DNA from: an uncultured Pelagibacteraceae bacterium
Lineage (GTDB): Bacteria; Pseudomonadota; Alphaproteobacteria; Pelagibacterales; Pelagibacteraceae
Assembly: GCA_902540235.1 (NCBI GenBank)
Contig: CACBLI010000006.1
Coordinates: forward strand, 1-64,000
DNA length: 64,000 bases
Direction: 5' to 3'
The stretch's first letter is position 1; the number at the start of each line of letters is the position of its first letter. Both the position numbers and the translations under genes were made by a program. Below the pieces are notes generated by a model, which made no database searches, was not told the origin of the DNA, and saw only the letters and a list, made by a program, of their open reading frames with translations. Shown here one piece after another: positions 1 to 64,000 of this stretch.

Positions 1-952
1 ACCCCAGTTTAATTTTAAATTTAATTTAAATTTAGAAAAATATATTCAAGGTTTTTTTGATAGAATTTCAGAGACTATTTCCAGTTATAAGATATTAAAA
101 ACCGATGAAAAAAGAAGAATTAAGATAGAAAAAATTGAAAAAGAAAGAAGGGAAAAAATAGAAGAAGCAAAAAGAAAAAAAGACGAGGAAATTTTAAGAT
201 TAAAGTTGAAAGAACAAACACTTAAAGAAGAAGTAAGATTAGAAAGACAAAGGACTAAAGACATAAAATTATTTTTAAGAAAAGAACAAGCACTTTTGAG
301 GATAGAACAAGCAGAAAAACAAAAACAATTTTTAAAACAATTAAGATTAGATAAACAAATTGAAAAATTTAGAATAAGAGAGGTCAAGGAATTAGAAAAA
401 CTTGAGAAAATTTCGTTAAAAGAAAAAAGAGAAGATTATTCTGGATTACAAGAAAGAATTGACAAACTTAAAGAAAAATACAGATTACTACGGGATCAAA
501 AAATCAAAGAGAGAGTTGAAGCGCTAGGAGTCAAACTTCAAGGTGACGAAGATAGAGAAACTTTATTAGAAAAAGAAAAGGAATATACTTTAGCGAGACA
601 AAAAATTGAATTTGCACTTGAAAGTTTTTATCGAAGTGCAAGCAGTTTAGTATTTCAACTAAATAAAAGACATATTACACGAGATATGTCAATTTTTCGA
701 TGTATAGATAGAAGATTTGAAACTGGAGAAGTTTTTATAAAATGGGATGAGTCATCAGACGATGAATGGTTACTATTGATTTATATTAAAAATAATTCTC
801 CAGATGAGGGAATTGTCATAGAAGATAAAACAAATCCAGAAAAAAATCTTTCCCACGAGTTTAGAAATGTGGATATTTTTAAAGCCTCAGACACCATGGT
901 AGACTCTTTAACACAACTCATTGCTAGAAAAAGAGCCAAAAATAATAATTAA
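1..952 (+). CDS. coiled-coil hypothetical protein (5' end outside window)
   Basis: The reading frame (codons from base 2) is open to the left edge, so the N-terminus lies outside the window; a TTG at 206 is an internal codon rather than a convincing start. Roughly the first 190 visible residues are an almost uninterrupted Lys/Glu/Arg-rich heptad-like stretch, which predicts a long coiled coil. The last ~110 residues are less charged, with a WDESSDDEWLLLIYI segment that looks like a small folded domain. No enzyme motif is visible and I do not recognise the family. It is followed 30 nt later by a small membrane protein in the same direction, so the two may be co-transcribed. A structural or envelope role is possible but is only a guess. 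Confidence 0.7.
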   Translation, partial: PQFNFKFNLNLEKYIQGFFDRISETISSYKILKTDEKRRIKIEKIEKERREKIEEAKRKKDEEILRLKLKEQTLKEEVRLERQRTKDIKLFLRKEQALLRIEQAEKQKQFLKQLRLDKQIEKFRIREVKELEKLEKISLKEKREDYSGLQERIDKLKEKYRLLRDQKIKERVEALGVKLQGDEDRETLLEKEKEYTLARQKIEFALESFYRSASSLVFQLNKRHITRDMSIFRCIDRRFETGEVFIKWDESSDDEWLLLIYIKNNSPDEGIVIEDKTNPEKNLSHEFRNVDIFKASDTMVDSLTQLIARKRAKNNN

Positions 953-982
953 ATAATAAGATTTAATTAGGTATTATATCTT

Positions 983-1276
983 ATGATTTTAGGGTCTATT
1001 TTTTTTGTAATTTTATATTTAGTCTTTAGATACATCATAGCTTGGATAACTTATTTAAATAACCTAGATCCAAGACTTGGTGATAGTACATGGAGATTTA
1101 CTTATGATTATCCTGTCATCGGAGAAAGAGATGTATCAGATTTAGATGATAAAGATTTTGTGAGACTTAGAAGAAAAAAAAATAATATTGTATTATTAAT
1201 GTATTCTATAGTTTTAGTAATGTTTATAGCCTCTATGTCTTTATTAAGTAAATTTTTATTATTTTTCTTTAGTTAG
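983..1276 (+). CDS. small two-TM membrane protein, unknown function
   Basis: 97 residues with a hydrophobic segment at about residues 1-23, a polar middle containing DPRLGDSTWRFTYDYPVIGE, a basic RLRRKKNN patch, and a second hydrophobic segment at about 70-96. This predicts a two-helix inner-membrane protein with a loop of ~45 residues. It starts 30 nt after the upstream coiled-coil gene and its end overlaps the end of the opposite-strand DCC gene by 8 nt. I do not recognise the family. The length, ATG start and clear membrane pattern argue for a real gene. Confidence 0.65.
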   Translation: MILGSIFFVILYLVFRYIIAWITYLNNLDPRLGDSTWRFTYDYPVIGERDVSDLDDKDFVRLRRKKNNIVLLMYSIVLVMFIASMSLLSKFLLFFFS

Positions 1277-1622
1277 TTTTTTTTAATTGTTTTCTATTCT
1301 TAATATAAAGAAAAAAAGCTACTATTTCGTATACTACAGAAAATATATTGAAAATTATTGGTAACTTAAAAAAATTATAAAGAAATCTATATTTTGGCAT
1401 TTTTTTCCATAACAATAAAAATGCTTTTGCGCCTCCTAAAACATTATCACCATCTTTTACATGAAGTCTTCTTAAAAGCTGCTTGCTATCTTTAGAGGTT
1501 TCTTTTTCGGCTAACTCATTGTTTGTAATATCAACCCAATTAATTTCGTCTATTTTTTCTTTTTTATAAAGATCAATTTCAGCCTTACAAATTTTACAAG
1601 AATTATTAAAATAAACTTTCAT
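1269..1622 (-). CDS. DCC-family (DUF393) thiol-disulfide protein
   Basis: 117 residues beginning MKVYFNNSCKICKAEIDLYK. The CxxC (CKIC) a few residues after a first beta strand is the signature of the DUF393/DCC thiol-disulfide oxidoreductase-like family. The later segment (WVDITNNE, then LHVKDGDNVLGGAKAFLLLWKKMP) also fits that family, whose members usually run 110-140 residues. A hydrophobic C-terminal stretch may contact the membrane. The substrate is unknown for this family. It is divergent from tldD with ~97 nt between the starts, and its 3' end overlaps the small membrane protein gene on the plus strand. Confidence 0.8.
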   Translation of the reverse strand: MKVYFNNSCKICKAEIDLYKKEKIDEINWVDITNNELAEKETSKDSKQLLRRLHVKDGDNVLGGAKAFLLLWKKMPKYRFLYNFFKLPIIFNIFSVVYEIVAFFLYIKNRKQLKKTN

Positions 1623-1719
1623 AATTATAGGACTTAATACTGATTTGTCTTATAAATGTACATGCGTAAAATACTCTAGTTGAAAATTCTACGAAACAAT
1701 CTATTAAATATTGTATTTT

Positions 1720-3132
1720 ATGAGTAATTTCTTCAAAAAATCTGACCTATCTAGAAAAGAGGCTGAAAGTATTATTTCAGACACTTTGCGAAAATGTGAT
1801 GATGGTGAATTATATTTAGAAAATTCGAAATCTGAATCAATATTATTAGACGATAACAAAATCAAAAATTCAAATTATAATTCAGATTTAGGATTTGGTT
1901 TTAGAGCTATATCTGATGAAGTAGTGGCTTATTCTCACTCTAATGAAATTTCCAAGAACTCTTTAAAACAATCTTCAGAAAATTTAAAGTCTACATTAAA
2001 ATCTGCCAAAGGTACTTATAATCATGAAATTCCTAAATCAAATAAAAAGTATTATGACAATATTAATCCGATTGAGCAAAAATCTCTTAATGAAAAAATT
2101 AGAATATTGAACGATGTAAATGATTATTTACGATCTAAAGGTGACAAAGTTAAACAAGTTACAGCTAATTTTTTGGGAGAGCAAAAGTCTGTTGAAATAA
2201 TTAGATGTGGTGGAGAGACTTTGTCAGATGTTCGACCCTTGATAAGATTTAACGTGTCAGTTATGCTTGAGAAAAATGGAAGAAAAGAAACAGGTGTATA
2301 CGGTGTTGGTGGAAGACAATCTTACGATTCATATTTAAAAGATGAAAATTGGAAAAGTGTTTGTGATGAAGCTTTAAGAATAGCATCAGTTAATTTGGAG
2401 AGTAAACCTGCGCCAGCAGGTGAGATGAAGGTTGTTCTAGGACCTGGATGGCCAGCAATATTAATTCATGAGGCTGTCGGTCATGGTTTAGAGGGAGATT
2501 TTAATAGAAAGAAAACTTCTGCATTTCATAATCTAATGGGCCAAAAAGTTGCAAGTGAAGGAGTTACAATTATTGATGATGGTACCATTGATAATAGAAG
2601 AGGTAGTCTTACTATTGACGATGAGGGAACGCCAACAGAAAAAACGGTTTTAATTGAAAATGGAATTTTAAAAAATTTTATGCAAGATAGACTAAACGCA
2701 CGTTTGATGAAAACAAGATCTACTGGAAGTGGAAGAAGAGAAAACTATAGACATATAGTTCTACCAAGAATGAGAAATACGATGATGTTAAGCGGTAAGC
2801 AGACTAAAGAAGAAATGATTAAAGCTGTCGACAAAGGTATTTTCGCAGTTAGTTTTGGTGGTGGACAAGTTGATATTACATCTGGAAAATTTGTATTTAA
2901 TTGCACTGAGGCATATGAAATTGTTAACGGTAAAATTGGATCGCCAATTAAAGGTGCAACGTTAATTGGTGATGGTCCTTCAATTTTAAAAGAAGTTTCC
3001 ATGGTAGGAAATGACATGATGATGGACCCTGGTATTGGGACATGCGGTAAAGCAGGACAAGGTGTACCAGTAGGTGTTGCACAACCATCAATATTAATCG
3101 ACAAGATGACTGTGGGTGGTACAAAACTTTAA
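1720..3132 (+). CDS. tldD: metalloprotease TldD
   Basis: TldD is one half of the TldD/TldE metalloprotease, known in enterobacteria for microcin B17 maturation and CcdA degradation. The HExxxH zinc motif is visible as HEAVGHGLEGDF near residue 250, and the glycine-rich C-terminal region (GTCGKAGQGVPVG) is typical. I chose the ATG at 1720 (MSNFFKK, 470 aa) over an in-frame TTG nine bases upstream; the family is usually ~450-480 aa. Its stop is followed immediately by the tldE ATG, so the two are surely co-translated. The natural substrate in a marine alphaproteobacterium is unknown. Confidence 0.95.
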   Translation: MSNFFKKSDLSRKEAESIISDTLRKCDDGELYLENSKSESILLDDNKIKNSNYNSDLGFGFRAISDEVVAYSHSNEISKNSLKQSSENLKSTLKSAKGTYNHEIPKSNKKYYDNINPIEQKSLNEKIRILNDVNDYLRSKGDKVKQVTANFLGEQKSVEIIRCGGETLSDVRPLIRFNVSVMLEKNGRKETGVYGVGGRQSYDSYLKDENWKSVCDEALRIASVNLESKPAPAGEMKVVLGPGWPAILIHEAVGHGLEGDFNRKKTSAFHNLMGQKVASEGVTIIDDGTIDNRRGSLTIDDEGTPTEKTVLIENGILKNFMQDRLNARLMKTRSTGSGRRENYRHIVLPRMRNTMMLSGKQTKEEMIKAVDKGIFAVSFGGGQVDITSGKFVFNCTEAYEIVNGKIGSPIKGATLIGDGPSILKEVSMVGNDMMMDPGIGTCGKAGQGVPVGVAQPSILIDKMTVGGTKL

Positions 3133-4449
3133 ATGGTTAAAGATCAAGAATTTTTAGAGAAAAAAGCATCATATTGTTTAGGCTTAGCCAAGAAATTAGG
3201 CGCAACAGACTCAAGTGTTGTTGTAAAAAATTCAGTTTCTGAAACTGTTAATTTTAGAAATAGTAAATTAGATGAGTCTAACAGGTCAGATAATCTAGGC
3301 ATAAGTATCACGACTTATATTGGTAAAAAAAAATCATCAATATCATCCTCTAATTTGCTTAATGATAATTTGAATATTTTGATAGAAAAATGTGTCGAAA
3401 CTACAAAAAATACTCCTGAGGATGAATTCAATTCCTTACCAGACAAAGATTTATTAGCAAAAGAAGTTAGAGATTTAGATCTTTATGATGATAGTCATAT
3501 AGCGAATGATCAAAAAATAGATTATTTAAAAAAATTAGAGGCCGCTGCTTCAAACGATAAAAAAATCGTCAATACTGAATCTAGTTTTACTCAAAATAAA
3601 TCTAATTTTGTTTTAGCTAATAGCGAAGGTTTTTGTGATGGTTACAAAACATCCTCATTTACAGCATCGAGTGTAACAGTTGCAAAAAATGAAAAAAGCA
3701 TGGAAAGAGATTACGAATATTCTAGCAAATGTTTTCTTAAAGATCTAGATGATGCAGAGAAATTAGGAAATCTAGCTGCTAATCAAACTATTAGAAAATT
3801 AAATCCAAAAAAAATCGGGAGTGAAAAAATTGCTATAATTTTTGATAAAAGAATAGCTAAGGGAATATTAAGTACTTTTGCAAGCGCTATTTCTTCATCA
3901 GCAATATCAAGAGGTACTTCTTTTCTAAAAGATAAAATTAATCAAAAAATATTCTCAGATAAAATTAATGTATTTGACAAACCTGATATGCTCAAAGGAT
4001 TAGGCTCAAGAAATTTTGATAGTGAAGGGGTAAAGACTGACACACTTAAACTTGTGGATAAAGGAATTTTAAAACATTATTTGATTGATACATACAATGG
4101 AAAAAAATTAAATCTTAAATCTAATGGAAGATGTGGAGGAACTAGTAATCTTTATTTTGAAAATGGAAATACTTGTTTTAAAGATTTACTGAATTCAGAT
4201 TCGAAAAGTCTTTATATTACTGAAACCATAGGACATGGGAATAATATTGTGACCGGAGATTATTCAGTTGGAGCAACAGGGTTTTTGGTTGAAAATGGTG
4301 AGTTTAAATATCCAATAAATGAAATTACCATAGCAGGTAATTTTAAAGACATGTTTCAAAATATCACCTTAGCTAATGATTTGGAGTTTAAATATGCAAC
4401 TAACTCACCAACCATGTTAATAGAGGGAATGGTTGTTGCTGGTAAATGA
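3133..4449 (+). CDS. pmbA: TldE/PmbA, partner of TldD
   Basis: 438 residues, the usual length for PmbA/TldE. It shares the TldD fold but lacks the HExxxH zinc site, as expected for the non-catalytic partner that builds the closed proteolytic chamber with TldD. Typical segments include NSEGFCDGYKTSSFTASS in the middle and ITETIGHGNNIVTGDYSVGA near the C-terminus. The gene starts directly after the tldD stop and ends in an ATGA overlap with the next gene, a FAD oxidoreductase, which suggests a three-gene operon. Confidence 0.93.
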   Translation: MVKDQEFLEKKASYCLGLAKKLGATDSSVVVKNSVSETVNFRNSKLDESNRSDNLGISITTYIGKKKSSISSSNLLNDNLNILIEKCVETTKNTPEDEFNSLPDKDLLAKEVRDLDLYDDSHIANDQKIDYLKKLEAAASNDKKIVNTESSFTQNKSNFVLANSEGFCDGYKTSSFTASSVTVAKNEKSMERDYEYSSKCFLKDLDDAEKLGNLAANQTIRKLNPKKIGSEKIAIIFDKRIAKGILSTFASAISSSAISRGTSFLKDKINQKIFSDKINVFDKPDMLKGLGSRNFDSEGVKTDTLKLVDKGILKHYLIDTYNGKKLNLKSNGRCGGTSNLYFENGNTCFKDLLNSDSKSLYITETIGHGNNIVTGDYSVGATGFLVENGEFKYPINEITIAGNFKDMFQNITLANDLEFKYATNSPTMLIEGMVVAGK

Positions 4450-5417
4450 GCGAATTTTGTATAATTGGCTCTGGTATATCTGGATCCACTATTGCAAATC
4501 TTCTAAATAAAAAATATTCAGTAATTCTGTTCGATAAAGCAAGAGGCCCTGGGGGTCGCGCATCTTTTAAAAGAATAAAAGGTAAAACAGGTTTTGATCA
4601 TGGCACCCAATATATTTCACCAAAAACTGAGGAATTTAAAAAATTTACTAAAAATTTAATAAAAAAAAAAATTTTAAAGGTATGGAATGGCAAACACGTT
4701 TTTCTTAATTCAAAAAAAAAAGAGGATAAAAAGCACCTAAAAATAATTGGTAAAAATGGGAACAATGATATTAGTAAATATTTGCTTAAGAAAATTAATT
4801 GCAACTACCATAGTGAATTAAAAAAAATCTATTATAAAAACAAACTCTGGTATTTGTTATTTGATAATGGAAAAACAAGATCTTTTAAAAATCTAATTTT
4901 AACTTGTCCTTTTCCACAATTAAAAAAACTTTCTAAGAAATTCATAAATAATTCTTTTTTAAGTAAATCTATAAAAATGGATGCTAATATTACTACTATG
5001 ATTGCTATTAAAAAAAGTAAGAATTCAAATAGTAGCTATCTTTTTGAAGATCCAATCCTTGGTTGGGCTGGAAATGAAAACTCAAAAAAAAGGTTTAAAT
5101 CAAAATATGATTTATGGACCCTTCAAAGTACATTTGATTGGGCAAATAAAAAGATTAATAAAAACAAGAATAATAAAAAAGAAAATTCAAAAATTATGAT
5201 TGATAAATTTTTTAAACTTTCAAAAATCAAAAAAACAAAAATTTATTATTCACTTAATCATGGCTGGAGATACTCTTCAAATTCGAGACCATTTAACATT
5301 AAGAGCTATTGGGATCCTAGGAAAAGACTGGGTGTTTGTGCTGATTGGTTTGTAGGACCAAGATTAGAGTCAGGATGGATAAGCGCACAGGATTTATTTA
5401 AAAAAATCTTGAAATAA
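4446..5417 (+). CDS. renalase-like FAD/NAD(P)-binding oxidoreductase
   Basis: 323 residues. The N-terminus holds a Rossmann dinucleotide motif (IIGSGISGSTIANLL), followed by FDKARGPGGRASFKR and FDHGTQYI, which together are characteristic of the renalase-like amine oxidase family of flavoproteins. The C-terminus (DWFVGPRLESGWISAQDL) is the flavin-closing segment. The substrate cannot be told from sequence. The start ATG overlaps the tldE stop (ATGA), so translation is probably coupled. The middle is unusually Lys/Asn-rich, in keeping with the genome bias. The end lies one base from the end of the opposite-strand DUF6134 gene. Confidence 0.85.
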   Translation: MSEFCIIGSGISGSTIANLLNKKYSVILFDKARGPGGRASFKRIKGKTGFDHGTQYISPKTEEFKKFTKNLIKKKILKVWNGKHVFLNSKKKEDKKHLKIIGKNGNNDISKYLLKKINCNYHSELKKIYYKNKLWYLLFDNGKTRSFKNLILTCPFPQLKKLSKKFINNSFLSKSIKMDANITTMIAIKKSKNSNSSYLFEDPILGWAGNENSKKRFKSKYDLWTLQSTFDWANKKINKNKNNKKENSKIMIDKFFKLSKIKKTKIYYSLNHGWRYSSNSRPFNIKSYWDPRKRLGVCADWFVGPRLESGWISAQDLFKKILK

Positions 5418-5418
5418 A

Positions 5419-6099
5419 TTAATCAAAATTCTTTAATCTATATTCCCAGTCGCCCATTCTTGAATATGATACTTTTATTATCATTGAATTTTTACGATCG
5501 TACCAAATATCGAAATCTAATCTTTTATTTTTCGGTATACTCATATCTTTAGATTTCAGTGTAAAATGATCAACATCATAAACTTTTCCATAAAGATCTA
5601 TTTTTTCTTTACCTAAAAAAGTTACTACTTGATCCTTAATGCTTCCTGAGATGGGACTTATTTGAGAACTTGCTTGTAAAACTTTGTGATTCCACCAATT
5701 TCCAATTACGTTATCAGCTGAGGCTTCTCCATTATATGAAGAGCCCTTAATGTCAAATTTTTTATTTTCTTGATTAAATGTTAAATTAACAAACTTCTTT
5801 TTGTCATTTTGTAAAGTTTTAGAATTGTAAGAAACCAATTGATCTTTGAGATATTTTTCCTCACTATAACCCTCGACTTGGAAAACTGTTGCCCCTAAAA
5901 GCTTGACTACAAATTTAATTTGATTAGTAACAATTGTTTCTGCTCCATTTCTTTTAAAAAAGTAATGATTATAGCCAATAAGCTCACCATTTCGAAAAAT
6001 CTCCATCTCAATTTTGTTATATTTTATGTAATGTCCAATATGAGCGATCGTATTAGTTTGATAAAGTAGGAGTAATAAAATGACTATAATTTTTTTCAT
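5419..6099 (-). CDS. exported DUF6134-type protein
   Basis: 226 residues with an N-terminal signal peptide (MKKIIVILLLLLYQTNTIA, cleavage likely after residue 19 or so). The mature part reads as an all-beta protein, with YKIEVEIF-like opening strands, GNWWNHKVLQ in the middle and a closing IIKVSYSRMGDWEYRLKNF. This resembles DUF6134/DUF3108-type periplasmic proteins of proteobacteria. The function is unknown. It is divergent from the YczE-like gene with a 50-nt spacer and convergent with the FAD oxidoreductase gene, one base apart. Confidence 0.75.
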   Translation of the reverse strand: MKKIIVILLLLLYQTNTIAHIGHYIKYNKIEMEIFRNGELIGYNHYFFKRNGAETIVTNQIKFVVKLLGATVFQVEGYSEEKYLKDQLVSYNSKTLQNDKKKFVNLTFNQENKKFDIKGSSYNGEASADNVIGNWWNHKVLQASSQISPISGSIKDQVVTFLGKEKIDLYGKVYDVDHFTLKSKDMSIPKNKRLDFDIWYDRKNSMIIKVSYSRMGDWEYRLKNFD

Positions 6100-6149
6100 T
6101 TAACAAATAGTTTAATAGAATTTTTTATTAATAGAAATAACTTATTAAA

Positions 6150-6797
6150 ATGTTTTTAAAAATTAAGAAAATACCAAGGGTGAATTGGAGTTCCGATAAG
6201 CCTTATAATTTTAAACCAAAATTCTCTACATTCTTTTTTTTATGTTTTGGATTGATGTTATTTGGTCTTGGAGAAGGTTTATTAATTGTATCTTTTACTG
6301 GTGCTTCTCCATGGAGTGTTTTAGCACAAGGCATTTCTTTAAATGTTAACTTGACTATAGGAACAATAACATTTTTGATTAGTCTTGCAGTCTTAATTTT
6401 GTGGATACCGCTTGGTCAAAAACCAGGAATGGGCACAATATTTAATGCAATCATTATTGCATTGATGATTGATCTTTGTATAAAATTTGTTCCAACACCA
6501 GCTGACTACTTATATCAATTAATTTTAGCAATAATTTCAGTAATCACAGTTGGGATTGGTGGAGGTATTTATTTAGTATCTAATCTTGGAGCAGGACCAA
6601 GAGATGGTTTGATGATCGGCCTACAAAAAAAAACAAATTTACCAGTCGCTGCTGTAAGAGCATTTTTAGAGATCTCTGTTGTAAGTATTGGATGGTACTT
6701 AGGTGGAACTGTAGGGGTTGGCACCTTATTATTTGCTTTTGGAATTGGTCCTTGTGTTGCTTTAGGTTTGTATTTAGTTGATAATATTTTCAATTAG
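6150..6797 (+). CDS. YczE/YitT-like integral membrane protein
   Basis: 215 residues with about five transmembrane helices starting near residue 25. The glycine-rich motifs LGEGLLIVSFTGASPWSVL and GGGIYLVSNLGAGPRDGLM are two copies of one repeat, as in the YczE/YyaS family. Members are of unknown function; a transport role is often suspected. The final TAG shares its bases with the typA stop on the opposite strand (4-nt overlap). It is probably monocistronic, with its promoter in the 50-nt divergent spacer. Confidence 0.8.
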   Translation: MFLKIKKIPRVNWSSDKPYNFKPKFSTFFFLCFGLMLFGLGEGLLIVSFTGASPWSVLAQGISLNVNLTIGTITFLISLAVLILWIPLGQKPGMGTIFNAIIIALMIDLCIKFVPTPADYLYQLILAIISVITVGIGGGIYLVSNLGAGPRDGLMIGLQKKTNLPVAAVRAFLEISVVSIGWYLGGTVGVGTLLFAFGIGPCVALGLYLVDNIFN

Positions 6798-8620
6798 GCT
6801 GCAGCGCCTGATTTTTCACTTCTTTTTCTTTCATGTGGATCGAGAATTGCTTTTCTTAATCTACAAGAATCTGGAGTGATTTCTAAAGCCTCATCAGCAT
6901 TTAGCATACTTAATTGTTCAGCGATGGACATTTTTCTTACAGGAGTAAGGACAACATTTTCGTCTGTACCTTGTGTTCTCATATTAGTTAATTTTTTACC
7001 CTTCATAACATTTATAATCATATCTCCTGGTTTAGGAGATAAGCCCACAATCATCCCTGGATAAACAGGATCATTATGAGTTACAAACATTTCACCTCTA
7101 GCCTGTAAATTAAATATTGCAAATGCAACTGCTTTACCCTGCTCCATTGAAATAAGGGCACCATTTCTCCTACCTTCCATTTGACCCTCAAATGGTCCAT
7201 ATGCATGAAAAATTCTGTTAATTACGCCATTACCTTTTGTAAGTGTTAAAAACCGACTTGTGTATCCCATCAAACCCCTTGTTGGTGCATGAAAGATTAA
7301 TCTTTTTTTATTTTTACCAGTATCTTTTAATTCTATTAATTTGCCTTTTCTTCTATTCATTGAGTCAATAATTTTTGATGAATATTCCTCATCCAGATCC
7401 ATAGTTATTTCTTCTATTGGCTCAAGTTTGTTACCATTTTCATCTTTTTTACAGAGAACTTTTGGGGGACTAACAGTCATTTCAAAACCTTCTCTTCTCA
7501 TCTGAGTGAGTAAAATTTCTAACATTAATTCACCCCTCCCACTTACAACAAAAGAGTCGTTACCCACATTTTCTGTAAAAGTAATTCCAACATTATTCTG
7601 TGCCTCTTGAATCAACCTATCTCTTATCTGAGTGCTTGTAAGTTTTTTACCCTCAGTTCCTGCAAGAGGAGACGTATTTACAGTAATTGTTATGGACATT
7701 GTTGGTGGATCGATTGGAGTAGCTTTAATAGGATTATTCACCTCAAGATCACAAATTGTATCAGCAACATTAGCTTTTTCTAAACCTGCGATTACAACAA
7801 TATCCCCCGCCTCACCAACTTCAATTGGAACCTTTTTAGTTCCCTCGTACCTAAAAATTTTAGTTAATCTACCTTCATCAACTTTTTGACCTTTTAAGTT
7901 GATCGCTTTAATTGCTTGATTAGCTTTAGCAGTTCCCTGAGATATTCTACCCACCAAACTTCTCCCCAAAAAACTGTCAGCATAAAGAAGAGTAGATAAC
8001 ATAGCGAAAGGTTTTGACTTATCTAATTTTGCAGGCTTAACATGTTCTATAATTTTATCTAAAAGTGGATTAAGATTTTTTTTCGGACCATCAATTTCTA
8101 AATCAGCCCATCCAGATCTCCCACTGGCGTATAAAACAGGGAAATCTAGTTGTTCCTCATTGGCATCTAAGCTAACAAATAAATCAAAAGTTTCATTTAA
8201 AACTTCATCAGCTCTTTGATCTGATTTATCAAGTTTGTTGATTACAACAATTGGTTTTAAACCTTGTTTTAACGCTTTTGCCAAGACGAATTTTGTTTGA
8301 GGCATTACACCCTCAGCAGAGTCTATTAGTAATAAAGCTCCATCTGCCATACCAAGCACTCTTTCAACTTCAGCAGCAAAATCTCTATGACCTGGAGTAT
8401 CAATAATGTTTATTCTTGAGTTTTTCCAATTAATTGATGCAGGTTTAGCTAAAATTGTTATTCCTCTTTCTTTCTCCAATTCTCCTGAGTCCATTAATCT
8501 TTCATCTACAACCTCATTTTCTCTAAATGACCCACTTTGTTTCATAAGATTATCGATTAGAGTTGTCTTACCATGGTCTACATGTGCGATAATGGTGATA
8601 TTTCGAATGTTATTATTCAT
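6794..8620 (-). CDS. typA: ribosome-associated GTPase TypA/BipA
   Basis: 608 residues, full length. G1 is AHVDHGKTTL, followed by a switch region with RGITI, G3 DTPGHRDF and G4 NKLDK, then EF-G-like domains II-V and the BipA-specific C-terminal domain (GEMFVTHNDPVYPGMIVG, NMRTQGTDE). TypA is a translational GTPase that acts in 50S assembly and stress adaptation. It ends in a 4-nt shared stop with the YczE-like gene. Upstream on the same strand is a possible 38-residue basic peptide gene (8706-8822). Confidence 0.97.
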   Translation of the reverse strand: MNNNIRNITIIAHVDHGKTTLIDNLMKQSGSFRENEVVDERLMDSGELEKERGITILAKPASINWKNSRINIIDTPGHRDFAAEVERVLGMADGALLLIDSAEGVMPQTKFVLAKALKQGLKPIVVINKLDKSDQRADEVLNETFDLFVSLDANEEQLDFPVLYASGRSGWADLEIDGPKKNLNPLLDKIIEHVKPAKLDKSKPFAMLSTLLYADSFLGRSLVGRISQGTAKANQAIKAINLKGQKVDEGRLTKIFRYEGTKKVPIEVGEAGDIVVIAGLEKANVADTICDLEVNNPIKATPIDPPTMSITITVNTSPLAGTEGKKLTSTQIRDRLIQEAQNNVGITFTENVGNDSFVVSGRGELMLEILLTQMRREGFEMTVSPPKVLCKKDENGNKLEPIEEITMDLDEEYSSKIIDSMNRRKGKLIELKDTGKNKKRLIFHAPTRGLMGYTSRFLTLTKGNGVINRIFHAYGPFEGQMEGRRNGALISMEQGKAVAFAIFNLQARGEMFVTHNDPVYPGMIVGLSPKPGDMIINVMKGKKLTNMRTQGTDENVVLTPVRKMSIAEQLSMLNADEALEITPDSCRLRKAILDPHERKRSEKSGAAA

Positions 8621-8705
8621 AAATTGGAGCTCTTATACATATTTAATTGCTTTTGAAAACTTAAAAAAACTCCCGTTATGCTTAAAAAATTCAAGTATTT
8701 TTTAT

Positions 8706-8822
8706 TTAATTTGTATTTTTTCGCCTATTACGTTTAAGTTTTCTTTTTTCTTTAAAACTTAATTTGGGTTTTTTTTTAACACTCGAGTCTTTGAATGATT
8801 TACCACTGTATCTTTTTGACAT
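8706..8822 (-). CDS. possible small basic protein (38 aa)
   Basis: A short open frame starting ATG at 8822 and ending TAA at 8706. It encodes MSKRYSGKSFKDSSVKKKPK followed by a second, still more basic half (KEKRKLKRNRRKNTN at the end). About half of the residues are Lys or Arg. It fills most of the otherwise empty 242-nt gap upstream of typA on the same strand. A consensus TATAAT lies only six bases before the ATG, which would give a leaderless mRNA; no Shine-Dalgarno sequence is visible. Small ribosome-associated proteins are often this basic, but the composition also arises by chance in A-rich DNA. I do not recognise a family. Confidence 0.4.
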   Translation of the reverse strand: MSKRYSGKSFKDSSVKKKPKLSFKEKRKLKRNRRKNTN

Positions 8823-8828
8823 AGAATG

Positions 8829-8834
8829 ATTATA
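8829..8834 (-). promoter_or_regulatory. TATAAT -10 element before the 38-aa frame
   Basis: A perfect TATAAT on the minus strand whose expected transcription start (about seven bases downstream) falls on the ATG at 8822. The matching -35 position holds only a weak TTTAAT. It could drive the small basic frame as a leaderless transcript and also typA. Confidence 0.4.
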
Positions 8835-8862
8835 CAAATTAAAGCATAAATATTAAATAAAA

Positions 8863-9558
8863 TTGAAAAAAATTTTTGTTCATTTAGGTGCCGGGGCAGG
8901 AGATTTAGACTCCAGAGCAAATTATAGATGTGGTTTTACTGAATTAATAAAAAAAAAAATTACTAAAGAGGACAAAGCTTTTGTAATCGAACCTAACATA
9001 AAAAATCTAAATAAATTAGAAGAATGTTACAAAAATTTTAAAAACGTAAATATTCTAAATTTTGCAATAAGTCACAAAAATACAGACCTATGTGAATTTT
9101 TTTTCACAAAAGATGATGCGCCTCATTATCAAGTTTGTTCTTTGGATATAAATCATGTTAAAAAACATTATCCCAATTCAGTAATTGAAAGCTTTACAGT
9201 AAAAGGCTTAAGAATTAATGAATTTTTTTCAAAATATGTAGGTGAAAAGATTGATTATCTTAGTATTGATCTTGAAGGCGTTGATTATGAGGTTATGATG
9301 GAAATTGACCTTTCGAAATTTCAAATAGAAAATATTTCGATTGAACATCTTCATTTGAATAAATCACAAAAAGAAATCCTAATAAAACATCTAAATATAA
9401 ATGGTTATTCATATTGCGGGTATGGTTATGATCATCTAAATTTTGATTATTTATTTAAAAAAAAAAAAATAATTTGGAATAAATTTTTATCTAATTTTCT
9501 TTGGTTAGTGAGTCATAAAAAATTGAAGTATTTTAATAAATTTATTTTTAAAGACTAG
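8863..9558 (+). CDS. FkbM-family methyltransferase-like protein
   Basis: 231 residues. The pattern VHLGAGAGDLDSRA (SAM-binding loop), AFVIEPNIKNLNKL (acidic residue after strand 2), ILNFAISHKN and DYLSIDLEGVDYEVM (the D-x-EG-x-D strand-4 signature) fits FkbM-type SAM-dependent methyltransferases. Such enzymes often act on sugars or other small molecules; the substrate here is unknown. An in-frame stop at 8854 leaves the TTG at 8863 as the only sensible start. There is no glycosyltransferase neighbourhood, so it stands alone between typA and groEL. The intrinsic hairpin after it mainly serves groEL. Confidence 0.8.
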   Translation: MKKIFVHLGAGAGDLDSRANYRCGFTELIKKKITKEDKAFVIEPNIKNLNKLEECYKNFKNVNILNFAISHKNTDLCEFFFTKDDAPHYQVCSLDINHVKKHYPNSVIESFTVKGLRINEFFSKYVGEKIDYLSIDLEGVDYEVMMEIDLSKFQIENISIEHLHLNKSQKEILIKHLNINGYSYCGYGYDHLNFDYLFKKKKIIWNKFLSNFLWLVSHKKLKYFNKFIFKD

Positions 9559-9561
9559 GAA

Positions 9562-9590
9562 TAAAAAAAAGGGCAGTAAAAACTGCCCTC
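9562..9590 (-). terminator. rho-independent terminator of groESL
   Basis: On the minus strand the sequence forms an 8-bp perfect stem AGGGCAGT/ACTGCCCT with a TTTT loop, followed directly by a run of about eight T. It lies ~30 nt after the groEL stop. It is the only textbook intrinsic terminator I see in the window. In the plus direction the stem is followed by only a weak T-rich tail. Confidence 0.9.
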
Positions 9591-9618
9591 TTTGAATTTT
9601 TGTTTGAGTATAATGGGA

Positions 9619-11298
<1,680 letters not shown>

Positions 11299-11303
11299 TT
11301 AAA

Positions 11304-11594
11304 TTATTTGCTTGAAATACCCATAATGTCTGATTCTTTCATTATGCTGTATTCCTTGCCATCAATTTTGACTTCTGTTCCTGACCATTTGCCAAATAAA
11401 ACTTTATCTCCGACTTTTACATCCATTGGTATTGTTTTGCCGTCTTCAGTTTTTGCACCACCACCAACAGCAACTACTTTGCCCTCTTGAGGTTTTTCCT
11501 GTGCTGTATCAGGTATGATTATTCCACCAGCAGTTTTTTCGCTGCTATCTAAAACTTCTATTAAAACTCTATCGTGTAACGGTCTAAATTTCAT
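11304..11594 (-). CDS. groES: co-chaperonin GroES (10 kDa)
   Basis: 96 residues with the family N-terminus [20 protein letters not shown], the mobile loop around [16 protein letters not shown], and the GKVVAVGGG turn. It caps the GroEL ring. The start is supported by an AAGGAG ribosome-binding site seven bases upstream. A sigma32-like promoter lies 26-54 bases before the start codon, so the groES-groEL pair should be heat-shock inducible. Confidence 0.99.
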
Positions 11595-11620
11595 AAATTC
11601 TCCTTATTAATATGGTCTTC

Positions 11621-11648
11621 ATATAGAGATTGGCCATACTATTTCAAG
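11621..11648 (-). promoter_or_regulatory. sigma32 (RpoH)-type promoter of groESL
   Basis: On the minus strand: CTTGAAA, 13 bases, then CTCTATAT. This matches the heat-shock consensus (CTTGAA, 13-14 bases, CCCATnT or CCTATAT) well and points at groES with a ~20-nt leader. No CIRCE inverted repeat is visible in the same spacer, so control is probably by RpoH rather than HrcA. Confidence 0.75.
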
Positions 11649-11717
11649 ATATAGTTAAAAATTAGTTAGTTAAAAAACAAAGGAATTTGAGGGTTTTATG
11701 GTTTATAGATTAATTTC

Positions 11718-12536
11718 ATGACTAAAAATTTAGATAAAGAAGGTCTAAGTTCTATAGCAGACAATTATCAGCTATTTTATGTTGACTTATGGGGGGTGGT
11801 TCATAATGGGGTTACTCTTCATCTTGAAGCGATAAAAGCTCTCAAAGAAATCAATAAAAAAAGAAAGGACTATATTTTACTCACAAATGCACCCAGACCT
11901 AATCATGTAGTTAAATCCTTTTTAGAAAAACTAGGTATGGAGAAAGAAATTAGAGAACATGTTTTTACCTCTGGTGAGGCAGCTCTCATTTATTTAAATA
12001 AAAATTTAATTGATAAGTCTTTCTTTCACGTGGGTCCACCAAGAGATTTTGATTTGTTTAAAGACTTTAAAAAAATGAAATTAGATAATATAGAAAAAAG
12101 TGAATATATTTTATGCACTGGATTATTTGATGATCACAATGAGGACTTAAATTATTATAAAGATTTGTTCGAAAAAAATATAAAAAAAAAAATGATTTGT
12201 ACAAATCCCGATTTAATTGTTGACAGAGGAAACACAAGAGAATTTTGTGCTGGTTCTGTTGCGATGATTTTTGAAAAAATGGGTGGAGAAGTCGTTTACT
12301 TTGGAAAACCTTATCCTGAAGTTTATCATCAATCTATTGATAACAAAAATAAAAAAATTCTTTCCATAGGTGATAATTTAAATACTGATATAAAAGGAGC
12401 AAACCTTTTAAATTATGATTCTTTAATAATTTCAAATGGAATTCATAAGAGTGAAATTAAAGAAAAAGGAATTGAAAAAGTTGCAAAATCTTACGAAGCA
12501 ATTTGTAATTATATTCAATCGGAATTGAAATGGTAA
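11718..12536 (+). CDS. HAD-superfamily class IIA hydrolase (TIGR01459-like)
   Basis: 272 residues. The N-terminal catalytic motif LFYVDLWGVVHNG (motif I, with Asp nucleophile), ILLTNAPRP (motif II) and ILSIGDNLNTDIKGAN (motif IV) identify a class IIA HAD phosphatase of the NagD/TIGR01459 type, found widely in alphaproteobacteria. The substrate is unknown. It heads a plus-strand run that continues with ribF (7-nt overlap). That adjacency could mean a phosphatase in flavin synthesis, but this is inference from position only. Confidence 0.85.
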   Translation: MTKNLDKEGLSSIADNYQLFYVDLWGVVHNGVTLHLEAIKALKEINKKRKDYILLTNAPRPNHVVKSFLEKLGMEKEIREHVFTSGEAALIYLNKNLIDKSFFHVGPPRDFDLFKDFKKMKLDNIEKSEYILCTGLFDDHNEDLNYYKDLFEKNIKKKMICTNPDLIVDRGNTREFCAGSVAMIFEKMGGEVVYFGKPYPEVYHQSIDNKNKKILSIGDNLNTDIKGANLLNYDSLIISNGIHKSEIKEKGIEKVAKSYEAICNYIQSELKW

Positions 12537-13456
12537 AATCAACAGAAATATATAAAAATTTTAATATCAACCCAAGATATAAAGAATCAATAATATTAAT
12601 TGGAAATTTTGACGGAGTTCACAAAGGACATCAAAAATTATTCTCATTAGCTAAGAAATATAAAAAAAAATATTCCTCAAAAATTGGGGTGTTGACTTTT
12701 GAACCAATGCCAAAAATGTTTTTTAATAAGAATTTAAATAATTTTAGAATTTCTAATTTAGAGCAAAAAATTGATAATCTCAAAAATCTCGATGTAGATT
12801 TTTTGATAATAAAAAAGTTTGATCAAAAATTCTCAAAAATAAAATCAATAACTTTCATTAAAGAAATATTAGGTAAAAAGTTAAAACCAAAATTCATTTT
12901 TGTAAGTAATAATTTTAGATTTGGTAACAAGAGAGAAGGTAACGTCAGACAGTTGATTAAATTTGAGAGAATGTGTGGTTATAAGGTAGTTAAACCACAA
13001 CCACTATTGACCAATAGAAAAATAGCATCTTCATCGTTAATTAGAAAACTTTTACAAAAAGGAAAATTAGAAAAAGCCAACAAAATTCTGAATAGAAATT
13101 GGTCAATTGTTGGAAAGGTTCAAAAAGGAAGACAGCTTGGAAAAAAAATCGGTTTTCCAACAGCAAACATTGATATTAAAGATTATATTTTAGCCTGCCC
13201 AGGTGTATATGCGGTACAAGCAAAAAGATATGGTAAAAATAATCATATAAAAGGGATTGCAAATTTAGGCTATCGACCAACATTTAATGGAAAAAAAATA
13301 TTATTGGAAGTTCATTTATTTAATTTTTCTGGAAATCTTTATAATAAGTATTTATCAGTAGAATTTAAAAAATTTATAAGAAAAGAAAAAAAATTTAAAG
13401 ATGTTGGCCAACTTAGAAAACAAATTAAAATTGACTTGTTAATAGCAAAAAAATAA
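12530..13456 (+). CDS. ribF: bifunctional riboflavin kinase/FAD synthetase RibF
   Basis: 308 residues, normal length. The N-terminal adenylyltransferase domain shows the nucleotide-binding motif IGNFDGVHKGHQKLF near residue 24 and ASSSLIRKLL. The C-terminal flavokinase domain shows GRQLGKKIGFPTANI and GIANLGYRPTF. It converts riboflavin to FMN and FAD. It overlaps the HAD gene by 7 nt and lies one base before ileS, the common ribF-ileS-lspA order of proteobacteria. Confidence 0.97.
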   Translation: MVKSTEIYKNFNINPRYKESIILIGNFDGVHKGHQKLFSLAKKYKKKYSSKIGVLTFEPMPKMFFNKNLNNFRISNLEQKIDNLKNLDVDFLIIKKFDQKFSKIKSITFIKEILGKKLKPKFIFVSNNFRFGNKREGNVRQLIKFERMCGYKVVKPQPLLTNRKIASSSLIRKLLQKGKLEKANKILNRNWSIVGKVQKGRQLGKKIGFPTANIDIKDYILACPGVYAVQAKRYGKNNHIKGIANLGYRPTFNGKKILLEVHLFNFSGNLYNKYLSVEFKKFIRKEKKFKDVGQLRKQIKIDLLIAKK

Positions 13457-13457
13457 A

Positions 13458-16184
13458 ATGAGCAAATCTCAAATAAATCTTCCTAAAACTGCTTTTTCAA
13501 TGAAAGCAAATTTGCCAATACGAGAACCTGAAATTTTAAAACTTTGGCAAAATATAAATCTTTATGATGAATTAAGAAAATCGAGAAAAGGAGAAGAAAA
13601 ATTTGTTCTTCATGATGGTCCTCCATATGCAAATGGCAATATACACATGGGAACAGCTTTAAATAAAATTTTAAAAGATATAATTGTGAGATTTCATCAA
13701 ATGGACGGAAAAGACTCTGTCTATGTTCCAGGATGGGATTGCCATGGCTTACCAATAGAATGGAAAATTGAAGAACAATACAAAAAAAATAAAAAAAACA
13801 AAAATGAAGTTCCAATCGTTGAGTTTAGAAAAGAATGCAGAGCTTTTGCAGAAAAATGGATAGAAATTCATAAAGATCAATTTAAAAGGTTAGGAGTTGT
13901 AGGAGATTGGGATAATTATTACTCTACAATGAGTTTTGATGCTGAGGCTCAAATAGTAAGAGAACTAGGTAAATTTTTAAAAGAAGGAAGTTTGTATAGA
14001 GGCTTCAAACCTGTTTTATGGTCCACTGTTGAAAAAACAGCTTTAGCAGATGCAGAAGTTGAGTATCAAGATCATAGGTCAGACACTATCTATGCATCTT
14101 TTCCAGTTAAATCGTCAAATATCAAAGAATTAAAAGATAGTGAAATAGTAATTTGGACAACTACCCCATGGACTATTCCAGCCAACAAAGCCTTGGCTTA
14201 CAATGAGAGCCTAGATTATTTATTAATTGAAATAAATGACAATGGAGACTTTAAAAATAAGAAAATTGTTATTGCAGATGCATTAATAGATACAGTCGTA
14301 AAAGATACCAAGATTCAAAGTTTCAAAAAATTAAAAAATTTTAAAGGTAAAGATTTAAAAGGAACAATATGTAATCATCCTTTTTTAAAACTTGGTTATG
14401 ACTATGACATACCTATGCTGGAAGCACGTTTTGTTACTACAGAACAAGGCACTGGAATTGTTCATTGTGCGCCAAGCCATGGACCTGATGATTTTAATTT
14501 GTGTATGAATAATGGAATTAAAGCAATTGAAACAGTTGATGGCGATGGAAGGTATACAAAAAATGTAGCACTTTTTGAAGGTATACATATTTTTAAATCT
14601 AATTCTATTGTAATTGAAAAATTAAAAGAACAAAAAAAATTATTATCGAGCGGTGAACTTGTTCATTCTTATCCTCACTCATGGAGGTCCAAAGCACCAT
14701 TAGTTCACAGAGCAACTCCTCAATGGTTTATTTCTATGGATAGTCATAAGCTAAGAAATAAAGCTTTAAAAGCAATTGATGAAACAACCTTCTATCCTAG
14801 TAAAGGAAAAGAAAGATTAAAATCGATGATTGAATCAAGACCCGACTGGTGTGTTTCAAGACAAAGAGTATGGGGAGTTCCATTACCTATTTTTATTAAC
14901 AAGAAGACAGGTGAAATTTTGATTGATAATGAAGTTTTTGATAATATTGCGAAAATTTATGAAAAAGAGGGATCTGATTGTTGGTTTTCGGATGATCCAC
15001 AAAAATTTCTCGGGAAAAAATATAAAGCTGAAGATTTTGAAAAGTTAAGTGATATCGTAGAGGTATGGTTTGATAGTGGATCTACACACTCATTTGTATT
15101 GGAAAAAAGAAAAGATTTAAAGTGGCCTGCATCTATGTATCTTGAGGGCTCTGATCAACATAGGGGATGGTTTCATTCGTCTCTTTTAGAGTCTTGTGGC
15201 ACTAGAGATCGTGCACCTTTTGAATCTATTCTTTCACATGGTTTTGTAGTTGATGGCAAAGGTTTAAAAATGTCAAAATCTTTGGGAAATGTAATTTCCC
15301 CGGAGGATATTCTTAAAAAATATGGTGCAGATATACTTAGAATTTGGGTTGCTTCCTCAAATTATGCTGAGGATCTTCGAATAGACTATTCAATATTAGA
15401 TCAGCATGCTGAGTCTTATAGAAAAATAAGAAATACCTTTAGATATCTATTAGGCAATTTAAATGACAAATTTGAAGAGAATGAATTAGAAAAAGTTGAT
15501 GTTAATAAATTACCAGAATTGGAGCAATTTATTTTACATAAGATTTATAAATTAAACTTAGATTTTGAAAAAAATTTTAAAAATTATAATTTTCATAATC
15601 TTTATAAGGATTTGTTGAATTTTTGCACTGTAGATTTGTCAGCATTTTATTTTGATATAAGAAAGGATACATTATATTGTGAACCTAAGAACTCTGATAA
15701 AAGAAAATCTACACTATTATTATTAAACATAATTTTAAATTCGTTACTTAAATGGTTTGCGCCTATTTTGTCATTCACAACTGAAGAAATTTATCAACTT
15801 ATATCAAAATCAAAAAAAAGTATTCATCTCCAAAAATTTATTAATTTTCCTAAAAAATTTCATAACGAAAAATTAGGTGAAAGGTGGTCTAAACTTATCA
15901 AAATAAGAGATTTTTGTAATTTGAGTATTGAAGAAAAAAGAGCAAGCAAAGAGATTGGTTCAAGTTTAGAGTCTAGTTTAGAAATAACATTGAGCCAAGA
16001 ATTATTTGAAAATTTTAAAGATGTTGACTTTGCTGAAATTTGCATTACCTCATCGGCAAAAATAAATCAAGGATCAGACAACGAGATTAAAGTTTTAACT
16101 ACAAAAGCTCCTGGAAAAAAATGTCCTATATGTTGGAAAGTAAGTGTGAAGGGATGTAGCAGACCAAATTGTAATATTCAATAA
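13458..16184 (+). CDS. ileS: isoleucyl-tRNA synthetase
   Basis: 908 residues. The class I signature PPYANGNIHMGTALNK (HIGH variant) lies near residue 50 and KMSKSLGN near 600, with the editing domain between them (TTTPWTIPANKALAY). The C-terminal zinc-binding end CPICWKVSVKGCSRPNC is present but compact. It charges tRNA-Ile in the cytoplasm. The stop and the lspA start share one base (TAATG). The operon order ribF-ileS-lspA agrees. Confidence 0.99.
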   Translation: MSKSQINLPKTAFSMKANLPIREPEILKLWQNINLYDELRKSRKGEEKFVLHDGPPYANGNIHMGTALNKILKDIIVRFHQMDGKDSVYVPGWDCHGLPIEWKIEEQYKKNKKNKNEVPIVEFRKECRAFAEKWIEIHKDQFKRLGVVGDWDNYYSTMSFDAEAQIVRELGKFLKEGSLYRGFKPVLWSTVEKTALADAEVEYQDHRSDTIYASFPVKSSNIKELKDSEIVIWTTTPWTIPANKALAYNESLDYLLIEINDNGDFKNKKIVIADALIDTVVKDTKIQSFKKLKNFKGKDLKGTICNHPFLKLGYDYDIPMLEARFVTTEQGTGIVHCAPSHGPDDFNLCMNNGIKAIETVDGDGRYTKNVALFEGIHIFKSNSIVIEKLKEQKKLLSSGELVHSYPHSWRSKAPLVHRATPQWFISMDSHKLRNKALKAIDETTFYPSKGKERLKSMIESRPDWCVSRQRVWGVPLPIFINKKTGEILIDNEVFDNIAKIYEKEGSDCWFSDDPQKFLGKKYKAEDFEKLSDIVEVWFDSGSTHSFVLEKRKDLKWPASMYLEGSDQHRGWFHSSLLESCGTRDRAPFESILSHGFVVDGKGLKMSKSLGNVISPEDILKKYGADILRIWVASSNYAEDLRIDYSILDQHAESYRKIRNTFRYLLGNLNDKFEENELEKVDVNKLPELEQFILHKIYKLNLDFEKNFKNYNFHNLYKDLLNFCTVDLSAFYFDIRKDTLYCEPKNSDKRKSTLLLLNIILNSLLKWFAPILSFTTEEIYQLISKSKKSIHLQKFINFPKKFHNEKLGERWSKLIKIRDFCNLSIEEKRASKEIGSSLESSLEITLSQELFENFKDVDFAEICITSSAKINQGSDNEIKVLTTKAPGKKCPICWKVSVKGCSRPNCNIQ

Positions 16185-16654
16185 TGAATAAAAAAATTTT
16201 TTTAATAAAATTTTTACTAATTTTCTTAATCTTTCTAACCGATCAAATTTCAAAGTATTATATCATAAACATTTTTAAATTTCAGAATGAGGCAATTTAC
16301 CTTACAAGTTTTTTGAACCTTCAATTAATTTGGAATCAGGGTATTGCATTTGGGTTGTTAAGTTTTGAAAATGATTTGTATTATAATTCAATAACATTTT
16401 TGATTGTGGTAGTAATTTTGATATTGCTATTTTTAATTCGAAATCATGATCAATCCTCATATTTCTATTCTATGATAATTGGAGGAGCATTAGGAAATTT
16501 AACTGATAGAATTAGATATTCATCTGTTCCAGATTTTATAGATTTTCATATATTTAACTTTCACTGGTTTGTTTTTAATATTGCTGATATATTTGTTTCT
16601 TTAGGTGTTATTTGCCTTATTGTTGTTGAAATATTTTTTAATAAAATAAAATAA
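16184..16654 (+). CDS. lspA: signal peptidase II (prolipoprotein)
   Basis: 156 residues with four membrane helices. The two catalytic aspartates are visible in GGALGNLTDRIR and FNIADIFVSLG, and the conserved WNQGIAFGLLS motif is present. It cleaves lipoprotein signal peptides at the inner membrane. It is followed with no gap by a gene for a lipoprotein, a fitting neighbour and perhaps a substrate. Confidence 0.97.
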   Translation: MNKKIFLIKFLLIFLIFLTDQISKYYIINIFKFQNEAIYLTSFLNLQLIWNQGIAFGLLSFENDLYYNSITFLIVVVILILLFLIRNHDQSSYFYSMIIGGALGNLTDRIRYSSVPDFIDFHIFNFHWFVFNIADIFVSLGVICLIVVEIFFNKIK

Positions 16655-16972
16655 ATGCATAAAATTAATTTTTATCTGATAATTTTTTCTATTTTTTTAA
16701 CGTCATGTCAGTCAATAAAAGATGGTTTGAGTGGCAGGAAATCGGAAAATAGTGATGAGTTTTTAGTTAAAAAAAAGAATCCTCTAGTAATGCCGCCAAA
16801 ATTTATGGAACTTCCAAAACCTAAGGAAGAGACTTTTGAAAAGGAAATAAGTGTAATTGATGAAACAAATAACATTGAAAATATTCTTAATTTAGAAAAA
16901 ACCCAAAGCGTTAATTCGGAAAAATCCGACTCTGCTGAGGATTTTGTCTTGAAGCAGCTTAAAGATAAATAA
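16655..16972 (+). CDS. small lipoprotein (DUF3035-like)
   Basis: 105 residues. The N-terminal signal peptide ends in a lipobox FLTSC with the lipid-attachment Cys at about residue 18. The mature part includes KKNPLVMPPKFMELPKP, the Pro-rich segment seen in DUF3035 proteins that follow lspA in alphaproteobacteria, and then an acidic tail. The function is unknown. It has no gap after lspA and a one-base overlap with pgi, so it belongs to the same operon. Confidence 0.8.
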   Translation: MHKINFYLIIFSIFLTSCQSIKDGLSGRKSENSDEFLVKKKNPLVMPPKFMELPKPKEETFEKEISVIDETNNIENILNLEKTQSVNSEKSDSAEDFVLKQLKDK

Positions 16973-18141
16973 TGTTTTCATCTAACATTGAATTTAAAAA
17001 TTTTAGTATAAAAAAAAATAATTCTAAGATTAAAAAAATTTTAAATGAATTATTAGATAATTATTCAAAAAAAAATAATCAACTACTTTTAAGTTTATCG
17101 AAAAAATATAAATATAAATTCAAATTTCAAAATATTAAAAAATATAAAAAATTCAAACATTATAGAATTTTTGGTATGGGAGGCTCTAGTTTAGGCGCTG
17201 AGGCTATCTATTCTTTCTTGAATAGAAAAATTAGGAAAAGATTTTCATTTGTAAATAACATTGATTTATCTCGTAATAGGAATAATAAAATTAATCAATT
17301 AAATATAATTATCTCTAAATCAGGAAATACCCTTGAGACTCTAACGAATTTGAATTATCAAAAAGTAAAAAAAAACTGTTTATTCATAACTGAAAATAAA
17401 AACAGTTATCTTAGAAACCTTGCCTTAAAACTTAAAAGTGAAATAATAGAGCATAACAACTTTATTGGAGGAAGATACTCAGTTTTATCGGAAACAGGAA
17501 TGATACCAGCATTTTTTATGGGACTTGAACCAAATAATTTTAAAAGATTAGATAATTTGATCTCAAGTAATAAATTTATAAATATGCTGACTTATAATGT
17601 TTCATCAATTTTTTCATTTCACCAAAAGAAAAAAAACAATTCTATAATATTAAATTACGACGAAAACTCGAACGATCTCTTTTATTGGTATCAACAATTA
17701 GTTGCAGAAAGTTTAGGAAAGTCTTCAAAAGGTATTTTGCCGATTGTCTCTCCAGTTCCAAAAGATAACCATAGTGTTATGCAGCTCTACTTAGATGGTT
17801 TTAAAAAAAATTTTTTTACCTTTTTTTATGTAATGGATAATGATCTAAAAAAAATTGAAAATAAGTCTTTATTGGACTCACATAAATATTTAAGAAATAA
17901 AAAAATATCAGATATCTTATATTCTCAATTTAGAGCTACTCAAAATGTTTTTTTAAAAAAAAAGATACCATTTAGAAGTTTTATTATAAAAAAAAGAGAC
18001 GAAAAAACACTAGGAGAGTTATTTGCCTTTTTTATTTTAGAAACAATTCTTTTAGGAAAAGCGCTAAACATTAATCCTTATGATCAACCTGCTGTAGAGT
18101 CAATTAAGATCAATTCTTTTAAAATTTTAAAAAATATTTAA
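16972..18141 (+). CDS. pgi: glucose-6-phosphate isomerase (short form)
   Basis: 389 residues, much shorter than the ~550 of the E. coli enzyme. The SIS-type phosphosugar motifs are intact: FGMGGSSLGAEAIYSF, SKSGNTLETL, and the WYQQLVAESLGKSSKGILPI region with the catalytic Glu. It interconverts glucose-6-P and fructose-6-P. The Lys/Asn content is extreme. The identification as pgi rests on these motifs. Its stop is shared with rsmD on the other strand (TTAA). Confidence 0.88.
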   Translation: MFSSNIEFKNFSIKKNNSKIKKILNELLDNYSKKNNQLLLSLSKKYKYKFKFQNIKKYKKFKHYRIFGMGGSSLGAEAIYSFLNRKIRKRFSFVNNIDLSRNRNNKINQLNIIISKSGNTLETLTNLNYQKVKKNCLFITENKNSYLRNLALKLKSEIIEHNNFIGGRYSVLSETGMIPAFFMGLEPNNFKRLDNLISSNKFINMLTYNVSSIFSFHQKKKNNSIILNYDENSNDLFYWYQQLVAESLGKSSKGILPIVSPVPKDNHSVMQLYLDGFKKNFFTFFYVMDNDLKKIENKSLLDSHKYLRNKKISDILYSQFRATQNVFLKKKIPFRSFIIKKRDEKTLGELFAFFILETILLGKALNINPYDQPAVESIKINSFKILKNI

Positions 18142-18698
18142 TTAGCAAATATTATTTTTGATATACCGTAAAATCTTAAATCTATAATATTCAATTTTTT
18201 AGTGAGTTTAATATTATCTTTTTTATGTCGATGAACTATAAATATTCCATTTTTATTAAGGATGTTTTTTTTCAAAATTTCCTCAATTATAAAATTTATT
18301 CTTTCCTCTCTGTAAGGTGGATCAAGAAAAATTATATCTAATTTTAACTCATTTTTTTGAATGTTCTCAATAAATTTAAAACAATCTAATTTATGAAGGT
18401 GGGAATTTTTTTGACATTTGAGGTTTTTTATATTTTTATCTAATGACAAGACTGCACTGGGATAATTCTCAACAAACAAACATTTTTTTGCACCTCTTGA
18501 TATTGCCTCCAAACCAAACGAGCCAGAACCTGAGAATAGATCTAAAATAACAGAATTTTTTAGGTTGATATTAATTTTATTTGAATGCTCAATTACATTA
18601 AATAATGCTTCTTTGACTAAATCTCTTAAAGGTCTCGTAGTTTTATCCTTAGGAAGATTAATTTTTTTACCTTTAAATTTTCCAGAAATAATTCTCAT
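18138..18698 (-). CDS. rsmD: 16S rRNA (guanine966-N2)-methyltransferase RsmD
   Basis: 186 residues. The N-terminal MRIISGKFKGKKINLP, the TRPLRDLVKEALFNVIEH motif, the SAM loop LDLFSGSGSFGLEAISRGA and the catalytic DPPY in IIFLDPPYREE are diagnostic. It methylates G966 of 16S rRNA on the 30S subunit. Its start overlaps the purD stop by 4 nt (same strand), and its stop coincides with that of pgi on the opposite strand. Confidence 0.97.
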   Translation of the reverse strand: MRIISGKFKGKKINLPKDKTTRPLRDLVKEALFNVIEHSNKININLKNSVILDLFSGSGSFGLEAISRGAKKCLFVENYPSAVLSLDKNIKNLKCQKNSHLHKLDCFKFIENIQKNELKLDIIFLDPPYREERINFIIEEILKKNILNKNGIFIVHRHKKDNIKLTKKLNIIDLRFYGISKIIFAN

Positions 18699-19957
18699 TG
18701 ATCAATAACTTTATGACCAATATCTTTTCTATAAAAACCATTTTTCCAATTCAATTTTGCTAAAAGACTTAAGGCTTTATCTCTGGCAGATTTAAAAAAA
18801 TTAGATCTAATAACTATATTTAAAACTCTGCCTCCATTAGAGTAAATTTTTCCATTAATTGATTTTGTTCCCGCATGAAATAAGAACTCACTATTTTCTA
18901 ATTTAAGATTACTTAAGTTCAATTCGATATTATTTTCATAGTTTTCAGGATACCCTTTTGAACACATTACAATACAAAGACTTTTATCATTATACCATTC
19001 TATCGTTGTATTTTTTAAATTTTCTTCAATGCATGCGTTAATTAATAATCCAAAATCAGTTTTAAGTTTTGGTAAAAGAGCCTGACACTCTGGATCACCC
19101 ATCCTAACATTATATTCAATTAAAAAGGGCTCGCCTTTAATTATCATTAAGCCAGCATATAAAAATCCTTTAAATGTTGAATTTTCCTCTCTTAAACCTC
19201 TTAAAGTTGGTTCTATAATTTTGTCAATTATTTTTTTATTTAAAACTTTATTTTCCAATCTCGATGGAGAGTAGGCTCCCATCCCCCCTGTATTTTTGCC
19301 CTTATCTCCTTCAAGTACTCTTTTATGATCTTGTGCTGTTCCAAACTGTTTATAATTTTTTCCATCTGAAATAATAAAAAAGCTCATTTCTTCACCATCT
19401 AAAAATTCTTCGATTAGTAGCTGTTTTGCTTTTCCAAATTTACCATTAAAAATTTCTTTAATAGCTATTTTTGCTTGATCATTAGTTTCAGAAATATAAA
19501 CGCCTTTCCCTGCAGCCAAACCATCTGCTTTTATTACTATTGGATAATTGCAGTTTTTGAGAAACTTTTCTGCATCCTTAACATTAAAAAAAATACCAAA
19601 TTTTGCAGTTGGTATATTAAAATTTTGACAGAGTTTTTTAGTAAAAATTTTTGAACCTTCTAACTGTGAAGCAAATTTATTAGGCCCAAAAACCTTTATA
19701 TTGTATTTTTCCAAATAATCGACAATTCCATCTACAAGCGGTTTTTCGGGACCAACAATAAGAAAATCAATTTTTTTATCAATCGTAAAATTTTTTAATT
19801 CTTCAAAATTATTTAGATCAATTTCTATATTTTCAGCAATTTGTTTCGTCCCTGCATTTCCAGGAAAACAGTAAATTTTTTCAATTATTTTTGATTTTTT
19901 TAAAGAGTCACATAAAGCATGTTCTCTACCTCCACTTCCTATTATTCCAACTTTCAT
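18695..19957 (-). CDS. purD: phosphoribosylamine-glycine ligase
   Basis: 420 residues, full length. The N-terminus VGIIGSGGREHALCDSL, the ATP-grasp segment IVIKADGLAAGKGVYIS and YNVRMGDPECQALLPKL are classic PurD motifs. It catalyses the second step of purine synthesis. It is divergent from the DUF2093 gene with only 21 nt between the start codons, so the two promoters must overlap coding sequence or be nearly leaderless. Confidence 0.98.
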   Translation of the reverse strand: MKVGIIGSGGREHALCDSLKKSKIIEKIYCFPGNAGTKQIAENIEIDLNNFEELKNFTIDKKIDFLIVGPEKPLVDGIVDYLEKYNIKVFGPNKFASQLEGSKIFTKKLCQNFNIPTAKFGIFFNVKDAEKFLKNCNYPIVIKADGLAAGKGVYISETNDQAKIAIKEIFNGKFGKAKQLLIEEFLDGEEMSFFIISDGKNYKQFGTAQDHKRVLEGDKGKNTGGMGAYSPSRLENKVLNKKIIDKIIEPTLRGLREENSTFKGFLYAGLMIIKGEPFLIEYNVRMGDPECQALLPKLKTDFGLLINACIEENLKNTTIEWYNDKSLCIVMCSKGYPENYENNIELNLSNLKLENSEFLFHAGTKSINGKIYSNGGRVLNIVIRSNFFKSARDKALSLLAKLNWKNGFYRKDIGHKVIDQ

Positions 19958-19978
19958 ATATTAATATATAAACTAAAA

Positions 19979-20170
19979 ATGTTTAAAAAATTAGCTAAAA
20001 TAAAATATTTACCAAATAATTTTGAAGTGATTCAAGATGGTGATTATGTAATTTGTGCTATTTCAGGAAAAAAAATTCCTCTTGAAAAATTAAACTATTG
20101 GAATGTCAAAGATCAGGAGCCGTACTATTCATATAAAGAAGCATCTTTTAAAAGAGAAAAAAAAGATTAA
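19979..20170 (+). CDS. DUF2093 domain protein
   Basis: 63 residues from the ATG at 19979 (MFKKLAKIKYLPNNFEV). A longer in-frame extension begins inside purD and is unlikely. The core YLPNNFEVIQDGDYVICAIS and GKKIPLEKLNYWNV matches the small DUF2093 family of alphaproteobacteria, often 60-75 residues. The function is unknown. It sits between divergent purD and convergent lpxL, whose stop is one base away. Confidence 0.85.
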   Translation: MFKKLAKIKYLPNNFEVIQDGDYVICAISGKKIPLEKLNYWNVKDQEPYYSYKEASFKREKKD

Positions 20171-20171
20171 A

Positions 20172-21044
20172 CTATTTCCATCTGTTGTGTGTCCATATCC
20201 ATTGCCCGGGATTCTCAATAATCATTTTTTCTAAAATGGAGTTAAGAGCCAAAGTTATTGATTCAATAGTGTCATTGTTAGAAAAACTTACAGGTTTAAA
20301 AATTTTTAATTTAAAATTGTTGTCTTTTTTTCTTTTAATGTGTATTGGAACTATTTTGCAATTGAATTTTTTAACAAATTGCGCAGGTATCGTTGTTGTC
20401 AAGGCTTCTTGACCGAAAAATTTGCATCTAATTCCCTCAGAAACTCTTTGGTCAATCATTAGTGCAATAGAAGTTCCGGATTTAAAATATTCTAACAAAT
20501 CTCTTGTACCAGAAATACCTTTTTTTATTTGTTTTTTACAAATGTATTTTTTTCTAATATTTTCCATGATCGGATTTATAAATTGATTATTTAAAGGCCT
20601 ATAAATTGCGGCAAGATCTATACCTGACCTCTCAATGTGCATTGCCATTAATTCAAAATTATCAAAATGTCCTGAAATAAATATAACTGGCCGTTTATCT
20701 ATTTTAATTTTTTCTAATTCTATTTGACCCTCTACCTCAATTCTTTTTTCAAATTCTTTTTCTCTAAAATCTTTAATAAAATTGTACTCAGATAAAATTT
20801 TTCCATAAGTTAACCACATGTCATGAATAATTTTTTTCTTAAAATCTTGATTTGAGTCAGGAAAAGCTCTTTTGATATTTGATATAGTAGTAGTAGTAGA
20901 CCTGAAAAGAGGACCAAAAAAAACAGAAATTTTACTGGCAAATAATCTTGAGTTTTTTAATCCTAATAACTTAAATAAAAAAAATAATGATAAAATTAAT
21001 GTAGATTGAAATAAATATTTGATCTTTTTAGTTAAGTTTATCAT
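20172..21044 (-). CDS. lpxL: lipid A late acyltransferase (LpxL/HtrB family)
   Basis: 290 residues. An N-terminal membrane anchor lies at about residues 10-30, and the acyltransferase motif is SGHFDNFE (H-x4-E), followed by IDQRVSEGIRCKFFGQEAL. It adds secondary acyl chains to Kdo2-lipid IVA at the inner membrane. It overlaps lpxK by 17 nt and closes the ubiA-msbA-waaA-lpxK-lpxL run. It could instead be an LpxM/LpxP-type paralogue; the acyl specificity cannot be read from sequence. Confidence 0.92.
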   Translation of the reverse strand: MINLTKKIKYLFQSTLILSLFFLFKLLGLKNSRLFASKISVFFGPLFRSTTTTISNIKRAFPDSNQDFKKKIIHDMWLTYGKILSEYNFIKDFREKEFEKRIEVEGQIELEKIKIDKRPVIFISGHFDNFELMAMHIERSGIDLAAIYRPLNNQFINPIMENIRKKYICKKQIKKGISGTRDLLEYFKSGTSIALMIDQRVSEGIRCKFFGQEALTTTIPAQFVKKFNCKIVPIHIKRKKDNNFKLKIFKPVSFSNNDTIESITLALNSILEKMIIENPGQWIWTHNRWK

Positions 21045-21969
21045 TAATAAGATTTATAAATTGTTCTTCTTTAACTATTTTTAACTCGATTTTTAAAAAA
21101 TTAATATTTTTTGCATCATCATCAGATAGCTTGATAAAATCTTTTTCTGTTGTAAGTATTTTAGCATTCAATTTTTTCGACTCTTGAAGAACGTTTTCAA
21201 TATCTTTTTTTTTATATCTATGATGGTCAGGAAATATTATTTCTTTAACTACATTAATATTATTTTCTAATAAAATTTCTCTAAAAGATAATGGGTCCCC
21301 TATTCCAGAAAAGATTAAATAATTTGAATTTAAATCTAATTCGTTAAAGTTTTGAATCTCATAATTGGACTCAAATATCTGAATTTTTGAGTTCAATCTA
21401 TAAATTATTTCTTTTATGTTCTCAGTATTACCACCTTTGCCATTTAAGAAAACGATATCGTAATTTTTCAAATTTTCAATTTTTTCTCTTAATGGTCCAG
21501 AGGGAATTAATTGTCCATTACCAATCCAGTTTTTTTTTTTAAAACAAACAATTTTCAAATCATAATCAATTTTTTTTTCCTGAAGACCATCATCAAAAAT
21601 TATGACTTGATTAGAGTTATTAACAGCTTGATTGATAGCGTCTAGTCTTCTCTTAGAAATTATGGTTTTTGTTTTAGCTTTTAATAGATTTTGCTCATCA
21701 ATTTGGTTTAAATAGAATTTTTTAGATGTAACAACATTGACTCCCATTTTTTTAATAATATTGAATAACTTTATTGTAAGAGGTGTTTTGCCTGTTCCGC
21801 CTAAATAAATATTACCTATACAAATGGTTTTTATTTCAGAAAATTTATATTTTTTTTGAATGCTTAAAAAAAAGTTATTAATTATAACTGGAATTGTAAA
21901 TGGTAATAATAAATATGAAAAAATATTTGATTTTTTCAAATCCCAAAATGCAGGTTTTTTAAAGTTCAT
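21028..21969 (-). CDS. lpxK: tetraacyldisaccharide 4'-kinase
   Basis: 313 residues. An N-terminal membrane helix is followed by the P-loop CIGNIYLGGTGKTPLTIKLF, the IIFDDGLQ acidic motif and LIPSGPLREKI, and later FPDHHRYKKKDI. It phosphorylates the lipid A disaccharide at 4'. It is located between waaA and lpxL, the expected pathway neighbours. Confidence 0.97.
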   Translation of the reverse strand: MNFKKPAFWDLKKSNIFSYLLLPFTIPVIINNFFLSIQKKYKFSEIKTICIGNIYLGGTGKTPLTIKLFNIIKKMGVNVVTSKKFYLNQIDEQNLLKAKTKTIISKRRLDAINQAVNNSNQVIIFDDGLQEKKIDYDLKIVCFKKKNWIGNGQLIPSGPLREKIENLKNYDIVFLNGKGGNTENIKEIIYRLNSKIQIFESNYEIQNFNELDLNSNYLIFSGIGDPLSFREILLENNINVVKEIIFPDHHRYKKKDIENVLQESKKLNAKILTTEKDFIKLSDDDAKNINFLKIELKIVKEEQFINLINDKLN

Positions 21970-21970
21970 T

Positions 21971-23215
21971 TTATTTTAAATAGTTATCAATTTCTTTTAA
22001 GTAATGTTGAAGTATTTTATTTCCTATATTATTAAGTTTTTTTTTAATATCTATTTGGTCATCCCTAGAGGATAGTAATTTATTCAAAATTCTATACATT
22101 CCGATCTCTTTTGATACTTTAAAGGAAATTTTTTGAGAAGTTAGATAACTATATATTTCTTCAAAATTTGAAATATTTGGACCATGTAAAATATTACACC
22201 CATATCTTGCTGCCTCAAGAGGATTTTGACCACCATGCTTAATTAAAGAACCACCTAAAAAAACATTCTCACAAAGTGAAAAAAAAGTTTTTGTTTGACC
22301 ATAAGTGTTAACTAAGTAGATATCAGTATCAGTAGGAATTTTTTTTTCTGGTTCGTGAAGTTGTGTTTTAAGACCAAGTTGATCGAGTTGAAACTTGATC
22401 GAATTTACCCTGTTAATATGCCTGGGTATTATTATTGTAAGCAAATTTTTATATTTATATTTCAATTTTTTATGAACAATTCCAATAAATTTCTCTTCAT
22501 TGTTATGTGTGCTTGAAGCACACCAAATTTTTTTATTTTTTATAAATCCCCTTAGATTTTGTTTAACCTTGATTTTTTCAAATTCAGATTGTGAAAATTT
22601 TAGATTACCAAAGTATTTAAGATTTTTTGCTCCTAGTTTTTTTAGATAAATTTTTGATTTAATGCTTGAACATAAACATAAGTTAAATTTACTGAAAATA
22701 AAATTTGAAAAATTTTTAAATTTTCTCCATCTTTTAAATGACTTTGATGTAATTCTACCATTAAGCAAAATTGTAGGGATTTTTCTTTTTTTTAAATTCA
22801 ATAACATATTAGGCCAAATTTCAGAGTCTACAAATAAAGATAAACTAGGTTGCCAATAATTTAAAAAATTTCGCGTATTTAGATTTGTATCTATAGGAAA
22901 AAATTGATGTATTACTTTTTTGAATTTATAATTTGATATAACTTTTGAAGAACTTAGAGTATTTGAAGTAATCAAAATTTGAGCAATATTTTTTTTTTTT
23001 TCATACTTTTCAATCAAGGGAACAACACTTTGAAATTCACCAACACTTGCACCATGTATCCAAATAAGTTTACCTTTAATTTTTTTTTTTGTGAAAGAAC
23101 AGAATTTTTCCTTGTATCGTTTTGGGTCTTCTTTATTTTTAATTAATCTTAAAACGATTATTAAAGGTGATAAAAAATAAGCAATGTTAATTAAAATTCT
23201 ATAGATTATTAACAT
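21971..23215 (-). CDS. waaA: Kdo transferase WaaA (KdtA)
   Basis: 414 residues. The N-terminal membrane anchor, WIHGASVGEFQSVVPLIEKY with its catalytic Glu, FVDSEIWPNMLLNLK, and the C-terminal GGSLIKHGGQNPLEAA with NILHGPNISNF are typical. It transfers Kdo to lipid IVA. Its start shares one base with the msbA stop, and it lies one base from lpxK. Confidence 0.97.
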   Translation of the reverse strand: MLIIYRILINIAYFLSPLIIVLRLIKNKEDPKRYKEKFCSFTKKKIKGKLIWIHGASVGEFQSVVPLIEKYEKKKNIAQILITSNTLSSSKVISNYKFKKVIHQFFPIDTNLNTRNFLNYWQPSLSLFVDSEIWPNMLLNLKKRKIPTILLNGRITSKSFKRWRKFKNFSNFIFSKFNLCLCSSIKSKIYLKKLGAKNLKYFGNLKFSQSEFEKIKVKQNLRGFIKNKKIWCASSTHNNEEKFIGIVHKKLKYKYKNLLTIIIPRHINRVNSIKFQLDQLGLKTQLHEPEKKIPTDTDIYLVNTYGQTKTFFSLCENVFLGGSLIKHGGQNPLEAARYGCNILHGPNISNFEEIYSYLTSQKISFKVSKEIGMYRILNKLLSSRDDQIDIKKKLNNIGNKILQHYLKEIDNYLK

Positions 23216-24954
23216 TATGATCTTTTGATTTGTTTATCATAAAAGTTTTTATAAATTTTAGAATTAGTTAATAATTCGTTGTGTTTGCCTTCGCTTACCA
23301 CCTGACCATTATCTATCACATAAATTTTATCTGAATTAAGAATCGTAGAAAGCCTATGGGCAATAACGATAGTTGTTTTGCCTTCAGTAAGAAAATTAAT
23401 TGCTCTTTGAATTTTACTTTCTGTCTCTGCATCTAGAGAGGATGTTGCTTCATCAAGTAATATAATTGAACTTTTTTTCAAAATAGCTCTAGCAATAGAC
23501 AATCTTTGCTTTTCTCCTCCTGATAGCCTTATTCCATTTTCACCTATCAGAGTGTCATATTTATCCGGTAATTTATCTATAAACTCATCGGCAAAAGAAA
23601 ATTTTGCTGCTTCAACTATTTCTTCGTCAGATGCTTCCAAATTAGCATATGCAATATTATTTTTTATGGTGTCATCAAAAAGAGTTGTATCTTGGCTTAC
23701 TAATGAAATATTTTTTCTAACTGAATTAATAGTTGATTTATAGATTGATTGATTATCAATTAATATGTCGCCTGAGTGAATATTATAAAATCTTGGTATT
23801 AAATTAAGTATTGTAGATTTACCAGCACCACTGTGGCCAACTAATGAAGTCATTTTTTTTCCAGGTATTTTTAGGTTTATTGACTTTATTATTTGAAGTT
23901 GATCTTTTTGATATTCAAATGAAACATTTTCAAATTTAACTTCTCCCTCTGTAAGTTTTAATTCTTCTGCATTTGACACATCTTTTATTTCATTAATATC
24001 ATCGATTATTGGCAGTACTCTTCTAGATCCTGTTAAACCTTGTTGGATTGTAATGTTAAGAGTAGCTAAGGACCTAACTGGTTGATAAGCGAGCATCATT
24101 GCTGCAAGAAAAGAAAAAAAGTTACTAACTTCAAGTTCATTTTTGACTACAAGTTTAGCAGAAACAAAAATTAAACATGCAATCATGATACCTGTTAAAA
24201 TTTCCATTATAGGAGAAGCTCTTACAAAAACTATATTTATTTTTTTTGATGTTTCTTTTAGAGTATTTATGTATTTTAGTGCTCTTTTTTTTTCATAGGC
24301 TTCTTTTTGAAATATTTTCATTAATTTATGATTTTTAAAAATTTCCATAAGATATGTATTTAGAACACCAACTTTAAGCATTTGTTCATTAGTGACCTTA
24401 CCAATCCTTTTACCTAAAGATTTTGCAGCTAAAGAAGCAAGAGGTATCATTATAATTGCAATTAAAGAAAGCTTCCAGTTTTGGTAAAACATAACTGATA
24501 ACAAACCTATAAGTGTTAAGCTGTCTTTAAAAAGATTTAAAATTGCAGTACTTAATAAACTAGTAATCCAATTGACATCGTTTATCAAGTTTGTGATAAA
24601 TTTTCCTGAATGTTTTTCATCAATTAATTTCGTATCAGCTTTAATTAATGAAGCAAACATATCGGTTTGAAGTTCTTTTTTAACTTCCTCGGCAACACCA
24701 ATCATAATTACTTTTGCTAAGTAAAGCGAAACACCTTTAATGGCAAAAGCTGTTATGATTAATAAAGGTATAGTAAATATTAACGTAGAAGATTTTTTAA
24801 CAAATAATTCATTAATAGCAGGATCAAGTAGATATGCTATTGCGGAAGTACTAGCTGCTAAAAGAAGTGAAAAAAAAACTGATAAAAAAATTTTTGGTAC
24901 GTATTTTTTTGTGTAATCTCTGTAAAGTCTTTTGAAAATTTGAATTGACGTCAT
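23215..24954 (-). CDS. msbA: lipid A exporter-type ABC transporter MsbA
   Basis: 579 residues. Six membrane helices lie in about the first 310, followed by a nucleotide-binding domain with Walker A VGHSGAGKSTIL, signature RLSGGEKQRLSIARAIL and Walker B SSIILLDEATSS. This is the MsbA half-transporter architecture, flipping lipid A-core across the inner membrane. The context with waaA, lpxK and lpxL supports MsbA over another type I exporter. Confidence 0.93.
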   Translation of the reverse strand: MTSIQIFKRLYRDYTKKYVPKIFLSVFFSLLLAASTSAIAYLLDPAINELFVKKSSTLIFTIPLLIITAFAIKGVSLYLAKVIMIGVAEEVKKELQTDMFASLIKADTKLIDEKHSGKFITNLINDVNWITSLLSTAILNLFKDSLTLIGLLSVMFYQNWKLSLIAIIMIPLASLAAKSLGKRIGKVTNEQMLKVGVLNTYLMEIFKNHKLMKIFQKEAYEKKRALKYINTLKETSKKINIVFVRASPIMEILTGIMIACLIFVSAKLVVKNELEVSNFFSFLAAMMLAYQPVRSLATLNITIQQGLTGSRRVLPIIDDINEIKDVSNAEELKLTEGEVKFENVSFEYQKDQLQIIKSINLKIPGKKMTSLVGHSGAGKSTILNLIPRFYNIHSGDILIDNQSIYKSTINSVRKNISLVSQDTTLFDDTIKNNIAYANLEASDEEIVEAAKFSFADEFIDKLPDKYDTLIGENGIRLSGGEKQRLSIARAILKKSSIILLDEATSSLDAETESKIQRAINFLTEGKTTIVIAHRLSTILNSDKIYVIDNGQVVSEGKHNELLTNSKIYKNFYDKQIKRS

Positions 24955-24958
24955 TTTT

Positions 24959-25822
24959 TTAAAATTTCCCAGCCAAAATACTTGTTAGAACAATAAATCC
25001 TAAAAAATTATTTGATTTAAATATTTTTAAGCAGTTTTTCGCATCTTTAATGTTTAAATTTTTAATTTGATAAAAAAACAAATGAAAAAAAATTAAAAAT
25101 AAAAAAACATAAAAAAGATTATTCAGGTTCATTAATATACCTATAATTATTAAAGATATAAAAAATGTTAATAAGCATAATATTAAAAATAACTGAGGGT
25201 TTTTTTTAAATTTTATTGAAGTTGATTTGAGTCCTATAATTTCATCATCCTTTATATCTTGAAACCCATAAATAGTGTCATAGGCAAGTGTCCAAAATAT
25301 GGCTCCTATGTAGAAGATAATTGGAACTATACTTATCTCGTTAAAAATTGATGTCCAACCGAGAATAAGGCCATAGTTGAAAGTTATTCCAAGAAAGAGT
25401 TGAGGCCAATAAGTGTATCTTTTCATAAGTGGATAAGTAAAAGCTAATGGCATAGAACCTATCGCAAGAATTATTGTAAAATAATTAAAATTTATTAAAA
25501 CTAAAAATGCTAAGATACAAAGAATTGCTGCGTAGAGTATTCCAATTTGAATAGAAATTTTGCCAGAAGCTATAGGCCTATTTTTAGTACGTGAAACTCT
25601 ATTATCAAAATTTTTATCTAAAATATCGTTTACTATGCACCCAGCTGATCTCATAAAAACTGATCCAAGAAAAAAAAGCGTTAAATAAAAAAAATAGGTA
25701 TCTAAGTTATTTGAAAAATCATAGCCAATAGACAATCCCCAAGCACACGGCCAAAAAAGCAGCATATAGCCAATTGGTTTTTTCAATCTTGTCAGTTCGA
25801 TAAATATGCTTAATTGGTTCAT
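24959..25822 (-). CDS. ubiA: 4-hydroxybenzoate polyprenyltransferase
   Basis: 287 residues from MNQLSIFIELTRLKKP; an in-frame ATG 42 bases upstream is possible but adds residues not usual for the family. There are about eight membrane helices. The Asp-rich motif NDILDKNFDNRVSRTKNRP (NDxxDxxxD) and the second motif YDTIYGFQDIKDDEI are present. It prenylates 4-hydroxybenzoate for ubiquinone, which fits the cox and bc1 genes in the same window. It starts the lipid A run with a 4-nt gap to msbA. Confidence 0.95.
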   Translation of the reverse strand: MNQLSIFIELTRLKKPIGYMLLFWPCAWGLSIGYDFSNNLDTYFFYLTLFFLGSVFMRSAGCIVNDILDKNFDNRVSRTKNRPIASGKISIQIGILYAAILCILAFLVLINFNYFTIILAIGSMPLAFTYPLMKRYTYWPQLFLGITFNYGLILGWTSIFNEISIVPIIFYIGAIFWTLAYDTIYGFQDIKDDEIIGLKSTSIKFKKNPQLFLILCLLTFFISLIIIGILMNLNNLFYVFLFLIFFHLFFYQIKNLNIKDAKNCLKIFKSNNFLGFIVLTSILAGKF

Positions 25823-25874
25823 AAAATTTTTCTTGTAAATAACAAACGCAAGATTGATAATCAAACTGATTCGT

Positions 25875-26279
25875 ATGAATATAGATTACACTGTAACAGC
25901 CCTGATGTTTCCAGCAATTCCTCTATTGATGGCTGTATATAGTAATAGATTTCACACTTTAAGTAACTTAGTTAGAAAATTACATGATGAGCATGTTTAC
26001 GAGAAACACATACCACCAGAATGGAAAAAACAATTCTTGAATCTTAGCTCAAGAATAGGCCTTTTGAGATGGACAATTTTATTTGCAGCTTTTGGGTTTT
26101 TATTCAATATGTTAACGGTATTTGCCTTATATCTTGATGAGGTTTTTATGGCGCGAGTAATTTTTGGTTCTTGTTGTTTATCAATGATTGTCTCAATAAT
26201 TTTTTTTATAAGAGAAATTCATATTTCAACAAATGCACTTAGGCTTCATATGTCGGATATGGATGTTAATGTAGATTAA
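25875..26279 (+). CDS. DUF2721 membrane protein
   Basis: 134 residues from the ATG at 25875 (MNIDYTVTALMFPAIPLLM). A TTG at 25854 would add seven residues. Three hydrophobic helices surround a polar stretch with YSNRFHTLSNLVRKLHDEHV, the family-typical segment of DUF2721. The function is unknown. It is divergent from ubiA with 52 nt between the starts and shares its TTAA stop with the quinone oxidoreductase gene. Confidence 0.8.
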   Translation: MNIDYTVTALMFPAIPLLMAVYSNRFHTLSNLVRKLHDEHVYEKHIPPEWKKQFLNLSSRIGLLRWTILFAAFGFLFNMLTVFALYLDEVFMARVIFGSCCLSMIVSIIFFIREIHISTNALRLHMSDMDVNVD

Positions 26280-27247
26280 GGAATTATTACAGCTGGACCT
26301 GTTAATAATCTTGCCTCTAAATCCTTATGTGCTTGGGCAGCATCTTTTAGAGAATATTTCTTAGAAATTTCTATCTTAAATTTTTTAGATACAACAGCTT
26401 CAAAAACTTTTTTTGCTGACTCTACTAGCTCATCTCTTTTAATAGTATAGTGTGCAATGGATGGTCTTGTAAAAAAAAGACCTTTTGCATTTATATCTTT
26501 TTTTACGTCGATCGTGTCAACATAACCTGAAGCATTACCAAATGCTACCATCATTCCTCTAATCTTTAATGTCTCAATTGATCCTTTGAATGTCTTTATA
26601 CCTACTCCGTCGTAGACAACATCAATTCCATTTTTACCCACAATTCTTTCAACTTCTTCTACAAAATTTTTTTCTGAATAATTTATGACGTGATGGCAAC
26701 CATTTTTTTTTGCAATTTCCTCTTTAATTTTCGATCCAACTGTTCCGATTACCTCCGCACCTAAAGCATTGGCCCAAGGACATAAAATTTGACCAAGACC
26801 GCCAGCAGCAGCATGATATAAAACTTTATCACCTTTTTTTAAGGGATATGCTCGATGCAATAAATATTCTGCTGTTATTCCTTTTAATGTAACACAAGAT
26901 GCTACTTCATCAGACACATCATTGGGTACAGAAACTAATTTTTCCTCAGGCATAATTTGTTTTTCTGAGTAAGCGCCAATAGGCATTGAAGCATGAGCAA
27001 CTCTATCACCAACTTTAAATAGTTTTACTTCTGACCCCACTTCTTCAATTACACCACAAGCTTCTAAACCGATACCGCTGGGTAATGGAATTGGGTAGAG
27101 ACCTGTTCGATGATAAACATCTATAAAATTTAATCCAATTGATAGATTCTTAATTAAAACCTCCTTAGGTCCAGGTTTTCCTATTTGTACATCTTGAATA
27201 ACTAAAACCTCTGGCCCGCCAAACTTATTTATTTGAATAGATTTCAT
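26276..27247 (-). CDS. NADPH:quinone oxidoreductase (zinc-independent MDR)
   Basis: 323 residues of the medium-chain dehydrogenase/reductase superfamily. The N-terminus KSIQINKFGGPEVLVIQDV, the LNFIDVYHRTGLYPIPLPSG motif and the nucleotide-binding AAAGGLGQILCPWANALGAE match the Qor group, which lacks the catalytic zinc. It probably reduces quinones or enones with NADPH. It ends a minus-strand run after the pirin gene (3-nt gap). The precise substrate is not clear. Confidence 0.92.
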   Translation of the reverse strand: MKSIQINKFGGPEVLVIQDVQIGKPGPKEVLIKNLSIGLNFIDVYHRTGLYPIPLPSGIGLEACGVIEEVGSEVKLFKVGDRVAHASMPIGAYSEKQIMPEEKLVSVPNDVSDEVASCVTLKGITAEYLLHRAYPLKKGDKVLYHAAAGGLGQILCPWANALGAEVIGTVGSKIKEEIAKKNGCHHVINYSEKNFVEEVERIVGKNGIDVVYDGVGIKTFKGSIETLKIRGMMVAFGNASGYVDTIDVKKDINAKGLFFTRPSIAHYTIKRDELVESAKKVFEAVVSKKFKIEISKKYSLKDAAQAHKDLEARLLTGPAVIIP

Positions 27248-27250
27248 TAT

Positions 27251-28087
27251 TTATTTTACAAATGTGCCGTTATGATAATCTTGAACAGCTTGTAATATCT
27301 CTGCTTTAGTGTTCATTACAAAAGGCCCACCTCTGGCTATTTCCTCATTAATAGGTTTTCCTGAAATAACTAAAAATTTTGCACTTGAAGCAGCTTTGAC
27401 TTTTAACTCTTCACCTTTTGAGAGCAAGATTAAGGTGCTATCTTTAATCTTTTTATGATCTTTTTCACCAACTACTATCTCCCCATTTATTAAGTATACA
27501 AATGAATTGTGAGTAGAAGGTAAACTAAACTTAAATTCTTTTCCTTCATTTAGTTCAACATCAAAATAAAAAGGCTCTATATTATGTCCTTTAACTGGAC
27601 CTTCTGCTTTTTCAAATTTTCCCGCAATAACTTTGACACGTTTATCATCATCTTTATGAACACTCATTTTGTTTGCATCGATATAGATATACTCTGGTTT
27701 GCTCATTTTTAATTTTGCAGGCATATTAATCCATAATTGAAATCCATGAAGTTTACCTTCTTTCATACCTGGCATTTCTGAATGTATAATACCACTACCA
27801 GTTTTCATCCATTGGACATCGCCAGCAGTCATTTTACCTTTACCACCAGTACTGTCCTCATGTTCAAAATTTCCTGCTAACATATAAGTAACAGTTTCAA
27901 TTCCTCTATGTGGATGGGGAGGAAATCCAGCAACATAATCTTCACTATTTTCTGAACCAAATTCATCCAACATTAAAAAAGGATCGAAATAATTTGGTTC
28001 AACACCAATACTTCTTTTTAATTTAACCCCAGCTCCATCTGATGCTGGAATAGGATCAATGATTTTACTAACTTCAATGTTTTTCAT
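27251..28087 (-). CDS. pirin family cupin protein
   Basis: 278 residues. The N-terminal cupin shows the pirin metal motif FPPHPHRGIETVTYMLAG, then FEHEDSTGGKG and DVQWMKTGSGIIHSEMP; a second cupin follows and is degenerate. Bacterial pirins bind Fe and some oxidise quercetin, but most roles are unknown. The C-terminus ARGGPFVMNTKAEILQAVQD is typical. It sits in a minus-strand run with CDGSH and quinone oxidoreductase genes, a grouping that suggests redox stress, though this is inference. Confidence 0.95.
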   Translation of the reverse strand: MKNIEVSKIIDPIPASDGAGVKLKRSIGVEPNYFDPFLMLDEFGSENSEDYVAGFPPHPHRGIETVTYMLAGNFEHEDSTGGKGKMTAGDVQWMKTGSGIIHSEMPGMKEGKLHGFQLWINMPAKLKMSKPEYIYIDANKMSVHKDDDKRVKVIAGKFEKAEGPVKGHNIEPFYFDVELNEGKEFKFSLPSTHNSFVYLINGEIVVGEKDHKKIKDSTLILLSKGEELKVKAASSAKFLVISGKPINEEIARGGPFVMNTKAEILQAVQDYHNGTFVK

Positions 28088-28125
28088 ATTAGAATTTAAT
28101 AGTTAAAAAACAGAAATTTGCAATG

Positions 28126-28365
28126 TTACTTTTTATTATGTGAACCATCACAGAATGGCTGGTTATTAGTTTGTTTACAAGTGCAAAAAAACATCTTTTT
28201 AGTTAATTCTGCTTTATATACAACAGGGTTAAATTTAGATCCTTTATGAGAGCCATCGCAAAATGGTTGCTTGGAACTTTTTCCACAACTACACCAAAAG
28301 TAAGATTTGTCTTCTTTAACTTCAATTTTTATTGCACTATTGCCCGCTCTCTGTCCCTTTGTCAT
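28126..28365 (-). CDS. double CDGSH iron-sulfur protein
   Basis: 79 residues containing two complete CDGSH motifs: CSCGKSSKQPFCDGSH at about residues 28-43 and CTCKQTNNQPFCDGSH at about 61-76. Each C-x-C-x8-C-x3-H set can bind a [2Fe-2S] cluster, so the single chain carries two clusters as in the bacterial tandem CDGSH (mitoNEET class III-like) proteins. It is soluble, with no membrane helix. It lies between the HAD and pirin genes. Confidence 0.93.
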   Translation of the reverse strand: MTKGQRAGNSAIKIEVKEDKSYFWCSCGKSSKQPFCDGSHKGSKFNPVVYKAELTKKMFFCTCKQTNNQPFCDGSHNKK

Positions 28366-28383
28366 GTTCCCCTCAATTATTAT

Positions 28384-29046
28384 TTAAATTAAACTAAAAA
28401 TCTCAGTTAAATCTTTTATTTGATTACTTGGTTTATAATCAAGGTTATCAAATATATTGTTATTTCTGTTCACCCAAATAGATTGGTAACCATAATTTCC
28501 TCCACCAGAAACATCCCAAGTGTTTGCACTTAAAAAAATAACTTCACTATTTTTTATTTTATATTTTTTTATTGGTAAATCGTAGACTCTGGAATCTGGC
28601 TTATAAATTCCAACCTCTTCTATAGAAAAAATGTCATCAAATAATTTATCTAAGTTATTACTTTTGACCAGCTCATCTAATAGCGAAGGATTCCCATTTG
28701 AAAGAATAGCTAATTTAAAATTCCTTCCTTTTAATTTTTTTAAAGTTTCTGGAACTTCTTTAAAGGGCGAGAGAACTTTGTATAAATTCAATAATTCGTT
28801 TTTCATAGAAGGATCTATGCTAAAAGCTCTCATTGATTTGTCTAAGCTATCTTCTGTAATCTGCCAAAAATCTTTATGTCTCTTCATTAAACTTCTGAGC
28901 CAAGTATACTCTAACTGAGTAGTTCTCCAAAAATTAGCAAAACTCTCCCACTTATCTCCAATTTTATCTTTACATTTTTCTGCAGCAGAATTTACGTCAA
29001 ACAATGTACCATAAGCATCAAAAATTATTGCTTTAACATTTTTCAT
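28384..29046 (-). CDS. haloacid dehalogenase type II-like HAD hydrolase
   Basis: 220 residues. Motif I IIFDAYGTLFDVNSAAE, motif II LAILSNGNPSLLDELV, and the WDVSGGGNYGYQSIWVNR segment with YKPDSRVYDLP match type II (S)-2-haloacid dehalogenases, family length ~220-230. Dehalogenation of a 2-haloacid is the family activity, but many homologues have other substrates. It is divergent from rsmE with 17 nt between the start codons. Confidence 0.88.
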   Translation of the reverse strand: MKNVKAIIFDAYGTLFDVNSAAEKCKDKIGDKWESFANFWRTTQLEYTWLRSLMKRHKDFWQITEDSLDKSMRAFSIDPSMKNELLNLYKVLSPFKEVPETLKKLKGRNFKLAILSNGNPSLLDELVKSNNLDKLFDDIFSIEEVGIYKPDSRVYDLPIKKYKIKNSEVIFLSANTWDVSGGGNYGYQSIWVNRNNNIFDNLDYKPSNQIKDLTEIFSLI

Positions 29047-29063
29047 AAATTAACTTAACACAA

Positions 29064-29762
29064 ATGAGCAATATTAGATTATTTTTTTTGGATTCACTGT
29101 CAGTGAATATGAATGGTAAGTTAGATAAGTCACAATCACATTATTTAACAAAAGTAATGAGAATAAATGAAAATGAGGTTTTTTCGTTATTCAATAACAA
29201 TGGTGAATGGGTAGCTAAAATTTTAAGAATTTCAAAAAGTATTGTTGAATTTAAAGTTATAAAAAAACTAAGACAAAAGGAAAAAATAAAAGAATTATGG
29301 TTGGCATTTTCTCCAATTAAATCAAATTATCAAAATTTTATGATCCAAAAAGCTACGGAGTTGGGAGTTACGAAATTTATACCAATTATTTTTGAAAGGA
29401 CAATCGTTAGAAAAATAAACAAAGAACGTTTTAAAAAAATAGTTATTGAGGCAAGTGAACAATCAAATCGTATTAACGTACCATTAATTGAACCTACTCA
29501 AAATTTGGATAATCTTTTAAAAAATTCAATGGACCTAATTTTCACTGACTTAAACTCGACTAATACTAAACTTGATAAATCAAAATTTACAAATAAACCA
29601 GTTTGTATAATTATAGGACCAGAGGGTGATTTTTCAGAAGCAGAAAGAGCGAAGATTCTTTCTTTTAGAGGAGTCCAGCCATTCAAAATCAATGAGAATA
29701 TTTTAAGATCAGAAACGGCAGTGATATCAGCAATTTCAATCGTAAATTATGCAATTAATTGA
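29064..29762 (+). CDS. rsmE: 16S rRNA (uracil1498-N3)-methyltransferase RsmE
   Basis: 232 residues. The SPOUT-fold motifs GPEGDFSEAE near residue 190 and LRSETAVISAISIVNY at the C-terminus, together with the central KATELGVTKFIPIIFERT and EQSNRINVP, are diagnostic of RsmE. It methylates U1498 of 16S rRNA. The usual neighbour in some alphaproteobacteria is ubiA; here it precedes the cox operon by 59 nt. Confidence 0.96.
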   Translation: MSNIRLFFLDSLSVNMNGKLDKSQSHYLTKVMRINENEVFSLFNNNGEWVAKILRISKSIVEFKVIKKLRQKEKIKELWLAFSPIKSNYQNFMIQKATELGVTKFIPIIFERTIVRKINKERFKKIVIEASEQSNRINVPLIEPTQNLDNLLKNSMDLIFTDLNSTNTKLDKSKFTNKPVCIIIGPEGDFSEAERAKILSFRGVQPFKINENILRSETAVISAISIVNYAIN

Positions 29763-29821
29763 TAAATTGTCGCGAAAACTAAAGTGTAATTTTTATAAAA
29801 GAGCTTTATATAGCTATTAAA

Positions 29822-30634
29822 ATGAAAAAAATTTTTATTATATTTTTAAGTCTTTTATCATCTAGCAGTGCTTTAGCAAACCAACCCTTTGATTGGCAAC
29901 TAGGGTTTCAAAAAGCTGCCTCAGAGTCTATGAGAGATATTGTTGCTTTCCATAACAATCTTTTATTGCCAATTATTATCGCAATCAGCGTGTTTGTTTT
30001 ATTTTTAATGTTGTATGCTTGCATAAGATTTAGAGCTTCAGCAAATCCAAACCCATCTAAAAGAACACATAATGTTACTGTAGAAATTTTATGGACTTTA
30101 ATACCATGTTTAATTTTGATTGTGATGGCGGTACCGTCATTTAAGATTTTATATAAACAAGATACTATTCCGAAAGCGGATCTAACAATAAAAGCGATTG
30201 GCTACCAGTGGTATTGGGGTTATGAGTATCCAGACGAAAATATAATTTTTGAGTCTTATATGATTGAGGATAAAGATTTAAAAGCTGATCAACCTAGATT
30301 ACTTGCTGTAGATAATGAGGTTGTAGTTCCAGTAAATAAAGTTGTTAAAGTTCTGATAACAGCAAATGATGTATTACATGCCTGGGCTTTACCGGCATTT
30401 GGTGTTAAAAGAGACGCAGTGCCTGGAAGAATTAATGAAACATGGTTTAAGGCAGAAAAAGAGGGGACATACTACGGCCAGTGTTCTGAACTTTGTGGCA
30501 TCAAACATGCATTTATGCCAATCACAGTAAAAGTTGTGAGTGAAGAAGAATATCAAGATTGGCTGTCGGAGGCGCGAGTAAAATTTGCAAAAGATGAAAT
30601 TAAAAATGATAAACTAAAAATAGCTAGTAGGTAA
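29822..30634 (+). CDS. coxB: cytochrome c oxidase subunit II
   Basis: 270 residues. A signal peptide ends near SSALA (residue 19), then two membrane helices, then the periplasmic cupredoxin domain. The CuA ligands are visible in YYGQCSELCGIKHAFMP and the His in VLHAWALPAFGVK; the aromatic motif YQWYWGYEYP is present. It accepts electrons from cytochrome c in the aa3 oxidase. It begins the cox operon, three bases before coxA. Confidence 0.98.
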   Translation: MKKIFIIFLSLLSSSSALANQPFDWQLGFQKAASESMRDIVAFHNNLLLPIIIAISVFVLFLMLYACIRFRASANPNPSKRTHNVTVEILWTLIPCLILIVMAVPSFKILYKQDTIPKADLTIKAIGYQWYWGYEYPDENIIFESYMIEDKDLKADQPRLLAVDNEVVVPVNKVVKVLITANDVLHAWALPAFGVKRDAVPGRINETWFKAEKEGTYYGQCSELCGIKHAFMPITVKVVSEEEYQDWLSEARVKFAKDEIKNDKLKIASR

Positions 30635-32266
<1,632 letters not shown>

Positions 32267-32284
32267 ATTTAGAATATAAAAGAC

Positions 32285-33196
32285 ATGAACAATGCACGGC
32301 TAAAAAAAAGAAGTTTAAGCCAAGAGGATTTATTTAACCTTTCAGAATTATTCAAACTAATGAAGCCGCGTGTAATGTCATTAGTTATTTTTACTTGTGC
32401 TGTTGGTTTATTAACAGCTCCAAATATAGTCTCAACTAAAGATGCTATAATTGGAATTTTACTAGTTTCATTGGGTGCTGGTGCTGCTGGTGCATTAAAT
32501 ATGTGGTACGAGTCTGACTTAGATGCTTTAATGTCTAGAACTTGTTTAAGGCCGATACCAACTGGCAAAGTAAACAAGAACCAAGCGTTAATATTTGGTG
32601 TAACTTTATCAATCGCATCAGTTGTAGCATTAGATTATTTTACCAATAGAATTTCAGCAACCATCTTGTTATTAACTATATTATTTTATGTGTTGGTTTA
32701 TACAATTTGGTTAAAGAGAAGAACTCCACAAAATATTGTTATAGGTGGGGCCGCAGGAGCTTTTCCTCCTGTAATAGGTTGGACAATCGCTACAGGTTCA
32801 ATGTCAATTGAACCAATTGCTTTTTTTTTAATAATATTTTTTTGGACCCCTTCTCATTTTTGGGCTTTGAGTTTGTACAAATCTGATGATTATCGTAAAG
32901 CTAAAATACCTATGCTTCCACTAACTAGTGGAATTGAAAGCACTAAAATAAATATATTTATTTACTCACTTCTAATGTTGCCAACAATTATTTTTCCATA
33001 TGTAATAGATTTTGTTGGGTTGATATTTTTAATTCCGTCATTACTTCTAACGTTCTACTATAATTATTTATGCTATGAACTACTTAAATTTAAAAAGAAT
33101 AGATTTAAACCAAAGTTTGCAAAAGCAATATTTGGATTTTCAATACTATATTTGTTTTTGATTTTTGTTCTTTTTTTGATAGATAAGATTATATGA
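32285..33196 (+). CDS. ctaB: protoheme IX farnesyltransferase
   Basis: 303 residues with about eight to nine membrane helices. The prenyl-diphosphate motif NMWYESDLDALMSRTCLRP (NxxxDxxxD) and the second LPLTSGIES region are characteristic of CtaB/CyoE. It makes heme O for subunit I. Its stop overlaps the next ATG (ATGA). Confidence 0.97.
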   Translation: MNNARLKKRSLSQEDLFNLSELFKLMKPRVMSLVIFTCAVGLLTAPNIVSTKDAIIGILLVSLGAGAAGALNMWYESDLDALMSRTCLRPIPTGKVNKNQALIFGVTLSIASVVALDYFTNRISATILLLTILFYVLVYTIWLKRRTPQNIVIGGAAGAFPPVIGWTIATGSMSIEPIAFFLIIFFWTPSHFWALSLYKSDDYRKAKIPMLPLTSGIESTKINIFIYSLLMLPTIIFPYVIDFVGLIFLIPSLLLTFYYNYLCYELLKFKKNRFKPKFAKAIFGFSILYLFLIFVLFLIDKII

Positions 33197-33318
33197 TTAC
33201 GCCAGATAAAAGAACAAAAAGAAAAAACATATTTACAGCAGTAGCAATAATTGCATTTATGATTTTTCTTTTCTTATTTACCCTATATAACACCGGAGTA
33301 TTTGATAGATCTATATGA
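33193..33318 (+). CDS. small CoxF-like oxidase assembly protein (41 aa)
   Basis: A 41-residue frame that links ctaB and ctaG through an ATGA overlap at each end, leaving no doubt that it is translated as part of the operon. A basic N-terminus (ITPDKRTKRKN) is followed by one membrane helix at about residues 13-32 and the C-terminal NTGVFDRSI. Alphaproteobacteria commonly carry a one-helix CoxF-type protein here, with a similar basic start and a short G-x-x-x-x-R-x-I type end. The assignment is based on position and architecture. Confidence 0.8.
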   Translation: MITPDKRTKRKNIFTAVAIIAFMIFLFLFTLYNTGVFDRSI

Positions 33319-33848
33319 TTGAGAAAAAAAAATTAACCCCATTAGTTCTTGCTGGCATTTTTGTTTTAATGCTGGGCTTGTCTTATGCCTCTGTACCACT
33401 TTATGAAATTTTCTGTAGAGTAACAGGCTTCGGAGGAACAACACAAGTTGCCAATAATGCTCCAAAAATTGTTTTAGATAAAGTAGTAAGTGTTAGGTTT
33501 GATACCAATGTGAATAATTTACCATGGGACTTTAAAGCTAAAAAAAATGTGATGGATGTTAAAGTTGGTCAAGTTAACAAAATAGAGTTTGAAGTTTTAA
33601 ATTATAGTGACGAACTTACAGCAGGAGTTGCAAGTTTTAATGTGTCACCTTCAAGTTTTGGAAAATATTACAGTAAATTAGGTTGCTTTTGTTTTGAGAA
33701 ACAAGAACTAAAAGCTGGAGAAAAAGCTACATACGTTATGACTTTCTATTTGGATCCAGAGATGGTTAATGATGCAACTGTAAAAAATTTAGAAGATGTG
33801 ACTATGTCATATACTTTTTTCTCGACAGATTATTATAAACAATCATAA
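33315..33848 (+). CDS. ctaG: cytochrome c oxidase assembly protein CtaG/Cox11
   Basis: 177 residues. One N-terminal membrane helix, the SYASVPLYEIFCRVTGFGG motif, and the copper-binding GCFCFEKQELKAGE near residue 120 are diagnostic of Cox11. It delivers copper to CuB of subunit I on the periplasmic side. It starts in an ATGA overlap with the small one-helix protein and precedes coxC by 8 nt. Confidence 0.97.
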   Translation: MIEKKKLTPLVLAGIFVLMLGLSYASVPLYEIFCRVTGFGGTTQVANNAPKIVLDKVVSVRFDTNVNNLPWDFKAKKNVMDVKVGQVNKIEFEVLNYSDELTAGVASFNVSPSSFGKYYSKLGCFCFEKQELKAGEKATYVMTFYLDPEMVNDATVKNLEDVTMSYTFFSTDYYKQS

Positions 33849-33856
33849 TTTAAAAT

Positions 33857-34645
33857 ATGTCAGCTGAAAAAAAACACGATTATCACCTTGTGGACCCAAG
33901 CCCTTGGCCAATATATGTATCATTTTCTTGTTTGGTTTTAGCCTTAGGTTCAGTTTATTATATGCACTCGGACGTTTCTTGGGGAATGTATTTGGGTTTT
34001 GCACTTTTAATTTATGGTGCATACATGTGGTTTAGGGATGTTGTCATTGAGGCAGAACATCAAGGACATCACACACCTGTAGTTCAAATACATCATCGAT
34101 ATGGAATGACTTTATTTATCGCCTCTGAGGTTATGTTTTTTGTTGCTTGGTTTTGGGCATACTTTGATGTAAGTCTTTTCCCAAATGAATTTGTTGGAAA
34201 TGTATGGCCACCAAAAGATATTAAAACTTTTGACCCTTGGGATATTCCATTAATAAATACTTTGGTACTTTTATTGTCAGGAACTACTGTAACATGGTCA
34301 CATCATGCGCTTCTTGAGAATGATAGAAAAAGTTTTATTCAAGGATTGGTGTTGACGGTTATTCTAGGTGTCTGTTTTACTGCACTCCAAGCTTACGAAT
34401 ATCATCATGCAACATTTGCTTTTTCAGATCATATCTACGGATCAGTATTTTATATGGCAACAGGATTTCATGGTTTCCATGTGATTGTAGGAACAATATT
34501 CTTGGCTGTATGTTTGTGGAGAGGAAAGCTAGGTCATTTTAACAAAGATCACCACTTTGGTTTTGAGGCGGCAGCATGGTACTGGCACTTTGTTGACGTA
34601 GTATGGCTATTCTTATTTGCTGCAATATATATTTGGGGAAGCTAA
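33857..34645 (+). CDS. coxC: cytochrome c oxidase subunit III
   Basis: 262 residues, seven membrane helices. Typical segments include HDYHLVDPSPWPIY, FIASEVMFFVAWFWAYF, TGFHGFHVIVGTIFL and the C-terminal EAAAWYWHFVDVVWLFLF. It is part of the aa3 oxidase. It lies 9 nt before the surf1 TTG. Confidence 0.98.
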   Translation: MSAEKKHDYHLVDPSPWPIYVSFSCLVLALGSVYYMHSDVSWGMYLGFALLIYGAYMWFRDVVIEAEHQGHHTPVVQIHHRYGMTLFIASEVMFFVAWFWAYFDVSLFPNEFVGNVWPPKDIKTFDPWDIPLINTLVLLLSGTTVTWSHHALLENDRKSFIQGLVLTVILGVCFTALQAYEYHHATFAFSDHIYGSVFYMATGFHGFHVIVGTIFLAVCLWRGKLGHFNKDHHFGFEAAAWYWHFVDVVWLFLFAAIYIWGS

Positions 34646-34654
34646 TTTTGGATC

Positions 34655-35308
34655 TTGAAACATAAATTTTTATTTTCAGTTTTTATAATATTCTTTATAT
34701 TAGTTTTTATCGCGTTAGGAACTTGGCAGATAATTCGTCTGAATTGGAAGAATAATCTTATTCTAGAAATTGAAAATTCTTTAAAAAATCCTCCAGTTCA
34801 ACTTTCACAATCTAATCAAAAAAATTATCTCAAAATTAAAACATCGGGCAGTGTTGATTTTGAGAAACAAATTTACTTATATAATTTGAATGACTCTGGA
34901 ACACCTGGGTTTGAAGTTTTTAATCCAATTATAATTAATGGCGAAAACTATTTACTTAATAGAGGATGGATACCATTTGAAAAAAAAAATATGCCTGAGA
35001 TAAATATATTAGATCAAAATAATATATTTGGAACTATTAAAACACAGAGAAGAAAAAATATATTTAAACCAGATAATGATATTAAAGAAAATTACTGGTT
35101 TAGTTTAGATAGGGAAGATATTTTAAAATTTACTGGTAAAAAGTTTTCTAAGTACATAATATATTTGGATGGAAATTATCAATTTCCAAGACCAATAAAA
35201 ATTACTGCTAATATTTCTAATAATCATAAAAAATATGCAATGACATGGTTTTCATTAGCGATTTCAATTTTTTTGCTATATCTATATTTTAGAAAAAAAA
35301 ATTACTAA
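34655..35308 (+). CDS. SURF1 family oxidase assembly protein
   Basis: 217 residues beginning at a TTG; an in-frame stop at 34643 excludes a start further upstream. The two-helix topology (residues ~5-25 and ~195-212) with a periplasmic domain, the GTWQIIRLNWKN motif, and LNRGWIPFEKK fit the SURF1 (Shy1) family, which helps place heme a. It ends directly before the thrC ATG. Confidence 0.9.
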   Translation: MKHKFLFSVFIIFFILVFIALGTWQIIRLNWKNNLILEIENSLKNPPVQLSQSNQKNYLKIKTSGSVDFEKQIYLYNLNDSGTPGFEVFNPIIINGENYLLNRGWIPFEKKNMPEINILDQNNIFGTIKTQRRKNIFKPDNDIKENYWFSLDREDILKFTGKKFSKYIIYLDGNYQFPRPIKITANISNNHKKYAMTWFSLAISIFLLYLYFRKKNY

Positions 35309-36682
35309 ATGAACTACATCAGCACAAGAAATAATCAGAAAAATTTTACTTTTAGGGACGTTTTTCTTAAAGGTTTAGCAGATGACGGGGGGCTATTCGT
35401 ACCTCAATCAATTAAAAAATTTAAAAAAGAGGAATTAGATAATTTAAAAAACCTTAGTTACAATGATTTGGCAGCTGAAATAATTTACCCGTTCATAGGG
35501 GATTTCATGTCTAAAGATAACTTAATCTCTATGATTTCAAAATCATACTCAAATTTCAGATCTAAAGATGTTGTAAAAATATCAGACTTGGGAAATTTAA
35601 AAGTTTTAGAGCTATTTCATGGCCCTACTCTAGCTTTCAAAGATATAGCTATGCAACTAATAGGTAATTTTTACCAATATCATTTAACACGTGATCAAAA
35701 AAAAATTAATATAATAGTGGCAACTTCAGGCGACACTGGTGCAGCTGCTATAGACGCCTTAAAAGGAAAAGCCAATTTGAATGTTTTTGTATTACATCCA
35801 AATAATAAAATTTCAGCAGTGCAAAGAAAATTAATGACCATCCATGAAGACAGAAATGTATTTAATATTGCAGTTGAGGGAAATTTTGATGATTGCCAAA
35901 ATTTAGTAAAAGCAATGTTTAACGACGAAAAATTTTCTGAAAAAATAAATATGTCTGGTGTAAATTCAATTAATTGGGCAAGAATTGTTGCTCAATCTGT
36001 ATATTATTTTTACGCTTACTTTAGAGTTGAAAATGGTCAACCTTTGTCCTTTTCTGTTCCTACTGGAAACTTTGGTGATATTTACGCAGGCTACTTGGCA
36101 AAAAAACTAGGTCTTCCAATTGATAGATTAATTGTAGCAACAAATAAAAATGACATACTACACAGAGCTATTTCTGATGGTGATTACAATCAAAAGAAAG
36201 TTGAAGAAACAAATACACCAAGTATGGATATACAAATAGCAAGTAATTTCGAAAGGCTTTTATATGACGTAAAAAATTGCAACTCAGAAGTTACAAAAGA
36301 TGTAATGGCTGAAATAAAAAATAATACTTATAAAATTGACAAAAACGATCTAGATAAAATTAAAAAGAATTTTGTATCCGAGATGCTTAATGAAAATGAG
36401 ACTATTGAAATGATAAAGATAATCAATGATGAACATCAGGTGGTAGTAGACCCACATACTGCAGTAGGCATCGGTGCTGTAAGAAAATTAGGATTAGAAA
36501 AAAATTGTGTTGTATTATCAACTGCACACCCATGCAAATTTCCAAAAGCAATAGAGGATGCGATATCAAAAACCGAAAATTTACCAAATAGTCTAAAATA
36601 TGTTAATGATAGAAAAGAAAAATTTAAACTCCTTTCTAACGATATTACAAAAGTTAAAAAATATATAATGAATTCGATATGA
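35309..36682 (+). CDS. thrC: threonine synthase
   Basis: 457 residues, PLP enzyme. The N-terminus YISTRNNQKNFTFRDVFLKG, the lysine segment LFHGPTLAFKDIAMQLIG, and ATSGDTGAAAIDALKGK are diagnostic. It converts O-phosphohomoserine to threonine. thrB, the preceding step, is on the other strand ~2 kb away. It starts at the surf1 stop and overlaps the peroxiredoxin gene (ATGA). The surf1-thrC order is common in alphaproteobacteria. Confidence 0.98.
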   Translation: MNYISTRNNQKNFTFRDVFLKGLADDGGLFVPQSIKKFKKEELDNLKNLSYNDLAAEIIYPFIGDFMSKDNLISMISKSYSNFRSKDVVKISDLGNLKVLELFHGPTLAFKDIAMQLIGNFYQYHLTRDQKKINIIVATSGDTGAAAIDALKGKANLNVFVLHPNNKISAVQRKLMTIHEDRNVFNIAVEGNFDDCQNLVKAMFNDEKFSEKINMSGVNSINWARIVAQSVYYFYAYFRVENGQPLSFSVPTGNFGDIYAGYLAKKLGLPIDRLIVATNKNDILHRAISDGDYNQKKVEETNTPSMDIQIASNFERLLYDVKNCNSEVTKDVMAEIKNNTYKIDKNDLDKIKKNFVSEMLNENETIEMIKIINDEHQVVVDPHTAVGIGAVRKLGLEKNCVVLSTAHPCKFPKAIEDAISKTENLPNSLKYVNDRKEKFKLLSNDITKVKKYIMNSI

Positions 36683-37167
36683 AACTTAAAATAAAAGATC
36701 AACTACCAGATACAGAGATTTTTCAACTTGTTGATGGAGAACCTCAAAAAAGTAAACTAAGAGAAACTATTGGTAATGGTAAAATTGTTTTGTTTGGTTT
36801 ACCTGGTGCATTTACATCAACTTGCTCCAAACTTCACCTGCCAGGTTTTGTCGCAAATGCAGATAAAATCAAAGCAAAAGGAATAAAAAATATATTTTGT
36901 TTATCAGTAAATGATCCCTATGTGATGCATGGCTGGGGAGAGATTAATAATACTGGAGATAAAATAAAAATGTTATCTGATCCGTATTTGTTATTTACTA
37001 AAGCAATAGGGGCAGAAGTTGATAGAAATTCAAAAGGAATGGGAATTAGATCTAATCGTTATTTAATGGTAATTGAAGATTTCATGGTTATTAATATTCA
37101 TGTTGAAAAAGAAACTAAAGAATGTGGTTTAAGCTCAGCAGAAAATTTGTTAAATAATTTATTATAA
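36679..37167 (+). CDS. peroxiredoxin (Prx5-type)
   Basis: 162 residues. The peroxidatic cysteine lies in LPGAFTSTCSKLHLPGF, and CLSVNDPYVMHGW follows; both are typical of the AhpE/Prx5-like glutaredoxin-dependent peroxiredoxins. It reduces hydroperoxides in the cytoplasm. Its translation is coupled to thrC by an ATGA overlap and it closes the cox-thrC run, a sensible partner for respiration. Confidence 0.92.
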   Translation: MKLKIKDQLPDTEIFQLVDGEPQKSKLRETIGNGKIVLFGLPGAFTSTCSKLHLPGFVANADKIKAKGIKNIFCLSVNDPYVMHGWGEINNTGDKIKMLSDPYLLFTKAIGAEVDRNSKGMGIRSNRYLMVIEDFMVINIHVEKETKECGLSSAENLLNNLL

Positions 37168-37177
37168 ATAAAGAAGT

Positions 37178-37196
37178 TATAATGATTATCATTTTT
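37178..37196 (+). promoter_or_regulatory. Fur-box-like palindrome overlapping a TATAAT
   Basis: This 19-mer matches the classical GATAATGATAATCATTATC Fur box at 15 positions by my count, with a perfect 13-base core palindrome (AATGAT T ATCATT). Its first six bases are TATAAT. It lies 9 nt before the FkbM-type gene at 37205. It may be an iron-regulated promoter, though no -35 element is visible and A+T-rich DNA makes chance matches more likely. Confidence 0.4.
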
Positions 37197-37204
37197 AAAA
37201 AATT

Positions 37205-37849
37205 ATGATTGAAAAATTTTATACGAAGACAGGCATGTATATTGATTGGCAACAGTTAAACAGTTTGCCTGAGATTGATACTTTTATAGATATTGGAGTT
37301 GGACCTAAAGGAACAGAAGATTTGTACGATGTCTTTAAAAAAGCAAACCTTATACTTATTGACCCGATTGACGAAGCAAAAGAATACGCAAACCAATTAT
37401 CAAAACTTAGAAATGTTGTTTTCATTCAAAGCGCTCTTGGAAAAGATGACAATATTCATAAAAGCATGAAGTTACAGAAGGAAAGAGGATTAAGTTCTTT
37501 TTTAGAAATTTCTCCAATAAATGTGGAAGATAATTATACAGAAATAAAAAAATTCAAAATTTCAAAATTAGATACATTATTAAATAATAAAAATAAGCTT
37601 GGTAGAATTGGAATTAAAATAGATGTTGAAGGCTATGAGCTAGATGTAATTTTGGGCGCTGCTGAAACATTAAAATATACAAAGTTTGTAATTGCTGAGG
37701 TTAGACATAATCATGAGTCCCTCAAAGGAGTATATAAACTTCATGAATTTATAAGTGCAATGAATAAAAACAACTTTACTTTATCAAAAATATTAACCGC
37801 AAAACCCTTTATTGCTGATTTATGTTTTCAGTCAAATAATGAATTATAA
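37205..37849 (+). CDS. FkbM-family methyltransferase-like protein
   Basis: 214 residues. The motifs TFIDIGVGPKGTEDLYDVF (SAM loop), LILIDPIDEAKEYANQL, FIQSALGKDDN and GIKIDVEGYELDVILGA (the D-x-EG-x-E/D signature) place it in the FkbM group. The target is unknown. It stands 37 nt after the peroxiredoxin gene, possibly under its own promoter at the Fur-like palindrome. It differs strongly from the other FkbM-type protein at 8863-9558, so it is not a recent duplicate. Confidence 0.85.
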   Translation: MIEKFYTKTGMYIDWQQLNSLPEIDTFIDIGVGPKGTEDLYDVFKKANLILIDPIDEAKEYANQLSKLRNVVFIQSALGKDDNIHKSMKLQKERGLSSFLEISPINVEDNYTEIKKFKISKLDTLLNNKNKLGRIGIKIDVEGYELDVILGAAETLKYTKFVIAEVRHNHESLKGVYKLHEFISAMNKNNFTLSKILTAKPFIADLCFQSNNEL

Positions 37850-37884
37850 TTATAGAGGTTAATGATAACTAGCTTTAATATTTA

Positions 37885-37910
37885 TTAGGAAGCTTGTTTA
37901 ATAATCCTAA
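37885..37910. repeat. weak inverted repeat in the convergent gap
   Basis: TTAGGA and TCCTAA separated by 14 bases, in the 84-nt gap between the FkbM-type gene and rnhA. There is no T-run on either side, so it is a poor intrinsic terminator. I see nothing else in this gap. Confidence 0.25.
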
Positions 37911-37933
37911 ATTTACTATTAAAAAATTTTGTA

Positions 37934-38365
37934 TTAACGTTCTTTTAAGTTGGTAGCATCTCTAGCAAGAGAATCTACTTCATTATTTAATTTATCAGAT
38001 GAGTGAGCTTTCACCCAATTCCAACTTATCTCAAATTCATTATTTAATAGATCTAACTCAGCCCAAAGCTCTTTATTACTGACCTCTTTTTTGTTTGCAG
38101 TTTTCCACCCATTTTTTTTCCAATTATGTATCCACTCTGTTATCCCAGACTGAACATATTTAGAATCTGTAAAAATTTGAACCTTGCTACCTTTTGGAAT
38201 TTCTTTGAGGGCTTTTATTGGAGCAAGTAACTCCATCTGATTATTTGTGGTAACTTTTTTACCTCCTTTTATTTTAGTTTTTTTACCATCATTTATTATT
38301 ATCGCTGCCCAACCACCTTTACCTGGATTTCCAATACATGAACCGTCAGTGTATATTTTGATCAT
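37934..38365 (-). CDS. rnhA: ribonuclease HI
   Basis: 143 residues. The catalytic carboxylates are visible in KIYTDGSCIGNPGKGGWAA, NNQMELLAPIKAL, FTDSKYVQSGI and the C-terminal NNEVDSLARDA. It degrades RNA in RNA-DNA hybrids. It is the last gene of the long minus-strand run, 3 nt after thrB. RNase HII (rnhB) is also in this window. Confidence 0.98.
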   Translation of the reverse strand: MIKIYTDGSCIGNPGKGGWAAIIINDGKKTKIKGGKKVTTNNQMELLAPIKALKEIPKGSKVQIFTDSKYVQSGITEWIHNWKKNGWKTANKKEVSNKELWAELDLLNNEFEISWNWVKAHSSDKLNNEVDSLARDATNLKER

Positions 38366-38368
38366 AAA

Positions 38369-39331
38369 TTATAAATAATCTTTATAAGTTTTTAATTTGT
38401 TGTGTGTTACTAACTTTTGATAATATTCTTTAGGATTTTTAATTTTAATAAGTGCTCTCTTTGGAGTGTTAGTATAGTCGTAAAGCCTGGTAAGATAATA
38501 TCTTAATGCAGCACCTCGACATAAAATATTCAATGAATTTTTTTCTTTGTTAGAGAGTTTTTTTATTTTTTCATACCCCTTAATAAGATTCTTCACCTTT
38601 TTTTTATTGAGATAAAATTTTGAATTGACTTGATCAAAGCATAATGCGTTCACGCATATAGCAATTTCATACATGAAATAGTCATTAGCCGCAAAGTAGA
38701 AGTCAATTATTCCAGATATTTTATTATCTTTAAAAAAAATATTATCAATAAACAAATCTCCATGAATAATTCCACTGGGTAATTGTTTTGGCCAGTTTTT
38801 ATTTATATTGTGTAAGTTTATCTTTAAAAATTTTTTTAAGTTTTCAAATTCACCTGATTTCAACGTAATCTTATTAACTAATGGTTTGAGTTTTTTGATA
38901 CCCATTGAATTAACTCTGGAAAGCTTGATTTTTTTTGTATACATATGAATTTGTGCAATTAACCTTCCTACTTCATAACAATTTCTGTTAGTTAAATTTT
39001 TTTTATCTTTTCCTTTCAAAAATGAAACAATACATGCTGTCTTATTCTGGATATTAATTAAAAATTTACCTTTTTTATTTTTTAAAGGTTTAGGGCAATT
39101 TACACCTAGGGAACTTAATCGATCCATCAAATTGATAAAAAATGGTATTTCTCTTTTCAAAACTCTTTTTTCGAAAATTGTAAGAATAAATTTACTATTT
39201 TTCGATTTTAATAAATAATTTGTGTTTTCAATCCCTTGCTTAATACCTTTAAAACTCTTGAAATTTTCAATATTAAATTTTTTATTGATTAAGGAAATAT
39301 CATTTTTACTGATCTTAGTATAAACAGCCAT
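38369..39331 (-). CDS. thrB: homoserine kinase (type II, APH fold)
   Basis: 320 residues of the aminoglycoside phosphotransferase-like fold. The start MAVYTKISKNDISLINKKF resembles alphaproteobacterial ThrB, and the catalytic loop GIIHGDLFIDNIFF and GIIDFYFAANDYFMYEIAI are intact. It phosphorylates homoserine, supplying the ThrC found at 35309. It follows ispH with no gap and precedes rnhA, an order (ispH-thrB-rnhA) typical of the class. Confidence 0.95.
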   Translation of the reverse strand: MAVYTKISKNDISLINKKFNIENFKSFKGIKQGIENTNYLLKSKNSKFILTIFEKRVLKREIPFFINLMDRLSSLGVNCPKPLKNKKGKFLINIQNKTACIVSFLKGKDKKNLTNRNCYEVGRLIAQIHMYTKKIKLSRVNSMGIKKLKPLVNKITLKSGEFENLKKFLKINLHNINKNWPKQLPSGIIHGDLFIDNIFFKDNKISGIIDFYFAANDYFMYEIAICVNALCFDQVNSKFYLNKKKVKNLIKGYEKIKKLSNKEKNSLNILCRGAALRYYLTRLYDYTNTPKRALIKIKNPKEYYQKLVTHNKLKTYKDYL

Positions 39332-40276
39332 TTAATTTAATCTTCTAGGAACTTTAAAGACAACGTTTTCTTTTATGATTTCAACCTCATTAATTGAAAC
39401 TGTAAATTTCTTCTTTAAGTCTTTTATAAAATTTTCTACAAGTATTTCAGGTGCAGACGCACCAGAGGAAATTCCTATAGTATGTGAATTTTTAATTAAA
39501 TCATAAGGTATTTTACTTTGAGAATGAATTAATTGGGCATTATCACAACCAGATTTTTTAGCTACCTCAACCAATCTAACTGAATTTGAGGAATTTCTAC
39601 TTCCTATAACAAAAAATAAATCGCAATTTTTTGCAATACTTTTAACTGCCATTTGTCTATTTGTTGTTGCATAACAGATGTCCTCTTTATGAGGCTCTTT
39701 GATTTTTGGAAATCTTTCTTTTAAAATTCTGATAATTTCCCTAGTATCGTCTATTGATAATGTGGTTTGAGTTACAAAAGCTAGGTTTTTTTTGTTATCA
39801 AATTTATAACCTCTAGCCTCATCTTCATCTTGAATAAGATCAATCGAACCTTTTGGTAGTTGACCCATTGTACCAATAACCTCAGGGTGATTTTGATGAC
39901 CAATTAAAATCAAATGGTATCCGGATTTATGAAGATTTTCAGCCTCTCGATGAACTTTAGAAACTAGAGGACAAGTTGCGTCAACGTATGTCATTTTATA
40001 ATTTTCAGCATCTAAAGGAATTTTTTTTGGAACACCATGAGCTGAAAAGATGACAGGCCTAGTTTTATCCTCAATCTCTTCAAGTTCCTCCACAAATATT
40101 GCACCTTTCTTTTTTAAATCGTCTACAACGAATTTATTGTGAACTATTTCATGCCTGACATATACTGGTGCTCCATATTTAATCAAAGTTTTTTCCACAA
40201 TTTCAATTGCTCTTTCAACACCTGCACAAAAACCTCGCGGTGCGGATAACAAAATTTTAATTTCTTTATTTTTCAT
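39332..40276 (-). CDS. ispH: 4-hydroxy-3-methylbut-2-enyl diphosphate reductase
   Basis: 314 residues. The three cluster cysteines are visible in APRGFCAGVERAIEIVE, VDATCPLVSKVHREAE and EDICYATTNRQMAVKSI. It is the last enzyme of the MEP pathway, releasing IPP and DMAPP. It overlaps the blh stop by 11 nt, so isoprenoid supply and retinal synthesis are in the same transcript direction. ispE, an earlier MEP step, is at 56741. Confidence 0.98.
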   Translation of the reverse strand: MKNKEIKILLSAPRGFCAGVERAIEIVEKTLIKYGAPVYVRHEIVHNKFVVDDLKKKGAIFVEELEEIEDKTRPVIFSAHGVPKKIPLDAENYKMTYVDATCPLVSKVHREAENLHKSGYHLILIGHQNHPEVIGTMGQLPKGSIDLIQDEDEARGYKFDNKKNLAFVTQTTLSIDDTREIIRILKERFPKIKEPHKEDICYATTNRQMAVKSIAKNCDLFFVIGSRNSSNSVRLVEVAKKSGCDNAQLIHSQSKIPYDLIKNSHTIGISSGASAPEILVENFIKDLKKKFTVSINEVEIIKENVVFKVPRRLN

Positions 40277-41204
40277 TTTTTTCTAATAAATATTCGAGCA
40301 ATATATGCGGAAAGGTTAGAGAAGCCAAACCTATAAATATTAATTTTAGAATTGAACTATCAAAACCATAATTTTTATTCAAAAAATACATTCCAATAAA
40401 ACAAAGGAAAGAAGTAAGAATTGTTAAAGGAAGAGCTTTTTTAAAAAAGATAAAAAAACCATTTTTTAGATTTTTATCATCAAGCTCAATCATTAAAGAA
40501 ATACTGTGTCGAATTGAGTGTAGAAAACAAAAATAAATTGTAAATGCTATTAAAGGGGTAAAATAAAAATTTATGATGATTATTGAAAAATAATCAAAAA
40601 ATATTGTAAATTTCTTTAATTCGAAATTTTTAATAATTAAAAAAATACTTGATAAAGTGCTTAATATTATTCCAATATCTAAAATTTTTTTATTTTCAAT
40701 AAATGACAGGCTCGAGTAAAAAGTTTCATTTTTAATTAATAATAATTTGAAAATAGACATAGTTTCCTCGAAATGAAAAAGTAATGGTGCCAAGATAATT
40801 AAAGAGCCTTTGAATAGAAATATTAATTGATAAATATTTGAATTTTTATTTATTAAGAATTGAGTATCTTCTTTTCCAAAATGATAAGAAGCGACGATTA
40901 AAAAAATTATTAAAGCTGTAGCTGGAAATAACACCCAAAATACAGTTATTAAAATAGCTAATAACAGATAACTAAAATAAAAAATTGAAATATTACTTGA
41001 ATCAAAAGCTTTAAGGAGTTTTTGTCCTTTTATATGATCTAAGGATCCATGAGATACCCCAATAATAAGTATAAGCAATAAACAAATTAATGGAGATATG
41101 ATTGAAATATCAACTTTAAAAAATATTAATGAAAAAATATTACAAAATAAAAAAAATATAAAAGAATGATTAAAGCAAATTTTTTTGATTCTAATTTTCA
41201 TCAT
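40266..41204 (-). CDS. blh: beta-carotene 15,15'-dioxygenase (Brp/Blh family)
   Basis: 312 residues with eight or so membrane helices. The family histidine motifs are visible: GVSHGSLDHIKGQ near residue 50, VASYHFGKEDTQF, and CFLHSIRHSISLM, then the C-terminal FPHILLEYLLEKN. Blh splits beta-carotene into two retinal molecules, the rhodopsin chromophore. It lies 3 nt after crtY. No rhodopsin gene is in the window. Confidence 0.95.
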   Translation of the reverse strand: MMKIRIKKICFNHSFIFFLFCNIFSLIFFKVDISIISPLICLLLILIIGVSHGSLDHIKGQKLLKAFDSSNISIFYFSYLLLAILITVFWVLFPATALIIFLIVASYHFGKEDTQFLINKNSNIYQLIFLFKGSLIILAPLLFHFEETMSIFKLLLIKNETFYSSLSFIENKKILDIGIILSTLSSIFLIIKNFELKKFTIFFDYFSIIIINFYFTPLIAFTIYFCFLHSIRHSISLMIELDDKNLKNGFFIFFKKALPLTILTSFLCFIGMYFLNKNYGFDSSILKLIFIGLASLTFPHILLEYLLEKNEK

Positions 41205-41207
41205 TCA

Positions 41208-42275
41208 TTAGTAAAACAAAGCTTTCATAAAAGTCAATTTTGGCATTTTAAGAATTATATTAAAATCATCCCAAAAATTACTTTTATTTGATAAAAATTT
41301 TATAACAGTTTTTGGTGAGGCCCTAAACATATTAAAGAATATGTCTGACATTTTTTCAGGATGTCTATCAAGAACACGCAAAAATATATCATCTAAAAAT
41401 TGATATTTTTTATCAATTTGAAAAGTTTTAGAATTCGAAATATTCTTAATATTTTCTCTAATGTATTTACTGTGTTCCTGAATATTCAAAAAAGTGTAAC
41501 CTGTGCTTAATCTTGTCATACCTCCAGCAGTTCCAATGTTTACTTTATTTTTTTCTTTTTCGTATGTTGGATAAAATAGAGGGATTGCACCTTCTTCTTT
41601 GTAGGTAATTTTATAATCTTTTATTTTAAGATGTTTATCAATATAATTTTTAATTTGCTGGTCATAATCCTTTTGTGAATTATCGTTCATCCTTGATAGC
41701 CAAGTTGTCTCAACTAAAGCTTTATTTTTGGAGTAGGGAAGAGTATAAAAAAAATGTACACTTTCTCTTTGCTCACAATCAAAATCCATAAGATTAAAAA
41801 TATCATCATCAAAAATTTTTTTTTTTGTTTCAATTTCTACTCCACAAAAATGTTGCCAAAGGTTAAAATGTTTTTTTTTAATATTAGGTACACTGTTAAA
41901 AATGAAGGAATTCCTGGTATTAATTTCATCAATGTTTTTAAAAAAAAAGATATTATTATTTCTTTTTAATTTATTATTTATTTTTTCATAAAACAAAGCA
42001 CTATCCACACTTTGGTATGGGTAATTTTTACATTGAAGATGATTTGTTTTACCTGGAATGTTAATTGAAAAATGTTCCCAACTTTTTTTAACACAATCAT
42101 CAAAATTATGTGGACTCACTTTCCAGAAAGACCATGTTTTATCTCTTTTATATTCTGCTCTTGGTTCAATAATAGCCAAAGTTTTATCTCTTAACTTCTC
42201 ATGAACTTCTAACTCGTAAGCTAGAGATAAACCAGCACAACCACCTCCAATAATGATGTAGTCAAATTCTTTCAT
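41208..42275 (-). CDS. crtY: lycopene beta-cyclase (CrtY type)
   Basis: 355 residues. The N-terminal FAD/NAD-binding motif DYIIIGGGCAGLSLAYEL is followed by DKTWSFWKVSPH and ETTWLSRM and by GTAGGMTRLSTGYTF near residue 255, all typical of CrtY cyclases. It converts lycopene to beta-carotene at the membrane. It overlaps crtB by 14 nt. Confidence 0.96.
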   Translation of the reverse strand: MKEFDYIIIGGGCAGLSLAYELEVHEKLRDKTLAIIEPRAEYKRDKTWSFWKVSPHNFDDCVKKSWEHFSINIPGKTNHLQCKNYPYQSVDSALFYEKINNKLKRNNNIFFFKNIDEINTRNSFIFNSVPNIKKKHFNLWQHFCGVEIETKKKIFDDDIFNLMDFDCEQRESVHFFYTLPYSKNKALVETTWLSRMNDNSQKDYDQQIKNYIDKHLKIKDYKITYKEEGAIPLFYPTYEKEKNKVNIGTAGGMTRLSTGYTFLNIQEHSKYIRENIKNISNSKTFQIDKKYQFLDDIFLRVLDRHPEKMSDIFFNMFRASPKTVIKFLSNKSNFWDDFNIILKMPKLTFMKALFY

Positions 42276-43113
42276 TTAAATTAATTTCCTCATTAATTAA
42301 AATATGATCATGTCTAATTTGATCATCTTTTTTATATGTCACTGATAATCGGATTAAGTCCAAAATTGAAAGGAAGGTTTCAAATGCTTTTTCTAAATTT
42401 GAAACATATATCTTTCCTGCATTTTGATAGTTCTTTAAATTTTTTTTACCTAATATTTTATATCCAATTTTTCTGTAAATTCTTCTTGCAACTAGAATAG
42501 AAAAACGAAAACTAAATGGTATATCTTTAATTGAATAAAAAGAATTTTCATAAAAAATATCAGCAAGATTTATAGTTGATGAAATTTCCTCAAAATTCTC
42601 TTTTATGTAAAAACGATCGTTTTTTGAATCTTCAACCACATCTCTTGATATATTAGTTAGCTGCATTGCAATTCCAAGATCAATAGCCGATTTTAGCGAA
42701 CTTTTCTTATTGACTTTCAAAATTTTTGCCATCATTAACCCAACAGTTCCAGCTACTCTATATGAGTAAATTAACAAATCTTTTTTTGAGTTTAGTTTAA
42801 CTTTTCCTTTGATATCTGACTTAATTCCATCTAATAAATCCTGGACAATTTTTAAAGATATGTCGAACTCCTCCATGAGATCCCACATATTTTTGATTAC
42901 TGGATTGTGTAATTTTTTTTGGTTAAAGTCATTTTCAAACTGAATAAATTTTTTTTCTTTAATTTTTAATTCTTCATTATCATCTGCAATATTATCTGCT
43001 ATTCTGCAAAAATCGTATAAATCTGAGCATTTTTTTAAAGTTTCTGTTGGTAAAAAAAAACCAGCCCAACTAAATGATTTTGCGTGAACAGATAAGTTAC
43101 TACCGTTAGACAT
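42262..43113 (-). CDS. crtB: phytoene synthase
   Basis: 283 residues. The two Asp-rich motifs are CRIADNIADDNEE (DxxxD region) near residue 35 and QLTNISRDVVEDSKN near 155. It joins two GGPP into phytoene. Its start codon shares one base with the crtI stop (TAATG). GGPP synthase (crtE) is not in the window and must be supplied from elsewhere. Confidence 0.96.
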   Translation of the reverse strand: MSNGSNLSVHAKSFSWAGFFLPTETLKKCSDLYDFCRIADNIADDNEELKIKEKKFIQFENDFNQKKLHNPVIKNMWDLMEEFDISLKIVQDLLDGIKSDIKGKVKLNSKKDLLIYSYRVAGTVGLMMAKILKVNKKSSLKSAIDLGIAMQLTNISRDVVEDSKNDRFYIKENFEEISSTINLADIFYENSFYSIKDIPFSFRFSILVARRIYRKIGYKILGKKNLKNYQNAGKIYVSNLEKAFETFLSILDLIRLSVTYKKDDQIRHDHILINEEINLNERI

Positions 43114-44573
43114 TATAAAATTTTATCTAATACTTTTGCAGATGATAATACTCCAGGTACGCCTGCACCTGGATGAGTACCTGCTCCCACAAAATAAAGG
43201 TCATCATATATTTCAGATTTATTATGAAATCTAAAATAAGCCGACTGAGAGAATTTTGGCTGTATTGAGAAACCTGAGCCATATTTAGTATTTAAATCTT
43301 TCTCAAAGTAATCTGGAGTCAAATAAAAATCTTCTACAATATTTTTTCTAAGATTTGGCATCAAATCTTTCTCCATTTTGTCTATTATCAGATTTTTCAT
43401 TTTTTCACCTTCAAAAGACCAATCAATTTTTGATTGATTATTTGGTACTGGAACTAACACATAAAAACAGTCGCTTCCTTCAGGAGCCATAGATTTGTCT
43501 GTTGCAGTTGGTCTGTGGAGATAATAACTAATATCCTCATTTAACTTTTTATTATTGAATATATCATTAAGATGTTCTTTATATTTTTTACCAAATTTAA
43601 TCGTATGATGTTCAACATTTTCATATTTTTCTTTAGTGCCAAAATAATAAACAAATAATCCCATAGAATATTCCATTCGACTTTTTTTCCATTTAAAAAG
43701 AAAAGAGTTATTGATGTCATTATTTAACATTTTTTCATAAACGGCAGGTGGGTCTGCATTACAGATTACGTTGTCAGATTTTATTATGGTTTGATCATCT
43801 AATTCAATACCGGTAATTTTTTTTTGATTAGAAAGAATTCTTTTAACCTCGTGTCCTTTTATTACTTTAATTCCAACTTCGTCCATTAATTTTTCAAAAC
43901 CTTTAATTATATTTCCAGTCCCTCCCATAGAGTAATGGATCCCCCATTTTTTTTCTAAGTATAAAATCAATCCATAGATTGATGTAGTTGTAAAAGGATT
44001 GCCACCAACTAATAAAGGGTGCATACTTAACATTCTTCTTAATTTTTCATTTTTTATATAAGAGCTAACTAATGAGTAAACTGATTTATAACTTTTTAAT
44101 TTCAATAGAGACGGTAATTGTTTCATCATTACAAATGGTTGATCAAATGGAACATCCGCAAGTTCTGTGAAACCCTTGTCAAAAATTTTTTTTGTGAAAT
44201 CTACTAATTTTTCATAACCTAATACATCTTCTTGACTGATTTTCTCAATTTGTTTCTTCATATCTCCTTCATCTCCAGAGTAATTAAATCGAGTTTTATC
44301 CTCGAAGATAAATTGATACCAAACTTTCAATGGAGTGAGTTTTAAATAATTATTTGGATTTTTCTTAAATAATTCAAATAATTCATAAATCAAATATGGA
44401 GCAGTGATTACTGTTGGACCCCCATCATATATAAAGCCATTTTTTTTAAACACTCTGGCCCTTCCTCCGAGATCGGGGTGTTTTTCAACCAAAGTTACAT
44501 TGTTACCTTTAGCTTTAATGCGAAGTGCGGCAGCTATGCCTCCAAAACCAGAACCAATCACAATAGAATTCAT
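43113..44573 (-). CDS. crtI: phytoene desaturase
   Basis: 486 residues. The N-terminal dinucleotide fold VIGSGFGGIAAALRIKAKG and GGRARVFKKNGFIYDGGPT, and the C-terminal YFVGAGTHPGAGVPGVLSSAK, are diagnostic of CrtI. It converts phytoene to lycopene. It starts 40 nt after the atpF stop on the same strand and heads the crtI-crtB-crtY-blh block. Confidence 0.97.
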   Translation of the reverse strand: MNSIVIGSGFGGIAAALRIKAKGNNVTLVEKHPDLGGRARVFKKNGFIYDGGPTVITAPYLIYELFELFKKNPNNYLKLTPLKVWYQFIFEDKTRFNYSGDEGDMKKQIEKISQEDVLGYEKLVDFTKKIFDKGFTELADVPFDQPFVMMKQLPSLLKLKSYKSVYSLVSSYIKNEKLRRMLSMHPLLVGGNPFTTTSIYGLILYLEKKWGIHYSMGGTGNIIKGFEKLMDEVGIKVIKGHEVKRILSNQKKITGIELDDQTIIKSDNVICNADPPAVYEKMLNNDINNSFLFKWKKSRMEYSMGLFVYYFGTKEKYENVEHHTIKFGKKYKEHLNDIFNNKKLNEDISYYLHRPTATDKSMAPEGSDCFYVLVPVPNNQSKIDWSFEGEKMKNLIIDKMEKDLMPNLRKNIVEDFYLTPDYFEKDLNTKYGSGFSIQPKFSQSAYFRFHNKSEIYDDLYFVGAGTHPGAGVPGVLSSAKVLDKIL

Positions 44574-44586
44574 TCTAATAATTTAT

Positions 44587-44604
44587 ATTTTTTTTAAAAA
44601 AAAT
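44587..44604. repeat. AT-only palindrome between atpF and crtI
   Basis: An A, eight T, eight A, T palindrome in the middle of the 40-nt spacer. It may weaken read-through, act as an A-tract bend near a crtI promoter, or be chance in A+T-rich DNA. There is no G+C in the stem, so it is a poor intrinsic terminator. Confidence 0.35.
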
Positions 44605-44613
44605 GTAAGAAGA

Positions 44614-45111
44614 TTATAAATTAATTTTCTTCAACTCTGCTTTAGTTTCATCCAAATTTTTTTCAAACAGATTATCTAATTTAGATTTATCTACAGACGT
44701 ACCAATTATTTTTTTTACAGAATCTACTGCAATTTTTACAGATGTATTCTTTATCTCCTTAATTGCAGCATTTTTCATTTGAGCAATCTTTGTTTGAGCT
44801 GAATTTTTCTTAATTTCGGAAGATTTATGAAACTTATCATTTAATTCTATTATTATTCTATCACTATCTTTTCTTGCCTGATCTAAAATTTCTTTACTCA
44901 CTGACTGTGCAGTATTAAGTTTTTTTTGAGCATTATCTAATAATATTTTAGCTTCAGTCCTTAATTTTTCACTTTCATCAATTTCATTTTTAATATCCAA
45001 AATAAGTTTGTTTAATAACTCATTTATTTTTTGTGGAACTTTTAAATAAATTAGACCACCAATGAAGATAATAAATGAAACTGCCACCCAAAATGTTGCA
45101 TCAAGAGCCAT
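44614..45111 (-). CDS. atpF: F0F1 ATP synthase subunit b
   Basis: 165 residues from the ATG at 45111 (MALDATFWVAVSFIIFIGG). An upstream in-frame extension would run deep into atpF' and is unlikely. One N-terminal membrane helix is followed by a long amphipathic helix, as in b subunits, forming the stator with b'. It overlaps the b' stop by 11 nt. The F1 genes are not in this window, as usual in alphaproteobacteria, where F0 and F1 operons are split. Confidence 0.95.
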   Translation of the reverse strand: MALDATFWVAVSFIIFIGGLIYLKVPQKINELLNKLILDIKNEIDESEKLRTEAKILLDNAQKKLNTAQSVSKEILDQARKDSDRIIIELNDKFHKSSEIKKNSAQTKIAQMKNAAIKEIKNTSVKIAVDSVKKIIGTSVDKSKLDNLFEKNLDETKAELKKINL

Positions 45112-45691
45112 AATATTTATCCTTATTCTTCTTTGAAAGATCATTAACAATAGCTGAGATGCTGCTATTGTTAACTTCAGTTCCAATCAATATTTTTAAA
45201 AGACTAGAAGATGTTTCTACCGCAATTTCGTTAATTTTTTTAGCAGCATTATTTTTTAATTTTTCTATTTCTTCTTCAGCATTACTGATCTCCTCATGTA
45301 TTTGTTTATCTAAAATTTCTTTTTTAGAGTTAATATCTTTAACTACTTTCTCCCTTGCATCTTTGAAAATCTTTTTTGCCTCCATTTTACTTTTGTGAAT
45401 TATTTCATCATATTCTTTTAGTTTGACCTCGCTGCTTTCTCTCTGTTTTTCAGCAGACTCAATGTTTTCTTGTATTTGAGATTTTCTAAGCTCAAGATTT
45501 AAACTTATTTTTGGTAGAATAAATTTTGATAAAGTAAAATATAAAATACCAAAAGTTATTATAAGCCAAAATATTTGTGAAATCCAAAATTCAGGATTAA
45601 GTTGAGGCATACCTCCACTTTCAGCTGCAAAAACTTCCTTTAAAAAAAAGAAATTGAAAAATATCGACTGAAAAAATATTTTTTTAATCAT
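45101..45691 (-). CDS. atpG: F0F1 ATP synthase subunit b'
   Basis: 196 residues from the ATG at 45691 (MIKKIFFQSIF); another ATG five codons upstream lies inside atpE. A signal-like N-terminus with AAESGGMPQLNPEFWISQIFW leads into a membrane helix and a long Lys/Glu-rich coiled coil. This is the b' form that pairs with b in phototrophs and alphaproteobacteria. The symbol atpG is used for b' in some alphaproteobacteria (elsewhere it is subunit gamma); atpF' is a clearer label. Confidence 0.93.
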   Translation of the reverse strand: MIKKIFFQSIFFNFFFLKEVFAAESGGMPQLNPEFWISQIFWLIITFGILYFTLSKFILPKISLNLELRKSQIQENIESAEKQRESSEVKLKEYDEIIHKSKMEAKKIFKDAREKVVKDINSKKEILDKQIHEEISNAEEEIEKLKNNAAKKINEIAVETSSSLLKILIGTEVNNSSISAIVNDLSKKNKDKYYGS

Positions 45692-45695
45692 TAAT

Positions 45696-45923
45696 TTAGA
45701 ATGCAAATAAAATGATTAACGCAACTACTAGTCCAAATAATCCTGTGGCTTCTGCTAGTGCAAAACCTAAAAGCAGATTAGGAAACTGTTTTTGAGCTGC
45801 AGACGGATTTCTCATCGCCCCAGATAAATAGTTACCAAAAATTATTCCAATACCAACACCAGCTCCCGCTAAAGCGATTGCCGCTAGACCTGCTCCTATC
45901 ATTTTTGCTGCTTCTAATTCCAT
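45696..45923 (-). CDS. atpE: F0F1 ATP synthase subunit c
   Basis: 75 residues, two helices. The ion-binding Glu lies in LLGFALAEATGLFG and the glycine-rich first helix (GAGLAAIALAGAGVGIGIIFG) is standard. I see no obvious Na+ signature, so it should be proton-coupled. A full AGGAGG Shine-Dalgarno precedes it, the strongest in the window, matching the high copy number of c in the rotor ring. Confidence 0.98.
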   Translation of the reverse strand: MELEAAKMIGAGLAAIALAGAGVGIGIIFGNYLSGAMRNPSAAQKQFPNLLLGFALAEATGLFGLVVALIILFAF

Positions 45924-45928
45924 TATAT

Positions 45929-45934
45929 CCTCCT
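45929..45934 (-). promoter_or_regulatory. strong Shine-Dalgarno of atpE
   Basis: AGGAGG on the minus strand, five bases before the atpE ATG. Most genes here have weak or no Shine-Dalgarno, so this full-consensus site stands out. It fits the need for about ten c subunits per complex. Confidence 0.8.
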
Positions 45935-45941
45935 ATGTTAA

Positions 45942-46676
45942 TTAATGGTGTAAATTTAATGCATCGTTTAAATAAATGCATGTTAAAATTGCAAAAACAT
46001 ATGCTTGGAGAAAAGCAACTAATATCTCCAAACCAGTTAATGCAACTGAAAAACTCAGTGGAAGCCATCCACCGACAATTCCGAGACTTATTACAAAGCC
46101 TCCGAAAACTTTCATCATAGTATGACCTGCCATCATATTAGCGAATAATCTGACTGATAAACTAATTGGTCTACTTAAATAAGAAATAATCTCAATAACA
46201 ACAATTAGTGGAAGCAATACAATTGGTACTCCACTTGGAACAAAAAGTTTTAAATATCCAAAACCATGTTTGACAAACCCAATAATTGTTACACCGATGA
46301 ATATAAATGACGCAAGCATAAAAGTTACAATAATATGGCTAGTGACCGTAAAAGTGTAAGGGATCATTCCAAACATGTTACAAAAAAGCACAAACATAAA
46401 TAATGAAAATATAAAAGAAAAATAAGGTTTGGCTTTTGAACCTGCGGTATCACTTATCATTTTTGCTACAAAAGAATAGCTTAGTTCTGCTAACAACTGG
46501 ATTTTACTAGGAATGATGGATCTTTTTTTTGAACCTAAGTTAAAAATTAAAAGAATTGCTAATAAACTTATAATCATAAACAAGCTCGCGTTTGTAAATG
46601 AGATATCCACACTTCCTAATTTTATCTCAGGACCAATTCTGTACACTTCGAATTGGCTCATTGGGTTTGCTGCCAT
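45942..46676 (-). CDS. atpB: F0F1 ATP synthase subunit a
   Basis: 244 residues with five to six helices. The essential Arg is visible in SRPISLSVRLFANMMAGH near residue 175, and the C-terminal LEILVAFLQAYVFAILTCIYL is typical. It forms the proton half-channels facing the c ring. It lies 10 nt after atpI and 18 nt before atpE. Confidence 0.98.
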   Translation of the reverse strand: MAANPMSQFEVYRIGPEIKLGSVDISFTNASLFMIISLLAILLIFNLGSKKRSIIPSKIQLLAELSYSFVAKMISDTAGSKAKPYFSFIFSLFMFVLFCNMFGMIPYTFTVTSHIIVTFMLASFIFIGVTIIGFVKHGFGYLKLFVPSGVPIVLLPLIVVIEIISYLSRPISLSVRLFANMMAGHTMMKVFGGFVISLGIVGGWLPLSFSVALTGLEILVAFLQAYVFAILTCIYLNDALNLHH

Positions 46677-46686
46677 ATGTTTGTCT

Positions 46687-46962
46687 CTATTTTTGCATTT
46701 TTTTTGCAGATTTAATTACATTTGCTATTCCAGCAATTACCCCTACAAAAAAAAATATTAAAATTAACCAGGGTTTAGTACCAAAGGTCTTGTCTAAAAT
46801 AAACCCAATAATTGTCCCTACCGCTACTGCGGAAACTAGTTCTGTACTTAGCTTAAAAGCATTACCAATAGGGGATGGATTGTGATTTTTCTTACTCAAA
46901 TTTCTTTTATCAACCTTTTTTTTTGCAATCTCTAAGCGAGTTTTAAAAGGATCTTTGGACAT
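46687..46962 (-). CDS. atpI: ATP synthase assembly protein AtpI
   Basis: 91 residues. A basic N-terminal ~35 residues precede two membrane helices (ELVSAVAVGTIIGFILDKTF, then WLILIFFFVGVIAGIANV), as in the AtpI/AtpZ family that helps c-ring assembly and perhaps Mg2+ uptake. It starts the F0 group, 13 nt after the smc stop, with no room for a separate full promoter unless it lies in smc. Confidence 0.88.
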   Translation of the reverse strand: MSKDPFKTRLEIAKKKVDKRNLSKKNHNPSPIGNAFKLSTELVSAVAVGTIIGFILDKTFGTKPWLILIFFFVGVIAGIANVIKSAKKMQK

Positions 46963-46975
46963 CTAAATTATTTAA

Positions 46976-49372
46976 TTAAGCGACCATACTTTCTGCTTTT
47001 TGTAAATCAACAGCAACTAATTGGCTTATACCTTTTTCAGGCATTGTGACACCGTAAAGTCTATTCATTTTAGACATTGTTAATGCATGGTGCGTCACAA
47101 TTATAAATTTTGTGCTGGTGATGCTTATCAACTCCTCTAACAAGTTACAAAATCTGGTTACATTTGCATCGTCTAATGGTGCGTCTACCTCATCAAGTAC
47201 GCATATTGGAGATGGGTTTGTTAAAAAAACGGCAAAAATTAATGACAAAGCAGTCAAGGCTTGTTCACCCCCAGATAATAAAGTTATCGATTGAAGTCTT
47301 TTACCAGGTGGACTTACTAACATTTCAAGTCCAGCCTCAAGAGGATCATCAGAGTCAACAAGTTCTAATTTTGCATTTCCACCATTAAACAGTTTTGTAT
47401 AAACATCATTAAATTTACGATTAACCTTTTCAAAAGCTTCCAATAATCTCTCCCTTCCCTTTTGATTAAGTTCTTGAATACTATTCTTTAATTTTGAGAT
47501 GGCAGTAACCAAGTCAGATCTGTCCTCTTCCATCTTTTTAATTTCAGACTCATATTTACTTGTTTCTTCGTCTGCTTTTAAGTTAACGGATCCGAACTTA
47601 TCTCTCTCCTGTTTCTTTTTATCTAACAAATCTTCCTGAGTAACAGCGTCCGGTAATTCTTCTACTCCAAACAAATTAGATTTTTCTAAAATATTTTCTT
47701 CCGTCAAATTAAGCTCTGAGCTTATTCTATCTATCAAATCGTCTTTTCTTTTATTTAAACCTTCAATTGTTGCACTTGAACTAGCTTTACGTTCTCTAAT
47801 CTGAATAGATTGTTCTTGTATTTCATCTAGTTGTTTTCTGAGTGTTTCAATTTTTTCGTCAGTGCTAACTATAATAGATTCATTTTCATTTTTCTCTTTT
47901 TCAGAAATTCTTAAATTTTCAGAGATTTGACCTTTTTTTTCAGCCTGCAGTTTTGGTTGACTATCTAATTTATCTAATTGATTATTTAATTTATTTTTTC
48001 TATCGGCTAACTCATTTACCATTTTTTCGGAATTAGATAAAAGATTTTTCCAACTCTCAATTTCTTTTTCGATAACACTTATTCTTTCATTTCTTTTTAT
48101 AGAGTCTTTTTTGATATTTTGATTCTTACTGAAACTATTTGCGTATTCATCTATTAATAATTTAGAATTTTCCAGTGCACTAGTTGCATTCACTTTATCG
48201 TTTAAGTTTATCAATTCCTTTATATTTTCGATTTCTTGGTATAAATTATTTTTAGTCTTATTTAAATCTTCGTTAGATTTTTTTTCAGTTTCGTAATATT
48301 TAGAGTCAATCTCAATAAGATCATTCTTTTCTTCTTTTAATCTTTTTTCATTTGAATTTGCATCGATGATAATCCCTTTTTCTCTATTAATATCATCATT
48401 TAATATCTCTATTGTTCTTTTTATATTTTTTATTTCATCTAGAATTCTTGTGTTTTCTTTATCTAGACCTTGAAGTTCTAAATTAAGCCTTTGAATTCTA
48501 GATAAACTCTCAATATTTTTCTCTCTTAAGGGGGTTATTTTATCTATCTCAAGCTTTATCATGTTTTCAATTTTAAAAATTTTATCATTAAAACCACTTA
48601 CTTCACGTTCGGCTTCTGAATTAATTTCTGTCTCAACTCGAATTTCTTTATCAATTTCTATTAATTTTAAGTAATATAAACCGGCTTCTATTTTTTTTAT
48701 TTCATCAGAAATATTTTTGTATTTGGTTGCTTCTTCAGCTTGTTTTTTTAGATTAGCAAGTTGTTTCTCTTGCTGCCTTCTTAATTCGTCTGCTCTTTTT
48801 AAATTATTTTCCGCAGCATTTAACCTTAGTTCAGCTTCATGTCGTCGAACATGCAAGCCTGATATTCCTGCCGCTTCCTCAAGAATTGCTCTCCTATCAG
48901 TTGGTTTGGCAGTAACGAGAGCACCTATACGACCTTGACTGATCATTGATGGTGAATGAGCACCAGTTGATAAGTCGGCAAAAAACATTTGTGCATCCCT
49001 TGCCCTTACTTCTTTATTGTTGATGTAAAATTTCGAGCCTTTATCTTTCTCAATTTTTCTTCTTATATTTATCTCTTCGAGCCCTTTATATTGTACAGGT
49101 CCTTCCTCCGCTTGTTTTGAGACAGTAACCGAGACCTCGGCAATATTTTTAGACGGCTTGTTTGAAGTACCAGAAAATATAACATCTTCCATTCCTGAGC
49201 CCCGCATACTTTTTGCAGATGTCTCTCCCATAACCCATCTTAAAGACTCCACAATATTAGATTTACCACAACCATTTGGCCCAACTATTCCAGTTAAACC
49301 ATCCTCAATTATAAAATTCGATTTATCTGCAAATGATTTAAATCCATTAAGTTGGATTTTTTTAAAGTTCAT
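46976..49372 (-). CDS. smc: SMC-type chromosome segregation ATPase, short and apparently hinge-less
   Basis: 798 residues versus the usual ~1150-1200. Both ATPase halves are intact: Walker A GPNGCGKSNIVESL at about residue 33, the signature LLSGGEQALTALSLIF at about 703 and Walker B PICVLDEVDAPLDDANV. Between them is coiled coil only; around the middle I find no globular hinge of the expected ~150 residues with its conserved glycines. The arms are also short. It may be a reduced condensin that dimerises differently. The reading frame is clean, so it is not a pseudogene. It lies after dsbA and before atpI on the same strand. Confidence 0.85.
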   Translation of the reverse strand: MNFKKIQLNGFKSFADKSNFIIEDGLTGIVGPNGCGKSNIVESLRWVMGETSAKSMRGSGMEDVIFSGTSNKPSKNIAEVSVTVSKQAEEGPVQYKGLEEINIRRKIEKDKGSKFYINNKEVRARDAQMFFADLSTGAHSPSMISQGRIGALVTAKPTDRRAILEEAAGISGLHVRRHEAELRLNAAENNLKRADELRRQQEKQLANLKKQAEEATKYKNISDEIKKIEAGLYYLKLIEIDKEIRVETEINSEAEREVSGFNDKIFKIENMIKLEIDKITPLREKNIESLSRIQRLNLELQGLDKENTRILDEIKNIKRTIEILNDDINREKGIIIDANSNEKRLKEEKNDLIEIDSKYYETEKKSNEDLNKTKNNLYQEIENIKELINLNDKVNATSALENSKLLIDEYANSFSKNQNIKKDSIKRNERISVIEKEIESWKNLLSNSEKMVNELADRKNKLNNQLDKLDSQPKLQAEKKGQISENLRISEKEKNENESIIVSTDEKIETLRKQLDEIQEQSIQIRERKASSSATIEGLNKRKDDLIDRISSELNLTEENILEKSNLFGVEELPDAVTQEDLLDKKKQERDKFGSVNLKADEETSKYESEIKKMEEDRSDLVTAISKLKNSIQELNQKGRERLLEAFEKVNRKFNDVYTKLFNGGNAKLELVDSDDPLEAGLEMLVSPPGKRLQSITLLSGGEQALTALSLIFAVFLTNPSPICVLDEVDAPLDDANVTRFCNLLEELISITSTKFIIVTHHALTMSKMNRLYGVTMPEKGISQLVAVDLQKAESMVA

Positions 49373-49380
49373 AGAATAAC

Positions 49381-49959
49381 TTATATCAGTTTTTCTAATG
49401 TTTTTTTCAAATTTTTATAATTAAGAGATTTATCAAACTTTTTATTGTTGATTATTATCGTGGGAGTAGAATTGACTTTAAAATTTTTAGCTCCCTCGAC
49501 TCGATCATTTAAAACAAAATCTTCAATTTTCTTATCATTAATACATTTCTCGAAATCAATTTTGTAACCTTTCTTTTCAATGAATTTTTTGAGGTTATCG
49601 TTTAATTCGACAACAGTATTTCCTTTAATCCAGGATTGTTGATTATTGTATAAACCCTCTAAAATTTCTAAACTTCGTTCTTGGTTACATTGAGCAATTT
49701 TTGAGGCATTAAAAGCTGCAGCATCTAAAGGAAAATGTCTAAATTCAATTTTCACTAACCCTGGATCAATAAAATCTTTTTTAAGTTGAGGATAAATTTT
49801 TTTATGAAAATCAGCACAATGGCTACAAGTCAAGGACTCATATGCAATAATTGTAATCTTAGCATTTTCTTTTCCCGAGACAATTCTTACGACTTCCGCC
49901 ACACTTGAACTGCTAAATAATCCAAAAATTACAATAAAAATGAATAAAAGCTTTTTCAT
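49381..49959 (-). CDS. DsbA-family thiol-disulfide oxidoreductase
   Basis: 192 residues. A signal peptide (about residues 1-21, ending SSVA) precedes a thioredoxin fold. The active site is SLTCSHCADFHKKIYPQL (CxxC as CSHC) and the cis-Pro loop is VNSTPTIIIN. It is a periplasmic disulfide oxidant or isomerase. It overlaps the dciA gene by 4 nt and precedes smc, an alphaproteobacterial arrangement (dciA-dsbA-smc). Confidence 0.93.
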   Translation of the reverse strand: MKKLLFIFIVIFGLFSSSSVAEVVRIVSGKENAKITIIAYESLTCSHCADFHKKIYPQLKKDFIDPGLVKIEFRHFPLDAAAFNASKIAQCNQERSLEILEGLYNNQQSWIKGNTVVELNDNLKKFIEKKGYKIDFEKCINDKKIEDFVLNDRVEGAKNFKVNSTPTIIINNKKFDKSLNYKNLKKTLEKLI

Positions 49960-50444
49960 TTTTCTCTGAATATTTTAGTTAATTCTATTAAAGATTTTTT
50001 AATTTTATCGTTTTTAATATTTTTAATTTGATTATCAAATTTGTCTTTTGTCACACTTCGATTAAGTTTTTTTTCTTTATTAATAATTTTTTCCTCATAA
50101 TCAAAGCTGGTAAATTTAATCTTTTCTACAACTGTCTTTCCAAAAAAGTTATTCATTCTATCTACAATTTCTTTTTTGGAATATTCTAAATCTACTTCTT
50201 TACCTCTTTGAACCATTACTAATAAAGTACTAACTCCAAATTTATTTGAATTTTTAAATGATTTTGGATAACAAAATTTAAAAAGACTTTCTCCAGCTAT
50301 AATCTTCCAGTTATTAAGTACTTCTGAGTAGACTTGACCTCTATTATTTATTACTTTTTTAATATTTTTCGGCAAAGTGTCTTTTAAGGATCTTAAACCT
50401 TGAATGGTATTGAATCTCTGCTTAGTATTATTTTTATATTGCAT
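49956..50444 (-). CDS. DciA-type (DUF721) protein
   Basis: 162 residues. The N-terminal half resembles DUF721/DciA: VYSEVLNNWKIIAGESLFKFCYPKSFK and STLLVMVQRGKEVDLEYSKKEIVDRMN, with a KIKFTSF strand near residue 115. DciA is the ancestral bacterial loader of the replicative helicase DnaB. Its ATG abuts the mutY ATG on the other strand (CATATG), an extreme divergent arrangement. Confidence 0.82.
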   Translation of the reverse strand: MQYKNNTKQRFNTIQGLRSLKDTLPKNIKKVINNRGQVYSEVLNNWKIIAGESLFKFCYPKSFKNSNKFGVSTLLVMVQRGKEVDLEYSKKEIVDRMNNFFGKTVVEKIKFTSFDYEEKIINKEKKLNRSVTKDKFDNQIKNIKNDKIKKSLIELTKIFREK

Positions 50445-51425
50445 ATGAAGGAAAAGATAATAACAAAAAAAATTCTTAAATGGTACGATTTAAATAAAAG
50501 ATCTCTACCTTGGAGAAAAAAAGTTTCTTTAGAAAAAAAACAATATTATACACTAATAAGTGAATTTATGTTGCAACAAACTCAAGTTACGACTGTAATT
50601 CCTTTTTTTGAAAGATTTATTAGAAATTTACCTTCCATAAATTCTCTTGCAAAAGTTAATGATAAAAAATTAATAAAACTTTGGGAGGGCCTTGGATATT
50701 ATTCTAGAGCAAGAAATCTAAAAAAAACTGCTAAAATTATAATTAGTAAATATAATGGAAAAATTCCAAATAATTATGGTGATTTAATATCTTTACCTGG
50801 TATTGGCAATTACACTGCTAATGCAATCTTAGCAATTGCCTTTAACAAATCCTACATTCCTTTAGATGGAAACATTGAAAGGGTCTTAAAAAGATATCTT
50901 TATTTAAAAAAAGATAAGGAAATACAAAAAGACAATCTAATAGAAAAAAAATCTATTTTTGGAATTTCATCAAGAGCAAGTGATTATGCCCAAGCTTTAA
51001 TGGAATTAGGAGCAATGATATGTAAACCAAAAAATCCTGAATGTAGCGGGTGTCCTATTCCAAAAAAATGCAAGTCTTATAAAAAGAAAGATTTTGATTT
51101 GGCTAAAATTACAAAAAAGAATAAAGAAAAATATTTTATTCTTAAAGTTTATAAAAAAAATCAAAAATACTTATTAGTCAAAAATACAAAATTCAACTTT
51201 CTTAAAAATTTATCAATTTTTCCGATGGAAGAATTATCTAACCCAAAAAATTTTAATGAAAATCTTAATTTTAAAATGTCAAATATGAATATGAATATAA
51301 AAATTCAATATCTCAAAAATGCAAAAAGATTTTCCTCATCACATTGGTTTGATAAGAAAAAATTAGATAACTATATGCTTCCAACATTCACTAAAAAAGT
51401 GGTTAAATATTTAGAAAAAAATTAA
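50445..51425 (+). CDS. mutY: A/G-specific adenine glycosylase
   Basis: 326 residues from the ATG at 50445; a 15-codon extension upstream lies inside dciA. The catalytic Glu segment ISEFMLQQTQVTTVIPFFERF, the HhH-GPD motif LPGIGNYTANAILAIAF with the catalytic Asp in PLDGNIERV, and the [4Fe-4S] ligands CKPKNPECSGCPIPKKC are all present. It removes A opposite 8-oxoG. It joins the FAD monooxygenase by a one-base overlap (TAATG). Confidence 0.97.
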   Translation: MKEKIITKKILKWYDLNKRSLPWRKKVSLEKKQYYTLISEFMLQQTQVTTVIPFFERFIRNLPSINSLAKVNDKKLIKLWEGLGYYSRARNLKKTAKIIISKYNGKIPNNYGDLISLPGIGNYTANAILAIAFNKSYIPLDGNIERVLKRYLYLKKDKEIQKDNLIEKKSIFGISSRASDYAQALMELGAMICKPKNPECSGCPIPKKCKSYKKKDFDLAKITKKNKEKYFILKVYKKNQKYLLVKNTKFNFLKNLSIFPMEELSNPKNFNENLNFKMSNMNMNIKIQYLKNAKRFSSSHWFDKKKLDNYMLPTFTKKVVKYLEKN

Positions 51426-52570
51426 TGAAAAAAATAGCTGTAATTGGCGCTGGTATTTCAGGACTATTCATTGCTAATTTATTTAAGAGAAATAAAAAGT
51501 ATCAAGTAACTATCTTTGAAAGAAATAGCTCAATCAATTTGAAAGAAGGTTACGGTATTCAATTATCTGTCAACAGCATCAAACTTCTAAATAAAATTCA
51601 GTTTGATAAATTAGAAAATAATGAGAAATTTAATCCAGATAAAATCAATTTTTATTCAATTAAAAATTCCAAAAAGATATGTGAGTTAAATATATCAGAT
51701 TTTAATACTGAAAATTGTAAATATACTACTCTTAGAAGATCATCATTTATTAATTTTTTAAAAAAGGATTTAGAAAAAGAAATAAAATTTGACCACACTA
51801 TTTCAAAGATAGAACAGCAAGATCAAATCGTTAAAATCACTTTTAAAAATAATGAAATTTATGAATTCGACTATTTAGTTATTTCAGATGGTGTCTTTTC
51901 AAAGAGTAAAAGTTTGTTATCAAAAAATAAAACTGAACCAAAATTTAATGATACGTTAGCTATTAGAGGAATAATACCAAGCCATTCAAATATGGCTGAT
52001 AAAAAAAACATTTCATTGTTTTTAGGTTCAAATTTTCATTATGTTATTTATCCAGTATCTCCAGATGGAGATTTAAACTTTATAGCTGTAATGAAATATC
52101 AACTTTCAGAGGATGAGCAAAAAGATTACTCGTTGTTTAATGACAATATTTTTATTAATAAGATTTTAGATAAAGTTCCGGACATAAATAAGAATTTTTT
52201 TGATAATATTGATGATCTAAAGATATATCCAGTATTTATCAGCCATGATTTTTTTAAAGTTAAAAACAATAATATTCATTTAATAGGAGATGCTTTTTTT
52301 GCTTTTCCACCATCATTTGCTCAAGGTGCATCACAATCAATAGAGGGTGCATATGAATTATTTGAGAATATACAGAATAATACTGAAGATAATTTTTTTA
52401 AAAATAGAGTTAATAAAACAAAAATGGTTAATAATCGCTCAAAGTTTAATCAATTTGCTTTTCATTTATCTAATCCATTAACAACATTATTGAGAAATAT
52501 TTTTTTGAAAAGATTGGTAAAAAACAAAAAGTTTTTAGAGAGCTATCTTGGTAAAATATATAAAAACTAA
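51425..52570 (+). CDS. FAD-dependent monooxygenase
   Basis: 381 residues. The N-terminal Rossmann motif AVIGAGISGLFIANLFKRN, the VISDGVFSKSK segment and the C-terminal LIGDAFFAFPPSFAQGASQ (GD motif) identify a class A flavoprotein monooxygenase, of the group with UbiH and salicylate hydroxylase-like enzymes. The substrate is unknown. A ubiquinone ring hydroxylase is possible but no specific signature decides it. Its last stop base set (CTAA) is shared with ccrM. Confidence 0.85.
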   Translation: MKKIAVIGAGISGLFIANLFKRNKKYQVTIFERNSSINLKEGYGIQLSVNSIKLLNKIQFDKLENNEKFNPDKINFYSIKNSKKICELNISDFNTENCKYTTLRRSSFINFLKKDLEKEIKFDHTISKIEQQDQIVKITFKNNEIYEFDYLVISDGVFSKSKSLLSKNKTEPKFNDTLAIRGIIPSHSNMADKKNISLFLGSNFHYVIYPVSPDGDLNFIAVMKYQLSEDEQKDYSLFNDNIFINKILDKVPDINKNFFDNIDDLKIYPVFISHDFFKVKNNNIHLIGDAFFAFPPSFAQGASQSIEGAYELFENIQNNTEDNFFKNRVNKTKMVNNRSKFNQFAFHLSNPLTTLLRNIFLKRLVKNKKFLESYLGKIYKN

Positions 52571-53637
52571 TTATTAGAAATTAATCTTTGTCTTAAATGA
52601 TCGATAGGAACCGCGTTTCCATTCAAGTTATAATGCCAATAGGTCCATCCATTACAGCTTTCAGCTCCTAAGATTGTAGCTGCTACTTTATGAATTGAGC
52701 CTTCAGTTTGAGCATGTTTAATACTGCCATCTGCCCTAATTTTTGCGCTAATTTCCTTTTTATTATCAAAAATAGTAGTTCCTGGTTTTATTATTCCTAA
52801 TTCAACTAAAGAACCAAAAGGTATTCTTGGTTTAGATCTACCATTTTGCAAAGTATCTAAATTATCATCCTCTAAAGGTTTTGTTTTCTTTAGTCTTTGT
52901 TCAGCAGCTTTAAAATAGGTTTTTTCTTTTTCAATCCCGTAATAATTTCTACCTAATTTTTTTGCAACAGTTGATGTTGTTCCTGATCCTAAAAAAGGAT
53001 CTAAAACAAAATCATTTTTATTTGTCGTTGCTAATAAAATTCTGTGAAGTAGAGCTTCAGGTTTTTGAGTAGAATGTACTTTTTTTCCATTCTTTTTTAG
53101 TCTTTCAGAACCATTACAAATCGGCAATTCCCAGTTAGATCTCATTTGAAGATCATCATTTAAACATTTTAAGGATTGATAATTAAAAGTATATTTTGAT
53201 TTTTCAGACTTAGATGCCCAAATTAAAGTTTCGTGGGCATTGGTGAAACGAGTTCCTCTAAAATTTGGCATTGGATTTTTTTTATTCCAAATGACGTCAT
53301 TTAAAATCCAAAAACCTAAATTTTGAATAGCTGAACCAACTCTAAATATATTGTGATAACTACCAATTACCCAAATAGCTCCATCTTTTTTTAAAATTCT
53401 TTTACATTCGCTTAACCATGAATAAGTGAAGTCATCATATTTTTTGAAATTTTCAAATTGATCCCATTTATCATTTACCGCGCTAACTTTAGATCTATCT
53501 GGTCTTGTAAGTTCACCTTTTAATTGTAGGTTGTAGGGAGGGTCGGCAAAGATTAAATCAAAAGTTTCATCAGGAATTTTTTTTAGTTCTTTTAAACTAT
53601 CACCATTAATTAATTTATTTTTTAAGTTTAAATTCAT
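52567..53637 (-). CDS. ccrM: CcrM-type adenine DNA methyltransferase (GANTC)
   Basis: 356 residues from MNLNLKNKLINGDSLKELKK; a longer frame to 53679 is excluded because a promoter lies inside it. Motif IV is FADPPYNLQLKGEL, motif I is LDPFLGSGTTSTVAKKLG, and the C-terminal domain includes KIRADGSIKHAQTEGSIHKV and ESCNGWTYWHYNLNG, as in Caulobacter CcrM. CcrM methylates A in GANTC once per cell cycle. The methyltransferase has no restriction partner here. Its stop is shared with the FAD monooxygenase gene. Confidence 0.95.
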   Translation of the reverse strand: MNLNLKNKLINGDSLKELKKIPDETFDLIFADPPYNLQLKGELTRPDRSKVSAVNDKWDQFENFKKYDDFTYSWLSECKRILKKDGAIWVIGSYHNIFRVGSAIQNLGFWILNDVIWNKKNPMPNFRGTRFTNAHETLIWASKSEKSKYTFNYQSLKCLNDDLQMRSNWELPICNGSERLKKNGKKVHSTQKPEALLHRILLATTNKNDFVLDPFLGSGTTSTVAKKLGRNYYGIEKEKTYFKAAEQRLKKTKPLEDDNLDTLQNGRSKPRIPFGSLVELGIIKPGTTIFDNKKEISAKIRADGSIKHAQTEGSIHKVAATILGAESCNGWTYWHYNLNGNAVPIDHLRQRLISNN

Positions 53638-53650
53638 TTTATAAAAATAA

Positions 53651-53679
53651 ATTAGACTCCAAAAAGATTCTTGGGTCAA
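53651..53679 (-). promoter_or_regulatory. ccrM promoter with two GANTC sites
   Basis: On the minus strand: TTGACC (-35, 53679-53674), 17 bases, TCTAAT (-10, 53656-53651); each hexamer matches 5 of 6 consensus positions. Two GANTC sites lie in it: GATTC at 53666-53670 in the spacer and GACTC at 53655-53659 touching the -10, their starts 11 bases apart. The predicted transcript begins about 7 nt before the ccrM ATG. It is the best sigma70-like match I noticed in the window. Confidence 0.65.
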
Positions 53680-53728
53680 CCTAGGATTGAATTATTTGAA
53701 CTTGATATGTGTAGTTTTTTTTTAAGAT

Positions 53729-53756
53729 CACAAGATATTGTGTTTCTACGTGAAAC
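53729..53756. repeat. two adjacent inverted repeats between rnhB and ccrM
   Basis: CACAA-GATA-TTGTG (53729-53742) and GTTTC-TACGT-GAAAC (53742-53756), sharing one base and abutting the rnhB stop. There is no T-run after them on the minus strand. They could be a weak terminator for rnhB or protein-binding sites upstream of the ccrM promoter. Confidence 0.45.
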
Positions 53757-54317
53757 TTATTTATAACTCATAATTGGATTAAAAGTGACTCTATGATGTT
53801 TTGTAATACCAAGTTTTTTTATGGCTTTTAAATGTTGCTTAGTCCCATAACCAAAATTTTGATCCCAACAATAACCATCAAACTTTTTTGACAAATTTGT
53901 TATCATTTTATCTCGAGAAACCTTGGCAATAATTGAGGCCGCAGATATAGATGGTATTTTTTGGTCTCCCTTTATTACAGCTTTAAGATGATAATTTTTA
54001 ATTTTTGGCAATTTATTACCATCGATAAAAATTAAGTGAGGTTTTTTTTTGAGCTTTTTTATTGCCCTTTTCATTGCAAGTAAACTTGCTTGTAAAATAT
54101 TTTTTTTTTCAATTTCCGCAACTGTAGCTCTACCTACTGCCCAGATTGAATTTTTTTTGATATACTTAGATAATACTTCTCTATTAGATTTATTTAAACT
54201 TTTAGAGTCCTTTAGTAATTTTTTATCTATAGTCCTATTTAATATTACTGCAGCTGCATAAACTGGACCAATTAAACTACCTCGTCCGACCTCATCTACT
54301 CCTGCAATCAATCTCAT
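53757..54317 (-). CDS. rnhB: ribonuclease HII
   Basis: 186 residues. Motifs IAGVDEVGRGSLIGPVYAAA (catalytic Asp and Glu), LIFIDGNKLP and SAASIIAKVSRDKMI are diagnostic. It cleaves RNA-DNA junctions and removes misincorporated ribonucleotides. Its start overlaps the udg stop by one base, and ccrM follows after 119 nt. The rnhB-ccrM adjacency is common in alphaproteobacteria. Confidence 0.98.
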   Translation of the reverse strand: MRLIAGVDEVGRGSLIGPVYAAAVILNRTIDKKLLKDSKSLNKSNREVLSKYIKKNSIWAVGRATVAEIEKKNILQASLLAMKRAIKKLKKKPHLIFIDGNKLPKIKNYHLKAVIKGDQKIPSISAASIIAKVSRDKMITNLSKKFDGYCWDQNFGYGTKQHLKAIKKLGITKHHRVTFNPIMSYK

Positions 54318-55045
54318 TAAACTTTAATATTTAAATCCTCAATTTTTCTTTTTATTTTCTTTAAATCTTCCCATGAATATCTTTTATTTTCAGGGAATCT
54401 AATTAAGTAAGACGGACTAAAAGAAATAATGAGTGGGTAGGTTTTGTTGTTAAGAATTATCTCTTTCCAATTTCCTCGTTCTAAAGAAATTTTATCATTT
54501 ATACCCGTAACTGCCTCCATGGCAGTGCTTCCCATTAAAATGATAATTTTTGGATCTATAATAGTGATATGCTCTTTTATAAAAATTGAGTATCTCTTTA
54601 TTTCTTTACTTGTCGGTTTTCTATCATCAGGAGGTCTAAAATTTACTGAGTATGCTGTATATATTTTTTCTTTTTTAACATTTATAGCCAATAACATTTT
54701 TTTTAACAATTCGCCGACATTCCCTTGAAAGGAATAACCAGAGTTATCCTCTAAATCTCCTGGTGTTTCACCAATTAACATAATTGGACTATCGATGTTT
54801 CCATCTCCTAAAATAAGATTTTTTGCATTATCTTTTAGATTACAATCATCAATTGAATTAATTTTTCTTTTCAGTTCCTGAAGTTTTGTTTTTTTATCTA
54901 AATTATTTTGGACGACTTTTTTCTCACTATCCTTAACAATTTTAAATCTATTTATGGGTTTATTTTCAAAAATAAAATCGGGCTCAATTATATCAATAAA
55001 TTCTTGTACATATTTAGCATTTTGATTTAAGCCTTTTTTAGTCAT
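54317..55045 (-). CDS. family 4-like uracil-DNA glycosylase, lacking Fe-S cysteines
   Basis: 242 residues. Motif 1 GETPGDLEDNSGYSFQGNVG is the family 4 active site (canonical GEAPG..ED). The protein contains a single cysteine (about residue 68), so the four ligands for a [4Fe-4S] cluster are missing; the usual KCRPP is NFRPP here. Motif 2 reads SFSPSYLIR where the family has HPSYLLR-like, so the His is replaced by Ser. Some alphaproteobacterial homologues also drop some of the cysteines, as I recall. Its start is 11 nt from the divergent TPR gene. Confidence 0.82.
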   Translation of the reverse strand: MTKKGLNQNAKYVQEFIDIIEPDFIFENKPINRFKIVKDSEKKVVQNNLDKKTKLQELKRKINSIDDCNLKDNAKNLILGDGNIDSPIMLIGETPGDLEDNSGYSFQGNVGELLKKMLLAINVKKEKIYTAYSVNFRPPDDRKPTSKEIKRYSIFIKEHITIIDPKIIILMGSTAMEAVTGINDKISLERGNWKEIILNNKTYPLIISFSPSYLIRFPENKRYSWEDLKKIKRKIEDLNIKV

Positions 55046-55056
55046 ACACTGCAGAA

Positions 55057-56739
55057 ATGCTCTTTAAAAAATTAAAATTTCTATTTATTATTTTGATAAT
55101 TTATCAAATTTCATTCAATTCTCAAAGTGCTAGTTTCGATAGACTAAATTCCAAAAACTTATCAAAATATTTTTCAGGGATAGTAGCTTTTGAGAATAAA
55201 GATAATTCTTCAGCACTAGAATTTTTTAATTCATCGAAGATTTTACTTAATGCTCACGAACCTTATTTAAAAAGATATGTTAATTCTTTAGTTTTAGAAA
55301 ATAAAATTTCTCAAGCTATAAATTTGATTAAAAATAATCAAAATAAAAACCAAATATTTTTTGATGCTTATTTATTGTTAATTGTAGATGGTTTAAAAAA
55401 AAATGATTTAGATAGAGCATATAGGTATGTAAATAAACTAAAAGAATTTGATGAACAAAATGGATTTAATTCTGCCATAAGTGAGAGTTTGAAACAGTAT
55501 ATTTATCTTTTTAAAGAAAAGAATTTTTTGGATGAAAAACAAAATTTTGGAAAATTAACTATTATATCTGAAGCGTTTCAAAGATGTTATTTAAATGATA
55601 AAAATACAGATTCTTATTTTCGAAAACTTATCAATGATACTGAAGGCGATTATACAAGATACATATTTTTTTATCTAAGTTATTTGATACAGAACAACAG
55701 ATTAGAGGATGCAAAAATACTTACTAATGATATTGAGTACATTAATTCTACTTTGTTATTGTCCCAGGGTAAAAGTTGGATTGAGAAAGGAAATTCAGAA
55801 AAATTGACACAAGTTTTTTCTTGTAAAAATCCTAATGATGTAATTAGTGAATTTTTATTTTTAGTTTCAAATTTGTACTCTTCACAGGACAATTTTAATA
55901 AATCTAATTTTTATTTAAATTTATCTAATTATTTAAATCCCAAATTTAAATTTAATTTAGCTCTAGTAGCGGAAAATCAATATTTTAATCAAGAGTACTT
56001 GAAAGCTAAAAAAACTTTAAAAGTCTTTAAAAAAGAAGATCATTTTTATTATTGGTTTAGAGTTAAAAAGGAGGCTCAAATAATTGAGAAGCAAAGAAAC
56101 AAAAAAGAGGCTTTGAATTATATTACAGCTGAGTTTGATAAAATTGATGAACCAAATAAAAAAATATTATTTGATATAGCAAACTTTTATAAAAATTCGA
56201 AAGAGTACGAGCAAGCAATAAAGTATTATACAAAACTATTAGAGTCTTTTGATATAAATTCTGAGATGAAATCAGATCTCCTATATAGAAGGGGAGGGAG
56301 TTATGAAAGACTAAATAAATTTCAAAAAGCAGACGAAGATTTGTTGCAAGCCTTAGAAATCACTCCAGACGATGCATATATTTTAAATTATCTTGCTTAT
56401 TCATGGCTAGAACGAGATTATAAAATTTATGAAGCGATTGACATGCTTAAAATAGCCTATGAGGCTACTACTGATGATCCTTATATAATTGATTCTATTG
56501 GATGGGCTTATTATTTGATTGATGATTTCGTCAAGGCTGAAAAATTTTTAAAGAGAGCAGTGGAGTTGATGCCAGATGATCCCATAGTTAATGATCATTA
56601 TGGAGATATTCTATGGAAACTAAATCGTAAAATTCAAGCAAGATATTTTTGGTCAAATGTTCTTAAAATGGATGATGCAGAGGAGGAAATGATTAACAAA
56701 ATAAATATAAAACTGGTTGAGGGCATAAAGAATTCTTAA
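55057..56739 (+). CDS. exported TPR-repeat protein
   Basis: 560 residues with a signal peptide (about residues 1-25, ending SQSAS). The rest is an alpha-helical solenoid; clear TPR units lie in the last ~200 residues (SDLLYRRGGSYERLNKFQKA, DPYIIDSIGWAYYLIDDFVK). Alphaproteobacterial genomes often have such a large TPR protein next to ispE. It is probably periplasmic or outer-membrane associated, scaffolding partners; no enzyme motif is seen. It ends one base before ispE. Confidence 0.85.
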   Translation: MLFKKLKFLFIILIIYQISFNSQSASFDRLNSKNLSKYFSGIVAFENKDNSSALEFFNSSKILLNAHEPYLKRYVNSLVLENKISQAINLIKNNQNKNQIFFDAYLLLIVDGLKKNDLDRAYRYVNKLKEFDEQNGFNSAISESLKQYIYLFKEKNFLDEKQNFGKLTIISEAFQRCYLNDKNTDSYFRKLINDTEGDYTRYIFFYLSYLIQNNRLEDAKILTNDIEYINSTLLLSQGKSWIEKGNSEKLTQVFSCKNPNDVISEFLFLVSNLYSSQDNFNKSNFYLNLSNYLNPKFKFNLALVAENQYFNQEYLKAKKTLKVFKKEDHFYYWFRVKKEAQIIEKQRNKKEALNYITAEFDKIDEPNKKILFDIANFYKNSKEYEQAIKYYTKLLESFDINSEMKSDLLYRRGGSYERLNKFQKADEDLLQALEITPDDAYILNYLAYSWLERDYKIYEAIDMLKIAYEATTDDPYIIDSIGWAYYLIDDFVKAEKFLKRAVELMPDDPIVNDHYGDILWKLNRKIQARYFWSNVLKMDDAEEEMINKINIKLVEGIKNS

Positions 56740-56740
56740 A

Positions 56741-57583
56741 ATGCAAGCTAATATCAGATCCTATGCAAAGATAAATTTAGCTTTAAATGTAATCAAAAAA
56801 ATTTCGAATTTTCATAAAATCGAAAGCATTGTTTCATTTATCTCTTTACATGATGAAATATTGATTAAGAAAATTAAATCAAAAAATCATATCATTTCTT
56901 TTACTGGTAAATTTTCGAAAAATATTGGCAAAATTAATACTGTTTCTAATTTACTAAATATTTTGGATAACAAAAAATTACTTAAAAATAATAAGTTTAA
57001 GATTAAGATTAAGAAAAATATCCCGGTTCAAGCTGGATTGGGAGGTGGTTCTATGAACGCAGCTAGCATTTTAAATTATTTAATTAAAAAAAAAATCATA
57101 AAGATTAATCAGAGACAAATTAAAGTTATTTGTAAATTGGTGGGTTCAGATGTGCTTTTGGGTCTTAATTCAACCAATACTGTTATTAATTACAAGAATG
57201 AAATCAAACGTTTTAATAATAAGCAAAAAATTTATACTTTAGTCATCAAACCAACTATTGGGTGTTCCACAAAACGAGTATACGCTAAAATAAGAAAATT
57301 TGATAAGCCAAAATTCACTAAGCCTAATAAACAAATGTTTAATTTACAATTTTTGAAAAAAATGACTAATTCGTTAGAACCTATTGTTTTTTCTATGCAC
57401 AGAAAGCTAAAAACCATCAAATCTTTTTTAGAGAAATACACCTGCGCAGAATTTGTAAGAATGACGGGATCGGGTTCTGCGATAGTTGCATACTTTTATT
57501 CTAAAGAAAATTGCGATAAAGCTAAAAGGCATTTTAATAAAAAATACAAAAATTACTGGTGTATATCTTCAAAAACTATATAA
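56741..57583 (+). CDS. ispE: 4-diphosphocytidyl-2-C-methyl-D-erythritol kinase
   Basis: 280 residues, GHMP kinase fold. The N-terminus IRSYAKINLALNVIKK, the ATP loop PVQAGLGGGSMNAASILNYL and the C-terminal MTGSGSAIVAYF are the three GHMP motifs. It carries out the fourth step of the MEP pathway; ispH in the window is the last. The Lys/Asn/Ile bias is strong, but motifs are intact. Confidence 0.96.
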   Translation: MQANIRSYAKINLALNVIKKISNFHKIESIVSFISLHDEILIKKIKSKNHIISFTGKFSKNIGKINTVSNLLNILDNKKLLKNNKFKIKIKKNIPVQAGLGGGSMNAASILNYLIKKKIIKINQRQIKVICKLVGSDVLLGLNSTNTVINYKNEIKRFNNKQKIYTLVIKPTIGCSTKRVYAKIRKFDKPKFTKPNKQMFNLQFLKKMTNSLEPIVFSMHRKLKTIKSFLEKYTCAEFVRMTGSGSAIVAYFYSKENCDKAKRHFNKKYKNYWCISSKTI

Positions 57584-57616
57584 ATCATAAATTTTTGTGT
57601 TATATGAACTTAATAC

Positions 57617-57690
57617 TGGGGCGTAGCCAAGCGGTAAGGCACGGGTTTTTGGTACCTGCATCCTAGGTTCGAATCCTAGCGCCCCAGCCA
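57617..57690 (+). tRNA. tRNA-Gln (anticodon TTG)
   Basis: A complete cloverleaf: acceptor TGGGGCG/CGCCCCA, D arm GCC..GGC, anticodon stem CGGGT/ACCTG with loop TTTTGGT (anticodon TTG), T arm with GGTTCGAATCC, discriminator G and encoded CCA. Length is 74 nt. It lies 33 nt after ispE and only 3 nt before the start of the CCA-adding enzyme gene. Confidence 0.97.
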
Positions 57691-57693
57691 ATT

Positions 57694-58968
57694 ATGAAAA
57701 ACTTTTTAAAAAAAATTTTTATTAGTTCTAATAACCTAGAAAACATAAGCCAAAGTATTATAGAAATTTCTAAAAAAACCCCCGTCAATAAAATCTTCAA
57801 AGCGATAAATAATTATTCCACGGATAGTGAAGTTAGATATGTAGGCGGATGTATTAGAAAAATATTGAATAATGAAAAAGTTGACGACATTGACATGGCG
57901 ACGAATTTAGAGCCTAACATAGTTTGTGATGTTTTAAATAGTAATAACATTAATTTTTACAAAACTGGTATAGACCATGGTACAATTACGGCAGTAATAG
58001 ATGAACATAAATTTGAAATTACTTCCTTAAGAGAGGATGTATCAACTGACGGAAGACATGCAAATGTAAAATTTTCTAAAAGTTGGAAAAAAGATGCTTC
58101 AAGAAGAGACTTTACAATTAATTCTATTTATTCAGATATTAAAGGTAATTTATTTGATCCTTATAATGGTAAGGATGACCTTAAAAAGGGTTTTGTAAAT
58201 TTTATAGGTGATCCAGATAAAAGAATTAAAGAGGATTATCTAAGAATTTTAAGATATTTAAGATTTTTTCTATCTTATTCTAAAAAGTCTCACGATAAAG
58301 ATCTTATACGTAAATTAAAATTAAACCTTAACGGCGTTTCAAAGCTCTCAAAAGATAGATTATTAGATGAATTAAAAAAGCTCATCAAGGCAGAAAATTT
58401 GGAGAAGCTATCTAAAGACAAAATATGCTTGGAATTGATTTCACTAATTTTCCCTGAGTTAAAAAATATAAATATATTTTCTAAATTAAATTCTCTTAAA
58501 AGACAGATAGTCGAAAACTCTGATTTTATTTTTTTAATATCTTTGATGGTAATTGATGATACTGATAATTCTGATTATTTTTTTTATAAATTTAATATTT
58601 CTAAAAAAGATGAGAAAAGAATTAAAAAAATCAGCAATTTTTACAAAGAAAAAGGAGGTTTCAAAAAATTTAATGAGAAAGAAATTAATGAAATTTTTTA
58701 TTATGATGGAAAACAAGCAGTTTTAGATATTTTAAACTTTAAAATTATCAAATCAAAAAAAATTGATAATAGTTTAATTAAATTAAGTAAAACTTACATA
58801 AATAAAATCAAACCAATTATACCAATTGGAGCATCTGAATTAATGGAAAAATATAAAATTCCAGAAGGCAAACAACTTGGTTTAAAACTAAAGTTAATCG
58901 AGGAGTTATGGATTAAAAATAACTTTAAAATCTCTGATCACCAAGTGGAAAAAATTGTCAAAGATTAA
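57694..58968 (+). CDS. cca: CCA tRNA nucleotidyltransferase
   Basis: 424 residues. The nucleotidyltransferase motif [14 protein letters not shown] and [11 protein letters not shown] lies near residue 50, then [25 protein letters not shown] and [11 protein letters not shown] follow. It repairs or adds the 3' CCA of tRNAs. Its ATG is 3 nt after the CCA end of tRNA-Gln with no Shine-Dalgarno, so it is probably co-transcribed with the tRNA and translated after 3' processing. Its stop is shared with greA (TTAA). Confidence 0.95.
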
Positions 58969-59441
58969 ATATATTTTACATCTTTAATTTCAAAGTTTTT
59001 TTTGCCTGCTGGGGTAATGATTTCAACCAAATCATTTTTATTTTTTCCAATCAAACCTTTTCCAATAGGTGACTGAAAATAAATTAATTTTTCTTTTAAA
59101 TTAGCCTCATCTTTTCCCACAATTTTATAATTTATTTTATCTCCAGTATCTAAATTTTCTAAATAAACCGTTGAGCCAAAAATCACTTTACCATCATTGG
59201 TTAATTTTGTGACATCGATTACATTTGCTCGAGCAATTATATCGTTTATTTCAGTAATTCGACCCTCATTATGAGATTGCTCCTCTTTGGCCGCATGATA
59301 TTCTGCGTTTTCTTTCAAGTCGCCATGCGATCTTGCCTCTGCGATTGCAGCAACTATTTCAGGTCGTTTTTTTTCTTTTAGAAAAACCAATTCTTCTTTT
59401 AATTTTTCTAATCCATTTAAAGTAATTGGTTCTTTATTCAT
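58965..59441 (-). CDS. greA: transcription elongation factor GreA
   Basis: 158 residues from [20 protein letters not shown]; an upstream in-frame ATG six codons earlier is less likely because it would overlap hemF. Coiled-coil N-domain with [20 protein letters not shown] and C-domain ending [19 protein letters not shown] fit GreA. It rescues backtracked RNA polymerase. It starts one base after the hemF stop. Confidence 0.97.
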
Positions 59442-59442
59442 A

Positions 59443-60270
59443 TTATTTCCATTTAGCAAGTGGAGGAAGTGACATTAAAATACCTTCAGTATTTCCTCCA
59501 GTTTGTAATCCAAATTTAGTTCCTCTATCATAAAGCAAGTTAAACTCAGCATATCTACCTCTTTTAATATATTGAGCCTCTTTATCTTTGGCCGTCCATT
59601 TTTTTTTTACTTTTTTAGATATTATATTATTGAAAATAAATTGAAATGTTACTCCAACATCTCTTACAAATTTAAAATCTTGGTCAAAATTATCTTTTTT
59701 ATAATCAAAAAAAATTCCCCCTATACCTCTAGGCTCTTTCCTATGGGGTAAATAAAAGTATTCATCGCACCATTTTTTATATCTTTTATAAAAATTTTTA
59801 TTGTGTCGATCACACATTTTTTTTAATATCTTATGAAAATTTTCCTTTTCTTTTTTATCATACTTTGACGGTGTTACATCCATTCCTCCACCAAACCAAC
59901 CATATGTTGTATTAATATATCGAGTGTTGAAATGCATAGCTGGAATTAGAGGATTTCGCATGTGCATAACAACCGAAATTCCTGACGCCCAGAATCTTGG
60001 ATCTTTTTTAGCACCAGGTATATTTTTTTGAAACTCTTTTGGAAATTTTCCATAAACTTTTGAAAAATTCACCCCAACTTTTTCAAACACCTTTCCATTT
60101 TGAAGTATTCTATATTCACCTCCACCTTCATCTTTTTTATAACTTCTTTTCCAGCTTGTAGATATAAATTTTGATTTATTATTTTCAATTCTTACTATAT
60201 CTTCGCAAAAAGCATTCTGAAGTGTTTTAAACCAATTACTAACAAGATCTCTCTTAATCTCTAAGTTCAT
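59443..60270 (-). CDS. hemF: oxygen-dependent coproporphyrinogen III oxidase
   Basis: 275 residues. Motifs [33 protein letters not shown], and [19 protein letters not shown] with [20 protein letters not shown] are characteristic. It makes protoporphyrinogen IX for heme, in keeping with the aa3 and bc1 genes nearby. One base separates it from trmL upstream. Confidence 0.98.
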
Positions 60271-60271
60271 A

Positions 60272-60745
60272 TTAAAAAAATTTTGTTTGTTTCAAACTTT
60301 CAGCCAAGACAATAGCCACAGCAGTTGCAAGATTTAATGAACGTTTATTATTTTTCATAGGTATCTTCAAACGATTTTTAATTAATTTATGGATTCTTTC
60401 AGGAACTCCCGCACTTTCTCTTCCAAATAAAATTGTATCATTTTCTTCAAATTTAAATTTAGTATAAGATATAGATGCTTTAGTCGTCATCAATACAATT
60501 CTTTGATTCTCTTTAGATTTAAGAAATTCATTAAAACTTTTGTGAAATTTTATGTTTTTCTCTTCAATATAATCCATTACTACCCTTTTAAACCTCTTGT
60601 CACTCAATAAAAAACCACAAGGTTCTATAATTTCTAAATTTGCCCCCAAACATGCACAAGTTCTTATTATTGCGGCTGTATTTTGAGGTATATCTGGTTC
60701 AAATAATGCAATTTTTGGCCCAAGATCTATTGATTTCTGTGTCAT
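60272..60745 (-). CDS. trmL: tRNA (cytidine34-2'-O)-methyltransferase TrmL
   Basis: 157 residues of the SPOUT class. Motifs ALFEPDIPQNTAAIIRTCA, TILFGRESAGVPERIH and SLNLATAVAIVLAE are diagnostic. It methylates the wobble base of tRNA-Leu. It is divergent from petA across a 90-nt spacer, where a TATAAT (60774-60779, minus strand) may be its -10, with only a weak -35 match. Confidence 0.95.
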   Translation of the reverse strand: MTQKSIDLGPKIALFEPDIPQNTAAIIRTCACLGANLEIIEPCGFLLSDKRFKRVVMDYIEEKNIKFHKSFNEFLKSKENQRIVLMTTKASISYTKFKFEENDTILFGRESAGVPERIHKLIKNRLKIPMKNNKRSLNLATAVAIVLAESLKQTKFF

Positions 60746-60835
60746 TCTATCAGTAGTAAATTCAGTATTTTATATTATATGAATTCTTATATTTAAGTAG
60801 AAAAAATCAATATTGAGTATATTTAATAATTATTA

Positions 60836-61345
60836 ATGTCAGAAAAAAAAACTAAAAGAAGAGATTTTTTATTTACAGCTACATATGCTGTTGGTGCAGT
60901 AGGTGCTGCGGCTGTGGTCTGGCCTATGATAGACCAGATGAATCCAGATGCCTCGGTTAAGGCATTGGCTAGCACTGAAGTTGATATTAGCTCAATGGAC
61001 CCTGGAAAAACTATAACTGTATTATGGAGAGGTAAGCCAGTTTTTATTAGAAGAAGAACGCAACAAGAAATTGCTGAAGCAAAAGCTGTTAATTTAAAAG
61101 ATTTAAAACATCCTGAAAAAGATGAAGATCGAGCTAAAAATCCTGAGTGGCTTGTAATGCTTGGTGTCTGCACACATTTAGGTTGTGTGCCCTTAGATCA
61201 AAAAGGAGATTATAACGGCTGGTTCTGTCCTTGTCATGGATCACATTATGATATATCAGGCAGAATAAGAAAAGGTCCAGCACCAACAAATATGGAAATA
61301 CCTGAATATAAGTTTGTAAACACTAATACAATTAAAATTGGATAA
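60836..61345 (+). CDS. petA: ubiquinol-cytochrome c reductase iron-sulfur subunit
   Basis: 169 residues. A twin-arginine-like N-terminus ([14 protein letters not shown]) serves as membrane anchor. The Rieske cluster ligands are [10 protein letters not shown] and [14 protein letters not shown]. It is the Rieske protein of the bc1 complex. petA, petB and petC are contiguous, in the standard order. Confidence 0.98.
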
Positions 61346-61350
61346 ACTTT

Positions 61351-62613
61351 ATGAGTGATCACGAATATACCCCTAAGTCAAAATTTGGAAAGTGGTTTAA
61401 TGATAGATTACCTTTGCTCACATTAGCAAGCCATCTGACTGATTATCCTACGCCGAAAAACTTAAACTATTGGTGGACATTTGGTGGAATACTTACTTTC
61501 TGTTTAATTACTCAAATCGTAACTGGATTAGTCTTGGCAATGCATTACATTGCTCATGCAGACATGGCATTTGACAGCGTAGAGCACATCATGAGAAATG
61601 TAAACTACGGATGGTTAATAAGGTACATTCACGCAAATGGAGCTTCAATGTTTTTCTTAGCAGTATATATTCATATATTTAGATCTTTATTTTATGGATC
61701 TTATAAATCTCCCCGGGAGATTATTTGGATCATAGGTATAATAATATATTTACTCATGATGGCAGCAGCTTTCTTAGGTTATGTTCTTCCATGGGGGCAA
61801 ATGAGTTTTTGGGGAGCAACTGTTATAACTAATTTATTTAGTGCTATTCCACTTGTTGGTGAAGGTATAGTAACCTGGTTATGGGGAGGTTATTCGGTTG
61901 ACAATCCAACATTAACTAGATTTTTTACACTGCACTACTTAATTCCCTTCTTAATATTAGGTTTAGTAGTGTTGCATATATGGGCCTTGCATGTTCCAGG
62001 TAATAATAATCCTGTTGGGATTGATATTAAAAAACCTTCTAAAGATACTGTTCCATTTCATCCTTACATAGTAATCAAAGATGGTTTTGCTCTACTTATG
62101 TTTATGATTGTTTTTGCATTCTTTGTTTTTTACACCCCAAATATTCTAGGACATGCAGATAATTACATTGAAGCAAATCCATTGGTAACTCCTGCGCATA
62201 TAGTCCCAGAATGGTACCTTTTACCATTTTATGCGATATTAAGATCTGTTCCAGATAAACTTTTGGGTGTAGTTGCGATGTTGTCAGCAATTCTTATTCT
62301 AGCAGCTTTACCTTGGCTTGATACATCTAAGATTAGATCTGCAGTCTTTAGACCATTATACAGACAATTTTACTGGATCTTGGTCGCTGACGTTTTGATT
62401 TTAGGTTATGTAGGTGCTATGCCAGCTGAAGGATTGTATTTATTAGTTGCAAGAGTGGCTACGGCCTACTATTTCCTACATTTTTTAGTTGTTCTACCAA
62501 TTTTAGGTTATAAGGAGAAAACTTTGCCTGTTCCATTAAGTATTACTGAGCCTGTGCTAGGTGGATCCCCTAATTTAGCTTTGGCTAAGAACAAGGAAAA
62601 TTTTAAAGATTAG
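61351..62613 (+). CDS. petB: cytochrome b of the bc1 complex
   Basis: 420 residues, eight helices. Heme bL/bH histidines lie in [12 protein letters not shown] and [21 protein letters not shown], with [19 protein letters not shown] and the PEWY motif ([15 protein letters not shown]) at the Qo site. It is full length, with the C-terminal helices of the bacterial type. Its stop shares a base with the petC GTG start. Confidence 0.99.
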
Positions 62614-63392
62614 TGAAAAATTTTTTAAGAATATTTTTAATCACGAGTTTAGTTTTTGGAATTTCTGTAAAATCTAATTCAGCTGAAAAGATTGAATACT
62701 TAACAACTGATTGGAGTTTTAAAGGTCTTTTTGGAAAGTTTGATAGGGGAGCATTACAAAGAGGTTATCAAGTTTATACTGAGGTATGTTCGTCTTGTCA
62801 CTCTATGAAATATCTAAGTTATAGGAATTTAGCCGAAAAGGGTGGACCAGAATTTTCGATAGCAGAAGCTAAAGCGATAGCTGCATCTTTTGAGGTCACT
62901 GATGGACCTAATGATGATGGAGAAATGTTTACAAGACCAGGTAAATTATCTGACAAATTTGTAATGCCTTATGATAATGTTAAAGCAGCTCAAGCCGCAA
63001 ATGGCGGTGCATATCCACCAGATATGTCAGTGCTCGTTAAAGCAAGAGGAGGTGGGGTCGATTACATCTACTCTTTACTTCAAGGTTATGAAGATCCACC
63101 AGTGGGAATGAGTTTAGATGATGGAGTTTATTATAATAAATATATGTATGGTAACAAAATAAAAATGGCCAATCAGCTTTCTGACGGGCTCGTTGAGTAT
63201 GGAGATGGCACAACAGCATCAATTGAACAAATGTCAAAAGATGTTACTACATTCTTAATGTGGGCAGCAGAGCCACATCTTGAGTCACGTCACCAGATGG
63301 GCTTCAAGGCGATAGTTTATTTAATTATTTTAACAATTTTGGTTTATTTTAGCATGAAAAAGATATGGTCACGTATTGAAACGGAAGTTTAA
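62613..63392 (+). CDS. petC: cytochrome c1
   Basis: 259 residues starting at a GTG. A signal peptide (about residues 1-23) is followed by the heme motif VCSSCHSMKYLSYRNLA (CxxCH), the axial Met region near MPYDNVKAAQAANGGAYPPD, and a C-terminal anchor (FKAIVYLIILTILVYFSMKKIW). It transfers electrons from the Rieske protein to cytochrome c. Its last 24 bases overlap ychF on the other strand. Confidence 0.97.
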   Translation: MKNFLRIFLITSLVFGISVKSNSAEKIEYLTTDWSFKGLFGKFDRGALQRGYQVYTEVCSSCHSMKYLSYRNLAEKGGPEFSIAEAKAIAASFEVTDGPNDDGEMFTRPGKLSDKFVMPYDNVKAAQAANGGAYPPDMSVLVKARGGGVDYIYSLLQGYEDPPVGMSLDDGVYYNKYMYGNKIKMANQLSDGLVEYGDGTTASIEQMSKDVTTFLMWAAEPHLESRHQMGFKAIVYLIILTILVYFSMKKIWSRIETEV

Positions 63393-64000
63393 AACGTCGC
63401 CATCTTTCACAATATAGTCTTTTCCTTCAAGTCTCATTTTACCGTTTGATTTTGCATTCAACCAGCCATCATTTGAAATAAAATCATCATATGAAATAGT
63501 TTCTGCTCTAATAAAACCTTTCTCAAAATCTGTATGAATTTCTCCAGCAGCTTGAGGAGCCTTACAATTTTTTTCTATTGTCCACGCTCTGGTTTCCTCA
63601 GGACCAGAAGTGAAATAAGTGTCAAGCTCAAGGATTTGATACCCTTTTTTTATTAACATATTTAACCCTGTCTCTTTTAATCCAATCATTTCCATATAAT
63701 TTTTTTTTTCGTGTACCTCTAAATTATTAATTTGATTTTCTATATCTGCTGAAATAATTAACGTATTATCACTTCCGAATTTTGAGATAAATTTTTTAGT
63801 ATAATCGTTTCCATTTTGAATACTTTTCTCATCAACATTACATACAAATATTTTAGGTTTTAAAGATAATAGTCCACTTTGATTAATCTGTTTTTTTTCA
63901 AACTGAGACCTCAAACTTGAGATATCTTTATCATTATTTAGACAGTCTAGACTTGTTTCAAGAATTTTTAATTGAACGCTCTCTAAGTTTTTTTTATTAT
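63369..64000 (-). CDS. ychF: ribosome-binding ATPase YchF (5' part outside window)
   Basis: The frame is open to the right edge, so the N-terminal P-loop part lies outside. The visible ~210 residues include LKPKIFVCNVDEKS, LIKKGYQILELDTYFTSGPEETRAW and AGEIHTDFEKGFIRAETISY, then the TGS-domain end DYIVKDGDVLNFRFNT. These are hallmarks of YchF/Ola1. It is a 50S-associated ATPase. The C-terminal end is antisense to the last 24 bases of petC. Confidence 0.95.
   Translation of the reverse strand, partial: NKKNLESVQLKILETSLDCLNNDKDISSLRSQFEKKQINQSGLLSLKPKIFVCNVDEKSIQNGNDYTKKFISKFGSDNTLIISADIENQINNLEVHEKKNYMEMIGLKETGLNMLIKKGYQILELDTYFTSGPEETRAWTIEKNCKAPQAAGEIHTDFEKGFIRAETISYDDFISNDGWLNAKSNGKMRLEGKDYIVKDGDVLNFRFNT

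Follow-up and report, generated by a model that had tools for sequence, protein, structure and literature searches.

In restriction-modification systems of the CfrBI type, the methylase gene is autoregulated: its promoter contains sites whose methylation controls expression. Among cell-cycle methylases, the closest described systems come from Caulobacter. Caulobacter GcrA is described as a protein that binds sigma region 2 and prefers methylated GANTC (PMC7403470, PMC3667746); where promoters are methylated, it increases both affinity and the formation of open complexes (PMC7403470). Its binding is best when DNA is fully methylated, and methylation is required by several Caulobacter promoters (PMC3667746). 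For instance, activity falls by 60-80% when GANTC is changed to GCNTC in PmipZ, whose two GANTC sites are juxtaposed, and in other targets (PMC3667746). Moreover, Caulobacter transcription starts that have GANTC between the -10 and the -35 make up a temporal class of their own, at 40-60 min (PMC4287350), and YGAKTCG has been quoted as an extended GcrA motif for activation in Caulobacter (PMC7987155).

Methylation-sensitive expression of ccrM itself is already known in Caulobacter, where the gene is described as active from hemimethylated DNA only, via a CtrA promoter (PMC2217572), and a review considers CtrA control of ccrM likely to be general (PMC6090056). Pelagibacter has been reported to lack CtrA (PMC2877005) and to methylate GANTC in nature; in the ocean, most of its GANTC sites are methylated, though less so close to the origin (PMC9516812). 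Here, we describe a ccrM promoter from this group that differs from the Caulobacter one in the promoter itself, in a geometry that recurs across the class, and in a genus-specific palindrome. We found no description of this fixed dual-GANTC core at ccrM, or of its spread, in the open-access literature consulted.

The window, meaning the whole stretch of DNA analyzed (64,000 nucleotides, from an uncultured Pelagibacteraceae bacterium), encodes one full-length CcrM, the sole such copy in its genome. The product carries the Pfam domains N6_N4_Mtase (2.5e-69) and RAMA (6.4e-19), both above cut-off, and aligns with Caulobacter CcrM (6pbd) at 1.3e-142 across residues 8-351, with 57% identity (alignment A1). 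Full-length similarity together with these two domains places the protein in the CcrM group. The NCBIfam CcrM equivalog NF050803 is its top match, at 580.9 bits against a cut-off of 830 bits, and orthology is therefore argued from full-length similarity and from the rnhB-ccrM gene order; its GANTC specificity is predicted. Some same-genus genomes encode a second, shorter methylase (e.g., G139:C2:31278-32045 and G072:C22:5413-6093), which shares 45-47% identity with the N-terminal portion of CcrM and is without the C-terminal part.

Facing ccrM on the minus strand is a TTGACC-N17-TCTAAT promoter within the region ...TTCAATCCTAGGTTGACCCAAGAATCTTTTTGGAGTCTAATTTATTTTTATAAAATG, with CAAGAATCTTTTTGGAG as the 17-bp spacer (Table 1). 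It contains two GANTC sites whose starts lie 11 bp apart: GAGTC overlaps the -10 by two bases, and GAATC, in the spacer, touches neither hexamer. The first-pass annotation had drawn this layout, and all its coordinates hold on rereading. It had also excluded a longer ccrM start at 53679, and we agree, because that codon, a TTG, sits on the -35 hexamer and the frame is closed there in many relatives, which leaves the ATG at 53637 on the minus strand as the start; the open frame is 356-359 aa long in same-genus relatives. The distance from TCTAAT to the ATG is conserved at 12-13 nt in 91 of the 99 genomes scored, and a transcription start 7 nt past the -10 would give ccrM a leader of only about 7 nt. 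A -10 placed at TAATTN instead, 19 bp from the -35, is disfavored: within the genus, the -7 base of that alternative varies, and with the 17-bp spacer it is always T.

Table 1. Features at the ccrM locus, in positions of the window
Feature	Position	Strand	Remarks
ccrM	52567..53637	(-)	adenine-N6 DNA methyltransferase, 356 aa, GANTC-type
Predicted 7-nt leader	53638..53644	(-)	start at 53644 placed by the spacing rule only
-10 element TCTAAT	53651..53656	(-)	near-invariant in genus; non-consensus C at -11 imposed by GAGTC
-10-overlapping GANTC (GAGTC)	53655..53659	(-); plus strand GACTC	84/85 distinct same-genus cores, N always G
Spacer GANTC (GAATC)	53666..53670	(-); plus strand GATTC	GANTC in 74/85 distinct same-genus cores
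-35 element TTGACC	53674..53679	(-)	GTTGAC invariant in 85 distinct same-genus cores
Palindromic element TTCAATCCTAGGTTGAC	53675..53691	(-)	covers ccrM -35; TTCAATC-N4-GTTGAC, i.e., TCAA-N7-TTGA
Decayed third GANTC position	53699..53703	(-)	AAGTT in window; GANTC in 53/85 same-genus cores
rnhB (ribonuclease HII)	53757..54317	(-)	Pfam 4.4e-42; directly upstream of ccrM, same strand

Conservation within the genus was read from 130 upstream regions, which reduce to 85 distinct cores; ccrM was found in 150 of 201 same-genus genomes. These sequences are related, so their counts are not independent, and a set with one genome per family serves as the control. All 130 regions carry the promoter in one fixed register. 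GTTGAC is present in every distinct core, and the -10 GAGTC is retained in all but one, always with G at N. The spacer GANTC is kept in 74 of the 85, compared with a mean of 4.2 and a maximum of 11 under within-spacer shuffles. It lies 11 bp from the -10 site in 41 cores and 12 bp in 33, its N is A in 50, C in 19, G in 4, and T in 1, and its flanking bases are close to random; the 11 losses all look like single-base changes. Because N varies, the register shifts by 1 bp, and the neighbors are randomized, what is retained is GANTC and not one fixed sequence. Most other members of the genus have a third GANTC, located 24 bp upstream of TTGAC, at a position where the window has none (Table 1).

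A sigma70 -10 element prefers A at -11, its most important base. At ccrM, the C contributed by GANTC falls exactly there, making the hexamer non-consensus at that base, and C occupies -11 in all 85 distinct cores. Recognition by sigma70 explains neither this invariant C nor the G-A-G ahead of the -10. The comparisons establish, at the level of sequence conservation, that selection has kept both core-promoter sites as GANTC. The earlier proposal of a methylation-set promoter would have fallen had the GANTC positions varied while the -35 and -10 held, and this was not the case.

The arrangement is also nearly private to ccrM. A search of 14 SAR11 genomes for TTGAC-N3-5-GANTC-N5-7-GANTC, run alongside a control pattern, gave a single match per genome in 12 (that of the window and 11 others), always at ccrM, and the control gave one match in total over the same 14 genomes. 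No SAR11 regulon with the same core emerged, as other GANTC matches in the -10 register were at or below the level of a reversed control, and the other GANTCTAATT places that we read in the window's genome are without such a -35. GANTC is depleted across positions 1-64000, with 98 sites seen against 180 expected from dinucleotides, or about half. Given this depletion, the conservation counts, and a pattern that occurs once per genome at ccrM, chance placement of the promoter sites is rejected. In ten non-SAR11 genomes, the matches again fell at ccrM or at no more than two other loci. Two of these alphaproteobacteria (L548 and L549; G409 and G334) have a second TTGAC-GANTC-GANTC promoter directly before a divIC/ftsB-like division gene. 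Use of the promoter by phages was considered and set aside: viral contigs gave 16 and 66 matches, about or below chance by a rough estimate, and in those viral loci a tblastn search with CcrM found no more than two methylase matches, both weak (23% identity).

Beyond the genus, GANTC occurs at the same geometry in different sequence contexts. In family f2 of the same order, genera g7, g9, and g10 have GANTC at +8/9 and +19 from TTGAC, and g8 has the +19 site only. Within the window's own family (f1), genus g5 has GANTC at +9 and +25. The +25 site (TTGAATC; L206-L220) is the -10 GANTC moved to the other side of the -10, with the overlap kept in a different register. Both sites are lost in g2 and in two of the three g4 genomes, which keep ccrM and GcrA, so the layout is not essential everywhere.

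The dual-GANTC core was recovered in 28 of 69 alphaproteobacterial families, each represented by a single genome; shuffling gave a mean of 0. Measured from TTGAC, the GANTC sites show peaks at +19 (29 families), at +8 to +10, and at -15. When the 29 families are aligned on TTGAC and the +19 GANTC, A(-11) and T(-7) are each present in 100% with a 17-bp spacer; these bases were not used for the alignment and are thus an independent sign of a real -35/-10 promoter in which GANTC overlaps the -10 at -12. The overlapping GANTC accordingly places its C at -12 in these families, compared with -11 in the window. Among named genomes, grouped by hand from their names, the core is present in 34 of 40 Rhodobacterales and in none of 16 Caulobacteraceae or 11 Hyphomicrobiales, and a loose CtrA-like pattern matches in 8 of the 16 Caulobacteraceae and 9 of the 11 Hyphomicrobiales. 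The Caulobacter vibrioides genome has no match to the fixed geometry of TTGAC with GANTC at +8/9 and +19/20. Together with the searches above, these surveys show that TTGAC followed by one GANTC and by a second that touches the -10 is a layout that recurs class-wide.

The first-pass annotation had suggested that the promoter may be a compact autoregulatory switch of a SAR11-like cell, set by methylation; it had mentioned neither GcrA, nor the third upstream GANTC position, nor the palindrome described below. The conservation of both sites as GANTC favors the switch, and its class-wide recurrence removes the idea that it is special to such a cell. By these sequence comparisons, the dual-GANTC core is not an invention of SAR11 but probably an old alphaproteobacterial device.

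In the window's genus, a palindrome overlies the -35. Its two halves, TTCAATC and GTTGAC, are near-invariant within the genus, exact copies occur once per genome and only at ccrM (10 genomes), and it was not seen in the other genera examined. The geometry resembles that of a CtrA box, though no CtrA was recognized in the genome and the sequence is TCAA-N7-TTGA rather than TTAA-N7-TTAA at the -35. The genome has four OmpR-type regulators, one of them PhoB, and none reaches CtrA by a model trained on Rhodobacterales, in an assembly about 90% complete; no CtrA was thus recognized among them as a reader of the palindrome.

GcrA, the known reader of methylated GANTC, is encoded in the window's genome (PF07750, about 1.8e-36 to 1.9e-36; G000:C11:21284-21718). 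In its DNA-binding and sigma-binding domains, the protein agrees with the Caulobacter GcrA of solved structure, and a close same-genus GcrA, used as the query in place of the genome's own copy, matches structures 7ye1, 5yiu, and 5yix. GcrA was detected in 53 of 61 same-genus genomes and in 32 of 34 genomes of the order. Two order members that have both GANTC sites, G204 (99% complete) and G210, gave no GcrA match. We looked in the order genomes for joint loss of GcrA and of the GANTC sites and did not find it, which weakens the GcrA reading but does not overturn it. The extended motif YGAKTCG, which comes from Caulobacter only, is not matched, as the sites here read A-GAATC-T and G-GAGTC-T.

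We consider it highly probable that GANTC matters for the ccrM promoter as a methylation target. An enzyme's own target sites in its promoter, in a layout that recurs across many families, suggest that CcrM marks probably control CcrM production, and because GcrA is encoded here, methylation probably acts through GcrA-sigma70. We therefore propose, with moderate confidence and from sequence comparison, that the promoter is of the sigma70 type and gated by the methylation state of the GANTC sites it contains, with GcrA-sigma70 as the most likely reader. The overlap with GANTC would weaken the -10 (through C at -11 here and at -12 elsewhere) and make the promoter dependent on GcrA, which would promote opening of the complex where GANTC is methylated. 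Once the replication fork had passed, the sites would be hemimethylated and ccrM transcription would rise, and new CcrM would then restore full methylation and turn the promoter down. CcrM supply would in this way follow the amount of unmethylated DNA, and with it replication, without CtrA. The sign of the response, on when hemimethylated and off when fully methylated, is the least certain step, and we hold its two directions in even balance: since fully methylated DNA is what Caulobacter GcrA binds best (PMC3667746), full methylation could as well activate the promoter as repress it.

Feedback might instead be passive, with N6-methyladenine within the spacer and at the edge of the -10 directly weakening polymerase binding or melting so that full methylation represses without GcrA. 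The two-base overlap with the -10 and the presence of both sites in two close relatives without a detected gcrA fit this alternative, which we nevertheless think unlikely, as GcrA is nearly universal in the order, the spacer site is conserved though it touches neither hexamer, and GcrA targets elsewhere have GANTC between the -10 and the -35 (PMC4287350). Another improbable scheme is positive feedback through GcrA, whereby full methylation is the on state, CcrM sustains itself, and loss of methylation shuts ccrM off. It draws on the preference of GcrA for fully methylated GANTC and on the several Caulobacter promoters that require methylation (PMC3667746); however, self-reinforcing methylase expression would not track replication, and the hemimethylated state is the one in which Caulobacter ccrM is said to be on (PMC2217572), albeit from a CtrA promoter. 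That CcrM parked on unmethylated or hemimethylated promoter sites blocks polymerase is very improbable: the core promoter of ccrM does hold a cluster of the enzyme's target sites, but we found no CcrM precedent in the literature consulted, and a low enzyme copy number would face more than 1,000 competing genomic sites. Finally, there is only a slight chance that the sequence is conserved as a strong sigma70 site or for another regulator with GANTC incidental, as the invariance of GAGTCTAAT in the genus even at N and the unexplained palindrome over the -35 might suggest, given that the spacer site varies in both N and register, that other genera and families hold the geometry in different contexts, and that C at -11 goes against sigma70 preference.

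If our preferred reading of GcrA-sigma70 gating is true, ccrM is a self-sensing locus. The promoters described here bear on the timing of CcrM outside Caulobacter-like bacteria, argue against general CtrA control in SAR11, Rhodobacterales, and many other families, and suggest how very abundant sea bacteria that lack CtrA may couple methylation of their DNA with its replication. The fixed DNA geometry and its natural losses (g2, g4, and the 11 single-base losses of the spacer site) provide ready material for comparison. We also posit, tentatively and at somewhat less than even confidence, that the self-reading ccrM promoter (TTGAC with GANTC at +8/9 and +19/20) represents an old alphaproteobacterial control in which CcrM supply follows replication via GcrA-sigma70, that control by CtrA was a later takeover in the lineages of Caulobacter and Rhizobium relatives, and that SAR11 has a GcrA-CcrM loop free of CtrA.

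The closest known systems include those methylated sigma70 promoters of Caulobacter crescentus that depend on GcrA (mipZ, podJ, pleC, and ctrA P1). The promoter described here shares with them GANTC in the core promoter and a GcrA encoded in the genome, and mipZ likewise has two juxtaposed GANTC sites (PMC3667746). Unlike them, its target is ccrM itself, which would close the loop, its geometry is fixed, it does not match YGAKTCG, and its dependence on GcrA is putative. With the Caulobacter ccrM promoter it shares the gene, methylation sensitivity (PMC2217572; putative here), and GANTC near the start (L344); that promoter, in contrast, has a CtrA box (TTAA-N7-CTAA in L344) and CtrA and is without the TTGAC-GANTC-GANTC core. 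The window's ccrM resembles the CfrBI type in that its core promoter includes the site recognized by the methylase it encodes, and it differs in being an orphan cell-cycle methylase with GcrA as a putative dedicated methylation reader.
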